Part shown: positions 1 through 45,405 of the stretch, in pieces
How the letters are laid out: the number at the start of each line of letters is the position of its first letter
Position numbering within the stretch: the first letter of the stretch is position 1
DNA from: Chloroflexota bacterium
GTDB lineage: Bacteria; Chloroflexota; Dehalococcoidia; Lucifugimonadales; Australimonadaceae
Assembly: GCA_027618515.1 (NCBI GenBank)
Contig: JAQCEV010000011.1
Location: 1 to 45,405, forward strand
Direction: 5' to 3'
Length of the DNA stretch: 45,405 nt
Notes under the pieces: generated by a model
What the model saw: the letters and a program-made list of their open reading frames with translations, nothing else
What the model was told of the DNA's origin: nothing
Database searches by the model: none
Program-made: the position numbers and the translations under genes

Positions 1-3
1 GCC

Positions 4-31
4 AAACGCGCCTCGTTACCGGGGCGCGTTT
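4..31. terminator. Hairpin terminator after the Gfo/Idh gene
   Basis: A 9-bp inverted repeat (AAACGCGCC at 4-12, GGCGCGTTT at 23-31) lies about 25 bp beyond the stop of the leftward dehydrogenase at 56. A T-rich stretch follows on the + strand and only a short T run on the - strand. It could terminate the dehydrogenase transcript or a gene arriving from outside the window. Confidence 0.6.
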
Positions 32-55
32 CTTGTTGCTCTGTCTAGTGGTCGC

Positions 56-1348
56 CTAGAGGTCGACGACTCGAAGTTCGGAGTCGTACTCCGGGTGGAC
101 GGGAACCTGGTGGGTGAGTTGCACGACCTTGCCGGTCTGGGAGGACTCGACCATGCCGAAGATGGCCTCGGCAGTCGCCATACCCCACTCACCGGAGTGG
201 TAGACGGGCGCGTTGTTGATGACGGCCTCGTACATCTCGTGAATCTCACCACGGGCATCGACATCGGAGACACCCGTGACCTCGCGGACGCCGTTGTCGC
301 CGTAGATCAGTACGCCGTTGGCTCCGATACGCATGTCGCCGCGCTCACACGTGACGATGATGGTGCCCGGGTCGCCAGTGTCGTTGAGTCCTCGGCGGTC
401 GCCGACCTCACGTTGGATCTGACGGCCGAAGTTACCTCGGCCGGGGCCCTCGGTCTTGGCGGCCTCGAACTGCTTGACCTCGGTGTCGCCACCGATGCGC
501 AAGTCCTGTTTGGCGGCGTCCTCGTCACGCGTGCCCGCACGCATTTCCTTGCGGATATCAACGAGGCCTTCAACCGACTGACGCCCTGTCGGGGGAGCGT
601 TGATGTCTCCGAGGTTGAAGTAGCCGTAGCCGTTGTGGGTAGCGGTCGCGAAAGCGCCGTTCGCGAAATCGAATGTGGCTGTGTAGTAGCCCGGGATGTT
701 CCGCTCTGGCATCCACCAGCCCACCCTGGCCCAGACCTGGGTCATCATGCCGCCGCCGAGCAGGCGGAGGGAGTCAAGTTGGTGGGGGCCCTGGCGGAAA
801 GGAACGCCGCCGCCCTGGGCGAAGTCGAGTTCGTCCGGGGTGCGAGGGCGCATCATCCAGTCGGTGTAGGCGAGCAACGTGATGGCCTTCAGGTCGCCGA
901 TCTCGCCGGACTCAATCACCTTGCGCATGACGCGGTAGGGCAGGCCAAAGCTGGCCGTGTGGGCGCAAACGAGCTTGACGCCCGCCTTCGCACATTCCTC
1001 GACCATCTGCTCGGTCTCCTTGAGGTTGATGGCCATGGGCTTCTCGATGAGCACGTGCTTGCCGTTGCGGGCAGCGGTGATGGTGTGCTCTGCGTGGAAC
1101 CGGTTAGGGGATGCGATGTAGACCGCATCCACGTTGGGGTCCTTGCAGATCTCCTCAGCGGTTGCGTAGACGTTGGCGTCCGGGAAGCGCTCCTTGAAGC
1201 GCTCGCGCGTCAGCGGTACGTTGTCGCAACCCGCTACGAGATTGATGGTGTCCGGTGATTGAACGGCGGTCCGGATGATCTCCAGTCCTCCGACTCCAAC
1301 GCCGATGACTCCGATGTTGATCTTCTTTGTGCCCGTCTCTGTGGCCAT
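56..1348 (-). CDS. Gfo/Idh/MocA family NAD(P)-dependent oxidoreductase
   Basis: A 430-residue soluble dehydrogenase. The N-terminal Rossmann fold shows GVIGVGVGG near residue 15 for NAD(P) binding. The family EKP signature follows (HVLIEKPMA, about residues 95-105), carrying the catalytic lysine; the rest is the alpha/beta substrate domain. The stretch YTDWMMRPRTPDEL, followed by GGGVPFRQGPHQLDSLRLLGGG, resembles the branch that contains phthalate 4,5-cis-dihydrodiol dehydrogenase. That is recalled similarity, so the substrate is an inference. The ATG at 1348 is preceded by GGAGG, which supports this start. It is transcribed away from an MFS gene across a 190-bp region holding a perfect inverted repeat. 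The family is sure; the substrate is unknown. Confidence 0.9.
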   Translation of the reverse strand: MATETGTKKINIGVIGVGVGGLEIIRTAVQSPDTINLVAGCDNVPLTRERFKERFPDANVYATAEEICKDPNVDAVYIASPNRFHAEHTITAARNGKHVLIEKPMAINLKETEQMVEECAKAGVKLVCAHTASFGLPYRVMRKVIESGEIGDLKAITLLAYTDWMMRPRTPDELDFAQGGGVPFRQGPHQLDSLRLLGGGMMTQVWARVGWWMPERNIPGYYTATFDFANGAFATATHNGYGYFNLGDINAPPTGRQSVEGLVDIRKEMRAGTRDEDAAKQDLRIGGDTEVKQFEAAKTEGPGRGNFGRQIQREVGDRRGLNDTGDPGTIIVTCERGDMRIGANGVLIYGDNGVREVTGVSDVDARGEIHEMYEAVINNAPVYHSGEWGMATAEAIFGMVESSQTGKVVQLTHQVPVHPEYDSELRVVDL

Positions 1349-1417
1349 GCGCGCCTCCTCCGTTATTCCTACCTACTGTCTTACCGTTTGGCTTACTGTC
1401 TGTCTTAGGTGTCAGGC

Positions 1418-1435
1418 CGGCCGAATCGGCCGATT
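1418..1435. promoter_or_regulatory. Overlapping palindromes between divergent genes, candidate operator
   Basis: Two overlapping perfect symmetric elements lie between the divergent dehydrogenase and MFS genes: CGGCCGA-A-TCGGCCG (1418-1432) and AATCGGCCGATT (1424-1435). Nearby, at about 1373-1407, the word CTTACTGTCT and variants recur. The position fits a shared operator, but no regulator is encoded next to it. It could also be chance symmetry in GC-rich DNA. Confidence 0.35.
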
Positions 1436-1539
1436 TGCGCTGATTCTCGCTCTTAATGGTCGCGACGTACAGAGTCAGCGCTGCCCAGGGAGTTGGACTA
1501 GCCCCTGGCATCCGCGACGGGCACCGGTAAGATGTAGGG

Positions 1540-2904
1540 ATGTCAGGTGCCGGAAGAGGAGCGTCGTTGAGCGGACGTCTGGTGAGTCGGTTGGCGCGGG
1601 GACGGGTGTACTACGGTTGGTACATCGTGGCGGTCGTGTTGGCAGGGGGTATCCCACGGACAGGCCTCAACGGCTCGTTCTTCGGAATCTTCCTGAAACC
1701 GTTGGCCGAGGAGTTCGGCTGGACTCGTGCCGAAGTCGCCATGGCGGTCACGATCGGCACGCTGATGGCTGCGGGAATGGGCTTTTACCTAGGGCGAGTA
1801 CTCGATAAGTTTGGGCCTCGCTGGATGATGGCGGGCGGATTCGCCATCCTTGCTGGGTCCTACTTTGGATTGGCGTTCGTCAATTCACTCGTCGCGTTCT
1901 ACATCGTGTATTCCATAGGCCGCGCGATGATGCAGTCGGCGACCGGACATACGCTGATGTACGCGTTGGTGTCCAAATGGTTCGTGCGGCGGCGTGCGAC
2001 GGCGATATCGGCCGCGACGTTGGGCGGGTACCTGGGTGGCATCCTGCTAGCCCCACTCACGCAAGGCATCATCGACAACTTCAGTTGGCGCCACGCGTAT
2101 GTGTTCTTCGGCGTGCTCACGATACTGATGGCGGTGATACCCGCGGTGGTCTTGCTGCGGCGCATACCAGAGGATCTTGGTCTGCTCCCCGACGGCGACG
2201 CGGGTACGGCCAAGGACTCGGAGCCAAGCTCTAGTTCCGCTTCTGAAGCCCAGGCTGCGCCGGTGGCAGCCCAGACCGCGACCTCAGAGCGGGCGAGCCT
2301 GACGCTCCGCGATGCGCTGCATACGCCTGCGTTCTACATGCTGACGCTCATGGTCATGGTCACGAGCGTGGCGATGACGGGGATCACGTTCCACATGGTT
2401 CCCCATTTCACCGACGTGGGCATATCCAATACCGCAGCGGCAACGACCATCAGCTTGCTCACGGTGGGGTCGATGGTCAGCGTTTTCGGTTGGGGTTTCC
2501 TGGCCGATCGCACTAGCGCGAAGCTGATGCTGATGACCGCGCTGGTGCTCCTTGAGATCGGCGCCGCGCTAGTCGCGAATTCGACCACCGAGTGGGGTGC
2601 CTACGCGAGTTCGGCCATCTTCGGCGTGGGGATGGCTGGCTATCTGGTACTGAGCGAGGTGGTGTGGGCCGATTTCTTCGGGCGGAAGCACCTGGGGAGC
2701 ATCCGTGGCGTGACGATGGTGTTCCAACTCGCCGGCAACGCCAGCGGATCGCTGATCGCAGCGTTCATGTTCGATGTCAGCGGGAGCTACGACGGAGCGT
2801 TCAAGATGATCCTGGTCTTGTACGCGGTTTCATTCACGGTGCTGCTGATCGCGCGACGGCCCAAGACTCCAGCAGGTATGCTTGCGAACAACGACGTTGG
2901 ATAA
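1540..2904 (+). CDS. MFS transporter, oxalate/formate antiporter-like
   Basis: A 454-residue inner-membrane protein with about 12 hydrophobic segments in two six-helix halves. A polar Ala/Ser/Glu-rich linker separates them at about residues 215-250. The start of the membrane region (YYGWYIVAVVLAGG) and the loop GRVLDKFGPRWMM, an MFS motif-A variant, are typical of the oxalate:formate antiporter/monocarboxylate branch. It probably imports a small organic acid for the enzymes downstream. The ATG at 1540 has a poor ribosome site. An in-frame TTG at 1567, preceded by AAGAGGAG, is a plausible alternative start. It is followed after 11 bp by the CoxG-like gene, so they are likely co-transcribed. 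Confidence 0.88.
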   Translation: MSGAGRGASLSGRLVSRLARGRVYYGWYIVAVVLAGGIPRTGLNGSFFGIFLKPLAEEFGWTRAEVAMAVTIGTLMAAGMGFYLGRVLDKFGPRWMMAGGFAILAGSYFGLAFVNSLVAFYIVYSIGRAMMQSATGHTLMYALVSKWFVRRRATAISAATLGGYLGGILLAPLTQGIIDNFSWRHAYVFFGVLTILMAVIPAVVLLRRIPEDLGLLPDGDAGTAKDSEPSSSSASEAQAAPVAAQTATSERASLTLRDALHTPAFYMLTLMVMVTSVAMTGITFHMVPHFTDVGISNTAAATTISLLTVGSMVSVFGWGFLADRTSAKLMLMTALVLLEIGAALVANSTTEWGAYASSAIFGVGMAGYLVLSEVVWADFFGRKHLGSIRGVTMVFQLAGNASGSLIAAFMFDVSGSYDGAFKMILVLYAVSFTVLLIARRPKTPAGMLANNDVG

Positions 2905-2915
2905 AGGACTGAGCG

Positions 2916-3371
2916 ATGAATTACAAAGGCAAAATTGAAATCGACGCTGCGGCGCTGGACGTTTGGGAGTTCGTGCTAGACGTCGATAAATTCGCGTCAT
3001 GCATGCCGGGGGTAGAGGACCTGGTGCGCGTGGATGACAAGACGTTCACGGGCAAGATGCGGGCGAAGGTTGGCCCGATCTCCGGCGAGTTCGTGTTCGA
3101 GGCGCAGATCGTGGACGCCGAGGCGCCCGTGAAGTTGACCGCCCACGTAGAGGGCAAGGACACGCTGACCAATAGCACGATGACCTCGGACATCGAGATG
3201 AATCTCGCCTCGGAGGGCGATACGAAGACGGAGCTCACCTACAGCGCTACCGTCGACGTGCAGGGGCGCCTGGCGATCATCGGCGATATGGTGCTGCGGG
3301 CGACCGGCGCGCAGGTCATCAAGGAGTTCTTCAAGCGCCTGCGCAATCAGATCACCGGTGAAGCTGCTTAG
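2916..3371 (+). CDS. CoxG-like SRPBCC family protein
   Basis: A 151-residue protein of the SRPBCC/START fold, CoxG branch. It opens with MNYKGKIEIDAAALDVWEFV, then the CMPGVEDL stretch around residue 30, then alternating strands and a final helix. In CO dehydrogenase systems, CoxG helps bring the soluble enzyme to the membrane. No CO dehydrogenase genes (coxSLM) are in this window. Here it sits 11 bp after an MFS transporter and 17 bp before a GMC oxidoreductase. It may therefore serve that flavoenzyme, for example as a membrane or quinone adaptor; this is inference. The start is supported by AAAGGA upstream of the ATG. It lacks the hydrophobic C-terminal extension of some CoxG proteins. Confidence 0.82.
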   Translation: MNYKGKIEIDAAALDVWEFVLDVDKFASCMPGVEDLVRVDDKTFTGKMRAKVGPISGEFVFEAQIVDAEAPVKLTAHVEGKDTLTNSTMTSDIEMNLASEGDTKTELTYSATVDVQGRLAIIGDMVLRATGAQVIKEFFKRLRNQITGEAA

Positions 3372-3388
3372 CTGAGGAGATACGTGGA

Positions 3389-4909
3389 ATGGTTGAGAAA
3401 CGCGCGTACGACGTGATCGTCATAGGTGGAGGGTCGGCGGGAGCCGCAGCCGCATCTCGCCTGTCGGAAGACCCGGATCGGCAAGTGCTGCTGCTGGAAG
3501 CGGGGCCAGACCCGCAGCCCCTTCCCGCGTGGGTCGCGGACGGGTCGCAGGATGCAAGAGCGATCTTGGAGTCGCCGTACATCATGATGTACCCAGCCGT
3601 TCGCCAAGAGGACAACAGCACGTTCTACAAGGTCAGCGGTCGAATCATGGGCGGCGGATCGTCGGTCAACGCGATGGCAGTTGTGCGCCCCACGAAACAT
3701 GACCTCGACTCCTGGGCAGCGGACGGCAATCCAGGGTGGTCCTTTGACGAGTGTCTCCCTGTGCTACGTCGGATCGAGTCTGACCAGGACTACTATGACG
3801 ACCCTATCCACGGATCGGATGGCCCGCTGTACGTGAAGCGTCCGTTCACGCTGGAGATGGGCGGATCGAAGCCGGTGCAGGCGTTCATCCAGCGCGCGAT
3901 GGACATGGGGATGCCGTGGTGCCCTGACCTCAACGTCCCTGAGCCATTCGGCGTCTGTGGTTCTGCGTACAACATCAAAGAGGGGCTGCGCCAATCCACG
4001 ACGGTGGCGTACCTGGATCCGGCGCGTAGCCGACCCAATCTGACCATCATCAGTGAGGCGTTGGTGCTCTCGCTCAAGCTCAGCGGGCGACGCGTAGAAG
4101 GCGTGACGTACCAGAAGAACGGCGAGACGATAACTGCGAACGCTGACCGTGTCGTGCTGAGCGCTGGCGCGTATCACAGTCCGCAGGTACTGACACTCTC
4201 CGGCATCGGGCCCGCTGCCGAACTGGCACGCCTGGGGATCGAAGCAACGCACGTTCTGGAAGGCGTTGGCCAGAACTACCAGGATCACGCCACCGTGCAA
4301 ATGACGTACGAGGGGCGCGACGATTTCAGTCCCGACTGGGTCGTGCCGCGCTTCCGCTTGATGTTCAAGAGCGACCCCGACCAGGCCTCGGGAAACTTCC
4401 ACCTGTTCATGCGGCCTCCGACCGAGGTGCCAGGCTTGAGCCGGATGATGCCGGTGTCGGCGAACCTGCTTCAGCAGACCACGACCGGTAGGGTTTACCT
4501 GAAATCCACCGACCCGACCGACCTGCCGGTACTTGAGGATCGGATGTTGGAGCACCCGGACGACATCAAAGCGATGACTACGGCGATGGAGTTCCTGCAC
4601 GAACTGGTGTCCCACGAGTCGATGTCAGCGTTCTACGGGCCGCTGATCCTCCCTGACGAGCATGAGGATTGGGCGTCCTACGCCCGAACCACCTACGGCA
4701 CGTATCAGCACGGCGCAGGCACCTGCATGATGGGGCCAGCGTCGAACCCGATGGCCGTTGTTGATCCCACGCTGCGCGTCCACGGACTCGACAACCTATT
4801 CGTGGCTGACGCCTCGATCATGCCGCGCGTGACTCACGGCAACACCAACGTCACGGCCATCATGATCGGCGAGCGAGTCGCCGATTTCATCAAGGCGGAG
4901 GGCGGCTAG
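3389..4909 (+). CDS. GMC family FAD-dependent oxidoreductase
   Basis: A 506-residue flavoprotein of the glucose-methanol-choline family, near choline/alcohol dehydrogenases in length and motifs. The FAD-binding dinucleotide fold is at residues 8-38 (VIVIGGGSAGAAAASRL, ending LLLEAG). The first GMC signature region, GRIMGGGSSVNAM, is near residues 83-97, and GAYHSPQVLTLSGIGP is near residues 260-276. The C-terminal active-site region carries YQHGAGTCMMG and later THGNTNVTAIMIGER, with the usual His and Asn positions. It probably oxidises an alcohol to an aldehyde or acid, passing electrons to oxygen or a membrane acceptor. A GAGGAG ribosome site precedes the ATG. Neighbours (CoxG-like protein, 2-hydroxyacid oxidase) suggest sequential oxidation steps. 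The substrate cannot be read from sequence. Confidence 0.9.
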   Translation: MVEKRAYDVIVIGGGSAGAAAASRLSEDPDRQVLLLEAGPDPQPLPAWVADGSQDARAILESPYIMMYPAVRQEDNSTFYKVSGRIMGGGSSVNAMAVVRPTKHDLDSWAADGNPGWSFDECLPVLRRIESDQDYYDDPIHGSDGPLYVKRPFTLEMGGSKPVQAFIQRAMDMGMPWCPDLNVPEPFGVCGSAYNIKEGLRQSTTVAYLDPARSRPNLTIISEALVLSLKLSGRRVEGVTYQKNGETITANADRVVLSAGAYHSPQVLTLSGIGPAAELARLGIEATHVLEGVGQNYQDHATVQMTYEGRDDFSPDWVVPRFRLMFKSDPDQASGNFHLFMRPPTEVPGLSRMMPVSANLLQQTTTGRVYLKSTDPTDLPVLEDRMLEHPDDIKAMTTAMEFLHELVSHESMSAFYGPLILPDEHEDWASYARTTYGTYQHGAGTCMMGPASNPMAVVDPTLRVHGLDNLFVADASIMPRVTHGNTNVTAIMIGERVADFIKAEGG

Positions 4910-5002
4910 CCCGCCCAGCCGGTCGAACTTCCCGGCGTTCCCACGGTACGCGGCCTCAACTGGCCCCGAGTTTGAGAATGACCTTTAGGACGAAGTGATC
5001 AC

Positions 5003-6076
5003 GTGGCCCCTGAATTCGCGACCAACGAAGAGATCGTGCGGCAAGCAAGGCGCAGGCTGAACCAGGAGGCCTGGGACTACCTGACGGGCGCGTCTGAATC
5101 AGAGACGTCTATGCGCCGGAACCGGGCGGGGTTCGATCGCCTGGCGTTCCTGCCACGCACGTTGGTGGACGTGTCCAACGTAGACACGTCGACGACGTTG
5201 ATGGGGCACAAGTTGAACGCGCCGGTGATCTTAGCGCCCATGGGCACGCTGCAGACCCTCGACCGTGAGGGTGGAGCCGCAAGCACGAAGGCCGCCGCCG
5301 AATTCGGAACACTTCACGTGGTCAGTTCGGTTACGCAACCGAGCCTTGAAGATATCTCAGCGGCAACAGACGCACCCAAGATATTCCAGCTCTACATCAG
5401 GGGCGATTGGTCGTGGGTCGAGGAGATGCTCGGCCGGATCAACGCGGCAGGCTACAAGGGCCTCTGCATCACGGTGGACACCGCCGTGCAGAGCCGACGC
5501 GAGCGGGTGATGATGAATCGCCTGGCGCGAGGTGGCGGATCGGACCGCAACCCGCTGTACCCGGCGACGGTGACGTGGGATCTGCTGGACAAGATCAAGG
5601 AGACGGCAGGCCTGCCGCTCATGGTCAAGGGCATCGCCACAGCTGCCGACGCTTCGTTGGCGGTCGAGCACGGCGTGGACGTGGTCTGGGTGTCGAACCA
5701 CGGCGGTCGGCAGCTCGACCACAACCGAGGCACCATGGACATGCTCCCGGAGATCGTAGGGGTCGTTGGCGGTCGCGCGGAAGTCATCATGGACGGAGGC
5801 GTGCAGCGCGGCGGCGACGTGGCGAAGGCGCTGGCGCTGGGCGCTAAGGCGGTCGCGATCGGCAAGCTTCAGGGCTGGGGGCTCGGCGCCGATGGCGCGG
5901 CGGGCGTTCAGCGTGTGCTGGAGATACTCAGCGAGGAACTGTTCGTGGCGATGAGCCTTCTCGGCGTCACCAGCGTTGACCAACTCACGCCTGGCTATGT
6001 GTGCCCGGCGGACATCATGACGACGCCCCACGAGATGAGTTCCTGGGTGAACATGCCCGGCGACAGACTGCTCTAA
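5003..6076 (+). CDS. FMN-dependent alpha-hydroxy-acid oxidase/dehydrogenase
   Basis: A 357-residue TIM-barrel flavoenzyme of the glycolate oxidase/lactate dehydrogenase family. It has the usual set of active-site elements: WDYLTGASESE near residue 25 (in place of YY.SGA.DE), QLYIRGDW with the FMN-site tyrosine, ITVDT, the lysine in MVKGI, and SNHGGRQLDH with the catalytic histidine and arginine. The phosphate-binding region DGGVQRGGDVAKALALGA follows. It would oxidise a 2-hydroxy acid to a 2-oxo acid. Translation starts at a GTG (5003), 93 bp after the GMC gene. The gene directly downstream begins 3 bp after the stop, so coupling is likely. The family is certain; the substrate is unknown. Confidence 0.93.
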   Translation: MAPEFATNEEIVRQARRRLNQEAWDYLTGASESETSMRRNRAGFDRLAFLPRTLVDVSNVDTSTTLMGHKLNAPVILAPMGTLQTLDREGGAASTKAAAEFGTLHVVSSVTQPSLEDISAATDAPKIFQLYIRGDWSWVEEMLGRINAAGYKGLCITVDTAVQSRRERVMMNRLARGGGSDRNPLYPATVTWDLLDKIKETAGLPLMVKGIATAADASLAVEHGVDVVWVSNHGGRQLDHNRGTMDMLPEIVGVVGGRAEVIMDGGVQRGGDVAKALALGAKAVAIGKLQGWGLGADGAAGVQRVLEILSEELFVAMSLLGVTSVDQLTPGYVCPADIMTTPHEMSSWVNMPGDRLL

Positions 6077-6078
6077 GG

Positions 6079-7404
6079 GTGGCAGTAGGCCACACGCTCG
6101 CAAAACGGGTCGCGTTCCTCTCTGTCCTCGGGAATCGCGATTTCCGCGTGTACTCGATCGGCCTCGTGAGCAGCGTGTTAGGTCAGCAGATGCTGATCGC
6201 GACCCAGGCCTGGCTGGTGTACTACCTCACCGGCTCGCCTGCCGCGCTGGGTCTCGTAGGCGCGGTGCACGCGATACCAGGGCTCGCCGTCACGCTGATC
6301 GGCGGGGCGCTCGCAGATCGCTGGAACCCACGCCACATCATCCTGGCTGCGCAGAGCAGTTCGGCAGTCGTCATGGGCACGCTCGCGACGCTGGTGGTGA
6401 TCGACCGTGTCGAGGTCTGGCACATCGTCGTCGCATCGTTCCTGACCGGGATCGCGCAAGCCTTCGACTCCCCTGCCCGCCGCACGGTGTGGCCACCGAT
6501 GATCCGTCGAGACCAGTTCATGTACGCGATTTCAATCACGCAGACGGTGTGGAACGGCACGCGCATCATCGCGCCCGGGATGGCGGGACTGATCATCGCG
6601 ACCGTAGCGCGCACCAGTGGTGAGGGGCCCCAGGGGGCCGGGATCAGCCTCTATTTCACCTTCGCAGGCTTCCTAACGATGGCGATCGCGATGTCGATGA
6701 TCCGCCTGCCACCGCAATCGCGTTCGACTGGAGCATCGGTGTTCCACGATATCGCTGACGGATTGCGGTTCGTCGTGCGCAATCGCGTCTACACCTACCT
6801 GCTGGGCATATCGCTAGCCTCGGGATACTTCGGGCTGTCGTACATGTGGCTGATGCCCGTGTTCGCGGAGGAGTACCTGCACGTGAACGCAGGCGGCTAC
6901 GGCGTGTTGCTGTCGGTTGGCGGGTTGGGAGCGATGACAGGCGTGTTGAGCGTGGCATCGTTCGGCCAATATCAGGACCGCCCCTGGCTGCTGATCGGTG
7001 GCGCGTTTTTCGGTGGGAGCCTGGTGGTCGTGTTCTCGATCACGAGCGCGATCTACGAGTCGTACACGTTGGCGCTGTTCCTGATGTTCTGGATGGGAGC
7101 GTCGTTCGCCGTGTTCCAGGTGGCGACTGGAACAACGGTGAATTTGCTCGTGCCCGACGAGTACAGGGAGCGAGTCCTAGGACTACGCGGCATCATGTTC
7201 AGCCTCGCGCCCCTGGGTAGCTTGCAGGCGGGCCTGATCGCCACCGCCACGAACACGCCGCTCGCCGTGGGCATCGGCGGTGCCGTGCTCGCGGTCTTCG
7301 CGCTCGCCACGTACGTGGCGAGCCCCGACATTCGCAACTTGCGGGCGCTGGTCGCAAAGGCCACCGAGGAGCACACCCGGCGCGCTGCCGAGCGTGCTCC
7401 CTAG
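6079..7404 (+). CDS. MFS transporter, MFS_3/EntS-like
   Basis: A 441-residue, 12-helix membrane protein. The frame is open from 6001, but the 26 codons before 6079 overlap the oxidase gene. The GTG at 6079 gives a normal N-terminus (VAVGHTLAKRVAFLSVLGNRDFRVY), where FRxY before helix 1 is typical of the MFS_3/enterobactin-exporter group. Motif A is visible as GGALADRWNPRHII near residue 75. The second half carries VPDEYRERVLGLRGIMF, another common element of this group. Likely role: export of a small molecule; alternatively uptake. The last codons (EEHTRRAAERAP) and the stop lie inside a 45-bp sequence that is repeated at 9747. Confidence 0.87.
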   Translation: MAVGHTLAKRVAFLSVLGNRDFRVYSIGLVSSVLGQQMLIATQAWLVYYLTGSPAALGLVGAVHAIPGLAVTLIGGALADRWNPRHIILAAQSSSAVVMGTLATLVVIDRVEVWHIVVASFLTGIAQAFDSPARRTVWPPMIRRDQFMYAISITQTVWNGTRIIAPGMAGLIIATVARTSGEGPQGAGISLYFTFAGFLTMAIAMSMIRLPPQSRSTGASVFHDIADGLRFVVRNRVYTYLLGISLASGYFGLSYMWLMPVFAEEYLHVNAGGYGVLLSVGGLGAMTGVLSVASFGQYQDRPWLLIGGAFFGGSLVVVFSITSAIYESYTLALFLMFWMGASFAVFQVATGTTVNLLVPDEYRERVLGLRGIMFSLAPLGSLQAGLIATATNTPLAVGIGGAVLAVFALATYVASPDIRNLRALVAKATEEHTRRAAERAP

Positions 7405-7411
7405 GCTCTGC
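7367..7411. repeat. 45-bp direct repeat, copy 1, with internal hairpin
   Basis: This segment matches 9747-9791 at 44 of 45 bases; the single difference is G against A at 7404/9784. It contains a hairpin, GGAGCAC (7368-7374) pairing with GTGCTCC (7394-7400), with a further inner stem CGGC/GCCG. It spans the last codons and stop of the MFS gene, so here it is coding and may also act as a terminator. Confidence 0.85.
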
Positions 7412-7521
7412 GCTAGCCCGAGAATCGTGGGAGGGATCCACGTGGTGGTGCACGGCAAACCGCTCGCGGATGCGGCGCGGTGCGCCCTATGCTGACGCCT
7501 GATCGACAGGGAACGCATGAA

Positions 7522-8433
7522 ATGACCACCGCCGCTATCAACCGACCAACCAACCTCCCAACGTCTCACGTGATAGAGGCTTGCTGGTTGGCGTGCGCTG
7601 CGGTGTCGCCGCTGCTGATCGTCCCCGATACCTGGATGGTCGGGTTCATTCAAGTGCCCAAGGTCTTCCTCCTGCGCTCGGCGGCCCTGTTGATCGTGAT
7701 CATGACTGCGATCGAATGGGCGAGGCAGGCGGGGCAAGACACCCCTGCGAGGCCATGGGCAGGGCTAGGTGAGGCGTGGGTTCGCGAGATCCCTCGTCGG
7801 CTGCGAGCGAACCCCGTGGTGGGCGCAACTATCGCCGTGGCAGTCGTTACGATGATCAGCGTGGCGCTCTCGCCGATACCGCGCGTGAGCTTCTCGGGCA
7901 TCGAGCCAGGGTGGGATACCTATGGCCTACTGAGCATAGCGGCGTACCTGATCCTGTTCGGGCGCCGTCGCTACGCGCTTGCGAACGCGCGTCCAACTCG
8001 AGCGCCTCATGTTGGCGATAACCGTGAGCTCGATGTTGTTCGCCCTCTACGGCATCGGTCAGCGATTTGGTGTCGACGCTTTCAGGACAGGCCCTCCGGC
8101 TCCGCGTGTCGCGCTGGCTACTGGCAATCCGGTGTTCGGAGCGGCCTACCTGCTCATGACCATCCCTCTGACGTTGGCGCTCGTGCAGATCGAAGGCCAA
8201 CTCTGGACGCGCGTGCGACTCATTCTCGTGGGCGCGGCGGCGATCTCTCTGCAGACGACTGCGTTCGCATTCACCGTAAGTCGTGGCCCGACGTTGGGGC
8301 TGCTGCTTGCCGCGCTCGTATTCGTCGGCATCGTGGCGTGGGTTCAAGGCAGGCAAACAGCGATGCGTCCTGGCGCGAGCCTGCTGATCGCGATCGCGAT
8401 CGGGTTCGCTTTGACGTATGTGCCCGTCCCTGA
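7522..8433 (+). pseudogene. N-terminal part of O-antigen-ligase-like protein, frameshifted
   Basis: The ATG at 7522 opens a membrane protein with a hydrophobic N-terminus (ACAAVSPLLIVPDTW, then LLRSAALLIVIMTAIEW) and PVVGATIAVAVVTMISV. Its coding character stops near 7962 (GLLSIAAYLILFG). Beyond that the frame is Arg-rich and unlike a membrane protein, up to the stop at 8433. The +1 frame at the same point continues seamlessly as AVATRLRTRVQLERLMLAI. Ignoring one base at about 7957-7964 therefore joins this fragment to the next feature as one protein of about 740 residues. The cause is either an assembly error or a true inactivating mutation. Confidence 0.75.
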
Positions 8434-9748
8434 CCATCCTGACGCACACGGCCAACTCGCGGGGCGTTTGGCCACGATCCCCAGCGAGTTCGGAGGAGGG
8501 CTGGGCTCTCGATACACCATCTGGTCGACGGCCGCTGAAGCGTTCGTCTCCGCTCCTTGGGTAGACACCGCGCAGTTCCCGGAACTCCCCGATCTGGCGC
8601 TGAAGCCGCTCAGGCCCATCGTCGGCTTCGGCCCAGACATGTTTGGGTACATCTACAACATGGTCGGAGACTCGACGCTTCAGGCGCCGCCGGGGAATGG
8701 CCACAATTTCGTGGTGCATACGGCAATCGAGTTGGGGTTGCTGGGAGTGCTGGCGTACGGAGCGTTGGTGGGCTTCGCTACATGGGCACTCGTGGGCCTG
8801 GTCCGGGCCGCCCGCAAGCAGGAACTCCCCGTTTGGGCAGCCTACGCAGCGATCGGGCTGAGCAGCGTGTTAGCGGGGCGAGCGCTCGAACAGATGGCAG
8901 GGAAAGCGCAGACCTCCGATATGGCGCTCTCGTGGCTCCTGGCTGGCGTCGTCGTGGCGATGCTGCGCATGCAGAGCAACGGATGGGCTGGCAGCGAGCC
9001 AGCACGCGGGCAAGGTCCATCTACTCGGCGACGCAGGGCCGGAGGTGCCGTGATCGGCGCGCGCGGGCTGCTGAAAAGCGACCCCGCCAGACTGGCGGTC
9101 GCAGCCACGATCACACTAGGTGCGATCGTCATCTGGTGGCAGGCCGTGCTTGCGCCGACGTACGCGGCGTCGTTGATGGGCGCCGGCTCAACGGCCAGCG
9201 AAATCGATGCCGCTATCGCAGCATCGCCGGGTTCGTTCGTGCCCAGGACGACGCAAGCCACCAACTGGCTGAACGCCATGCAGTCCCAGACTACTGACCC
9301 TCGGAAACTCAGCGCGCTCAGCAGCGGGCTGGCGGTCCTTCAACCTGCGATCGACCGCGATCCCCTCAATGCGCGGGCTTGGCTCCAGCGAGGGGTACTC
9401 AGCCGAGCGATGGCAACCATCGATCCAGCGCTTGGTCCAGCCGCTATCCGCGACTGGGAGCTGATAACGGCGATCGTCCCCGGCCTGTGGGAGCCGCACG
9501 AGCAGTTCGCATGGACTTTGACAGTCTCGGGAGAATCGAACCGCGCGCTTGAGGTCGTTGCGCACACCAAGGAGCTGGGCGCGCCAGCGGACGCCAGCGG
9601 CTACTTCCTCTGGTACGTGGAAGCCCTCGCGTTGATCCAACTCGGACGGGATGCAGAGGCTGAACCACTGATCCAAGCTCTAGCTGAGAGTGGCAGCCCA
9701 GGCGTCGAGTTTCTCGTGGATTACCTCCACGGCCAATCCATACCGTAG
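7979..9748 (+). CDS. O-antigen ligase-like membrane protein with TPR-like C-terminus (5' end shifted)
   Basis: The bulk of the gene begun at 7522. The first codon of this frame is a TTG without a ribosome site, so it is not a real start. The protein has a run of membrane helices, a periplasmic-type loop with GNGHNFVVHTAIELGLLGVLAYGALVGF, typical of the Wzy/O-antigen ligase (Wzy_C) fold, and VSRGPTLGLLLAALVF. After a last hydrophobic segment (ATITLGAIVIWWQAVL) a soluble tail follows from about residue 420. It has helical pairs resembling tetratricopeptide repeats (RAWLQRGVLSRAM, EPHEQFAWTLTVSGESNRALEV, ALIQLGRDAEAEPLI). Proteins of this shape link or polymerise surface glycans. No glycosyltransferase cluster is nearby, so the substrate is unknown. 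The stop sits at the edge of the 45-bp repeat. Confidence 0.78.
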   Translation: MRTRVQLERLMLAITVSSMLFALYGIGQRFGVDAFRTGPPAPRVALATGNPVFGAAYLLMTIPLTLALVQIEGQLWTRVRLILVGAAAISLQTTAFAFTVSRGPTLGLLLAALVFVGIVAWVQGRQTAMRPGASLLIAIAIGFALTYVPVPDHPDAHGQLAGRLATIPSEFGGGLGSRYTIWSTAAEAFVSAPWVDTAQFPELPDLALKPLRPIVGFGPDMFGYIYNMVGDSTLQAPPGNGHNFVVHTAIELGLLGVLAYGALVGFATWALVGLVRAARKQELPVWAAYAAIGLSSVLAGRALEQMAGKAQTSDMALSWLLAGVVVAMLRMQSNGWAGSEPARGQGPSTRRRRAGGAVIGARGLLKSDPARLAVAATITLGAIVIWWQAVLAPTYAASLMGAGSTASEIDAAIAASPGSFVPRTTQATNWLNAMQSQTTDPRKLSALSSGLAVLQPAIDRDPLNARAWLQRGVLSRAMATIDPALGPAAIRDWELITAIVPGLWEPHEQFAWTLTVSGESNRALEVVAHTKELGAPADASGYFLWYVEALALIQLGRDAEAEPLIQALAESGSPGVEFLVDYLHGQSIP

Positions 9749-9791
9749 GAGCACACCCGGCGCGCTGCCGAGCGTGCTCCCTAAGCTCTGC
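9747..9791. repeat. 45-bp direct repeat, copy 2, with internal hairpin
   Basis: Second copy of the element at 7367-7411, exactly 2380 bp downstream and in the same orientation. Here it is non-coding and begins in the stop codon of the ligase-like gene. It ends at the stop codon of the leftward cupin gene. The internal GGAGCAC/GTGCTCC hairpin could terminate both converging transcripts. Confidence 0.85.
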
Positions 9792-10945
9792 TAGGTGCGA
9801 CGCTCGTCGGTGGGGCCGACGTTGCCGGTGCACCAGGGAATGAACGCCTTCATGTTGCACGGCACGCCCTTGGCGGCAAGCTGCGCCTCGTACTCTTCGT
9901 GGATGGCTTTTTCTTCGTCGCCGTACTCGATCTGCCATCCGCCTTCCTTCACGCTCTTGTCGGCCAGCCAGCCACGGTTGGAGCGCGGCTTCATGTCGCC
10001 GAGGGAACCGGTGTAGATGGCCAGATAGCGCGCACGGGTGTTGCCGGTGTTGAAGTGCTGGTGGAACATCTCGTCGCCAGGCACGATGACCATGCCTCCG
10101 ACCTTCCAGTCGGCCTTACGGCGTTCCCCACCGTCCTGCCAGAGCAACGAGTAGCCCTCCTCGCCGCTGAGCAGCAGCAAGTGGGCGCCAGGGCCGTGGC
10201 GGTGGGCCTTCTTGTAGGTGCCGACCGGGAACTCCGACATGTGCGCTTTGCTGCTGTTCTTGGCCATCTCCAACATGACATTGACGCCACCGGCGCCTCG
10301 TTCTTTCCAGCCATAGAGCGCCATATCAGGAGCATTTGGGATGAAGTTGGACTCCCAGACGCGCTTGTTGAACAACTCCCCACTGCCGTTGAAGAAATCC
10401 CCACCAGCGTCGTAGCGCCCCTTGAAGGCGTGTTCGGTTTTGAATATGAAGTCGATGTCGTTGTAGAGCCGCAACGCTGGGGGCGCAGTGGTCACGGATA
10501 TGTAGCGGGCAGCGTCGGTACCACTGCCATTGAAGTGCTGGTACGAGGCGTTGAGCGGGATGGCAAACAGACTGCCCGCGTGCCACTCGAAGCTCTGCTT
10601 CTTGTTCTCGTCGTTCCAGATATTCGTCGCACCTCTGCCCGAGATGATGTAGCAGTACTCCTCGTACAGGTGGTGCTCCGGCTCGGACTTGCCACCCGGT
10701 GCGATCTCGACGAGGTGGGAGTCGTTGGTGAGATGGTCGTTGGGGATGTTGATGATGGCACCCTTGCCACCCTTGCGTTCCCAAGGACCAAGCTCGATCT
10801 GACTGAGATCCTCGAAGGCGAAGTCGACGATGACTTTAACGCCTTCCTGCTTCTGCCAACGATCGTAGGCGTCGTCGTGCTGGAAATCCGTGAGATCCCC
10901 TTCGGGTGTCTCCGCGATCTTCATGTCCGTGCCTTGCATGACCAT
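9791..10945 (-). CDS. Bicupin-domain protein, possible dioxygenase
   Basis: A 384-residue protein with two cupin barrels. The first shows EPEHHLYEEYCYIISGRG (motif 1) and IPLNASYQHFNGSG (motif 2). The second shows KKAHRHGPGAHLLLLSGEEG with an HxH pair, then VPGDEMFHQHFNTG. Both sets look able to bind a metal ion. Overall layout recalls bicupin ring-cleaving dioxygenases such as gentisate 1,2-dioxygenase, but this assignment is only a guess. The ATG at 10945 is chosen because GGAGGAG lies 6 bases before it; the frame itself stays open to 11005. An isochorismatase-family gene lies upstream on the same strand, 131 bp away. A 14-bp palindrome sits just upstream of the start. Confidence 0.8.
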   Translation of the reverse strand: MVMQGTDMKIAETPEGDLTDFQHDDAYDRWQKQEGVKVIVDFAFEDLSQIELGPWERKGGKGAIINIPNDHLTNDSHLVEIAPGGKSEPEHHLYEEYCYIISGRGATNIWNDENKKQSFEWHAGSLFAIPLNASYQHFNGSGTDAARYISVTTAPPALRLYNDIDFIFKTEHAFKGRYDAGGDFFNGSGELFNKRVWESNFIPNAPDMALYGWKERGAGGVNVMLEMAKNSSKAHMSEFPVGTYKKAHRHGPGAHLLLLSGEEGYSLLWQDGGERRKADWKVGGMVIVPGDEMFHQHFNTGNTRARYLAIYTGSLGDMKPRSNRGWLADKSVKEGGWQIEYGDEEKAIHEEYEAQLAAKGVPCNMKAFIPWCTGNVGPTDERRT

Positions 10946-10986
10946 GGTGCGCTCCTCCATCTGCATGAGTGCGGCAAAGATATGCC

Positions 10987-11000
10987 TATCGCTGGCGATA
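10987..11000. promoter_or_regulatory. Palindrome TATCGC-TG-GCGATA upstream of the cupin gene
   Basis: A perfect 6+2+6 inverted repeat lies about 42 bp upstream of the cupin start, where an operator would be expected. No cognate regulator is identifiable nearby. Confidence 0.35.
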
Positions 11001-11025
11001 CGCAACGTTATCGGCCCGGTCTATG

Positions 11026-11054
11026 CCTAGCGCTACGAGAAGCGAAGCGCTAGG
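11026..11054. terminator. 9-bp stem hairpin between isochorismatase and cupin genes
   Basis: CCTAGCGCT (11026-11034) pairs perfectly with AGCGCTAGG (11046-11054) across an 11-nt loop, 22 bp past the isochorismatase stop. There is no T-run on the leftward side. It may be a weak terminator or an RNA-stabilising hairpin separating the two genes. Confidence 0.4.
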
Positions 11055-11076
11055 TGAGGGCACAGCCGGTTTCGAG

Positions 11077-11772
11077 CTAGACCTCGGGGAATGCCTCCAG
11101 GCGCTCGGCGACTTCGTCGATGTGCATGACATCCGCGTACTTGTGGTGCATGTCGAAGAGGTTCATCTTGTGCGACAGCAGGTTGCGGTCGAAGACGCAC
11201 TCTTCAGCGACGACGACGTGGAAGCCGTAGTTGTAGGCGTCAGCCACGGACGCTCGCACGCACCCGCTGGTGCTCTCGCCGCACACGATGACGGTGTCTA
11301 TGCCCGCTTGCGTCAGGTGCGCGACCAGCGGCGTGCCGAAGAACCCAGACGCCCGCTGTTTGCTGATGACTACGTCCTCTGGGAACGGGGTGAAGGCTTC
11401 GAAGATCTCCTGGGGATTCTCGCCGGTGTTGCCACGCTTGCGGTTGGTAGCGGTGACGCTGCCAGGACGGGCTTCAGGGCGTGTTTCGCCTTTGGTGTAG
11501 AAGACCGGGAAGCCGCGCGAGCGAGCGAGCGCAAAGAGTTGCTTGGTAGGCTCGACCGCGTTCCATGCATATTCGCCGCAGGAACTGGGGAATTCTTTGG
11601 CCACTTCGTGAACCGGAACTGAGCCCCCCTGGTACACCATGTTGTAGAGGTCGATGGCGAGCAGTGCAGGCTTCTGACCCACATACAGCTCCCGCTGGTA
11701 GTGCTTGTACAACTCCAGGTCCTCAGGGCTAACTACGTCTTTCCAAACGTGATCTTCGAAGTCGCGAGGCAT
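11077..11772 (-). CDS. Isochorismatase-family cysteine hydrolase
   Basis: A 231-residue alpha/beta hydrolase of the isochorismatase superfamily. The catalytic triad is visible: Asp41 (LLAIDLYNM), Lys138 (VVISKQRASGF) and Cys171 (CGESTSGCVRAS). A typical cis-peptide-type VCGESTSG stretch precedes the cysteine. Its N-terminal extension and triad spacing resemble N-carbamoylsarcosine amidohydrolase and maleamate amidohydrolase types, which hydrolyse C-N bonds. The ATG at 11772 follows AGGAGG with a 7-base spacer; the frame is open to 11829, but that start has no such site. It likely works with the cupin gene downstream. Pairing of a ring-cleaving cupin with an amidase would suit an N-containing aromatic compound (inference). 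Confidence 0.88.
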   Translation of the reverse strand: MPRDFEDHVWKDVVSPEDLELYKHYQRELYVGQKPALLAIDLYNMVYQGGSVPVHEVAKEFPSSCGEYAWNAVEPTKQLFALARSRGFPVFYTKGETRPEARPGSVTATNRKRGNTGENPQEIFEAFTPFPEDVVISKQRASGFFGTPLVAHLTQAGIDTVIVCGESTSGCVRASVADAYNYGFHVVVAEECVFDRNLLSHKMNLFDMHHKYADVMHIDEVAERLEAFPEV

Positions 11773-11864
11773 GGCAGACCCTCCTGGCATCGACAAGCCA
11801 GCGCTGGGCTTCTGGCGGTGCGTGCGCATTCTACCCCTGGCGCAGGCCTTGGGTAGCCCCGCAT

Positions 11865-14168
11865 GTGACGGCGCGGCACCTAGCAGGTGGCATGGTGCAT
11901 CCGATTCCCCAGGGGGTGCTTGAGCACGCCGATGAGCTTCACGCTGTCATCGAGGTACGGTACCCTCGGGACAGGTATCCACGATCCACTTGGAGCGACC
12001 CGACTTTGGCCAGCGATTCGATAAACCTTCTCCTGATCTGCAAAGAAACCGACGCCCAGCCTCTGCGAGATGTCATCGACATTGCGGAGCACCCATGGCC
12101 GGTGCACACCGAGACCGTGACGACCTTAGCGGCTGCGTTCGGTCGGCTGGGGGTGGGTGACGTTGATCTCGCGCTGCTGGATCTGGCGCTACCGGGTAGC
12201 GCGGGCGTGGCAACGCTCGTGCAAGCCCGCGCTATGGCTCCCTCAACGGCTTTCGTAGTCGTCGTGGAACATGACCACGACGAGATCGGAGACGAGAGCG
12301 TCCTTGCAGGAGCGCAAGACATTCTGCTCAAAGGGACGATGGATCCGGTGATCGTCGCGCGCACGCTCCGCCACGCTATGGAGCGCCAACAAGCCGACTC
12401 AGCGCTACATCAGAGCGAAGCACGCTACCGGACGCTGTTCCACGATTCACAGGAAGCGATATTCATCAGCGACCAAAGCGGCCAGGTCAGCGATATCAAC
12501 GAGACAGCGCTAGAGATGTTCGCGCTCGCTCGCGAAGACGCCTGCGGGCATGACCTAGGTCAATGGTTCGTCGATCCCATGGACCGACACCGCTTCAGGG
12601 AGGCCTTGATCGCGGGAAACGGTCGGACCTCCGGATTCGAGGTGTGGCTGCGCAGGGGTGACGGTTCGCCGATACGCGTGGTTATCACGGCCAACCGACG
12701 ATTCGAAACCGGCGGTACTCCTGGCGGCGTGCAGGGGTACATACGCGACATCACGGAAAGCAGGCAGGCCGAAGAAGCGCTACGCGAGTCAGAGACACGA
12801 TTCAGAGCGCTGGCGCAATCCGCGCGTTACGCGATCATCTCAGCGGACACGGAGGGCCTCATCGTCTTCTGGAACGACGCGGCCAAGGGTACCTTTGGAT
12901 ACGACCAGTCAGAGGTGATCGGGAAATCGCTGACCATGCTCATGCCCGAGCGCTACCGGGATGCCCACCAGGCCGGACTCGAACGGTACCGCGACACGGG
13001 TGTGCCCCACGTGATCGGCCAGACGCTGGAGCTCGCTGGCATCCGGAAGGACGACCAGGAGTTCCCGCTGGAGCTTTCCGTGGCCGCGTGGAATACGGGG
13101 TCAGGCAGCTTCGTCAGCGCAATCATCAGAGATATCACCGAACGCGTGGAGGCGGAGAAGGCCAGGCGTGAGGCAGAGGTGCTGCTTCGCCAGCGCGACA
13201 AGATGGCGCAATTGGGAACGCTCTCTGCGGGGATGGCACACGAACTGAACAATCCGGCGGCGGCGGTTATCCGGGGGTCAGGCCAACTTGAGGCATCCCT
13301 CATGCAGATGGAACACGCGCAGGCGCTTCTGGGTGAAATCGCGTTGGCTCCCGAGCAAGAAGTGATTTTGAAGTCGCTCTCGGCACGCGCCCACGCCAGC
13401 GGCGGAACGCGCACGGAATTGGAACCGCTGCAGCGGGCTGATCGCGAGATCGAATTATGCGATTGGCTCGACGGCAAGCATCCAGACGCCTTCACCGTCG
13501 CACCGGCACTAGTGGAGTTGAACTACGACGTTGCAAGCTTGGACGAGCTAGCCACAACCTTTTCCGGGGAGCAACTGCCCGTCGTATTGAGTTGGCTCAG
13601 CGCCACGTACACCGCGTATGCGTTTGCGCACGAGATCGGCCATGGCGCCACACGCATCTCGGACATGGTGGACACGCTGAAGTCGTACAGCTACCTCGAC
13701 CGAGCCAACCTGCTAGAGGTGGATGTCCACGAGGCGCTCGAATCCACGCTCGCGATCCTGGCGCACAAGCTACGCCCTGGCATCAGCGTCCACCGCGATT
13801 ACTCGCCTGATGTGCCGGGCATCCAGGCATACGGTAGCGAGTTGAATCAGGTGTGGACAGCCTTGATCGACAACGCCGCAGACGCTCTCCAAGGCAAGGG
13901 TGACATCACGTTCAGGCCGCACGCCTCGCCCGAGGAGGTCACCGTGACCATCGAGGACAACGGCCCAGGGATCCCGGCCGATGTCCAGCCACGGGTGTTC
14001 GACGCGTTCTTCACGACGAAACCCACGGGCCACGGCACCGGCGTGGGCCTTACCGTGATCTACAACGTAGTGGTGGAGCGCCACCGCGGCGACCTAGCGT
14101 TCGAGACCGAGCCTGGCAAGACTGCGTTCACCGTTACACTGCCCACCAACTTGGATGTAAAGGACTAA
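11865..14168 (+). CDS. Soluble hybrid sensor histidine kinase (receiver-PAS-PAS-HisKA-HATPase)
   Basis: A 767-residue protein with no membrane segment. Domains in order: a receiver-like domain at about 53-175, with phosphoacceptor-position Asp106 (ALLDLALPG) and conserved-position Lys156; PAS domain 1 at about 183-300, ending YIRDITE; PAS domain 2 at about 307-428, ending IRDITE; HisKA with phospho-accepting His459 (GMAHELNNPAAA). A roughly 100-residue insertion (about 485-585) precedes the second dimerisation helix. The ATPase domain has an N box (TALIDNAADAL), G1 (IEDNGPGIP), an F box (DAFFTTK) and G2 (GHGTGVGLT). It would sense a cytosolic signal. No output response regulator is adjacent. 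The start is uncertain: GTG at 11865 or ATG at 11892. Confidence 0.9.
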   Translation: MTARHLAGGMVHPIPQGVLEHADELHAVIEVRYPRDRYPRSTWSDPTLASDSINLLLICKETDAQPLRDVIDIAEHPWPVHTETVTTLAAAFGRLGVGDVDLALLDLALPGSAGVATLVQARAMAPSTAFVVVVEHDHDEIGDESVLAGAQDILLKGTMDPVIVARTLRHAMERQQADSALHQSEARYRTLFHDSQEAIFISDQSGQVSDINETALEMFALAREDACGHDLGQWFVDPMDRHRFREALIAGNGRTSGFEVWLRRGDGSPIRVVITANRRFETGGTPGGVQGYIRDITESRQAEEALRESETRFRALAQSARYAIISADTEGLIVFWNDAAKGTFGYDQSEVIGKSLTMLMPERYRDAHQAGLERYRDTGVPHVIGQTLELAGIRKDDQEFPLELSVAAWNTGSGSFVSAIIRDITERVEAEKARREAEVLLRQRDKMAQLGTLSAGMAHELNNPAAAVIRGSGQLEASLMQMEHAQALLGEIALAPEQEVILKSLSARAHASGGTRTELEPLQRADREIELCDWLDGKHPDAFTVAPALVELNYDVASLDELATTFSGEQLPVVLSWLSATYTAYAFAHEIGHGATRISDMVDTLKSYSYLDRANLLEVDVHEALESTLAILAHKLRPGISVHRDYSPDVPGIQAYGSELNQVWTALIDNAADALQGKGDITFRPHASPEEVTVTIEDNGPGIPADVQPRVFDAFFTTKPTGHGTGVGLTVIYNVVVERHRGDLAFETEPGKTAFTVTLPTNLDVKD

Positions 14169-14170
14169 CC

Positions 14171-15025
14171 ATGGCTGATGGCCCACTGACCGGCAAAGTA
14201 GCGTTGATCACAGGCGCGGGGAGCAACCCTGGGATGGGTCGCATCATGGCGCTCGCGATGGTACGGGCCGGAGCTCGCGTGGCGATGTCCGACGTGAACG
14301 CCGAAGCGCTGGCTCGCAGCGTGAACGACGCTCGCGAGATCGGCGGCGACGACTCGGCGATGGCTATCGTGGCGGACGTAAGCTCGCCGGAGGACGCTGA
14401 GCGCGCCGTGGCGGAGGCCATCGACGGCCTAGGCGGGTTGCACATACTGGTGAACAACGCGGGGATCAACACGACTTTCAACGACGAGCGCGCGAACCGC
14501 GCTCCGAACTTCTGGGAGATCGACCCGGCGCTTTGGGCACGCATGATCTCTGTGAACCTCGGCGGTGCGTTCCTGATGTCCCGTGCGGCAGTACCACACC
14601 TGCTCGAGCAGAAGTGGGGCAGGCTGATCAGCGTGACGACGAGCCTGGACACGATGATCCGAGGACACAACGCTCCCTATGGACCGTCGAAAGCTGGTCA
14701 TGAGGCATTCGCTGCGGTGATGGCGTCTGAGCTTGAAGGCACAGGCGTCACGGCCAACGTCCTGGTGCCTGGAGGCGCGGCGGACACGAACTTCATCCCG
14801 TTCCTGCCGGAGATCGGCCGAACCACCTTTATCAACCCAGAGGTGATGGCAGCGCCCGCCGTATGGCTCTCGTCAGAGGCGTCCAGCGCGACCAACGGCA
14901 CACGCATCAGGGGCGTCGACTGGGACGAGAGCCTACCGATCGAGGAACGCCTAGCGAAGGCTAGCGGGCCAACCGGTTGGCCCCAGCTTGGCCGTCCTAC
15001 CGGGCAGCGGTCAAGCCCGGCCTAG
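14171..15025 (+). CDS. Short-chain dehydrogenase/reductase
   Basis: A 284-residue classical SDR. The cofactor site is GAGSNPGMGRIMA (about residues 15-27), followed by the NNAG motif (LVNNAGIN). The catalytic residues are Ser in VTTSLDT and the Tyr-Lys pair in PYGPSKAG. The acidic residue after strand 2 (MSDVNAEA) favours NAD over NADP. It would interconvert an alcohol and a ketone; the substrate is unknown. The ATG lies 2 bp after the kinase stop, so the two are probably translated from one message. Its end overlaps the converging deaminase gene by 15 bp. Confidence 0.92.
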   Translation: MADGPLTGKVALITGAGSNPGMGRIMALAMVRAGARVAMSDVNAEALARSVNDAREIGGDDSAMAIVADVSSPEDAERAVAEAIDGLGGLHILVNNAGINTTFNDERANRAPNFWEIDPALWARMISVNLGGAFLMSRAAVPHLLEQKWGRLISVTTSLDTMIRGHNAPYGPSKAGHEAFAAVMASELEGTGVTANVLVPGGAADTNFIPFLPEIGRTTFINPEVMAAPAVWLSSEASSATNGTRIRGVDWDESLPIEERLAKASGPTGWPQLGRPTGQRSSPA

Positions 15026-15469
15026 CTTCACGTCGTACTCGTGGAGTACAGCGTTGCACTCGTCTTCGAGCATCGGCGTGATGATCTCCGTGCCTATCCC
15101 GATCATGTCCGTGACCTTCTGCACGGTGTAGTCGCCCCAACGCCGGTTGCCTTCGGTGTGCATAGCGCCCACGACGACCACTTCGATACCGTTGACCGCG
15201 ATGGCTCCGCAGCACATGGGGCACGGCTCAAGCGTCGTGTAGAGGGTGCACCCGCTGAAGTCCAACGACTTGGTCTTGCTCACAGCGTCGAGCAGCGCAG
15301 TCGTCTCGGCGTGACCCAGCGGGTCCACGGCGGACTCACGTTGGTTGCCGCCTATGCCGACGATCTCATCGCCACGCGCGATGACGGCGCCCACAGCACG
15401 ATTGCCCGCTGCGCCTGACTTGCGCGCCTCGTCGAGCGCTATCCGCATGAACTTCTCGTGATCAGCCAT
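15011..15469 (-). CDS. Nucleoside/cytosine deaminase family zinc enzyme
   Basis: A 152-residue member of the CMP/dCMP deaminase fold. Zinc-site and proton-shuttle motifs are present: HAET (about residue 58) with the catalytic Glu, and TLEPCPMCCGA with both zinc cysteines. Length and the GNRAVGAVI opening resemble guanine/cytosine deaminases and TadA-like proteins. The tRNA-specific features of TadA are not clear, so the base substrate is left open. The ATG at 15469 is preceded by GGGAG; a frame extension to 15505 adds an unlikely 12 residues. It converges on and overlaps the SDR gene. Confidence 0.88.
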   Translation of the reverse strand: MADHEKFMRIALDEARKSGAAGNRAVGAVIARGDEIVGIGGNQRESAVDPLGHAETTALLDAVSKTKSLDFSGCTLYTTLEPCPMCCGAIAVNGIEVVVVGAMHTEGNRRWGDYTVQKVTDMIGIGTEIITPMLEDECNAVLHEYDVKLGRA

Positions 15470-15553
15470 TCTTGCTTCTCCCTCGCGCGTTACGTTTGGC
15501 TCCACCTATCGTGTGGGCGCCAGTCTTGTTCTACTTGTTCTAACTGGCCTGGT

Positions 15554-16465
15554 TCAGTCGCGGGCCACTGCATCACGCAGCGCCGACTCCAGGTCAGGAT
15601 AGGCGAACCGATAGCCCGCCGACAGAGCGACCTCTGGGATGCCTCGCTTGCTGGTCAGCACCTCACCCGCGAACTCGCCCAGCATCAGTCGGATAACGAT
15701 CGCTGGTGCCCAGGTGAGCGCCGGGCGGCGTAACGCGCGTCCGAACAGCTTGGCGAAGTCGCGCTGACGCGCTGCGTGAGGGCCAACGACGTTCATGGGG
15801 CCGCGTACGGTGTCGTTCTCGAGGGCGAAGCGGATCAAGCCCGTGAAATCGTCCACGTGCACCCACGCCCACCACTGATCACCCGAACCCATGCGCCCGC
15901 CCAGGCCCAGCTTGAACAACGGCAACTGGGGCTTCAAAAATGGCGCGCCTTTGCCCACGACCAGCCCTGTGCGCGAAACGACCGCCCTGATGCCCAAGCG
16001 TTCGGCATCGAGGACGGCGGATTCCCAATCGGCGCTGAGGCGTGCGAGGAAGTCTGTTCCCATGGTTTCAGTCTCAGGAAGCTCATCGTCTCCACGGTCG
16101 CCGTAGTAACCGATGCCGCTGCCGCCAACGATGACGCTCAGACGATCGCTCGAAGCCTCGATGCCGCGCACGATGTTACGAGCGGACTCCACGCGTGAGT
16201 CGTAGAGACGTTGCTTCTTGGCGGTGGTCCAGCGGCCCGTCACCGGCTCGCCCACCAGGTGCACGATGCCGTCGACGCCTGCGAGCGCATCGGCGGTCAA
16301 CGGTTCGTCCAGCGGTGCCCACGCGAACAGGCGGCTGACGCCGACTATCGCACTCGCACGCGAGGGGTTGCGCGACGTGCCAACGACCTCGTGGCCAGCC
16401 GTCGCAAGCGCACCAGCAAGCTTGCCGCCTAAGTATCCGGTAACGCCAGTGATGAGGATTCGCAT
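15554..16465 (-). CDS. TIGR01777-type NAD-dependent epimerase/dehydratase-like protein
   Basis: A 303-residue extended SDR. It opens with MRILITGVTGYLGGKLAGAL (Rossmann, GxxGxxG). It then shows VDGIVHLVGEPV and the family stretches GSGIGYYGDRGDDELPE and TGLVVGKGAPFLKPQLPLFKLGLGGRMGSG. The QWWAWVHVDD signature is characteristic of the YfcH/TIGR01777 group, whose substrate is generally unknown. The ATG at 16465 is preferred over 16495 because the extra 10 codons fall inside the terminator of the upstream proX gene. Confidence 0.9.
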   Translation of the reverse strand: MRILITGVTGYLGGKLAGALATAGHEVVGTSRNPSRASAIVGVSRLFAWAPLDEPLTADALAGVDGIVHLVGEPVTGRWTTAKKQRLYDSRVESARNIVRGIEASSDRLSVIVGGSGIGYYGDRGDDELPETETMGTDFLARLSADWESAVLDAERLGIRAVVSRTGLVVGKGAPFLKPQLPLFKLGLGGRMGSGDQWWAWVHVDDFTGLIRFALENDTVRGPMNVVGPHAARQRDFAKLFGRALRRPALTWAPAIVIRLMLGEFAGEVLTSKRGIPEVALSAGYRFAYPDLESALRDAVARD

Positions 16466-16481
16466 GGGAAGAGGATAAAAC

Positions 16482-16510
16482 AACGGGGCGGCCAATATGG
16501 CCGCCCCGTT
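16482..16510 (-). terminator. Rho-independent terminator of the proVWX operon
   Basis: A perfect 12-bp stem, AACGGGGCGGCC (16482-16493) with GGCCGCCCCGTT (16499-16510), and a 5-nt loop. Read leftward, it is followed by GTTTTATCC and lies 29 bp after the proX stop. It ends the osmolyte transporter operon. Confidence 0.88.
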
Positions 16511-16538
16511 TATCTAACTCTGCTTTAGATCGAGAGCT

Positions 16539-17552
16539 TTAGCCCTTGATCCACTCGTCAATCTCAGCTTGGTGCTCGGCGATCCATTCTGTAGCGACTT
16601 CAACGAAATCGCGCTCTAGAATGTCCGTCTGGTACATGATGTCACTGACACCCTGTCCACCAACCGACATGTTGTTGATGAAGTTGTACACGTCAGGGGC
16701 TCCGGTCTTCAGGACCGGGCTAACTGCCGTGTGCACGTCGAACGGGGGGTGGGCGCAGGTGTAACCAGGCTCTTCCTCGACGAAGCACTCGCCCTCAACA
16801 TAGGGGTTGGGCTCTTCGAGCTGCACAAGGTCAACTTGAGCAAAGATGCTGTGAGGTGTCCACATGTAGGTCAGGAACGGCTCCTCGCGAAGGGTCTTGG
16901 ACTTGATCAAGGACAGGATGACCACCTCGCCCTGGTTGGAGCGGTAGTAGTTCAGGTCGTAACCCTTGATGCGTGAGATGTCCTGGGGCTGGTCGATCCA
17001 ACCAACTTCTCCGCCGATGAGCTCACCCATGCCAGGGTGCTCGGGGTTCTCGAACAGCTCCCAGTAGTCGTTCAGTTGGTCAACAGACTTCAGGCCAGGA
17101 GCCAATGCCCCGTCGCCTTGAACCAGGTAGCGGGGGACGTACCAGCCGATACCACCGTCGAAGTTACTGCCACCCATTTCGAAACAGCCTTTGTCGATAA
17201 AGGGCTGGATCTCCGCCAGACGAGAAGGCAGCCATGCCTCAACGGCCAGGTGCGCTTCCTCGTTGCAGATGGCTGCCCAACCAGGAGTCACGTCAGCGAC
17301 CAGCTTGGTGGTCTCATATCCCAACTGTTCCGTGATCACTTGATTAGCGATCTCCGTCAGGGTCATCTGTGATGACCAGTTGCCTTGAATCAAGCCGACG
17401 GTCATCTTTTCGACGACTGGCTCCTCGGTTGGCGTGGCGTCAGCGTCGTCGGAATCTCCGCACGCACTAAGTGCAAGCACAGCGACCATGGCGAGTATCG
17501 CCACCGTGCGCGTGCTGAAGAACCATTTACCCGTTACTTTCCAGTTATCCAT
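16539..17552 (-). CDS. proX: Glycine betaine/proline-type ABC transporter substrate-binding lipoprotein
   Basis: A 337-residue exported solute-binding protein. A signal peptide (VAILAMVAVLALSAC) ends in a lipobox with the lipidated Cys near residue 31. An Asp/Glu/Thr/Pro-rich linker follows, then the OpuAC/ProX fold beginning MTVGLIQGNWSSQM. Aromatic residues that could form a cage for a quaternary amine are frequent (GIGWYVPRYL, DYWELF, YMWTPHSIF). The protein is anchored outside the membrane, where it captures betaine, choline or a related osmolyte; the exact ligand cannot be read. It is the last gene of the V-W-X operon, 60 bp after the permease. Confidence 0.9.
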   Translation of the reverse strand: MDNWKVTGKWFFSTRTVAILAMVAVLALSACGDSDDADATPTEEPVVEKMTVGLIQGNWSSQMTLTEIANQVITEQLGYETTKLVADVTPGWAAICNEEAHLAVEAWLPSRLAEIQPFIDKGCFEMGGSNFDGGIGWYVPRYLVQGDGALAPGLKSVDQLNDYWELFENPEHPGMGELIGGEVGWIDQPQDISRIKGYDLNYYRSNQGEVVILSLIKSKTLREEPFLTYMWTPHSIFAQVDLVQLEEPNPYVEGECFVEEEPGYTCAHPPFDVHTAVSPVLKTGAPDVYNFINNMSVGGQGVSDIMYQTDILERDFVEVATEWIAEHQAEIDEWIKG

Positions 17553-17612
17553 CCGTTACTCCTTACTAAATTCTGCTCACTGCTTTGTCGAGCAGTCCCA
17601 AGCCCCAGGGGC

Positions 17613-18584
17613 TTATTCAGTTCGGGTCTCTTTACTCGCCCGCTGGCCCAACGCCTGCGTCGAGCGATCCACCACTATCGCGAGCACGAGGATCGCGAGG
17701 CCGGCTTCGAAACCATCCCCCACTCGAACCCTCGACATCGCGAATAGAACGTCATTTCCTAAACCGCCTGCGCCGATCAGTGAGGCGATAACCACCATGG
17801 ATATCGCCATCATCAGCGATTGGTTGACCCCTGCCATGATAGTCGCAACCGCCAACGGCAACTCAACCTTGAATAGCATCTGGAAGGGAGTGGCTCCGAA
17901 CGAACGAGCCGCTTCTTTGATCTCCGGCGAAACCTGCCGCAGCGCTAGATTGGTCAACCTGATCGCTGGCGGAGTCGCGTAGATCATGGTGGCCAGCACT
18001 GCAGGAACCTTCCCCGACCCCAACAAAAATATCACCGGGATGAGGTACACGAACGACGGCATCGTCTGCATCGCATCAAGAACTGGCCGCAACGCTGACT
18101 CAAACCTGTCATTACGCGAGGCCATGATCCCTATCGGGATCCCCGTCACGAGGATGAGCACCATGGATGTGGACACCAAGGCGATAGTGCTCATAGCGTG
18201 ATCCCACAAGCCCACGGAAACGATAGTGAGCAGGCCAGCGAGGAAAAATACAGCCGTCCGGATACCCAGCCAGCGGAATGCGGCCCCACCTACGGCAACC
18301 ACCCATACGATCCAGGGAACCCAATCAAAGAAAGCAGTTATGGCAACCAGCAGTTTGATCACCACTAACTTGATCCCGTCAAAGAACGGGGCAAGGTTGA
18401 TGGTCGCCCATTCGATGGCAACGTCAACCCCGTCCGCCAAGGGGACGCGCGGCAGGGTCAACTCGACGGCCTGCAGGAGCTTCGAGGCGAGCAAGAACAG
18501 CCCAACCACCCCGCCCGCGATCAGCCACTTGCGGTTTTTAATATCCATCACTCGCTTCGTGGAGTCAGATAGTGAGCCTTTCAT
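17613..18584 (-). CDS. proW: Glycine betaine/proline-type ABC transporter permease
   Basis: A 323-residue inner-membrane permease. An N-terminal hydrophobic segment (WLIAGGVVGLFLLASKLLQ) is followed by several helices and the BPD-transport signature loop (EIKEAARSFGATPFQMLFKVELP, about residue 230). The stretch MQTMPSFVYLIPVIFLLGSGKVPA is typical of ProW/OpuAB. It forms the channel with the ATPase encoded upstream. The ATG at 18584 overlaps the stop of the ATPase gene by 4 bp, which indicates translational coupling. Confidence 0.93.
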   Translation of the reverse strand: MKGSLSDSTKRVMDIKNRKWLIAGGVVGLFLLASKLLQAVELTLPRVPLADGVDVAIEWATINLAPFFDGIKLVVIKLLVAITAFFDWVPWIVWVVAVGGAAFRWLGIRTAVFFLAGLLTIVSVGLWDHAMSTIALVSTSMVLILVTGIPIGIMASRNDRFESALRPVLDAMQTMPSFVYLIPVIFLLGSGKVPAVLATMIYATPPAIRLTNLALRQVSPEIKEAARSFGATPFQMLFKVELPLAVATIMAGVNQSLMMAISMVVIASLIGAGGLGNDVLFAMSRVRVGDGFEAGLAILVLAIVVDRSTQALGQRASKETRTE

Positions 18585-19918
18585 GAAACTTCCATCCCCT
18601 CACGCGGGTCGACCGCTTCAGAATCGCCGTCTCCATCAGCTTCTTCTTGGTCGTCCGCGTGCGAAGCTTCCAGCGAAGCAGCGGACGCCTCTCGGTGGTC
18701 GGTCGCGTCTTGGGCCTCTTGGGCCATTGCGCCCACCACCGAGGAGGGCAGGAGTGTACCGACAAGAACACCTTCTTCATCGGTTACTGCCAGCGCGCCC
18801 TCATTGTGATGTTCCAGTACCACCGGCAACGCGGACTCCACTGACGTATCCGCAGGCAAGGTCGGGTACTCGTCGACGGTAATGGCATCGGCGATCGTTG
18901 CGTCGCCGCGTTGCTTGGCTTCGGCTGCGCCGTTGAATGACACCATACCGAGGTAGTGATCCTCTTCATCGCACACGAATGCAGATACTACTCCGGCTTG
19001 GCCCATCTCCCTCATCGCCACCGCAGGCGTCGTAGACTGGCGCAACTTCAGGTCCGGTTGGTCCATGATCGTTCGCACCGTGACCACGGTGGTTCGGCGG
19101 ACATCTTGAACGAACTCCGCGACGTAGTCGTCGGCGGGCGCCTCGAGAATCTCTTCTCCAGTACCGATCTGGATGACTACACCATCGCGCATGATGGCGA
19201 TGTGCGTGCCCAGCTTGAGCGCTTCAGCCAAGTCGTGGGTGATGAAAATGAGAGTTTTGTGCAGGTGCTCCTGAAGACGAATGAGCTCCCCCTGCATGTC
19301 GCGACGGATCAGAGGATCCAAGCCGCTAAAAGGCTCATCCATGAGCAAGATGTCGGCATCCGCGGCGATCGCGCGCGCCAATCCCACGCGTTGCTGCATG
19401 CCGCCACTCAGTGCGCCCGGCCGATAATCTTCCCAGCCGCTGAGGCCAACCAGATCAAGCGTTTCACGCGCTATCTGTAAGCGTTTGGCCTTGGGGATGT
19501 TCTGAACCTCAAGCCCCCACGCCGCGTTCTCCAGCACCGAGCGGTGGGGAAGCAAGCCGAAGTGCTGGAATACCATAGACGTCTTGCGGCGCCGGAAGTC
19601 CACGAGCTCCTTCTCGGAGTACTGCAGGATGTCGTCACCATCGACGATGATCTGCCCGTACGAGGGCTCTATCAAGCGGACCAGCGTGCGAACCAACGTT
19701 GACTTGCCGCTACCTGAGAGGCCCATGACGACGAACGTTTCGCCCTCATTGACATCGAAGCTGACATCTTTCAGCGCCAGGACGGCACCGTCGTCTTCGC
19801 GCATGTCTTCTTTGCTCTTGTTCGCGATCTCGTCGGGCACGATGCCCCCGGTCGATTCATGACCGAAGACTTTCCACAATCCACGAACGCTCAGCTTTGG
19901 TGCGCCTTCCTGCGCCAT
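18581..19918 (-). CDS. proV: Glycine betaine/proline-type ABC transporter ATP-binding protein with CBS domains
   Basis: A 445-residue ATPase. The opening region KLSVRGLWKVFG precedes Walker A (GLSGSGKST, about residue 70). The signature is LSGGMQQRVGLARAI and Walker B is ILLMDEPFSGLDP, with the switch histidine in LIFITHDLAEA. A C-terminal tandem CBS region runs from about residue 280 to 400; in related transporters it senses ionic strength. The last 40 residues are strongly acidic and probably disordered. First gene of the V-W-X operon, so it sets stoichiometry. AAGGAG precedes the ATG. A 10-bp palindrome lies 27 bp upstream. Confidence 0.93.
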   Translation of the reverse strand: MAQEGAPKLSVRGLWKVFGHESTGGIVPDEIANKSKEDMREDDGAVLALKDVSFDVNEGETFVVMGLSGSGKSTLVRTLVRLIEPSYGQIIVDGDDILQYSEKELVDFRRRKTSMVFQHFGLLPHRSVLENAAWGLEVQNIPKAKRLQIARETLDLVGLSGWEDYRPGALSGGMQQRVGLARAIAADADILLMDEPFSGLDPLIRRDMQGELIRLQEHLHKTLIFITHDLAEALKLGTHIAIMRDGVVIQIGTGEEILEAPADDYVAEFVQDVRRTTVVTVRTIMDQPDLKLRQSTTPAVAMREMGQAGVVSAFVCDEEDHYLGMVSFNGAAEAKQRGDATIADAITVDEYPTLPADTSVESALPVVLEHHNEGALAVTDEEGVLVGTLLPSSVVGAMAQEAQDATDHREASAASLEASHADDQEEADGDGDSEAVDPREGMEVS

Positions 19919-20614
19919 GCTTGCTCCTTATGATTGACATGATGGACCTAGGTCTACCCGCGTTACTTGCGGTTGACCCTGCTAGAGGCATAGGTCGGCC
20001 GCTCCCGAACCGCCATCGCTTATTAAAGGCGTGGACTGTATAGGGACTGCACAGGATAAGTAGCGTGGGAAACACGAGAAAAGCGACTCGCCTGCCTGAT
20101 GGACCCGTTCGGTCGCTGCGGAGTTGGCCGTTTTACCTCGGTTTGGCTTACAGCGGGCAACATCAGTGTCGAGTTCGCGTTACCCTACCGACCTCAGCCC
20201 ACAGTGTCAACCTGCTGTTTTCGTCACCATTCCGTACGTTCCGTGTGGATTACGGCCATTTTCGTAATCGGGTTTCGGCGCGAAGGCTTTCCGACGATAC
20301 GTCAACCGTTTCACCAACACACCCGCTTGTCGGTCGATCGGGATGGGCCAGGCCATCACCAGGCTTAGAGCATTCGCCGGCGTTGCTATGCCGATAGCGT
20401 CACTGCCGGCTCTCCGCTCGTGGGGCGCGCGCCAAAACGTAGCATCCCCCGAACAGTGCGCGATGGTCGATTTCGTCTTTGGTCTGCGTATGGGGGCCCC
20501 AATCCGTCGTTTTTCGGCCATGTCCCAAAGTTCCAAGGATGCCGATGCTCACCTCTAGAGACTCCTCGGCCGCTGAACCCGGCTGGTACACTTGAGGCGC
20601 CCCAAGGGGCCACT
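19919..20614. other. Long divergent intergenic region, no gene seen
   Basis: About 700 bp between proV (leftward) and the ABC exporter operon (rightward). Short frames on both strands give Arg/Ser/Pro-rich, low-complexity translations with no recognisable domain or ribosome site, so none is called. The stretch at 20593-20610 contains GGCGCCCC-AA-GGGGCC, a GC-rich hairpin immediately before the exporter start. No tRNA, riboswitch or CRISPR pattern was recognised. Confidence 0.5.
19945..19954. promoter_or_regulatory. Palindrome GACCTAGGTC upstream of proV
   Basis: A perfect 10-bp palindrome 27 bp upstream of the proV start codon. Its position suits an operator near the promoter, but no regulator is known from the window and the sequence is short enough to occur by chance. 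Confidence 0.25.
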
Positions 20615-21529
20615 ATGACCACTCCACTGACAATGCCCAGCGTGGAAGCAATCGACCTCTGGAAGCGTTACGGCGATCGTGACGTTGTACAAGGGGTGTC
20701 GCTGGCTGTTGAGCGTGGGCAGATGCTCGGGCTGGTGGGCCCCAACGGATCGGGCAAGACCACCACTATCCGCATGGTGCTGGACATCATCCGCCCTGAC
20801 CGTGGAACCGTGAGGCTGTTTGGCGGGCGTATCTCTCAGGCAGCGCAGGCCAAGATCGGCTACCTTCCCGAGGAACGCGGTCTATACAAAGGACAGCGGG
20901 TTCTCCCCACCTTGGTCTACCTGGCCGAACTTAAAGGGCTCGCGCATGCGGAGGCGCAGACGCGCGCCTACGAGATGCTCGCACGCGTCGGCATGGCAGA
21001 GCACGCCAACAAGAAGGTTCGCGAGTTGAGCAGAGGCATGGGCCAACTGGTGCAATTCGCGGCAACCGTTCTCCACAGACCGTCGTTCATCGTCCTCGAC
21101 GAGCCGTTCTCCGGGCTGGATCCGGTGAACGCGCGGATCATGAAGGAGGTGATGGGAGAACTCAACCAACAAGGCACGTCAGTCCTGTTCTCCACGCACC
21201 AGATGACCGATGTTGAAGAGCTTTGTGACAACGTGGTGATGATCAACCGCGGCGCGACCGTGCTGAACGGCCCCCTCCTAGACATCAAACGTCGGTACGC
21301 GGACAACGCGGTGTACCTGGAAACGGCAGCACCGTTCGCCTCGCCAGCCAGTGCCGTGGAGGTGGTCGGACGAGGACGTGGCCACCTGATACGGCTGCGA
21401 CCAGGGACGGCTCCAGAGATCGTACTGTGCGAATTGCTGGACGCTGGTGTCCGCGTCGATCGGTACGAGTTGGCAACTCCCTCGCTGGAGGAGATATTCA
21501 TCCGAATCGTGGGTGAAGCTAATGCGTAA
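20615..21529 (+). CDS. ABC transporter ATP-binding protein, NatA-like exporter
   Basis: A 304-residue ATPase of the drug/Na+ exporter (ABC-2) class. Walker A is LVGPNGSGKTTTIRMVL (about residue 45), the signature region is ELSRGMGQLVQFAATVLHRP, and Walker B is FIVLDEPFSGLDP, followed by the switch histidine in LFSTHQMTDVEEL. A C-terminal domain of about 80 residues follows, as in NatA. The signature reads LSRGM rather than LSGGQ, a common variant in this subgroup. The ATG at 20615 follows AAGGGG; the frame is open back to 20420 but the extra sequence is not protein-like. The next gene starts inside its last codons. Confidence 0.92.
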   Translation: MTTPLTMPSVEAIDLWKRYGDRDVVQGVSLAVERGQMLGLVGPNGSGKTTTIRMVLDIIRPDRGTVRLFGGRISQAAQAKIGYLPEERGLYKGQRVLPTLVYLAELKGLAHAEAQTRAYEMLARVGMAEHANKKVRELSRGMGQLVQFAATVLHRPSFIVLDEPFSGLDPVNARIMKEVMGELNQQGTSVLFSTHQMTDVEELCDNVVMINRGATVLNGPLLDIKRRYADNAVYLETAAPFASPASAVEVVGRGRGHLIRLRPGTAPEIVLCELLDAGVRVDRYELATPSLEEIFIRIVGEANA

Positions 21530-22778
21530 GGCCCTCCTCATCGCTCGCCACGAGTTCTTCGTGACGCTGAGCCGACCAAGCTTCCGGATATTCTCCGCCC
21601 TGGTTCCGGTGCTAGCGGTGCTGGGGCTGGGCACCATCTCGGTGTACCAGACGGTTCGCGATCACAAACCTGAAGATGCGATCCAGGCAGGTGTGATCGA
21701 CCTGACGGTGGGGCAGGCGGGCGACCCGCTGTTCACCTCGTATCGACAGCAAGACAACGTGACCTTCGTGCTCATGACGGACCCACAGGCGGCCACACGC
21801 CGCTTGATCGATGGAGATATCGACAAGCTGTACGTCATCTCCGAAAACTACCTACACACGGGGCTGATCAACGAGATCAAACCTGAGCAAGCGGGCATCG
21901 GCGGCATCTCCGAAGCGAGCGGCAATCCGAATCAGGCGCCGCTCGGGCGATTCCTACTGAACAACCTATTCGTCGGCGAGGTGGGGCCTGACCGGGCTCA
22001 GCGCGTGCTAGACCCGTTCACCATCGTGACTACCGAGGTGAGTCCGGACGGCTCAGTGGTGGTCGAAGATCGTGACCTGGGGCGACTCCTGTTCTTCATC
22101 GGCCTCGGGGTGATGCTGGTGGTATCCGTATTCACCACATCCGGTTACCTCCTTCAAGGACTGAATGAAGAGAAAGAGAATCGCATCATGGAGGTGCTTC
22201 TCTCGTCGGCGAAACCGGAACACTTGATGATCGGAAAACTTTTGGGCCTCGGGGGCGCCGGGCTTCTGCAGATGCTCGTCTGGACTGCATCCGGGTTGCT
22301 TTTCCTCGTTGCATTGACCCCGATCATCGAGCCCCCAAAGGGCCTTGATCTCACTCCGCCACCGCTGGCGATCATCGTGGGCGCCATCTATTTCGTCCTC
22401 GGCTACTTCTTCTTCGGAACGTTGATGGCCGCTCTGGGCGCGATAACCACCTCCACGCGGGAATCAGGGCAGGTCACGGCGGTCGTCGTGCTGCCAGGAG
22501 TGGCGCCGCTCTGGTTCATGGAGCAAATGATCGAGAACCCAGAGGGCCCGCTGGCTCGTGCCGCCAGCTTCATCCCGTTCAGTGCACCGCTAGCCAGCCT
22601 CGTGCGCCTCGGCGTGGACGGCATGGGCCTGCTGGATCTAGTCATCAGCGTCGTTCTACTAGCGGGCAGCGTCGTGCTAGCCATGTGGCTGACGATCCGG
22701 CTGTTCCGCGCGTACCTGCTGATGTATGGCCAGCGCCCCGGCTTCCGCCAGATCCTCCGAACACTCCGCAACGCATAG
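21522..22778 (+). CDS. ABC-2 type transporter permease, NatB-like
   Basis: A 418-residue membrane protein. One N-terminal helix (PSFRIFSALVPVLAVLGLGTISVYQTV) is followed by a large extracytoplasmic domain of about 170 residues, then five or six closely spaced helices. These include GYLLQGLNEEKENRIMEVLLSSAKPEHLMIGKLLGLG, the hallmark of NatB/ABC-2 permeases. It would pair with the preceding ATPase to export sodium, a drug or a lipid-like molecule. The ATG at 21522 overlaps the ATPase gene by 8 bp, and the MMPL gene begins directly after its stop. Confidence 0.92.
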   Translation: MRKALLIARHEFFVTLSRPSFRIFSALVPVLAVLGLGTISVYQTVRDHKPEDAIQAGVIDLTVGQAGDPLFTSYRQQDNVTFVLMTDPQAATRRLIDGDIDKLYVISENYLHTGLINEIKPEQAGIGGISEASGNPNQAPLGRFLLNNLFVGEVGPDRAQRVLDPFTIVTTEVSPDGSVVVEDRDLGRLLFFIGLGVMLVVSVFTTSGYLLQGLNEEKENRIMEVLLSSAKPEHLMIGKLLGLGGAGLLQMLVWTASGLLFLVALTPIIEPPKGLDLTPPPLAIIVGAIYFVLGYFFFGTLMAALGAITTSTRESGQVTAVVVLPGVAPLWFMEQMIENPEGPLARAASFIPFSAPLASLVRLGVDGMGLLDLVISVVLLAGSVVLAMWLTIRLFRAYLLMYGQRPGFRQILRTLRNA

Positions 22779-25577
22779 GTGATGCGATCTCCGGCGGAGT
22801 CCGCGAGCCGACTGCTCGTGCAACACGCGAATGCGATCATCGCCCTGGCCGCCGTAGTCACGGCGCTGCTGGTCGTGCCGATGCTACTGTGGACATCGGA
22901 CGAGGTCGCTTCCACTGAGCCTGGCGGTGAGGTGTTCGACCTCCGCGACGAGATCGACGCCAAGCTCGGGTCTGGCGTGTTCATCACGGCGTACATCGCG
23001 GAAGCACGCGGGGGCGACATACTCCTGCAAGCGCCTCTGCTGGAACTGCTGCGCAATGCCGCCGCACTGCGCGCCGCCGACGATCTCGGCGATCTGGCGC
23101 CGCCCACGATGGAGCATCAGCCCTACCTGATCGAGTCTTTCGACACCGGCACCGGATTCCTTGGCCTATTCACCGTGGCGGATGCGGTGGACGCCTGGTT
23201 ACGCTTCGTGCTCAGCAAGGGCCTGGAAGATGCCAGCGACGATGAAGTGAAGCTGGCCATCCATGGTCTGCTGAACACGAAGATAACCGAAGGGCTCCGC
23301 AGCAGTCTCTCCGTGCTGGCCACCCACGAGCCTGGAACGGTGCTCGGGCAGCAGATCGACTACTGGGAGTCACCAGCGCTGCTGTTCGCCGTCCACTCTG
23401 ACAACGAAGCGCTGGGCGGGACATCGGGATTCCGAAGCATCGCGGCGAACGAGGCGGGCCGGAACATCGAGCGCTTCACTCGCAACATCCAGGCGACGAT
23501 GCGCGGCGACCAAGAGACGTACGAGCTATGGGGGCTCGCCATCGACCAGACCCTCGCTGCCGAGGAGCAGGGCGCAACCGCAGGATTGTTCATCGTGCTC
23601 ACGGTCATCGCCGCGCTCGCGGTTGTCGGTGCGAGCTTGCGCGCGTACTGGCCGACCGCGCTGACCGCCGTTGGCTTGGGCGTCCTAATGATCTGGCTGA
23701 AGGGCCTTTCCGCATTGGTCGGCATCAAAGGAGGCCTGATCGTCGAACTGATCGTGCCCATCGCCATGATCTCGCTCGGCGTCGACTTCGCGGTCCACGC
23801 GGCCCGGCGCTACCAGGAAGAACGCCATCTAGGCATAGCGCCAAGGGCAGCCTTGCGTGCGGGCATGGCTGGAGTCATCGGCGCGCTCCTGCTAGCGATG
23901 CTGAGCGATGGGATCGCGTTCCTCTCCAACGTCCCCTCAGGCATTGAGGCCGTCGTGCACTTCGGGCTCGCAGCCGGGATCGCAACGCTCTCGTCGTTCA
24001 TCGTCCTGGGAATCGTGCTGCCGCTCGCGCTGATGAAGATCGACGAACTCCTGGATTCGCGACCGATCACGCGCATGCCGAGTTGGGTACCATGGCTGGC
24101 CGCAGGCGGTGTAACCGCGCTGACGGGCGCTGGCGTGATCCTGCTAGTAGCTGTGCATATGGCGACCGGCGCTGGCATTCTGCTCTCAACGACAGCCCTA
24201 TTTATCCTCGTTCCCTTGACCGTATTACACCTGCGCAAACCGACTGAAACCACTCGTGCCAGTATCCTATCGCCGCGCCCGATGTTGGAGGGTGCCTGGG
24301 TCGAGCGCTTGGTGACCGGGCTCGCCACGCGCAGGCGGATCGTCCTCCCCGTGGTCGCCCTACTGACGGCAGCCTCAGTGGTGCTCGCTCTCCGCTTGGA
24401 GGCTACGTTCGACGTCAAAGACTTCTTCGCCGAGGACTCGGACCTAGTCGTGGGACTCGACAAGCTGGATGAGCATGTAGGAGACCGAAGCGGTGAGGGC
24501 GGAATCGTATTTATACGCGGCGATCTGGCGTCGCCTGAGGCGCTGACCGCTCTGGACGTTTTCGTCGAAAGCCTCGGCGCCAACCCCTACGTCGGCAAGT
24601 CAAAGGACGACGGCACACCCAGCATCTTCGACGAGAACCTGCTGAACATGGTGACCCTGGTCATGGAATCGGAGTATGCCCGGACTACGGTAGAGGAGCA
24701 CACAGGCGTGCTGCTGACAGATGACGATGGCAACCTCCGCCCCGATACGCGCACGCAGGTGCAGGCCCTGTTCGATTTCATGACCACGTACGGAGTGCCC
24801 CGCGACCCGACCACAGATATCTACTCAGCGGGCGTTGTCCGCGAAGCGCTGTTCTACGATCCTGCGTCGCCCAGCGAGCAGATAACGCTGATCTACGCAG
24901 GCATCCCCGGCACGCGTGAGTTGAGCCTCATCGCGCTCGCCCGCAGCTCGCTGCTGCAAGATCTTGCGCCGCTCAAAGACGTGCCGGGCATCACGCAGGT
25001 TGGCCTGACCGGCTCGCCATTCCTACGCGAGGCCGAACTAACGGCAACCGTGGACAATCTGCGACGCTCGCTGCCCATCGCGACGGTAGGCGCGCTGCTG
25101 CTCCTCCTGCTCGCGTTCAGGTCGATCCGGTACGCCGTGGTAACCATCCTACCCATAGGCCTCGTCGTTGCCTGGCTGTACGCTATCATGGAATTGGCCG
25201 GTTTCGCCCTGAACTTCGTATCGGCGACCATCGGCGCGGTGTCGATCGGGGTTGGCATCGATTACTCGATCCACATGACGGAGCGCTTCCGGGAGGAATT
25301 GGGCCGGACAGCTACGCGCGTCGAGGCGCTGCGGCGTGCCGCTCGGGGCACCGGGGTTGCTCTGCTAGCGTCGGCCGGATCAAGTATCGTGGGCTTCGCG
25401 ATAATGGCCTTCGCACCGATGCCTATGTTCAGCACATACGGGCTACTGACAGCATTGATGATCTTCCTGGCCTTGGTCGCCGCACTCGTAGTCCTCCCGT
25501 CCCTTCTCATGCTCGTCGCCCCCGAACCCAGGCGCACCCAGGACCCACTTGCTGCCACAGAACAGGGAGAGTCATGA
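22779..25577 (+). CDS. MMPL/RND family transporter
   Basis: A 932-residue membrane protein with the duplicated RND layout: TM1 near residue 20, a large outer domain, a cluster of helices at about 265-430, TM7 near 520, a second outer domain, and a final cluster at about 765-920. Both halves carry the conserved element after the charged helix: SLGVDFAVHAARRYQEE (first half) and GVGIDYSIHMTERFREE (second half). This matches the MmpL/hydrophobe exporter group of Gram-positive and Chloroflexota-type cells. Translation begins at GTG 22779 or ATG 22782, immediately after the ABC permease stop. Its last bases overlap the HAD gene by 4 bp. It may export lipids or hydrophobic compounds together with the ABC pair (inference). 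Confidence 0.92.
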   Translation: MMRSPAESASRLLVQHANAIIALAAVVTALLVVPMLLWTSDEVASTEPGGEVFDLRDEIDAKLGSGVFITAYIAEARGGDILLQAPLLELLRNAAALRAADDLGDLAPPTMEHQPYLIESFDTGTGFLGLFTVADAVDAWLRFVLSKGLEDASDDEVKLAIHGLLNTKITEGLRSSLSVLATHEPGTVLGQQIDYWESPALLFAVHSDNEALGGTSGFRSIAANEAGRNIERFTRNIQATMRGDQETYELWGLAIDQTLAAEEQGATAGLFIVLTVIAALAVVGASLRAYWPTALTAVGLGVLMIWLKGLSALVGIKGGLIVELIVPIAMISLGVDFAVHAARRYQEERHLGIAPRAALRAGMAGVIGALLLAMLSDGIAFLSNVPSGIEAVVHFGLAAGIATLSSFIVLGIVLPLALMKIDELLDSRPITRMPSWVPWLAAGGVTALTGAGVILLVAVHMATGAGILLSTTALFILVPLTVLHLRKPTETTRASILSPRPMLEGAWVERLVTGLATRRRIVLPVVALLTAASVVLALRLEATFDVKDFFAEDSDLVVGLDKLDEHVGDRSGEGGIVFIRGDLASPEALTALDVFVESLGANPYVGKSKDDGTPSIFDENLLNMVTLVMESEYARTTVEEHTGVLLTDDDGNLRPDTRTQVQALFDFMTTYGVPRDPTTDIYSAGVVREALFYDPASPSEQITLIYAGIPGTRELSLIALARSSLLQDLAPLKDVPGITQVGLTGSPFLREAELTATVDNLRRSLPIATVGALLLLLLAFRSIRYAVVTILPIGLVVAWLYAIMELAGFALNFVSATIGAVSIGVGIDYSIHMTERFREELGRTATRVEALRRAARGTGVALLASAGSSIVGFAIMAFAPMPMFSTYGLLTALMIFLALVAALVVLPSLLMLVAPEPRRTQDPLAATEQGES

Positions 25578-26278
25578 CCGATATGCGATACGACGCGGTG
25601 ATCTTCGATCTGTTCGGCACGCTGATCGAAACAGTGACGCCCGATCACTACGACGTGATGCTGGGCGAGGTAGCGGACACTCTAGGGGCGGACGCGGATG
25701 CCTTCGCGACCGAGTGGCGCGCGACCGTCAACGAGCGTGAGTCGGGACTGCAGGGCGGGATCGACCAGATACTATCAAGGACGTCGACGGCGGCCGGGCA
25801 CACTCCCTCGGCAGTCGCAGCCGCAGCCGCCAAACGTCGCTGGCTGGCGATCGCTGCGGGTTGGCTAACGCCACGCGACGACGCGCGAGCGACGCTGGAG
25901 GCGATCCGCGCGACGGGTGCGAAAGTCGGCTTGCTGAGCAATTGCTCAGCAGAGGTGCCACCTCTGTGGCCGACCGTAGGCCTGGCCGATCTGTTCGACC
26001 ACCTGGTGTTCTCCTGCGACGTGGGCGCCATGAAGCCTCACCCCAGCGTGTACGAGGCTGCCTACACCAATCTGGGCGTGGATCCGGCGCGTTGCATGTT
26101 CGTAGGGGACGGAGGTGCGAGAGAGCTCACGGGCGCAAGCGCAGTCGGCATGGAGGCCGTGCTGATACGCGTGCCCGGCGAGGAACACACGTGGTTCGAC
26201 AGCTTCTACCGCAAAGATGCATTGGAGTGGCCTGGAACGGTGGTTGGCAGCCTGAGCGAGCTTATCGCGCTGATCTAG
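25574..26278 (+). CDS. HAD-superfamily hydrolase
   Basis: A 234-residue haloacid-dehalogenase-like protein. Motif I is VIFDLFGTLIET, where the second Asp of the usual DxD is replaced by Phe (DLFGT), the pattern of haloacid dehalogenase-type and several phosphatase-like members. Motif II is LLSNCS; the motif III lysine is in GAMKPHPSVYEAA; motif IV is FVGDGGAREL. An alpha-helical cap lies between motifs I and II. It may be a phosphatase or dehalogenase. It overlaps the MMPL stop by 4 bp (ATGA) and converges on a VOC gene with a 4-bp overlap. Why it is in an exporter operon is unclear. Confidence 0.88.
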   Translation: MTDMRYDAVIFDLFGTLIETVTPDHYDVMLGEVADTLGADADAFATEWRATVNERESGLQGGIDQILSRTSTAAGHTPSAVAAAAAKRRWLAIAAGWLTPRDDARATLEAIRATGAKVGLLSNCSAEVPPLWPTVGLADLFDHLVFSCDVGAMKPHPSVYEAAYTNLGVDPARCMFVGDGGARELTGASAVGMEAVLIRVPGEEHTWFDSFYRKDALEWPGTVVGSLSELIALI

Positions 26279-26793
26279 CTGGTTACGGGGTGGAACACGG
26301 ACGGGCCCGGGGCTGCATTGCCGTCGGAGTCAAGGATCTCTTCCCACGTGAACTGCTTGCCCACCCCGCTGCGATTGGCAAGGAAACGCTTAGCCGTCAG
26401 AGGCTCCAGCAACTCGCAGTAGATCTCGATCCGGTTACCGTCGGGGTCATTGCAGTACATGCTCCGGGTATAACCGTAGTCGATCATCTCGATGAACTCG
26501 ACTCCCCGCGTAGAAAGATCGTCGAACGTCTCCTTGAGTTCCTCGGTGCCGCCCTCGATCACGAAGGCTAAGTGGCTCAGTCCAGGAGCGCCCGCGGCGT
26601 TTCCGTGGGTGCCCTCGGTGCGTGCGTTGAAGAGACCGATATCGTGGTGCTGGCGACCGAAAGACATGAAGGCTCCTGGGCGCTCGGCCCATCGAACGAC
26701 CTCCATCCCCAGCTTGTCACGGTAGAACTCGACAGCCACAGCGACGTCTGAGACGTAAAGTACCGTGTGTCCAACTCGCTCGATCCGTGTCAT
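26275..26793 (-). CDS. VOC-fold protein, extradiol-dioxygenase-like
   Basis: A 172-residue vicinal-oxygen-chelate protein. Two beta-alpha-beta-beta-beta modules are seen, with metal-ligand-like residues His9 (ERVGHTVLYV), His74 (GLSHLAFVI) and Glu123 (GNRIEIYCE). That 2-His-1-Glu spacing matches type I extradiol dioxygenases such as catechol 2,3-dioxygenase, although glyoxalase-type roles are possible. The ATG at 26793 is preceded by AGGAGG; eight extra upstream codons are rejected. It is clearly a paralogue of the frameshifted VOC gene at 29002-29458, sharing IERVGH and FYRDKLGMEV. An extra C-terminal tail of about 40 residues distinguishes it. Confidence 0.87.
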   Translation of the reverse strand: MTRIERVGHTVLYVSDVAVAVEFYRDKLGMEVVRWAERPGAFMSFGRQHHDIGLFNARTEGTHGNAAGAPGLSHLAFVIEGGTEELKETFDDLSTRGVEFIEMIDYGYTRSMYCNDPDGNRIEIYCELLEPLTAKRFLANRSGVGKQFTWEEILDSDGNAAPGPSVFHPVTS

Positions 26794-26872
26794 GCCAGGC
26801 CTCCTGCTACCGCGCATTATGCGTTGGTCAGCGCGCGTAGTCTACCGCGCTCCAGCGAATCCCACGCAAACG

Positions 26873-28156
26873 CTAGGATGCGCCGCTGTTACGCAAGCGC
26901 TCTTCATAGGCGGCAGCCGCATCCTTGAGCGCACGATCTAGGTCAAGGTAATCCGCCGCTTGATCGGCGGGGGGCTTCACCACGGGCTCCTCCGCTTCTT
27001 CCGCAAATGGCGACGGCGCTTCGTCTTCGCCAATCACAACAGCATCCGTGTCGCTCGAGGGCGGTATCGGGGAATCGTGCGCGTCAGCAGCTGTATCCGA
27101 CGCCGAGAGCACGATCTCCGGCACGATGATCTCGTTCTCGTTCCTTGTGGCACCACTAGGCATGTAGCCAGCCATCATGGATGCAAAATCCGTCCCATCG
27201 CGCGGAGGTCGAGGTGACTCCGGTCGTGCAACACCCGCCGCTGTCGCCTGCTGGGGATCCGTTTCCCCGGCAACGATCGCCTGGCGCAGGGCGTCAAGAT
27301 CCATGCCCCCACCAAACGCTCGCTCAGGGTGAGCGGGCGGGGCGGGTTCAGCCTCAGGCTCGCGAGCCTCAAGCTCAGTTTCAACTGCGGGAGGTTCCTC
27401 GAAACTGATAAACGGAGTCCCGCGTTGCTCCGCAACTGCGGGGTCATCAACAGCGTCGGCGTTACCTATCGCTTCGCCAACAGATCCGTACGGTCGTCCC
27501 AGCAAGGGCACGTCGAGTTGCTCCACCGGGGTAGTGTCATCCAGCGCACTCACGTCCTCCGCCACTACAGCGAGAGGTTCTCCCACGACTGGAGCACCAG
27601 CAACTCGCCGCTCTTGTGGGGTACGGGGAAGGTCGGCATCGTGCTCGTCGGCGATGACTTCATCAGTGGAGGCCTTCTGCTCCGGCCATCGCTCAACAAA
27701 AATTTCGGCGGCAGGCTCTGGCGCGACCGCGGACGAAGGAACAGCAGGACCGCCGATGCTCGCTACGGTAAGGCTAGAAGACTCAGCTTCCGCTGGTGGG
27801 ACAGATGCCACGGCTGCTTCTGCCCCTTTAGCATGGGCAATTTTTTCTTTCGGCCCACGCGTTACGCCGGAGCGAGAAGGTTTCGCCGATGACGGTGGCA
27901 CGATGCACTCGAGCACCTGCAAGCCAGCTTCGGTGATCGTTCCGTTGGACTGCCATTCAGAACCATCCAGTAGCGTCGACCACTGATCCAGGTCCACTTG
28001 GCCCGCCAGTTCAGGCACCGAGAACGCTGCTGCGAGGGCCAGGTTCAGCGTCTCGTTGAAGCTGATGTCCCGATCAATCTCGGTTAACAACCTCGCCTGG
28101 AGACGTCGGACGGCCCTTTCCAGATCTGGGGGCAGAGTCACACTTCGACGAGTCAC
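26873..28156 (-). CDS. Ribbon-helix-helix-like protein with long acidic disordered tail
   Basis: A 427-residue protein of unknown function. The first 50 residues (TRRSVTLPPDLERAVRRLQ, then DISFNETLNLALAAAF) have the strand-helix-turn-helix pattern of ribbon-helix-helix DNA-binding proteins. Residues 55-90 (QWSTLLDGSEWQSNGTITEAGLQVLECIV) look folded. From about residue 95 onward the chain is rich in Ala, Pro, Glu, Asp and Ser and is probably disordered. Two short predicted helices stand out: MDLDALRQAIVAGE (about 290) and the C-terminal DYLDLDRALKDAAAAYEERL. The start is GTG at 28156, preceded by GGAGG. Coding is supported by continuous, strongly acidic composition. Similar heads occur in repressors and partition proteins, but no partner gene is seen. 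Confidence 0.7.
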   Translation of the reverse strand: MTRRSVTLPPDLERAVRRLQARLLTEIDRDISFNETLNLALAAAFSVPELAGQVDLDQWSTLLDGSEWQSNGTITEAGLQVLECIVPPSSAKPSRSGVTRGPKEKIAHAKGAEAAVASVPPAEAESSSLTVASIGGPAVPSSAVAPEPAAEIFVERWPEQKASTDEVIADEHDADLPRTPQERRVAGAPVVGEPLAVVAEDVSALDDTTPVEQLDVPLLGRPYGSVGEAIGNADAVDDPAVAEQRGTPFISFEEPPAVETELEAREPEAEPAPPAHPERAFGGGMDLDALRQAIVAGETDPQQATAAGVARPESPRPPRDGTDFASMMAGYMPSGATRNENEIIVPEIVLSASDTAADAHDSPIPPSSDTDAVVIGEDEAPSPFAEEAEEPVVKPPADQAADYLDLDRALKDAAAAYEERLRNSGAS

Positions 28157-28537
28157 CGTTCACCTCCACATACCAAACCCACGGGTCAGCGCGCCAGCAC
28201 CTGATTTAAGGGTAGCACAGCAGTTCTATGGTTGTAGCGCATTGCGTATTGCGTTTACACACACTTGCACCGCCGGTGCATACTACCGTTCTTTATTTTC
28301 CAGCATTCCACATATAGAGCATAGGTGCTTTCGCGTTTCTACGCGTCCGCGTAATTCCTATGCATGCACAGAACATTCTGTAGCAATTGCTACCACGTGC
28401 ACATTAGCGCCCTATACAGTAGCTCGTTTAGCAGTCTACGGCCTATCTAGTGGCATTGGAGGGTTATCAGCGCCTTAGACCGCACCGGCCAGAGGGTTCA
28501 CCAGAATAGGTGTATTCGGGCCCACCACTCTGGAGGG
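28157..28537. promoter_or_regulatory. AT-richer intergenic region with a cluster of palindromes
   Basis: About 380 bp upstream of the ribbon-helix-helix-like gene, visibly lower in GC than its surroundings and without a convincing gene. It holds TGCACCG-C-CGGTGCA (28266-28280), TGCATGCA (28361-28368), ACAGAA-CA-TTCTGT (28368-28381) and TAGCAATTGCTA (28381-28392). The last three are joined end to end. Tandem ATTGCGT words occur near 28243-28256. It probably contains the promoter and operator sites of the leftward gene, perhaps bound by that gene's own product. Confidence 0.5.
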
Positions 28538-28945
28538 CTAGCCAGACTGCGAGATCTCCCACAAGTGGCCGTCGGGATCGCGGAAAAACGCTCGCGTTTC
28601 GGGCCCCCGGTCGACCGGTGGGCTGAGGAACTCAGCCCCGCGATCGCGCAAAGTCTGGTATGCGCCCTGGCAATCAGGCTCTCGTATGGTGACCTCAGCT
28701 GAAACGCGATCGGCGTCCACGGGCGGAGTCATCGAAACCGTGGGCTTATCGTCAGATGGCCCGCCACCAGTGACCAGCAGCAGCCAATTGTCTAGGAAGC
28801 GCAACACGCACGACGAAACACCGTACTCCCGATGAACCGTCGCACCAAGCACATCCACGTACCACGCCTTCGAACGCTCGACGTCGTCCACGACGAGCAG
28901 CAACGTCATCTCCATGTCTGGTGATGGGAACGGTGTACCTGTCAT
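28538..28945 (-). CDS. VOC-fold protein, glyoxalase/bleomycin-resistance-like
   Basis: A 135-residue single VOC unit. It shows VVDDVERSKAWYVDVLGATV near the start and AFFRDPDGHLWEISQSG at the end, the usual closing motif with the Glu ligand. The His ligand expected near the start is absent (MEMTLLLVVDD), so a ring-cleaving role is unlikely; lyase, binding or resistance functions are more plausible. The ATG at 28945 follows GGAGA; the frame extends 13 codons further, but without a site. It differs clearly from the other two VOC proteins nearby. Confidence 0.85.
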   Translation of the reverse strand: MTGTPFPSPDMEMTLLLVVDDVERSKAWYVDVLGATVHREYGVSSCVLRFLDNWLLLVTGGGPSDDKPTVSMTPPVDADRVSAEVTIREPDCQGAYQTLRDRGAEFLSPPVDRGPETRAFFRDPDGHLWEISQSG

Positions 28946-29001
28946 GCGATCTCCTTGCTCGGGGTGGGCTCGGCCGTTGCTCACACGAGTACCGCGTGCT
29001 G

Positions 29002-29458
29002 CTACCTCGCGCTGATAGCCTCGATGTCTAGCGGCTCCCGGTAGTTGGGCTTGTTACGCATAACGTCCATGCCTTCCTCCGCGGGGTAGACGTCCGTATA
29101 GATCTCGAGGCGGTTGCCGTCGGGGTCGCGGAAGTAAACGCTGTGCGTCATACCGTGGTTCCACCTGGTCTACTTGCACGCCAGAGGCCTTCAGTTTGTC
29201 GTAAGCGGTCCGCAGGTCATGATCGTCGCCAGGTATCCTCAGCGCGATGTGCACGAGCCCCAGGGCACCGTGGACGCCGTCTCCAGCGTCTTGGAAGAGC
29301 GCGATGTCGTGGTCCTGCGACCCGAACGATAAGAACACGCTTCGCCCTGGCCGATAGGAAGTTACCTCCATGCCCAGCTTATCACGGTAGAACGCCATCC
29401 CGGCGTCCATGTCCGATACGCGGATCACGATGTGCCCCACACGTTCGATGCCCAACAT
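29002..29458 (-). pseudogene. VOC-fold protein, extradiol-dioxygenase-like, frameshifted
   Basis: From the ATG at 29458 the frame encodes LGIERVGHIVIRVSDMDAGMAFYRDKLGMEV, with ligand-like His9 and His70 (GLVHIAL), up to about residue 99 (VQVDQV). It then turns into an Arg/Pro-rich sequence ending at 29054. Skipping one base near 29161 restores the normal VOC ending in another frame: NHGMTHSVYFRDPDGNRLEIYTDV, with the Glu ligand, on to a stop at 29002. The intact product would be about 150 residues and a close paralogue of the VOC protein at 26275-26793. The defect is either an assembly error or a recent mutation. Confidence 0.8.
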
Positions 29459-29540
29459 GGTGGTTCTCCTAAATGGGCGCTCTGTAACCCATCCTGATCA
29501 TTGGCGCGATTCTACGCTCGTCGCTTGGGCGCGGGCAAAG

Positions 29541-29574
29541 AAAAAGGTCTCTCGACGATCGAGAGACCTTTTTT
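29541..29574. terminator. Bidirectional terminator after the 23S rRNA-tRNA unit
   Basis: The stem AAAAAGGTCTCTCG (29541-29554) pairs with CGAGAGACCTTTTTT starting at 29560, with a 5-nt loop, and has T-runs on both sides. It lies just past the 3' end of the tRNA, in the leftward direction, so it ends the rRNA-tRNA transcript. It could also stop rightward transcription. Confidence 0.9.
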
Positions 29575-29582
29575 GAACTTCT

Positions 29583-29657
29583 TGGTAGCGGGGGTTGGAC
29601 TCGAACCAACGACCTTCGGGTTATGAGCCCGACGAGCTGCCACTGCTCCACCCCGCA
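29583..29657 (-). tRNA. Initiator tRNA-Met (CAT anticodon)
   Basis: A full cloverleaf on the - strand with encoded CCA (29583-29585). The acceptor stem is TGCGGGG/CCCCGCT, with position 1 unpaired against 72 (T opposite T), as expected in initiator tRNAs, where C-A is usual. The anticodon stem TCGGG/CCCGA carries the three consecutive G-C pairs diagnostic of initiator tRNA around loop CTCATAA. The T arm is GTTGG-TTCGAGT-CCAAC. It lies 112 bp past the 23S 3' end and before a strong terminator, so it is probably co-transcribed with 23S rRNA. Confidence 0.95.
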
Positions 29658-29733
29658 CCGAATGGCATGGCCTAAATGGCGGCCAAATAGGAAATCGAGT
29701 GTTGCAACCGCGTCTTTGCGCGCTAACAAGGGG

Positions 29734-29759
29734 TATCGAGCGAGAGCGTTCTAAGGAAA
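29734..29759 (-). other. 3' strand of the 23S rRNA processing stem
   Basis: TATCGAGCGAG (29734-29744) and CTAAGGAAA (29751-29759) are exact reverse complements of two segments upstream of 23S (32814-32824 and 32795-32803). Together they form a long stem enclosing the 23S rRNA, the usual RNase III processing site. Confidence 0.85.
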
Positions 29760-29769
29760 GAAAAATATA

Positions 29770-32762
<2,993 letters not shown>

Positions 32763-32927
32763 AAGCTCTCCGTCGTAATGCGGAGAGCCGGTTTTTTCCT
32801 TAGCTCGTTGTTACTCGCTCGATATTCCCTTGTTAAGGTGCAAAGACGGGAGCCCGACTAGAGTCTCATTGACCCTTGTCATCCAACCTCAAAATCAACT
32901 TCAGAGGTGAGGGGCTCGCGCCGCAAC
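32763..32927 (-). other. 23S rRNA leader with processing stem
   Basis: The roughly 165-nt leader between the promoter and 23S contains CTCGCTCGATA (32814-32824) and TTTCCTTAG (32795-32803), complementary to the 3' flank. A separate hairpin, GCTCTCCG/CGGAGAGC (32765-32772, 32781-32788), lies next to the mature 5' end. On the + strand that hairpin is followed by TTTTTT, so it could also stop rightward transcription. Confidence 0.8.
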
Positions 32928-32933
32928 TCAAGT

Positions 32934-32963
32934 AGTATATGAACGCTTCGCCTGTAGTGTCAA
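32934..32963 (-). promoter_or_regulatory. Near-consensus sigma-70 promoter of the 23S rRNA unit
   Basis: On the - strand a perfect TTGACA (-35, 32958-32963) and TATACT (-10, 32934-32939) are separated by 18 bases. Transcription would begin near 32927, giving a 165-nt leader to 23S. This is by far the best promoter seen in the window and indicates that 23S is transcribed on its own. Confidence 0.88.
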
Positions 32964-33034
32964 CAGACCCCGCCTCCACACCACCGCCCCTCTATCCTCG
33001 CTATTTAGCAGGCGGCGACCCGGTGTGCACGCGC

Positions 33035-33964
33035 TTAGCCCTCTGCTCCACCGATATCGCCAGCATTAGCCGAACTACCGACGAATTCAACGTCCTCAAT
33101 ATCCACAAAACGTGTCCGCATCGCCTCTATCGCCTGGGGGTTCTCGTCCACCAGGATGAAACGCCGCCCCAGTTCAGCCGCCGCCGCACCCGTCGTGCCG
33201 CTACCCGCAAAGAAATCCAGCACCACGTCACCCGCGTTGGACGACGCCGTGACGATCCGCCGCAGGATGGCGATCGGCTTCTGCGTGGCGTAGCCCGTAC
33301 TCTCGCGCCCACCTGGTGGCACGATGGTCTGCCACCACGTGTCCGTGGGTAGCTTGCCCCGCGCTGCCTTCTCCGGCCCTACCAGTCCCGGCGCCATATA
33401 GGGGATACGGTCGATCGCATCTCTGTTAAATGTGAAATGCGCCGGGTCTTTAACGTAGTAAAGGATGTTGTCGTGCTTGGCAGGCCACCGGTTCTTCCGC
33501 CTGCCGCCGTAGTCGTATGCCCAGATGATCTCGTTCTGAAAGCACTCGCGCCCAAATATCTGGTCCATGAGCACCTTGCAGTAATGCACCTCACGGTAGT
33601 CCAGGTGCAGGTAGAAGGAGCCCCTAGGCTTGAGCACCCGGTAGGCCTCCCGCAACCGAGGCTCCAAGAAACCCAGGTAGTCGTCGAAAACGTCGGAGTA
33701 CTCGGTCGAGGCCCCGAGCTCAGTGACGTACCGCCGCCCACCGAACCCCGTACGATCGCCATCCTCACTTGATCTCGTCCTGGTGCGCGTTTTTCGCTGC
33801 GCTTTGCCAGTGTTGAACGGCGGATCGATGTACACGAGATCGACGGATGCGTCTGCCATCCTCTTTAGAAAGGCGAGGTTGTCTCCGAAATAGACCTGCC
33901 CGAAGTGGGCTTGATTAGATGAAGCGTTCGTCACCACGCCAGTGTAGGCGTCGCACCAGAGCAT
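33035..33964 (-). CDS. Site-specific DNA methyltransferase, beta class
   Basis: A 309-residue adenine-N6 or cytosine-N4 methyltransferase. The catalytic motif IV (VYIDPPFNTG, about residue 45) precedes a target-recognition region. The AdoMet-binding motif I (LDFFAGSGTTG, about 255) comes near the C-terminus, with TGYATQKP just before it. This IV-TRD-I order defines the beta class, which includes CcrM-like and many restriction-linked enzymes. No endonuclease gene is adjacent, so it is an orphan here. It faces an amidohydrolase across 80 bp and sits 72 bp from the 23S promoter. The start is uncertain: ATG at 33964, or a GTG about 9-10 codons in. Confidence 0.93.
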   Translation of the reverse strand: MLWCDAYTGVVTNASSNQAHFGQVYFGDNLAFLKRMADASVDLVYIDPPFNTGKAQRKTRTRTRSSEDGDRTGFGGRRYVTELGASTEYSDVFDDYLGFLEPRLREAYRVLKPRGSFYLHLDYREVHYCKVLMDQIFGRECFQNEIIWAYDYGGRRKNRWPAKHDNILYYVKDPAHFTFNRDAIDRIPYMAPGLVGPEKAARGKLPTDTWWQTIVPPGGRESTGYATQKPIAILRRIVTASSNAGDVVLDFFAGSGTTGAAAAELGRRFILVDENPQAIEAMRTRFVDIEDVEFVGSSANAGDIGGAEG

Positions 33965-34044
33965 GGGCCAGACGTTTGCCCTCGTACCCGCAACCGCTGA
34001 TAATCACGCGCAGCAACAGCCCCCCAACCGAACGGAGCCATCCC

Positions 34045-35046
34045 ATGATCATCGACGTTCACACGCACATCGTTCCTGAGCACTTCCCCCTCAAGTTGCA
34101 GCGCGCAGCGGGCGACGGCTGGCCATTCATGGATCACGGTCGCTCCAAGCCGGATACCGCCGACATGATGGTGGGGGGCAAGAATTACCGGACCGTGGAC
34201 GACCAATGCTGGAGTGCCGCTCGGCGGATATCCGACCTGCCCGACCAAGGCATCGACCGCCAGGTCATCTCGCCGATGCCCCGGCTCCTCGACTACGGGA
34301 TCAACGTCAACGACGGCCGTGACTTAGCGCGTTACCTTAATGAGACTATCGCAGAACTTGTGAAGAGCTACCCAGACCGTTTCTACGGCCTCGGTTCCGT
34401 GCCCATGCAGGATGTGGATCTCGCCGTCGCCGAGCTTGAAGGGGTAAAGGCGCTGGGCCTTCGCGGCGTTGAGATCACCACCAACGTGAACGGAGTCAGT
34501 CCAGGAGACCCGCGATTCCTGCCCTTCTGGCGAGAGGTCGAGCACTTGAGCCTGTCCGTCTTCGTGCACGGCCAAGACCCCACCTTCAGCGAGCGGCTCG
34601 TAGGCCCACCGTACCTGGAGAACGCCATCGGGTTCCCCATGGAAAATGCATTCGCGGTTGCCTCAATCGTCACTGGCGGAGTGATGGAGGAATGCCCCGA
34701 TCTACGCGTGTGCTTCAGCCACGGCGGTGGCCCGTTCACCATGGTGCTTCCCAGGATTCAGCACCTGTGGCACCAGAACGCCTCGCTGCGCGAAGCGATG
34801 AAGCGTCCGCCACTCGAGTACGCTCAGATGCTGTACTACGACGACATCCTGTTCGACAACCGAGCGTTGAGCTACCTGATGGACATGGTCGGTTCGAGCC
34901 AGGTGCTGATCGGTTCCGACTACCCGTTCATGAGCAGGCCCCAACTCCCCGCCGACGAGTTCGCGGCACTGGCCCTGAGCGCGGACGTTGCGGAAGATCT
35001 GGCCTGGCGGAATTGCCTGCGGTTCTTAGGGTTGCAGGAACCGTAG
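34045..35046 (+). CDS. Amidohydrolase, ACMSD-like decarboxylase family
   Basis: A 333-residue TIM-barrel metal enzyme of the amidohydrolase-2 group. Metal-site elements are visible: DVHTHIVPEHFP at the N-terminus (HxH), FVHGQDPTF near residue 175, FSHGGGPFTM near 230, and GSDYPFMSRPQ near 290 with the Asp. These match 2-amino-3-carboxymuconate-6-semialdehyde decarboxylase and related non-oxidative decarboxylases of aromatic acids. The ATG at 34045 follows GGAG; the frame is open to 33919, but upstream sequence is Arg-rich and overlaps the divergent methyltransferase. The substrate is not determined. An ArsR-type regulator follows 88 bp downstream. Confidence 0.9.
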   Translation: MIIDVHTHIVPEHFPLKLQRAAGDGWPFMDHGRSKPDTADMMVGGKNYRTVDDQCWSAARRISDLPDQGIDRQVISPMPRLLDYGINVNDGRDLARYLNETIAELVKSYPDRFYGLGSVPMQDVDLAVAELEGVKALGLRGVEITTNVNGVSPGDPRFLPFWREVEHLSLSVFVHGQDPTFSERLVGPPYLENAIGFPMENAFAVASIVTGGVMEECPDLRVCFSHGGGPFTMVLPRIQHLWHQNASLREAMKRPPLEYAQMLYYDDILFDNRALSYLMDMVGSSQVLIGSDYPFMSRPQLPADEFAALALSADVAEDLAWRNCLRFLGLQEP

Positions 35047-35091
35047 TACTTCCGGTGGATGTGAGCGCAACGGGGGTCGCCTATGCTCGTC

Positions 35092-35124
35092 CAACCACTT
35101 GGTTGACCCCGAAATCGGTCGACC
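35092..35124. promoter_or_regulatory. Candidate operator upstream of the ArsR-type gene
   Basis: The inverted repeat CAACCA-CT-TGGTTG (35092-35105) and the palindrome GGTCGACC (35117-35124) lie in the 88 bp between the amidohydrolase stop and the regulator start. ArsR-family proteins commonly bind short inverted repeats over their own promoters. Confidence 0.45.
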
Positions 35125-35134
35125 CGAGGCACGT

Positions 35135-35500
35135 ATGACGACAGCCAATGGGCACCTTCCTGAACAACTGCTATCGCTGGTCGCTGGTCGCTTCCGGCTC
35201 CTGGGAGACGCCACGCGCCTGAGCTTGATCCTCGCCGTCCGTGACGCCGAGCTCAGCGTTAGCCAGATCGCTGACGCCGTGGGTACTTCGCAGGCCAACG
35301 CCTCGAAGCATCTCACCGCGCTGCACGACGCAGGGATGGTCGCTCGCCGTCGTGAAGGTGGAAGCGTCTTCTACCAGGCCAACGGCCGCGTGCCTTACCT
35401 GTTGATCGACGCCGTGTGCACGAGCCTTGACTCCCAAGCCCGCGAGCGTGACGCACTTCTGGCATCCGCGCAACAGCAAGGCAACCGCAACGCGGCGTAG
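35135..35500 (+). CDS. ArsR-family winged-helix transcriptional regulator
   Basis: A 121-residue regulator. The helix-turn-helix is well formed: LGDATRLSLILAVRDAELSVSQIADAVGTSQANASKHLTAL, followed by the wing (VARRREGGSVFYQANG). The alpha-3 cysteine box (ELCVCD) of metal-sensing members is replaced by AELSVSQ, and no other metal cluster is visible, so it probably senses something other than a metal. The ATG at 35135 follows GAGG and lies after the candidate operator; the frame is open to 35099, but that would place the operator within the gene. Likely target: itself, the upstream amidohydrolase or the cox operon. Confidence 0.9.
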   Translation: MTTANGHLPEQLLSLVAGRFRLLGDATRLSLILAVRDAELSVSQIADAVGTSQANASKHLTALHDAGMVARRREGGSVFYQANGRVPYLLIDAVCTSLDSQARERDALLASAQQQGNRNAA

Positions 35501-35870
35501 CAGCCTGGGTGGGGCCGGCAGTTTCGGGCTGACCACCAGCGACCGCCCCCACACACACCCTGCAAACCAGCCCCTCCGAGTGCACGGAAGACGCCGCCCA
35601 GTGCCCGCCCACGATGGTGATTCGTACCCCGCGTGCCATCCGTGACATGTCCACGCCATCGAGGCTGTTCGTCGCGACTAAGGGGACTCCGCACAACCCG
35701 CGCTTGAGCAAGACGGAATGCTTGAACTCGGGTGGCGCCCAAGGTAATATCGCCAGGTTGCCACTGGATAAACTCCTCTGCGTGCCAGGCGCAACACCCT
35801 GCCAACGGGCGCAGCCTGAACACTGTTCCACCGCCCGCAGTACTGGCCCCAAGTAAATGAGGTTGCTCGC
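35501..35870. other. Intergenic region before the cytochrome oxidase operon
   Basis: About 370 bp without a convincing gene. Frames on both strands translate to Cys/Arg/Pro-rich sequence with no ribosome site. It must contain the promoter of the rightward oxidase operon, but no clear -35/-10 pair was recognised. GAGG at 35859-35862 is the ribosome site of the first gene. Confidence 0.45.
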
Positions 35871-36923
35871 ATGGCCCGGTTTCTAAAACTCCGCACGCCC
35901 ATCCTGACGGTCGCGCTCATGGCGCTGCTCCTGGCAGTGCTCTCCGCGTGTGCGAGCCCTCAGAACACCTTCGATCCCAAATCCGACGCTACGGACTCGA
36001 TCCTCACGATCTACATCCTCGTGACTGTCGTCGCCAGCGTCGTCGGGTTCGCGGTTCTGGCCGCAATGGTTTGGCTGATCATCAAGTTCCGTGCGAAACC
36101 CGGCGTTCCTGCCAAGCAGATTCACGGCAACACCAAGCTGGAGATCGCTTGGACCATCGCGCCCATCTTTATACTCCTGATCATCGGCATACCGACGATG
36201 TATTGGATCGCAGGCACAGCAGAGGACCCCGCACCTAACGTGCTTGAAGTAGAGGCGACCGGACACCAATGGTGGTTCGAGTTCACCTACCCAGGGATGG
36301 GCCTCGACGGCGGGGATCTCATTACTGCCAACGAATTGGTCATTCCAGTCGGGCGCGACATTCGCGTCACTCTCTACTCTGACGATGTCGTCCACAGCTT
36401 CTGGGTGCCCCAATTGGTCGGTAAAACCGACATGATCCCCGGCCGCACCAACGTCCTCCAAACCTTTAACGCCTACGAACCAGGCCTGTACTACGGTCAA
36501 TGTGCTGAGTTCTGTGGCACGGCCCACGCCTTGATGCGTTTCCGCGTCAACGTGAAAACCTCTGCCGACTTCAGCACTTGGGCTGATGCTCACAACGCAG
36601 GCCCGGCTGCTCCTGAGCCAGGAACGGCAGCAGCACGTGGGTCGCTCGGATTTGCAACCTGCTCGGGCTGTCACGCCATCTCCGGTACTGCTGCCCAAGG
36701 CCGCATCGGGCCTGACCTCTCGCTCTTCGGCGAGCGCTCGACCATCGCGGCAGGAATCTTGGACAACACTGACGCGAACCTGAAGGCTTGGATCGGCGAC
36801 GTTCGCTCGATCAAGCCGATCCCGGAAGGCGCTCGGTTCATGCCGACCTTCAATGACGGCACCTTGGACGAAGGCCAGATCGCGGACATCGCGGCGTATC
36901 TCAATAGCTTGACAGCGGAGTAA
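35871..36923 (+). CDS. coxB: Cytochrome c oxidase subunit II with fused cytochrome c domain
   Basis: A 350-residue lipoprotein-type subunit II of caa3 oxidase. A signal sequence (VALMALLLAVLSAC) ends at a lipobox Cys near residue 27. Two transmembrane helices follow (ILTIYILVTVVASVVGFAVL and IAPIFILLIIGIP). The CuA domain has the electron-entry stretch GHQWWFEF and the complete site CAEFCGTAHALM, providing both Cys, the His and the Met. After a Pro/Ala linker, a cytochrome c domain has CSGCH near residue 265 and the Met ligand in RFMPTF. Electrons would enter through heme c to CuA. First gene of the oxidase operon; start set by GAGG eight bases upstream. Confidence 0.97.
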   Translation: MARFLKLRTPILTVALMALLLAVLSACASPQNTFDPKSDATDSILTIYILVTVVASVVGFAVLAAMVWLIIKFRAKPGVPAKQIHGNTKLEIAWTIAPIFILLIIGIPTMYWIAGTAEDPAPNVLEVEATGHQWWFEFTYPGMGLDGGDLITANELVIPVGRDIRVTLYSDDVVHSFWVPQLVGKTDMIPGRTNVLQTFNAYEPGLYYGQCAEFCGTAHALMRFRVNVKTSADFSTWADAHNAGPAAPEPGTAAARGSLGFATCSGCHAISGTAAQGRIGPDLSLFGERSTIAAGILDNTDANLKAWIGDVRSIKPIPEGARFMPTFNDGTLDEGQIADIAAYLNSLTAE

Positions 36924-36979
36924 CGGGCCACGCCCGGGTAACTACGCAAAGCGGACGACGGACGAAGGAACGAGAAGAC

Positions 36980-38833
36980 ATGGCAGCGAACACCGGCATA
37001 TTGCGACGCCCCCTGGCCCCCGTGGGCATCTGGGCATGGATGACGACCGTCGATCACAAACGCATCGCCGTTCTGTACGGCGTCACAGCGTTCTTCTTCT
37101 TCTTGCTCGGGGGCATGGAAGCCCTCGTCATGCGGGTTCAACTGGCCTCTGCTGAGTCAACGCTAGTGAGCGCCGCGACGTTCAACGCAATGTTCACCAT
37201 GCACGGCACCACGATGGTCTTCATGGTCGTGATGCCAGCGGGCGCAGCATTCTTCAACTTCCTCGTTCCCTTGATGATCGGCGCGCGTGACGTCGCCTTC
37301 CCAAGGCTCAACGCTTTCAGCTACTGGTTGTTCCTCTTCGGAGCCCTCTTCATGAACTTCAGTTTCTTCATGAACGCCTTCCCTGACATCGGTTGGTTCG
37401 GCTATGCGCCACTCACCAGCAACGAGTTCACCATCTCCAACGCCACCGACTATTGGGTGCTCGGCCTCTTGGTCATGGGCGTCGGTACCACAGCCGCTGG
37501 CTTCAACTTCGTCGTGACGATCCTCAACATGCGAGCTCCCGGAATGACGCTCATGCGTATGCCCGTGTTCGTGTGGATGACCCTCATCGTCGCCTTTCTC
37601 ATCATCTTCGCGTTCCCACCTCTGACGATCGCATTGGCGTTCCTTACGTTCGACCGCTTCTTCGACACCAATTTCTTCGTGGATATCGGCGCCGGTTCCG
37701 ACCCGCTGCTCTGGCAGCACCTGTTCTGGATCTTCGGCCACCCCGAGGTCTACATCCTCATCCTCCCTGCCATGGGCATCGTCTCCGACGTGCTCCCAAC
37801 GTTCACGCGCAAGCCGCTCTTCGGCTACTCGATGATCGTGTTCGCTGGCGTCGTCATCGCGTTCCTCGGCTTCGGCGTCTGGGCGCACCACATGTTCACC
37901 ACCGGCCTCGGGCCTTGGGCCAATGCGGCATTCTCTGCAACTACCATGGCGATCGCGGTGCCTACCGGCGTCAAGATCTTCAACTGGCTAGCTACGTTGT
38001 ACGGTGGATCCATCACGTTCAAAACCCCCATGCTCTTCGCACTGGGCTTCATCAGCATGTTCATGCTGGGCGGCCTTAGCGGCATCATGCACGCTGTTAC
38101 CGCCGTCGACTCGCAGCAACAGGACACCTACTTCATCGTCGCCCACTTCCACTACGTGTTGTTCGGCGGTGCGATTTTCGGGATCAACTCCGGCATCTAC
38201 TACTGGTTCCCGAAGATCACCGGCAAGATGTTGAGCGAGCCCCTCGGCAAGGTCCACTTCTGGTTGATGCTCATCGGCTTCAACCTCACCTTCATGCCCA
38301 TGCACATCCTCGGCGTCATCGGCATGCCCCGTAGGATTTACACCTACGCAGAGGACATGGGTTTCGAGTTCTTGAACCAGATCGTCTCAGCAGGTGCGTT
38401 CATCATCGCCCTGTCCGTAATCATCTTCATCATCAACGTTGTCCGGTCGGTTCGCCAAGGCGAGCCCGCTGGCGACAACCCATGGGAAGCAGCCACCCTT
38501 GAGTGGTCGATCTCGTCCCCGCCCCACCACTACAACTTCGCCGTAGTGCCGACTGTCCGCAGCCAGTACCCGCTGTGGGACGAGAACGCCAACGTCGTCC
38601 TCCCACCCGCGCTCCCGGCGCACGACGAGCCGGTAATGCCAGATCCGTCCTACTGGCCCATCGTTGTAGCCTTCTCGATCACGATGGTGGCGGGAGGCCT
38701 GATCATCTGGCAGGGCCACGCCATCGCAGGACTAACAGTCATCGCATCCATGGGACTGCTCGGGATGCGCGCCATCTACGGATGGGTACTAGAGCCTATG
38801 GAGGATGAAGCCCACGTCTCCGTCCACCACTAG
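36980..38833 (+). CDS. coxA: Cytochrome c oxidase subunit I
   Basis: A 617-residue heme-copper oxidase core with at least 12 helices. Cofactor ligands are present: heme a His in FTMHGTTMVF, CuB His and the cross-linked Tyr in FGHPEVYILILP, two further CuB His in AHHMFTTG, and the heme a3/a pair in HFHYVLFGG. The Glu in GHPEV places it in the A1 subtype, using both D and K proton channels. A C-terminal extension with two more hydrophobic segments follows. The gene begins 56 bp after subunit II, with AAGGAA before the ATG. Confidence 0.98.
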   Translation: MAANTGILRRPLAPVGIWAWMTTVDHKRIAVLYGVTAFFFFLLGGMEALVMRVQLASAESTLVSAATFNAMFTMHGTTMVFMVVMPAGAAFFNFLVPLMIGARDVAFPRLNAFSYWLFLFGALFMNFSFFMNAFPDIGWFGYAPLTSNEFTISNATDYWVLGLLVMGVGTTAAGFNFVVTILNMRAPGMTLMRMPVFVWMTLIVAFLIIFAFPPLTIALAFLTFDRFFDTNFFVDIGAGSDPLLWQHLFWIFGHPEVYILILPAMGIVSDVLPTFTRKPLFGYSMIVFAGVVIAFLGFGVWAHHMFTTGLGPWANAAFSATTMAIAVPTGVKIFNWLATLYGGSITFKTPMLFALGFISMFMLGGLSGIMHAVTAVDSQQQDTYFIVAHFHYVLFGGAIFGINSGIYYWFPKITGKMLSEPLGKVHFWLMLIGFNLTFMPMHILGVIGMPRRIYTYAEDMGFEFLNQIVSAGAFIIALSVIIFIINVVRSVRQGEPAGDNPWEAATLEWSISSPPHHYNFAVVPTVRSQYPLWDENANVVLPPALPAHDEPVMPDPSYWPIVVAFSITMVAGGLIIWQGHAIAGLTVIASMGLLGMRAIYGWVLEPMEDEAHVSVHH

Positions 38834-38855
38834 GCGATAAGGCGAGCGTAAGAAC

Positions 38856-39506
38856 ATGCAATACCTACCCGTAGCAGAACACCGTACATCAACTGGCCTG
38901 AACAGCAGGAAGCTCCTCATGTGGGCCTTCCTGGGTTCCGACGTCCTCTTCTTCGGAACCCTTATCGCCACGCACCTGGTCTACAGGGGCCAGAGCGTTT
39001 CAGGCCCTACCGAGAACATCCTCGACATCCCCATCACGTCCATCAGCACGTTCGTGTTGCTCATGAGCAGTTTGGCCATGGTGTTGGCACTGTCAGGCCT
39101 CCAGCGAGGCAAGATGGGCGAGGCCAGGTTCTGGCTCGCAGCAACCGCCCTCCTCGGCAGCGTTTTCATCGGTTTCCAGATGTACGAATTCGCCGAGTTC
39201 GCGAATGAAGGCCTCACGCCGCGCACGAATCTCTTCGGCAGTACTTTCTTGATCATGACGGGCTTCCACGGCACCCACGTGGCGATCGGCATCCTCTGGC
39301 TCTGGTCGCTGTTCTTCGCCACTTTCAACGGCAAGATTCACCAAGGCAATTCGCTTGAGGTAGAGATCGCAGGTCTGTACTGGCACTTCGTTGACATCGT
39401 CTGGATCGTCATCTTCGGTGTGGTCTACCTGGTAGGTGCCTACGGCGCCGAAGAGCATGTCGAAGAAGCTGGGCACGCCGCAGCAGCGATCTTTGGGATA
39501 GGGTAG
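38856..39506 (+). CDS. coxC: Cytochrome c oxidase subunit III
   Basis: A 216-residue integral membrane protein with about five to seven helices. The first is KLLMWAFLGSDVLFFGTLIATHLVY; later it has the family stretches FLIMTGFHGTHVAIGILWLW and GLYWHFVDIVWIVIFGVVYL with conserved His residues. It stabilises subunit I and shapes proton uptake. It lies 22 bp after coxA, inside the same operon, and is the shorter subunit III type. Confidence 0.95.
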   Translation: MQYLPVAEHRTSTGLNSRKLLMWAFLGSDVLFFGTLIATHLVYRGQSVSGPTENILDIPITSISTFVLLMSSLAMVLALSGLQRGKMGEARFWLAATALLGSVFIGFQMYEFAEFANEGLTPRTNLFGSTFLIMTGFHGTHVAIGILWLWSLFFATFNGKIHQGNSLEVEIAGLYWHFVDIVWIVIFGVVYLVGAYGAEEHVEEAGHAAAAIFGIG

Positions 39507-39517
39507 GAGTCGTTAAC

Positions 39518-39820
39518 ATGGCACACATCGCTGAATCTCACGCAAATCACCCTGGGCCACGGCTCTACATCACCATCGCCTTGATCTTGGGTGCCCTCAC
39601 GGGCATCGAAGTCGCAGCTTTCTTCCTGGAAATGTCGTCCTGGATCGTCGTCTGGATACTGCTGCTCCTGTCCCTCGCCAAGTTCTTGATGGTCGTCTTC
39701 TTCTTCATGCATCTGCGGATGGACGACAATCGCTTCGCGTTATTGTTCTTCGCACCCATGATCGTGATGGTATCCATTGCCGTCGCACTGCTCGCGCTGT
39801 TCCAGAACATCACCCGTTAG
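39518..39820 (+). CDS. coxD: Cytochrome c oxidase subunit IV
   Basis: A 100-residue protein with three hydrophobic helices: LYITIALILGALTGIEVAAFFL, WIVVWILLLLSLAKFLMVVFFFMHL and a C-terminal one. The KFLMVVFFFMHLRMD stretch is the signature of the bacterial small subunit IV (CyoD/CtaF-like). It begins 11 bp after coxC. Role: accessory, membrane-embedded. Confidence 0.93.
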   Translation: MAHIAESHANHPGPRLYITIALILGALTGIEVAAFFLEMSSWIVVWILLLLSLAKFLMVVFFFMHLRMDDNRFALLFFAPMIVMVSIAVALLALFQNITR

Positions 39821-39871
39821 CACGCTAGGTATCAGCTGCCGGCGCAAGCCCGGCGAGACACGGATGGCGGA

Positions 39872-40741
39872 ATGACTGCGCTCCATATCGGTATCGGCAC
39901 GGGGTCGTTGTGGACCAACTGGTCGCTCGACCCCATTGCTTTGATCGGCATCCCCCTCGCGGCGATCCTCTACTATCGTGGGCTTCAGAGCCTAGGCGCC
40001 CGCCGCCGCTTCCACGGCACTTGGCGGCCCTCTGCCTTCTACGCGGGCCTCTTCGCCCTCGCCGTGGCCCTCCTAAGCCCGCTGGATCACCTCTCCGACG
40101 AACTCTTCATGGCCCACATGACCCAGCACATGCTGCTCATGATGGTCGGCGTCCCCCTGATTCTGCTCGGGGCCCCGATCCTGCCCGTACTGCGCGGCAT
40201 CCCGCGCCCGATCCGACGCCGCGTCGTCATCCCTACCTTCCAATCACTACCCGTACGCTTCTTCCTGCGCACGCTCAGTCGCCCCCTCGTCGCCTGGCCT
40301 GCCTTCATTTTCTCGATGTTCGCATGGCACCTGCCAGAGCTCTACGAAGCCGCGCTGGGAAACGAAGCCCTCCACCTTGTGGAGCACGCCGTCTTCGCCT
40401 TGGGTGCCTACCTGTTCTGGTGGAACGTCATCGACCCCCACCCCCTGCGCGCGAACCTCACCTACCTGGTACGTGTGCCCTACATCTTCCTCACTGTCGT
40501 GCCAGCATTCGTCCTTGGGGCATTCCTGACCTTCGCGGACGGCCCCTGGTATGCGACCTACGTCGTCACTGCCCCTCTGCACGGTCTCTCTGCCATCGAG
40601 GACCAACAACTCGGCGGAGTGATCATGTGGGTACCGGGGTCCTTCATCATCGGCGCAGCCCTCGTGTTGGACCTTTACGTCGCCATCCGGAGCGAGCAGC
40701 AAGCCCGGCTCATCGAGGAAGCGATCGCAGATCGCGCCTGA
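39872..40741 (+). CDS. ctaG: Cytochrome c oxidase assembly protein, caa3-CtaG family
   Basis: A 289-residue protein with about seven helices. It has the markers of the caa3_CtaG family: RPSAFYAGLFALAVALLSPLDHLSDELFMAHMTQHMLLMM near residues 50-90, FAWHLPELYEAAL, and LVEHAVFALGAYLFWWNVID. Conserved His residues in these segments suit copper binding for CuA/CuB assembly. It lies 51 bp after coxD as the last gene of the operon. It is unrelated in fold to the Cox11-type CtaG of proteobacteria. The ATG at 39872 is used. Confidence 0.93.
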   Translation: MTALHIGIGTGSLWTNWSLDPIALIGIPLAAILYYRGLQSLGARRRFHGTWRPSAFYAGLFALAVALLSPLDHLSDELFMAHMTQHMLLMMVGVPLILLGAPILPVLRGIPRPIRRRVVIPTFQSLPVRFFLRTLSRPLVAWPAFIFSMFAWHLPELYEAALGNEALHLVEHAVFALGAYLFWWNVIDPHPLRANLTYLVRVPYIFLTVVPAFVLGAFLTFADGPWYATYVVTAPLHGLSAIEDQQLGGVIMWVPGSFIIGAALVLDLYVAIRSEQQARLIEEAIADRA

Positions 40742-40769
40742 GTTCCGGCCCGCCACCAGAACGATCAAA

Positions 40770-40799
40770 AAAGGGCGGCCCCGAATGAGGCCGCCCTTT
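40770..40799. terminator. Terminator between the oxidase operon and the cation exchanger
   Basis: The perfect stem AAAGGGCGGCC (40770-40780) and GGCCGCCCTTT (40789-40799) has an 8-nt loop. Leftward it ends in TTTTTT, so it serves the cation exchanger gene best. It probably also stops the converging oxidase transcript. Confidence 0.9.
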
Positions 40800-40827
40800 G
40801 CTATGGATCAGTAAGCTCGGCCGGGAG

Positions 40828-41841
40828 CTAGTCCTGCGACAGAACGAACACCCAGAGCACTGCAGCCACATACACCGGCGGCAGCACGTAGATCGAGTGC
40901 CGGAACCACGCCAGCCATCGATCCTTGTAAGAACGAATGATGCCGTAGCCCGCAGCCATCAGGGCGATCGCCGCGCCTGCGGCAACGAAGTGCTCCGTCT
41001 CCATGAAGCCGAGCAGCGAATCCCTATTGCCCAGATCTGCGTAGAAGATCACTGACAGGTTGAACGCGCACGAACCGTAGATGTTGCCCAACACAAGCCC
41101 ATACGAGCGCCTGCGGGCCGCTGCGATGGTCACACTAGCCTCGGGGAGCGTCGTAACGATAGAAACGGCCAGGATGCCCATGAAACCGGCCCCCAGCCCC
41201 GTCGACTCCGCGATACCGCTCGCGCTCGCAGCCAGCAGTGGCGCAGTGAGGATGATTGCGAGCGAGGCCAACCCAAAGCCCATGAACGCTGGCTTCGCAG
41301 CGCTGATGCTTCCTGCGGGTTCGTCGCCATCCTCCACCTCGGCCTCGGATCGACCAGCGTCGTACACCAGCTTCATGCCGATGAAGTACGCCACGATCAT
41401 CACCAAGCCGCCTACGCTAGTCCAGCCCAGCGCGTAATCGCCCGTGGCCGCAAGGATCAAGGCCAAAACCCCGAGCCCCACAGAAACGAGCACCAAGACC
41501 TGCGTGTCCTTGGTCTGATCGGCGAACAGATTGCGCACACCGAAGATGAGCGCCACCAGAGACACCGTGAATATGTTGATCATATCGGCGCCGAACACGT
41601 TGCCCAGCGCTAAGCCAGGCTCATTCTCGCGAACGACCGCTGAGATATTCGTTACCAGCTCAGGAAGCGATGTCGCCACGCTGACAAGGATCGTGCCCAC
41701 CCAGAGCGCGCCCCAACCGGTTTTCTCGGCGATCTCGTCACCGTAACGAGCGAGGAACACACCAGCGATGACCACCACGAGTCCGCTGGCCAAGAAAACG
41801 GGAACCGACACTCCAAGACTGTCCACCGGATATGCCTCCAA
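40828..41841 (-). CDS. CaCA family sodium/calcium exchanger-like membrane protein
   Basis: A 337-residue protein with about ten helices and two inverted alpha repeats. The first repeat shows SVATSLPELVTNISAVVRENEPGLALGNVFGADMINI; the second shows SIVTTLPEASVTIAAARRRSYGLVLGNIYGSCAFNL. Each has the TSLPE/TTLPE acidic site and the GN..G element. An acidic cytoplasmic loop (RSEAEVEDGDE) lies between. It exchanges Ca2+ or another cation for Na+ or H+. The length fits the YrbG-type subgroup. It is transcribed leftward, after the cd1-like gene. Confidence 0.9.
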   Translation of the reverse strand: MEAYPVDSLGVSVPVFLASGLVVVIAGVFLARYGDEIAEKTGWGALWVGTILVSVATSLPELVTNISAVVRENEPGLALGNVFGADMINIFTVSLVALIFGVRNLFADQTKDTQVLVLVSVGLGVLALILAATGDYALGWTSVGGLVMIVAYFIGMKLVYDAGRSEAEVEDGDEPAGSISAAKPAFMGFGLASLAIILTAPLLAASASGIAESTGLGAGFMGILAVSIVTTLPEASVTIAAARRRSYGLVLGNIYGSCAFNLSVIFYADLGNRDSLLGFMETEHFVAAGAAIALMAAGYGIIRSYKDRWLAWFRHSIYVLPPVYVAAVLWVFVLSQD

Positions 41842-41864
41842 GCAGCGTATTGCGACAGCATCAA

Positions 41865-41908
41865 AAACGGCCTCACGGAAGGCGATTCACCGCCTGCCCA
41901 TGAGGCCT
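41865..41908 (-). terminator. Terminator of the cytochrome cd1-like gene
   Basis: GGCCTCA (41869-41875) pairs with TGAGGCC (41901-41907), and an inner stem AGGCG/CGCCT sits between. Leftward it ends in GTTTTTG. It lies 68 bp after the restored stop of the cd1-like gene at 41976, which supports that stop as the true gene end. Confidence 0.72.
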
Positions 41909-41975
41909 ATTGCCATCGAGCGCCCGCATTATAGCGTGGGCACTGCGCAGGTGCCCCCGCTAACTGCAATCTCGG

Positions 41976-42155
41976 TTAGTGGCCCAACTGCTCGTGCCTC
42001 CGTTCAACCGAGAAGATGCCCGTCGGTGTAGTGACCCCAGTCACCTCTGCAACCTTCTCAAGCGTCGTCGCGTCGTACACACGTACCACGTTGCCCGTCC
42101 AGTCGCTCACGTAGACCATCGAGCCGTCCTCGGTGAATTCAGGGTGCAGCGTCAT
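41976..42155 (-). pseudogene. Detached C-terminal part of the cytochrome cd1-like protein
   Basis: A 59-residue frame opening with MTLHPEFTEDGSMVYVSDW and closing with TTPTGIFSVERRHEQLGH. This is the last blade of a d1-type propeller: HPEFT.DG..V and PTGKFNV-like endings are typical of NirS. Its ATG overlaps the stop of the upstream part by 4 bp (ATGA). Adding one G to the five-G run at 42157-42161 would fuse the two frames. So it is either the true end of a frameshifted gene or, less likely, a separately translated piece. Confidence 0.78.
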
Positions 42156-43885
42156 GCCCCCTCCTCGATCACGCCTACGACTGCGAACGGCGCCTCCTTC
42201 TCGAAGACCGTGATGGTGTTGGACGGATTGCCGAACAGAGCGTCAGCCCACACATACGGGCTGTTCTCGGCCGCACGGATGAACAGCCCAGGCCCCGTCG
42301 TCTCGACGATCCCCACCACCACGTTCGTCGCAAGGTCCCAGATGGCCACCTTGCCCTCACCAGCGTGGGTTGTGGCCCCATACCAAGTACCGTCCGCCGT
42401 CCAGATAGCCCCTGAGCCGGGGTGTGGCGTATCGCCAGTCGGAATACGCTCCACGACCTCCACCTTGGCCACGTCGATCACCGCCATCCAGTCATCGACC
42501 TGGGATGCCAGGTAGAAATGCCTGTTATCGGCGCTCAGGAAGCCGTCGTGGAGGATGTGGCCAACGTTCGCGACCTTAGTGATAGGGAACGACGGGTCAG
42601 AGTAGTCGATCCGCCACACCTGTCCCGCCTCTTTCAGCGCGATCAGGAAGTACGGCCCAACCAGGTTCGGCCCCACGTCTGACGTGATAGCAACGCGAGA
42701 GTCGACCTCAACGCCGTCCGGGTCAACGCCACGTGCCTGGATAACCGTCAGCGGCTCTAACGTCGCCGCGTCCATGATCACTGCGGTCGTGGGGATGAAA
42801 TTACCCGCGATCAGGTACTTCCCATCGCCAGAGATAGCCAGGCCCCGAGAGTCATGACCCACGCGCACCTTCCGCACCGCCTCCAGCGTGTACGCGTCTA
42901 TCGTGAACACCCACCCGTCACGGCCCACGTTGTAGAGCCAGCGATCATTAGTAGGATCGAATGCATAGCCATGCGCCCGGTAGCTGGCCGCGATGTGCCC
43001 GACGAGCTCGTGCGTGTCGCCGTCGATCGCCGCGATGCTACGCGCCTCGCGCTCGGTGACGAACATGAGATTGCCGAGGTCCGCGCCATGCGTTGGTGCA
43101 GACGGCAGCGTCGTTTCGTCCACCAACACTTCCAGCGACGCTTCCGCTTGAGCAAGCGTCCAATCAGCTACGGACGACTCTGGCTCGCTCCTGATGAACC
43201 CCACCAGACCCGCTATCTCCTCGTCACTCAGACCTAGCGCCCCCCATGCGGGCATGATCGTGCCTGGGCGACCGTCACGGATAATGCCGAAGTAGAACTG
43301 GTCGTTGGAGGTGAGCCTGCCAGGGATCAGCGCTGGGCCCACCGCCCCCTGTCGTTCGCTGCCATGACAACCACCGCAAGCATCTGCGAAGTACTTGTCG
43401 ATAGCCTGACCACCGTAATACTCCGGCGTGATCGCTCCACCCTGGCTGACCACGATCGTACCTAGCGTCGCGCCTGAGAGCGCGTCGTGGTACGTGAAGA
43501 TACCGGGGGAATCCGGCTGCCACGTAAACGACTCTCCAGCCGCGACAGCGTGGTCAAACCACCCATCGTCGCTGGAGAGTTGATACATCTCCTCTGCGTC
43601 GTTGCGCCACGTGATCGTCGCACCAACCGCCACCAACACAGTGCGTGGGCTTGAGGCCAACGCAGCGATGGACGGCTCAAGAACGCTCGTAGGGATCGTT
43701 GGCCCAGTGCCTGAGCCGCCTGAGGGCATCGTCGGTCGGCTCGGCGCATCAGGAGTCGGTTCAGTCACGGGCGTCGGGGTCGCTTCCGTAGACGAACACG
43801 CAGCCAGCAGGCCCATGAGTAAGATGAGTAATACGACACCCGCGAGGTGGACAAAACTCCTGCGGACCGGAGTTATATGTGACAT
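42152..43885 (-). CDS. Cytochrome cd1-like lipoprotein with cupredoxin-like and cytochrome c domains
   Basis: A 577-residue exported protein. The signal peptide ends at lipobox Cys30 (LLAAC); a Pro/Thr-rich linker follows. Residues about 70-147 form a cupredoxin-like domain (VGATITWRND, GIFTYHD, GTIVV) in which the copper ligands are missing. A cytochrome c domain has C170-x-x-C173-H174 and Met211 (TIMPAWG). From about 270 an eight-bladed d1-type propeller resembles NirS/NirN/NirF. It keeps His305 (RAHGY), close to the d1-iron ligand position, and His446 (LHDG) and His488 (TPHPG), 42 apart as in Pseudomonas NirS. It could reduce nitrite or carry out another d1-heme reaction. The ATG at 43885 follows AAAGGAGA. 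The end is frameshifted. Confidence 0.85.
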   Translation of the reverse strand: MSHITPVRRSFVHLAGVVLLILLMGLLAACSSTEATPTPVTEPTPDAPSRPTMPSGGSGTGPTIPTSVLEPSIAALASSPRTVLVAVGATITWRNDAEEMYQLSSDDGWFDHAVAAGESFTWQPDSPGIFTYHDALSGATLGTIVVSQGGAITPEYYGGQAIDKYFADACGGCHGSERQGAVGPALIPGRLTSNDQFYFGIIRDGRPGTIMPAWGALGLSDEEIAGLVGFIRSEPESSVADWTLAQAEASLEVLVDETTLPSAPTHGADLGNLMFVTEREARSIAAIDGDTHELVGHIAASYRAHGYAFDPTNDRWLYNVGRDGWVFTIDAYTLEAVRKVRVGHDSRGLAISGDGKYLIAGNFIPTTAVIMDAATLEPLTVIQARGVDPDGVEVDSRVAITSDVGPNLVGPYFLIALKEAGQVWRIDYSDPSFPITKVANVGHILHDGFLSADNRHFYLASQVDDWMAVIDVAKVEVVERIPTGDTPHPGSGAIWTADGTWYGATTHAGEGKVAIWDLATNVVVGIVETTGPGLFIRAAENSPYVWADALFGNPSNTITVFEKEAPFAVVGVIEEGA

Positions 43886-44067
43886 AGGTCTCTCCTTTGG
43901 TTCAAGTCTCTTTCTTTTTACTCTCCTAGGGTGAACCTGCTGTGAACCAAAGTCGCGCTCCGGTGAACGACCTGTGACAAGTGGTGTTCCGTTGAGCAAC
44001 AGGAGCAATCGGCGTACGATATTCGGCGCCCAGCCGGTTGCTAATACCGGCGCATAAGGAGGCCATC

Positions 44068-45090
44068 ATGGCAAGCAACCTGAGTGAACTCGCAGCCACA
44101 GCGAACGCGTTGGTGGCGCCCGCCAAGGGAATCCTCGCGGCGGATGAGAGCACAGGGACGATAGGAAATCGTCTCAAATCCATCAACGTCGAAAACACGG
44201 AACCAGCACGGCGTGCATACCGCGAGATGCTGTTCCGCACGGAAGGCGCTGCCAATTACGTGTCTGGCGTGATCCTGTTCGACGAAACCCTGCGACAAGC
44301 AGCCGCAGACGAAACGCCCATGGTCAACCTGCTCACCGACCAGGGAATCATCCCCGGCATCAAAGTAGACGCTGGCGCAAAGTCGCTCGCAGGCGGCGCG
44401 AACGGCGAATTGGTGACTGAGGGGCTAGACGGCTTGCGAGAGCGCCTCGCCGAATACCGACAAATAGGCGCCCGTTTCGCCAAGTGGCGCGCCGTCATCA
44501 CCATCGGCGACGGCATGCCGACCTCCACCTGCATCGAGGTCAACGCCCACGCACTGGCGCGCTACGCAGCGCTCTGCCAGGAAGCCGGGCTTGTCCCCAT
44601 CGTTGAGCCTGAAGTCCTCATGGATGGCGGCCACAGCATCGAGCGCGCCGAAGAGGTCACCGAGGCCACGCTTCGCGAGGTGTTCCGCCAGTTGGCCGCA
44701 CAGAACGTCGACCCTGAAGCCATCCTACTGAAGCCCAACATGGTCGTCTCTGGCTACGACCAATCGAACCGCGCTGGGGCAGCGGACGTTGCCGAGCGCA
44801 CCGTACGCGTGTTCCAGCACACCGTTCCCGCTTCCATGCCTGGGATCGTATTCCTGTCTGGCGGCCAGAACGACGAGGACGCCATCGTCAACCTCCAAGC
44901 CATCGCCGAGCGAGGCATCGCCGTGAAGGCACCGTGGCAGATCAGCTACTCGTACGGTCGCGGACTACAGGCCGCGCCGCTGAAGGCGTGGGGCGGCAAG
45001 CCGGAGAACGTACCAGCCGCGCAAGCCGCGTTCCTGGAGCGCTGCCGACTCACCAGCGCAGCTCGCGAAGCAACCTACTCCGCCAACTAG
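44068..45090 (+). CDS. Class I fructose-bisphosphate aldolase
   Basis: A 340-residue Schiff-base aldolase of the animal/plant-like type. It shows the family opening APAKGILAADESTGTIGNRL, then KWRAVI, VEPEVLMDG with the conserved Glu, and AILLKPNMVVSGYD with the Schiff-base lysine. SGGQNDEDAIVNL follows, then WQISYSYGRGLQAAPLKAW, forming the phosphate site. It cleaves fructose 1,6-bisphosphate in glycolysis or runs in reverse in gluconeogenesis, in the cytosol. AGGAGG precedes the ATG at 44068. It is a single-gene unit, divergent from the cd1-like gene. Confidence 0.96.
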   Translation: MASNLSELAATANALVAPAKGILAADESTGTIGNRLKSINVENTEPARRAYREMLFRTEGAANYVSGVILFDETLRQAAADETPMVNLLTDQGIIPGIKVDAGAKSLAGGANGELVTEGLDGLRERLAEYRQIGARFAKWRAVITIGDGMPTSTCIEVNAHALARYAALCQEAGLVPIVEPEVLMDGGHSIERAEEVTEATLREVFRQLAAQNVDPEAILLKPNMVVSGYDQSNRAGAADVAERTVRVFQHTVPASMPGIVFLSGGQNDEDAIVNLQAIAERGIAVKAPWQISYSYGRGLQAAPLKAWGGKPENVPAAQAAFLERCRLTSAAREATYSAN

Positions 45091-45100
45091 CGCACCTCAG

Positions 45101-45137
45101 ATCCCCTCTCCCCCTGGGAGAGGGCTAGGGTGAGGGT
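45101..45137. repeat. Dispersed repeat-type palindrome
   Basis: CCCTCTCCC (45104-45112) pairs with GGGAGAGGG (45116-45124), followed by CTAGGGTGAGGG. This purine/pyrimidine-sided element is found in intergenic spaces of many unrelated bacterial genomes as a repeated, REP-like sequence. Here it lies 13 bp after the aldolase stop and may act as a terminator hairpin. Confidence 0.7.
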
Positions 45138-45175
45138 CAGGGCGTCGGCCAACGCCGCCAGAGACAGGCTACAAC

Positions 45176-45405
45176 CTAGTCGTCGGGGTCCCGATACCCC
45201 CACAGCCCACGCCAACGCGCGCCAACGACGCCGGTGATGCTCAACGCCACAAAGCTGTTGATCACAATCGCCCCCGGCGCGCCGAAGACAGCCGCCATCG
45301 CGCCGTTCTCCACGGCCCCCGTGGCATTGCCCAGCACCGACAAGATCGACGATAGGCTCGATGCGCGCCCGCGGAACTGGTCTGGCGCGACCAGTTGGAT
45401 CATCG
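45176..45405 (-). CDS. MFS transporter, C-terminal fragment cut by the window edge
   Basis: The last 75 or so residues of a leftward gene that continues past the right edge. VAPDQFRGRASSLSSILSVLGN matches the V.D..RGR..S loop at the start of the second-half helices of MFS_3-type exporters. Two hydrophobic helices (AMAAVFGAPGAIVINSFVALSITGVV) and a short polar tail ending in RDPDD follow. The substrate cannot be told. It is the third MFS gene in this window. Confidence 0.75.
   Translation of the reverse strand, partial: MIQLVAPDQFRGRASSLSSILSVLGNATGAVENGAMAAVFGAPGAIVINSFVALSITGVVGARWRGLWGYRDPDD

Follow-up and report, generated by a model that had tools for sequence, protein, structure and literature searches.

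A frameshifted cupredoxin-cytochrome c-D1 fusion gene with a degenerate copper site, inserted into a Chloroflexota genome

Cytochrome cd1 nitrite reductases (NirS) of Pseudomonas and Paracoccus (PDB 1nir, 1aof and 1dy7) join a cytochrome c to a D1 propeller, and carry a histidine ligand to heme d1, two active-site histidines and a methionine within an MPxW region. The same cytochrome c and D1 layout is found in NirN, the dihydro-heme d1 dehydrogenase (PDB 6rtd). In Chloroflexi, NirS also occurs outside nir operons behind N-terminal redox-domain fusions (the C1-C2-NirS proteins), some of them with a cupredoxin, and ORFs of the order cupredoxin-C1-C2-NirS were published in 2022 (PMC8756737); the C1-C2-NirS type of Chloroflexi corresponds to NirS clade 1g (PMC10999283). 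Fusion of a donor protein to a nitrite reductase is likewise known from the three-domain enzymes HdNiR and RpNiR, which carry a tethered cupredoxin or cytochrome c and in which the catalytic core is the copper enzyme NirK and not cytochrome cd1, and the role of tethered donor domains in copper nitrite reductases is disputed (PMC13324648). Here we describe a gene from the window (the whole 45,405-nucleotide stretch of DNA that was analysed) that is a variant of the known cupredoxin-cd1 fusion, standing in a separate clade with repeated loss of copper, and not a new kind of enzyme.

The encoded protein runs from a lipobox through a cupredoxin-like domain and a CxxCH cytochrome c to a d1-type propeller, an order that the first-pass annotation had proposed and that both Pfam and our reading of the sequence confirm (Table 1); a proline/threonine-rich linker is also present. 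The main ORF lies on the minus strand, from an ATG at 43,885 to a TGA at 42,154-42,152 (577 codons plus the stop), and scores 207.8 bits to Cytochrom_D1 (cut-off 25.5) and 41.8 bits to Cytochrome_CBB3, above the Pfam cut-off. The cupredoxin domain reaches only 14.9 bits to Cupredoxin_1, below the cut-off of 27. The motif CGGCH (residues 170-174) is the single CxxCH in the protein, and both it and IMPAWG are conserved in the alignment with relatives. The protein combines a Cytochrom_D1 match over cut-off, a CxxCH and Met cytochrome c, a d1-ligand histidine and two active-site histidines, all of them features shared with NirS. A match to the L-NosZ model NF052460 stayed at 40.8 bits against a cut-off of 700, and comparison with PHROGs gave no match. 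Elsewhere in the window, a complete 23S rRNA gene is followed by a tRNA gene (29,586-32,761, minus strand); no 16S gene was matched anywhere in the window.

Table 1. Features of the fusion gene and its surroundings, in window coordinates.
Feature	Position	Strand	Remarks
Cupredoxin-cytochrome c-D1 fusion gene	41976..43885	-	Two frames: 43885-42152 and 42155-41976
Signal peptide with lipobox LLAAC (Cys30)	43796..43885	-	From sequence reading
Cupredoxin-like domain, residues 79-146	43448..43651	-	All four type-1 copper ligands replaced
Cytochrome c domain, residues 164-233	43187..43396	-	CGGCH at 43364-43378; MPAWG with Met211
Cytochrom_D1 propeller, residue 269 onward	41976..43081	-	Closing part in second frame
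His305 (d1 ligand)	42971-42973	-	By alignment with NirS
His446	42548-42550	-	Aligns with NirS active-site His
His488	42422-42424	-	Aligns with NirS active-site His
Frameshift site GGGGGCATGA	42152..42161	-	One base fewer than relatives
Segment absent at the same place in same-genus genome G007	41940..43988		Single-gene insertion
CaCA-type cation exchanger	40831..41841	-	Left flank; 89% identical to, and adjoining the aldolase in, G007
Fructose-bisphosphate aldolase (class I type)	44038..45090	+	Right flank

The propeller belongs to the D1 type and not to the YncE/lactonase propellers that the first-pass annotation had named as the outcome that would overturn its assignment: the YNCE model gave 19.3 bits (cut-off 27.1) against 207.8 bits for D1. 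Among solved structures, the best sequence match was NirN at 189 bits, followed by NirS at 159 bits, and Foldseek with an AlphaFold model of the protein also placed NirN first. Overlay of this model on NirS, as the first-pass annotation had suggested, gave a VIA-align Z of 37.2, compared with 36.0 for NirN, 27.6 for NirF and at most 25.9 for unrelated propellers, from a model of mean pLDDT 65 in which most of the propeller reaches 70-95 and the cytochrome c domain is modelled poorly (under 50). We did not accept membership of NirN from the Foldseek rank alone because the motifs differ. In annotated NirS, NirN and NirF from plasmid nir clusters, which served as references for the motif alignment, NirS carries LHDG and PHPG, NirN (L/V)DDF and PHLG, and NirF PYDA and PHL. 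LHDG, PHPG and the d1-ligand histidine are present in every fusion member that reaches those sites; where the window protein has His446, as do the other members reaching the position, every NirN compared carries Asp and NirF carries Tyr, and NirF of the references also lacks the cytochrome c domain that the window protein possesses. The two active-site histidines singled out by the first-pass annotation (446 and 488) thus align with both of those in NirS, and the histidine that it placed near the heme-ligand position, His305, aligns with the NirS d1 ligand. On these motifs the window gene appears catalytically of the NirS type, and the NirN reading is disfavoured. A D1-domain ORF without CxxCH was also seen on the Natrinema plasmid CP031304 (L073:11167-12816, plus strand), where it is missing from the plasmid gene table; it may represent the haloarchaeal type of PMC10999283.

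Profile search of 396 genomes from one class, that of the genome of the relative L006, returned ten loci at 497-1221 bits, separated by a clear gap from 27 others that nearly all scored 241-295 bits. Scanned proteins of the lower-scoring group mostly have two CxxCH motifs, matching the published C1-C2-NirS fusions (PMC8756737), in contrast with the one cytochrome c (no C1) of the window protein; none of the four long C1-C2 proteins that we scanned showed a cupredoxin, which leaves this sample without the published cupredoxin-C1-C2 form. A maximum-likelihood tree built on the cytochrome c and D1 columns, with the near-copy L008 left out, placed 14 proteins including that of the window in one clade (support 99/96), apart from NirS plus C1-C2, from NirN and from NirF. 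The sampled C1-C2 proteins group with canonical NirS, whereas the fusion clade does not, and compared with NirS the window protein is only ~30% identical, is a lipoprotein and has an extra cupredoxin. Topology tests did not reject a grouping of the fusion clade with NirS and C1-C2 (p = 0.277) and did not clearly reject one with NirN (p = 0.062), so that the tree called for by the first-pass annotation yields a well-supported clade and leaves its nearest neighbour less firmly placed. The window gene belongs to a rare lineage whose other members are in Chloroflexota/Anaerolineae. Its layout is unlike that of standard NirS, as the first-pass annotation claimed, and the single-cytochrome fusion stands in a separate clade, but fusion with a cupredoxin had already been published (PMC8756737).

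The copper-less state of the cupredoxin domain, also noticed by the first-pass annotation, is borne out: the positions of the type-1 ligands His, Cys, His and Met read Tyr, Asp, Ser and Thr in the window. Copper sites are degenerate in many members of the fusion clade, which distinguishes it from the described C1-C2-NirS proteins. The complete H-C-H-M set is present in L003, L004, L080 and L084, with Copper-bind and Cupredoxin_1 both over cut-off in L080 and L084; L079 and L005 have partial sets, and no complete set is found in L006-L008, L077, L078, L081, L083 or the window. L082 has no cupredoxin domain, though it is close to the window in the tree, where it forms a set with the window and L083 (98/98). 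Copper state changes at least two times on the tree, and since regain of four ligands is unlikely this points to two or more losses. Compared with L003, whose copper site is complete, the cupredoxin stretch of the window is 47% identical. Structural positions such as Pro80, Gly88, Trp93, Asn95, Phe120, Trp122, Gly128 and Tyr132 are invariant in a seven-member alignment, so that the fold outlasted the loss of copper. Judged across the family, copper loss is a derived state as far as these sequences indicate, which could not be known from the window alone. Originally the domain probably donated electrons from copper within the same protein; in the window protein it is now probably a non-redox part, serving as a spacer or perhaps for docking. 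Separate genes of the plastocyanin/azurin family adjoin D1 genes in Azospirillum (L069:13581-13907, plus strand) and Ruegeria (L070:17542-17949, plus strand), which by analogy lends support to a donor role for the cupredoxin. In L083 (1501-3918, minus strand), a CarboxypepD_reg match below cut-off and dockerin-like repeats precede the copper-less cupredoxin.

The span given by the first-pass annotation encloses all of these domains but joins two frames, a frameshift that it missed. The frameshift cuts the closing part of the propeller, ~58 residues, from the main ORF; the tail frame encodes the last ~58-59 residues and a stop, and matches positions 318-367 of Cytochrom_D1, the last 50 of the model, at 39.9 bits. 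All 13 sampled relatives that reach this stretch (six relatives and seven further members) are open across it and finish in a common RR-x-E-x-x-GH motif, from which it follows that a single base has been lost from the window gene close to the G run at 42,157-42,161; L084, the eighth further member, is on a contig that ends before the stretch and was not counted. Among sampled members the frameshift is seen in the window copy only, and the base was either lost through a recent mutation or dropped in the assembly.

The gene sits in a single-gene insertion. G007 keeps the order coxBAC-ctaG-exchanger-aldolase at 82-96% identity, with exchanger and aldolase adjacent; DNA homology between the two genomes stops at 41,939 and restarts at 43,989, and 20 bases lie between these points in G007, so that ~2.05 kb carrying the fusion gene alone was inserted. 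The gene was absent from all 117 genomes examined from the same genus, family or order, in which weak matches cover single domains. Its source was probably Anaerolineae-like. Base composition of the insert does not look foreign (GC 0.623 versus 0.611), and no direct repeats longer than 6 bases were found at its ends.

The known route to heme d1 needs NirJ (PMC7242693). In the genome carrying the window, which is 93.8% complete, nothing matches D1 apart from the two pieces of the fusion gene, so that the D1 search revealed neither NirF nor NirN, and no NirJ-like protein scored above 57 bits; the weak NirJ matches are HpnH (the match at 57 bits) and MoaA. A search of the window's own taxonomic family brought up no AhbC/AhbD/NirJ-like radical SAM protein, and the related carriers G001, G003 and G004 are likewise without a clear NirJ. 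We did not count radical SAM proteins of G002 and G006 as NirJ, since they score best to AhbD and below its cut-off. The genome does encode SUMT and a fused AhbA-AhbB siroheme decarboxylase that matches AhbA and AhbB; no further d1 biosynthesis genes were found in it, which sets it apart from the NirS systems of Pseudomonas and Paracoccus. The fused gene (G000:C143, L013:9453-10532) is found in many genomes of the order, and its position beside SUMT/heme genes was rejected as nirS-linked d1 synthesis, as 23 of 59 genomes carry the fused gene, whether or not they have nirS. The lack of d1-heme synthesis genes that the first-pass annotation noted for the window thus extends across the genome as regards NirJ, NirF and NirN, and, as the known route needs NirJ, a supply of heme d1 is not evident. 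No heme-copper NO reductase was seen in the genome, the single heme-copper oxidase match being the window's coxA, and the Nar-like protein of L006 had no match there. On a Thermus plasmid, the gene after nirS encodes a TIGR04053 radical SAM protein (L071:11621-12748, plus strand), a candidate NirJ equivalent.

In L006-L008, a type II DMSO-reductase/Nar-like cluster stands upstream of the fusion gene, and genes for a NarQ/NarX-like kinase and a response regulator come after it. The gene of L005 also adjoins a NarQ/NarX-like kinase, and the genome of L005 encodes, at another location, an alpha subunit 84% identical to that of the cluster. These settings fit nitrate/nitrite respiration, short of proof of the substrate.

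The explanation that we favour, with somewhat better than even confidence, is that the gene is an acquired member of a NirS-type cd1 family that reduces nitrite, that its copper donor was lost and that this copy is frameshifted in a genome in which no NirJ, NirF or NirN was found. Horizontal transfer would have brought in a member of a small NirS-type cytochrome cd1 lineage, known otherwise from Chloroflexota/Anaerolineae, whose function is probably NO-forming nitrite reduction. From the conserved residues and by comparison with NirS, His305 would bind a d1-type heme at which nitrite is converted to NO, His446 and His488 would stabilise the substrate, and the protein's own heme c would pass electrons on to d1. 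The N-terminal cupredoxin probably began as a fused type-1 copper donor, a built-in pseudoazurin, that is intact in four sampled members, where electrons could pass from copper site to heme c to the d1 site; on at least two branches, one of them leading to the window, the ligands would have been lost and the fold-determining residues retained. As its cupredoxin is probably non-redox, electrons would have to enter heme c of the window protein from elsewhere. The copy itself may have turned into a pseudogene recently, or it may be a misassembled gene with an unexplained cofactor supply, and the frameshift and the lack of a visible d1 supply make its activity doubtful, in keeping with the first-pass annotation, which had left activity open. 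Counted against the favoured explanation are the missing NirJ, NirF and NirN, the rank of NirN as top match, the tree tests that allow a grouping with NirN as well as with NirS, and the poor cytochrome c model.

Several of these points would suit a protein that handles d1 in the manner of NirN or NirF, as a dehydrogenase or chaperone and not a nitrite reductase. NirN leads in both the sequence and Foldseek rankings, the d1-ligand context AHGY is closer to VHGG of NirN than to VHIS of NirS, and union with NirN in one clade is only marginally disfavoured; but the residues at the His446 position separate the fusion members from all NirN and NirF compared, the genome holds no nirS for such a protein to serve, and the sensor and Nar-like neighbours in relatives suit an enzyme better, leaving d1 handling unlikely. 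The chaperone option of the first-pass annotation accordingly loses ground on motifs, keeping what room the tree allows. Simple death of the window copy, a gene inserted without heme d1 supply and now frameshifted, deserves considerably more weight, if somewhat less than even, and is compatible with the favoured account of the family. Removal of the last propeller residues, the missing NirJ, NirF and NirN and the absence of the gene from 117 relatives all agree with it. On the other side, a single base missing from a G run is the kind of error that assemblies typically contain, conservation of the tail frame extends to its final residues, and the 577 codons hold no further stop or frameshift, so that any decay must be very recent.

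Use of a different tetrapyrrole in the D1 fold, or another redox task such as Fe(II) or NO chemistry, seems improbable for the fusion clade. No recognised NirJ occurs in several carriers and the genome has the AhbA-AhbB fusion, yet that fusion is spread through the order without nirS and so is not linked to the fusion gene, and the active-site residues of NirS are invariant in the sampled clade. Equally improbable, in our estimate, is the broader proposal that the clade is a third deep, competent D1 lineage which began as a self-donating copper/heme c/d1 protein and repeatedly dropped copper, with some hosts lacking the known NirJ/NirF route and perhaps employing another siroheme-derived tetrapyrrole. 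Least credible is an Ig-like spacer, recruited by itself, that never bound copper: the window and most sampled members do lack a complete ligand set, but four members retain all four ligands, two of these exceed the Copper-bind cut-off, and the cupredoxin domains align across the clade.

On the favoured explanation, a nitrite reductase lineage fused a donor domain, lost its metal at least two times and kept the domain, and would thereby serve as a natural experiment on the role of tethered redox domains. Published Chloroflexi fusions carry an extra cytochrome, and the single-cytochrome form represents a different clade, one that would be counted as nirS in surveys though a supply of heme d1 is not evident in several of its carriers.
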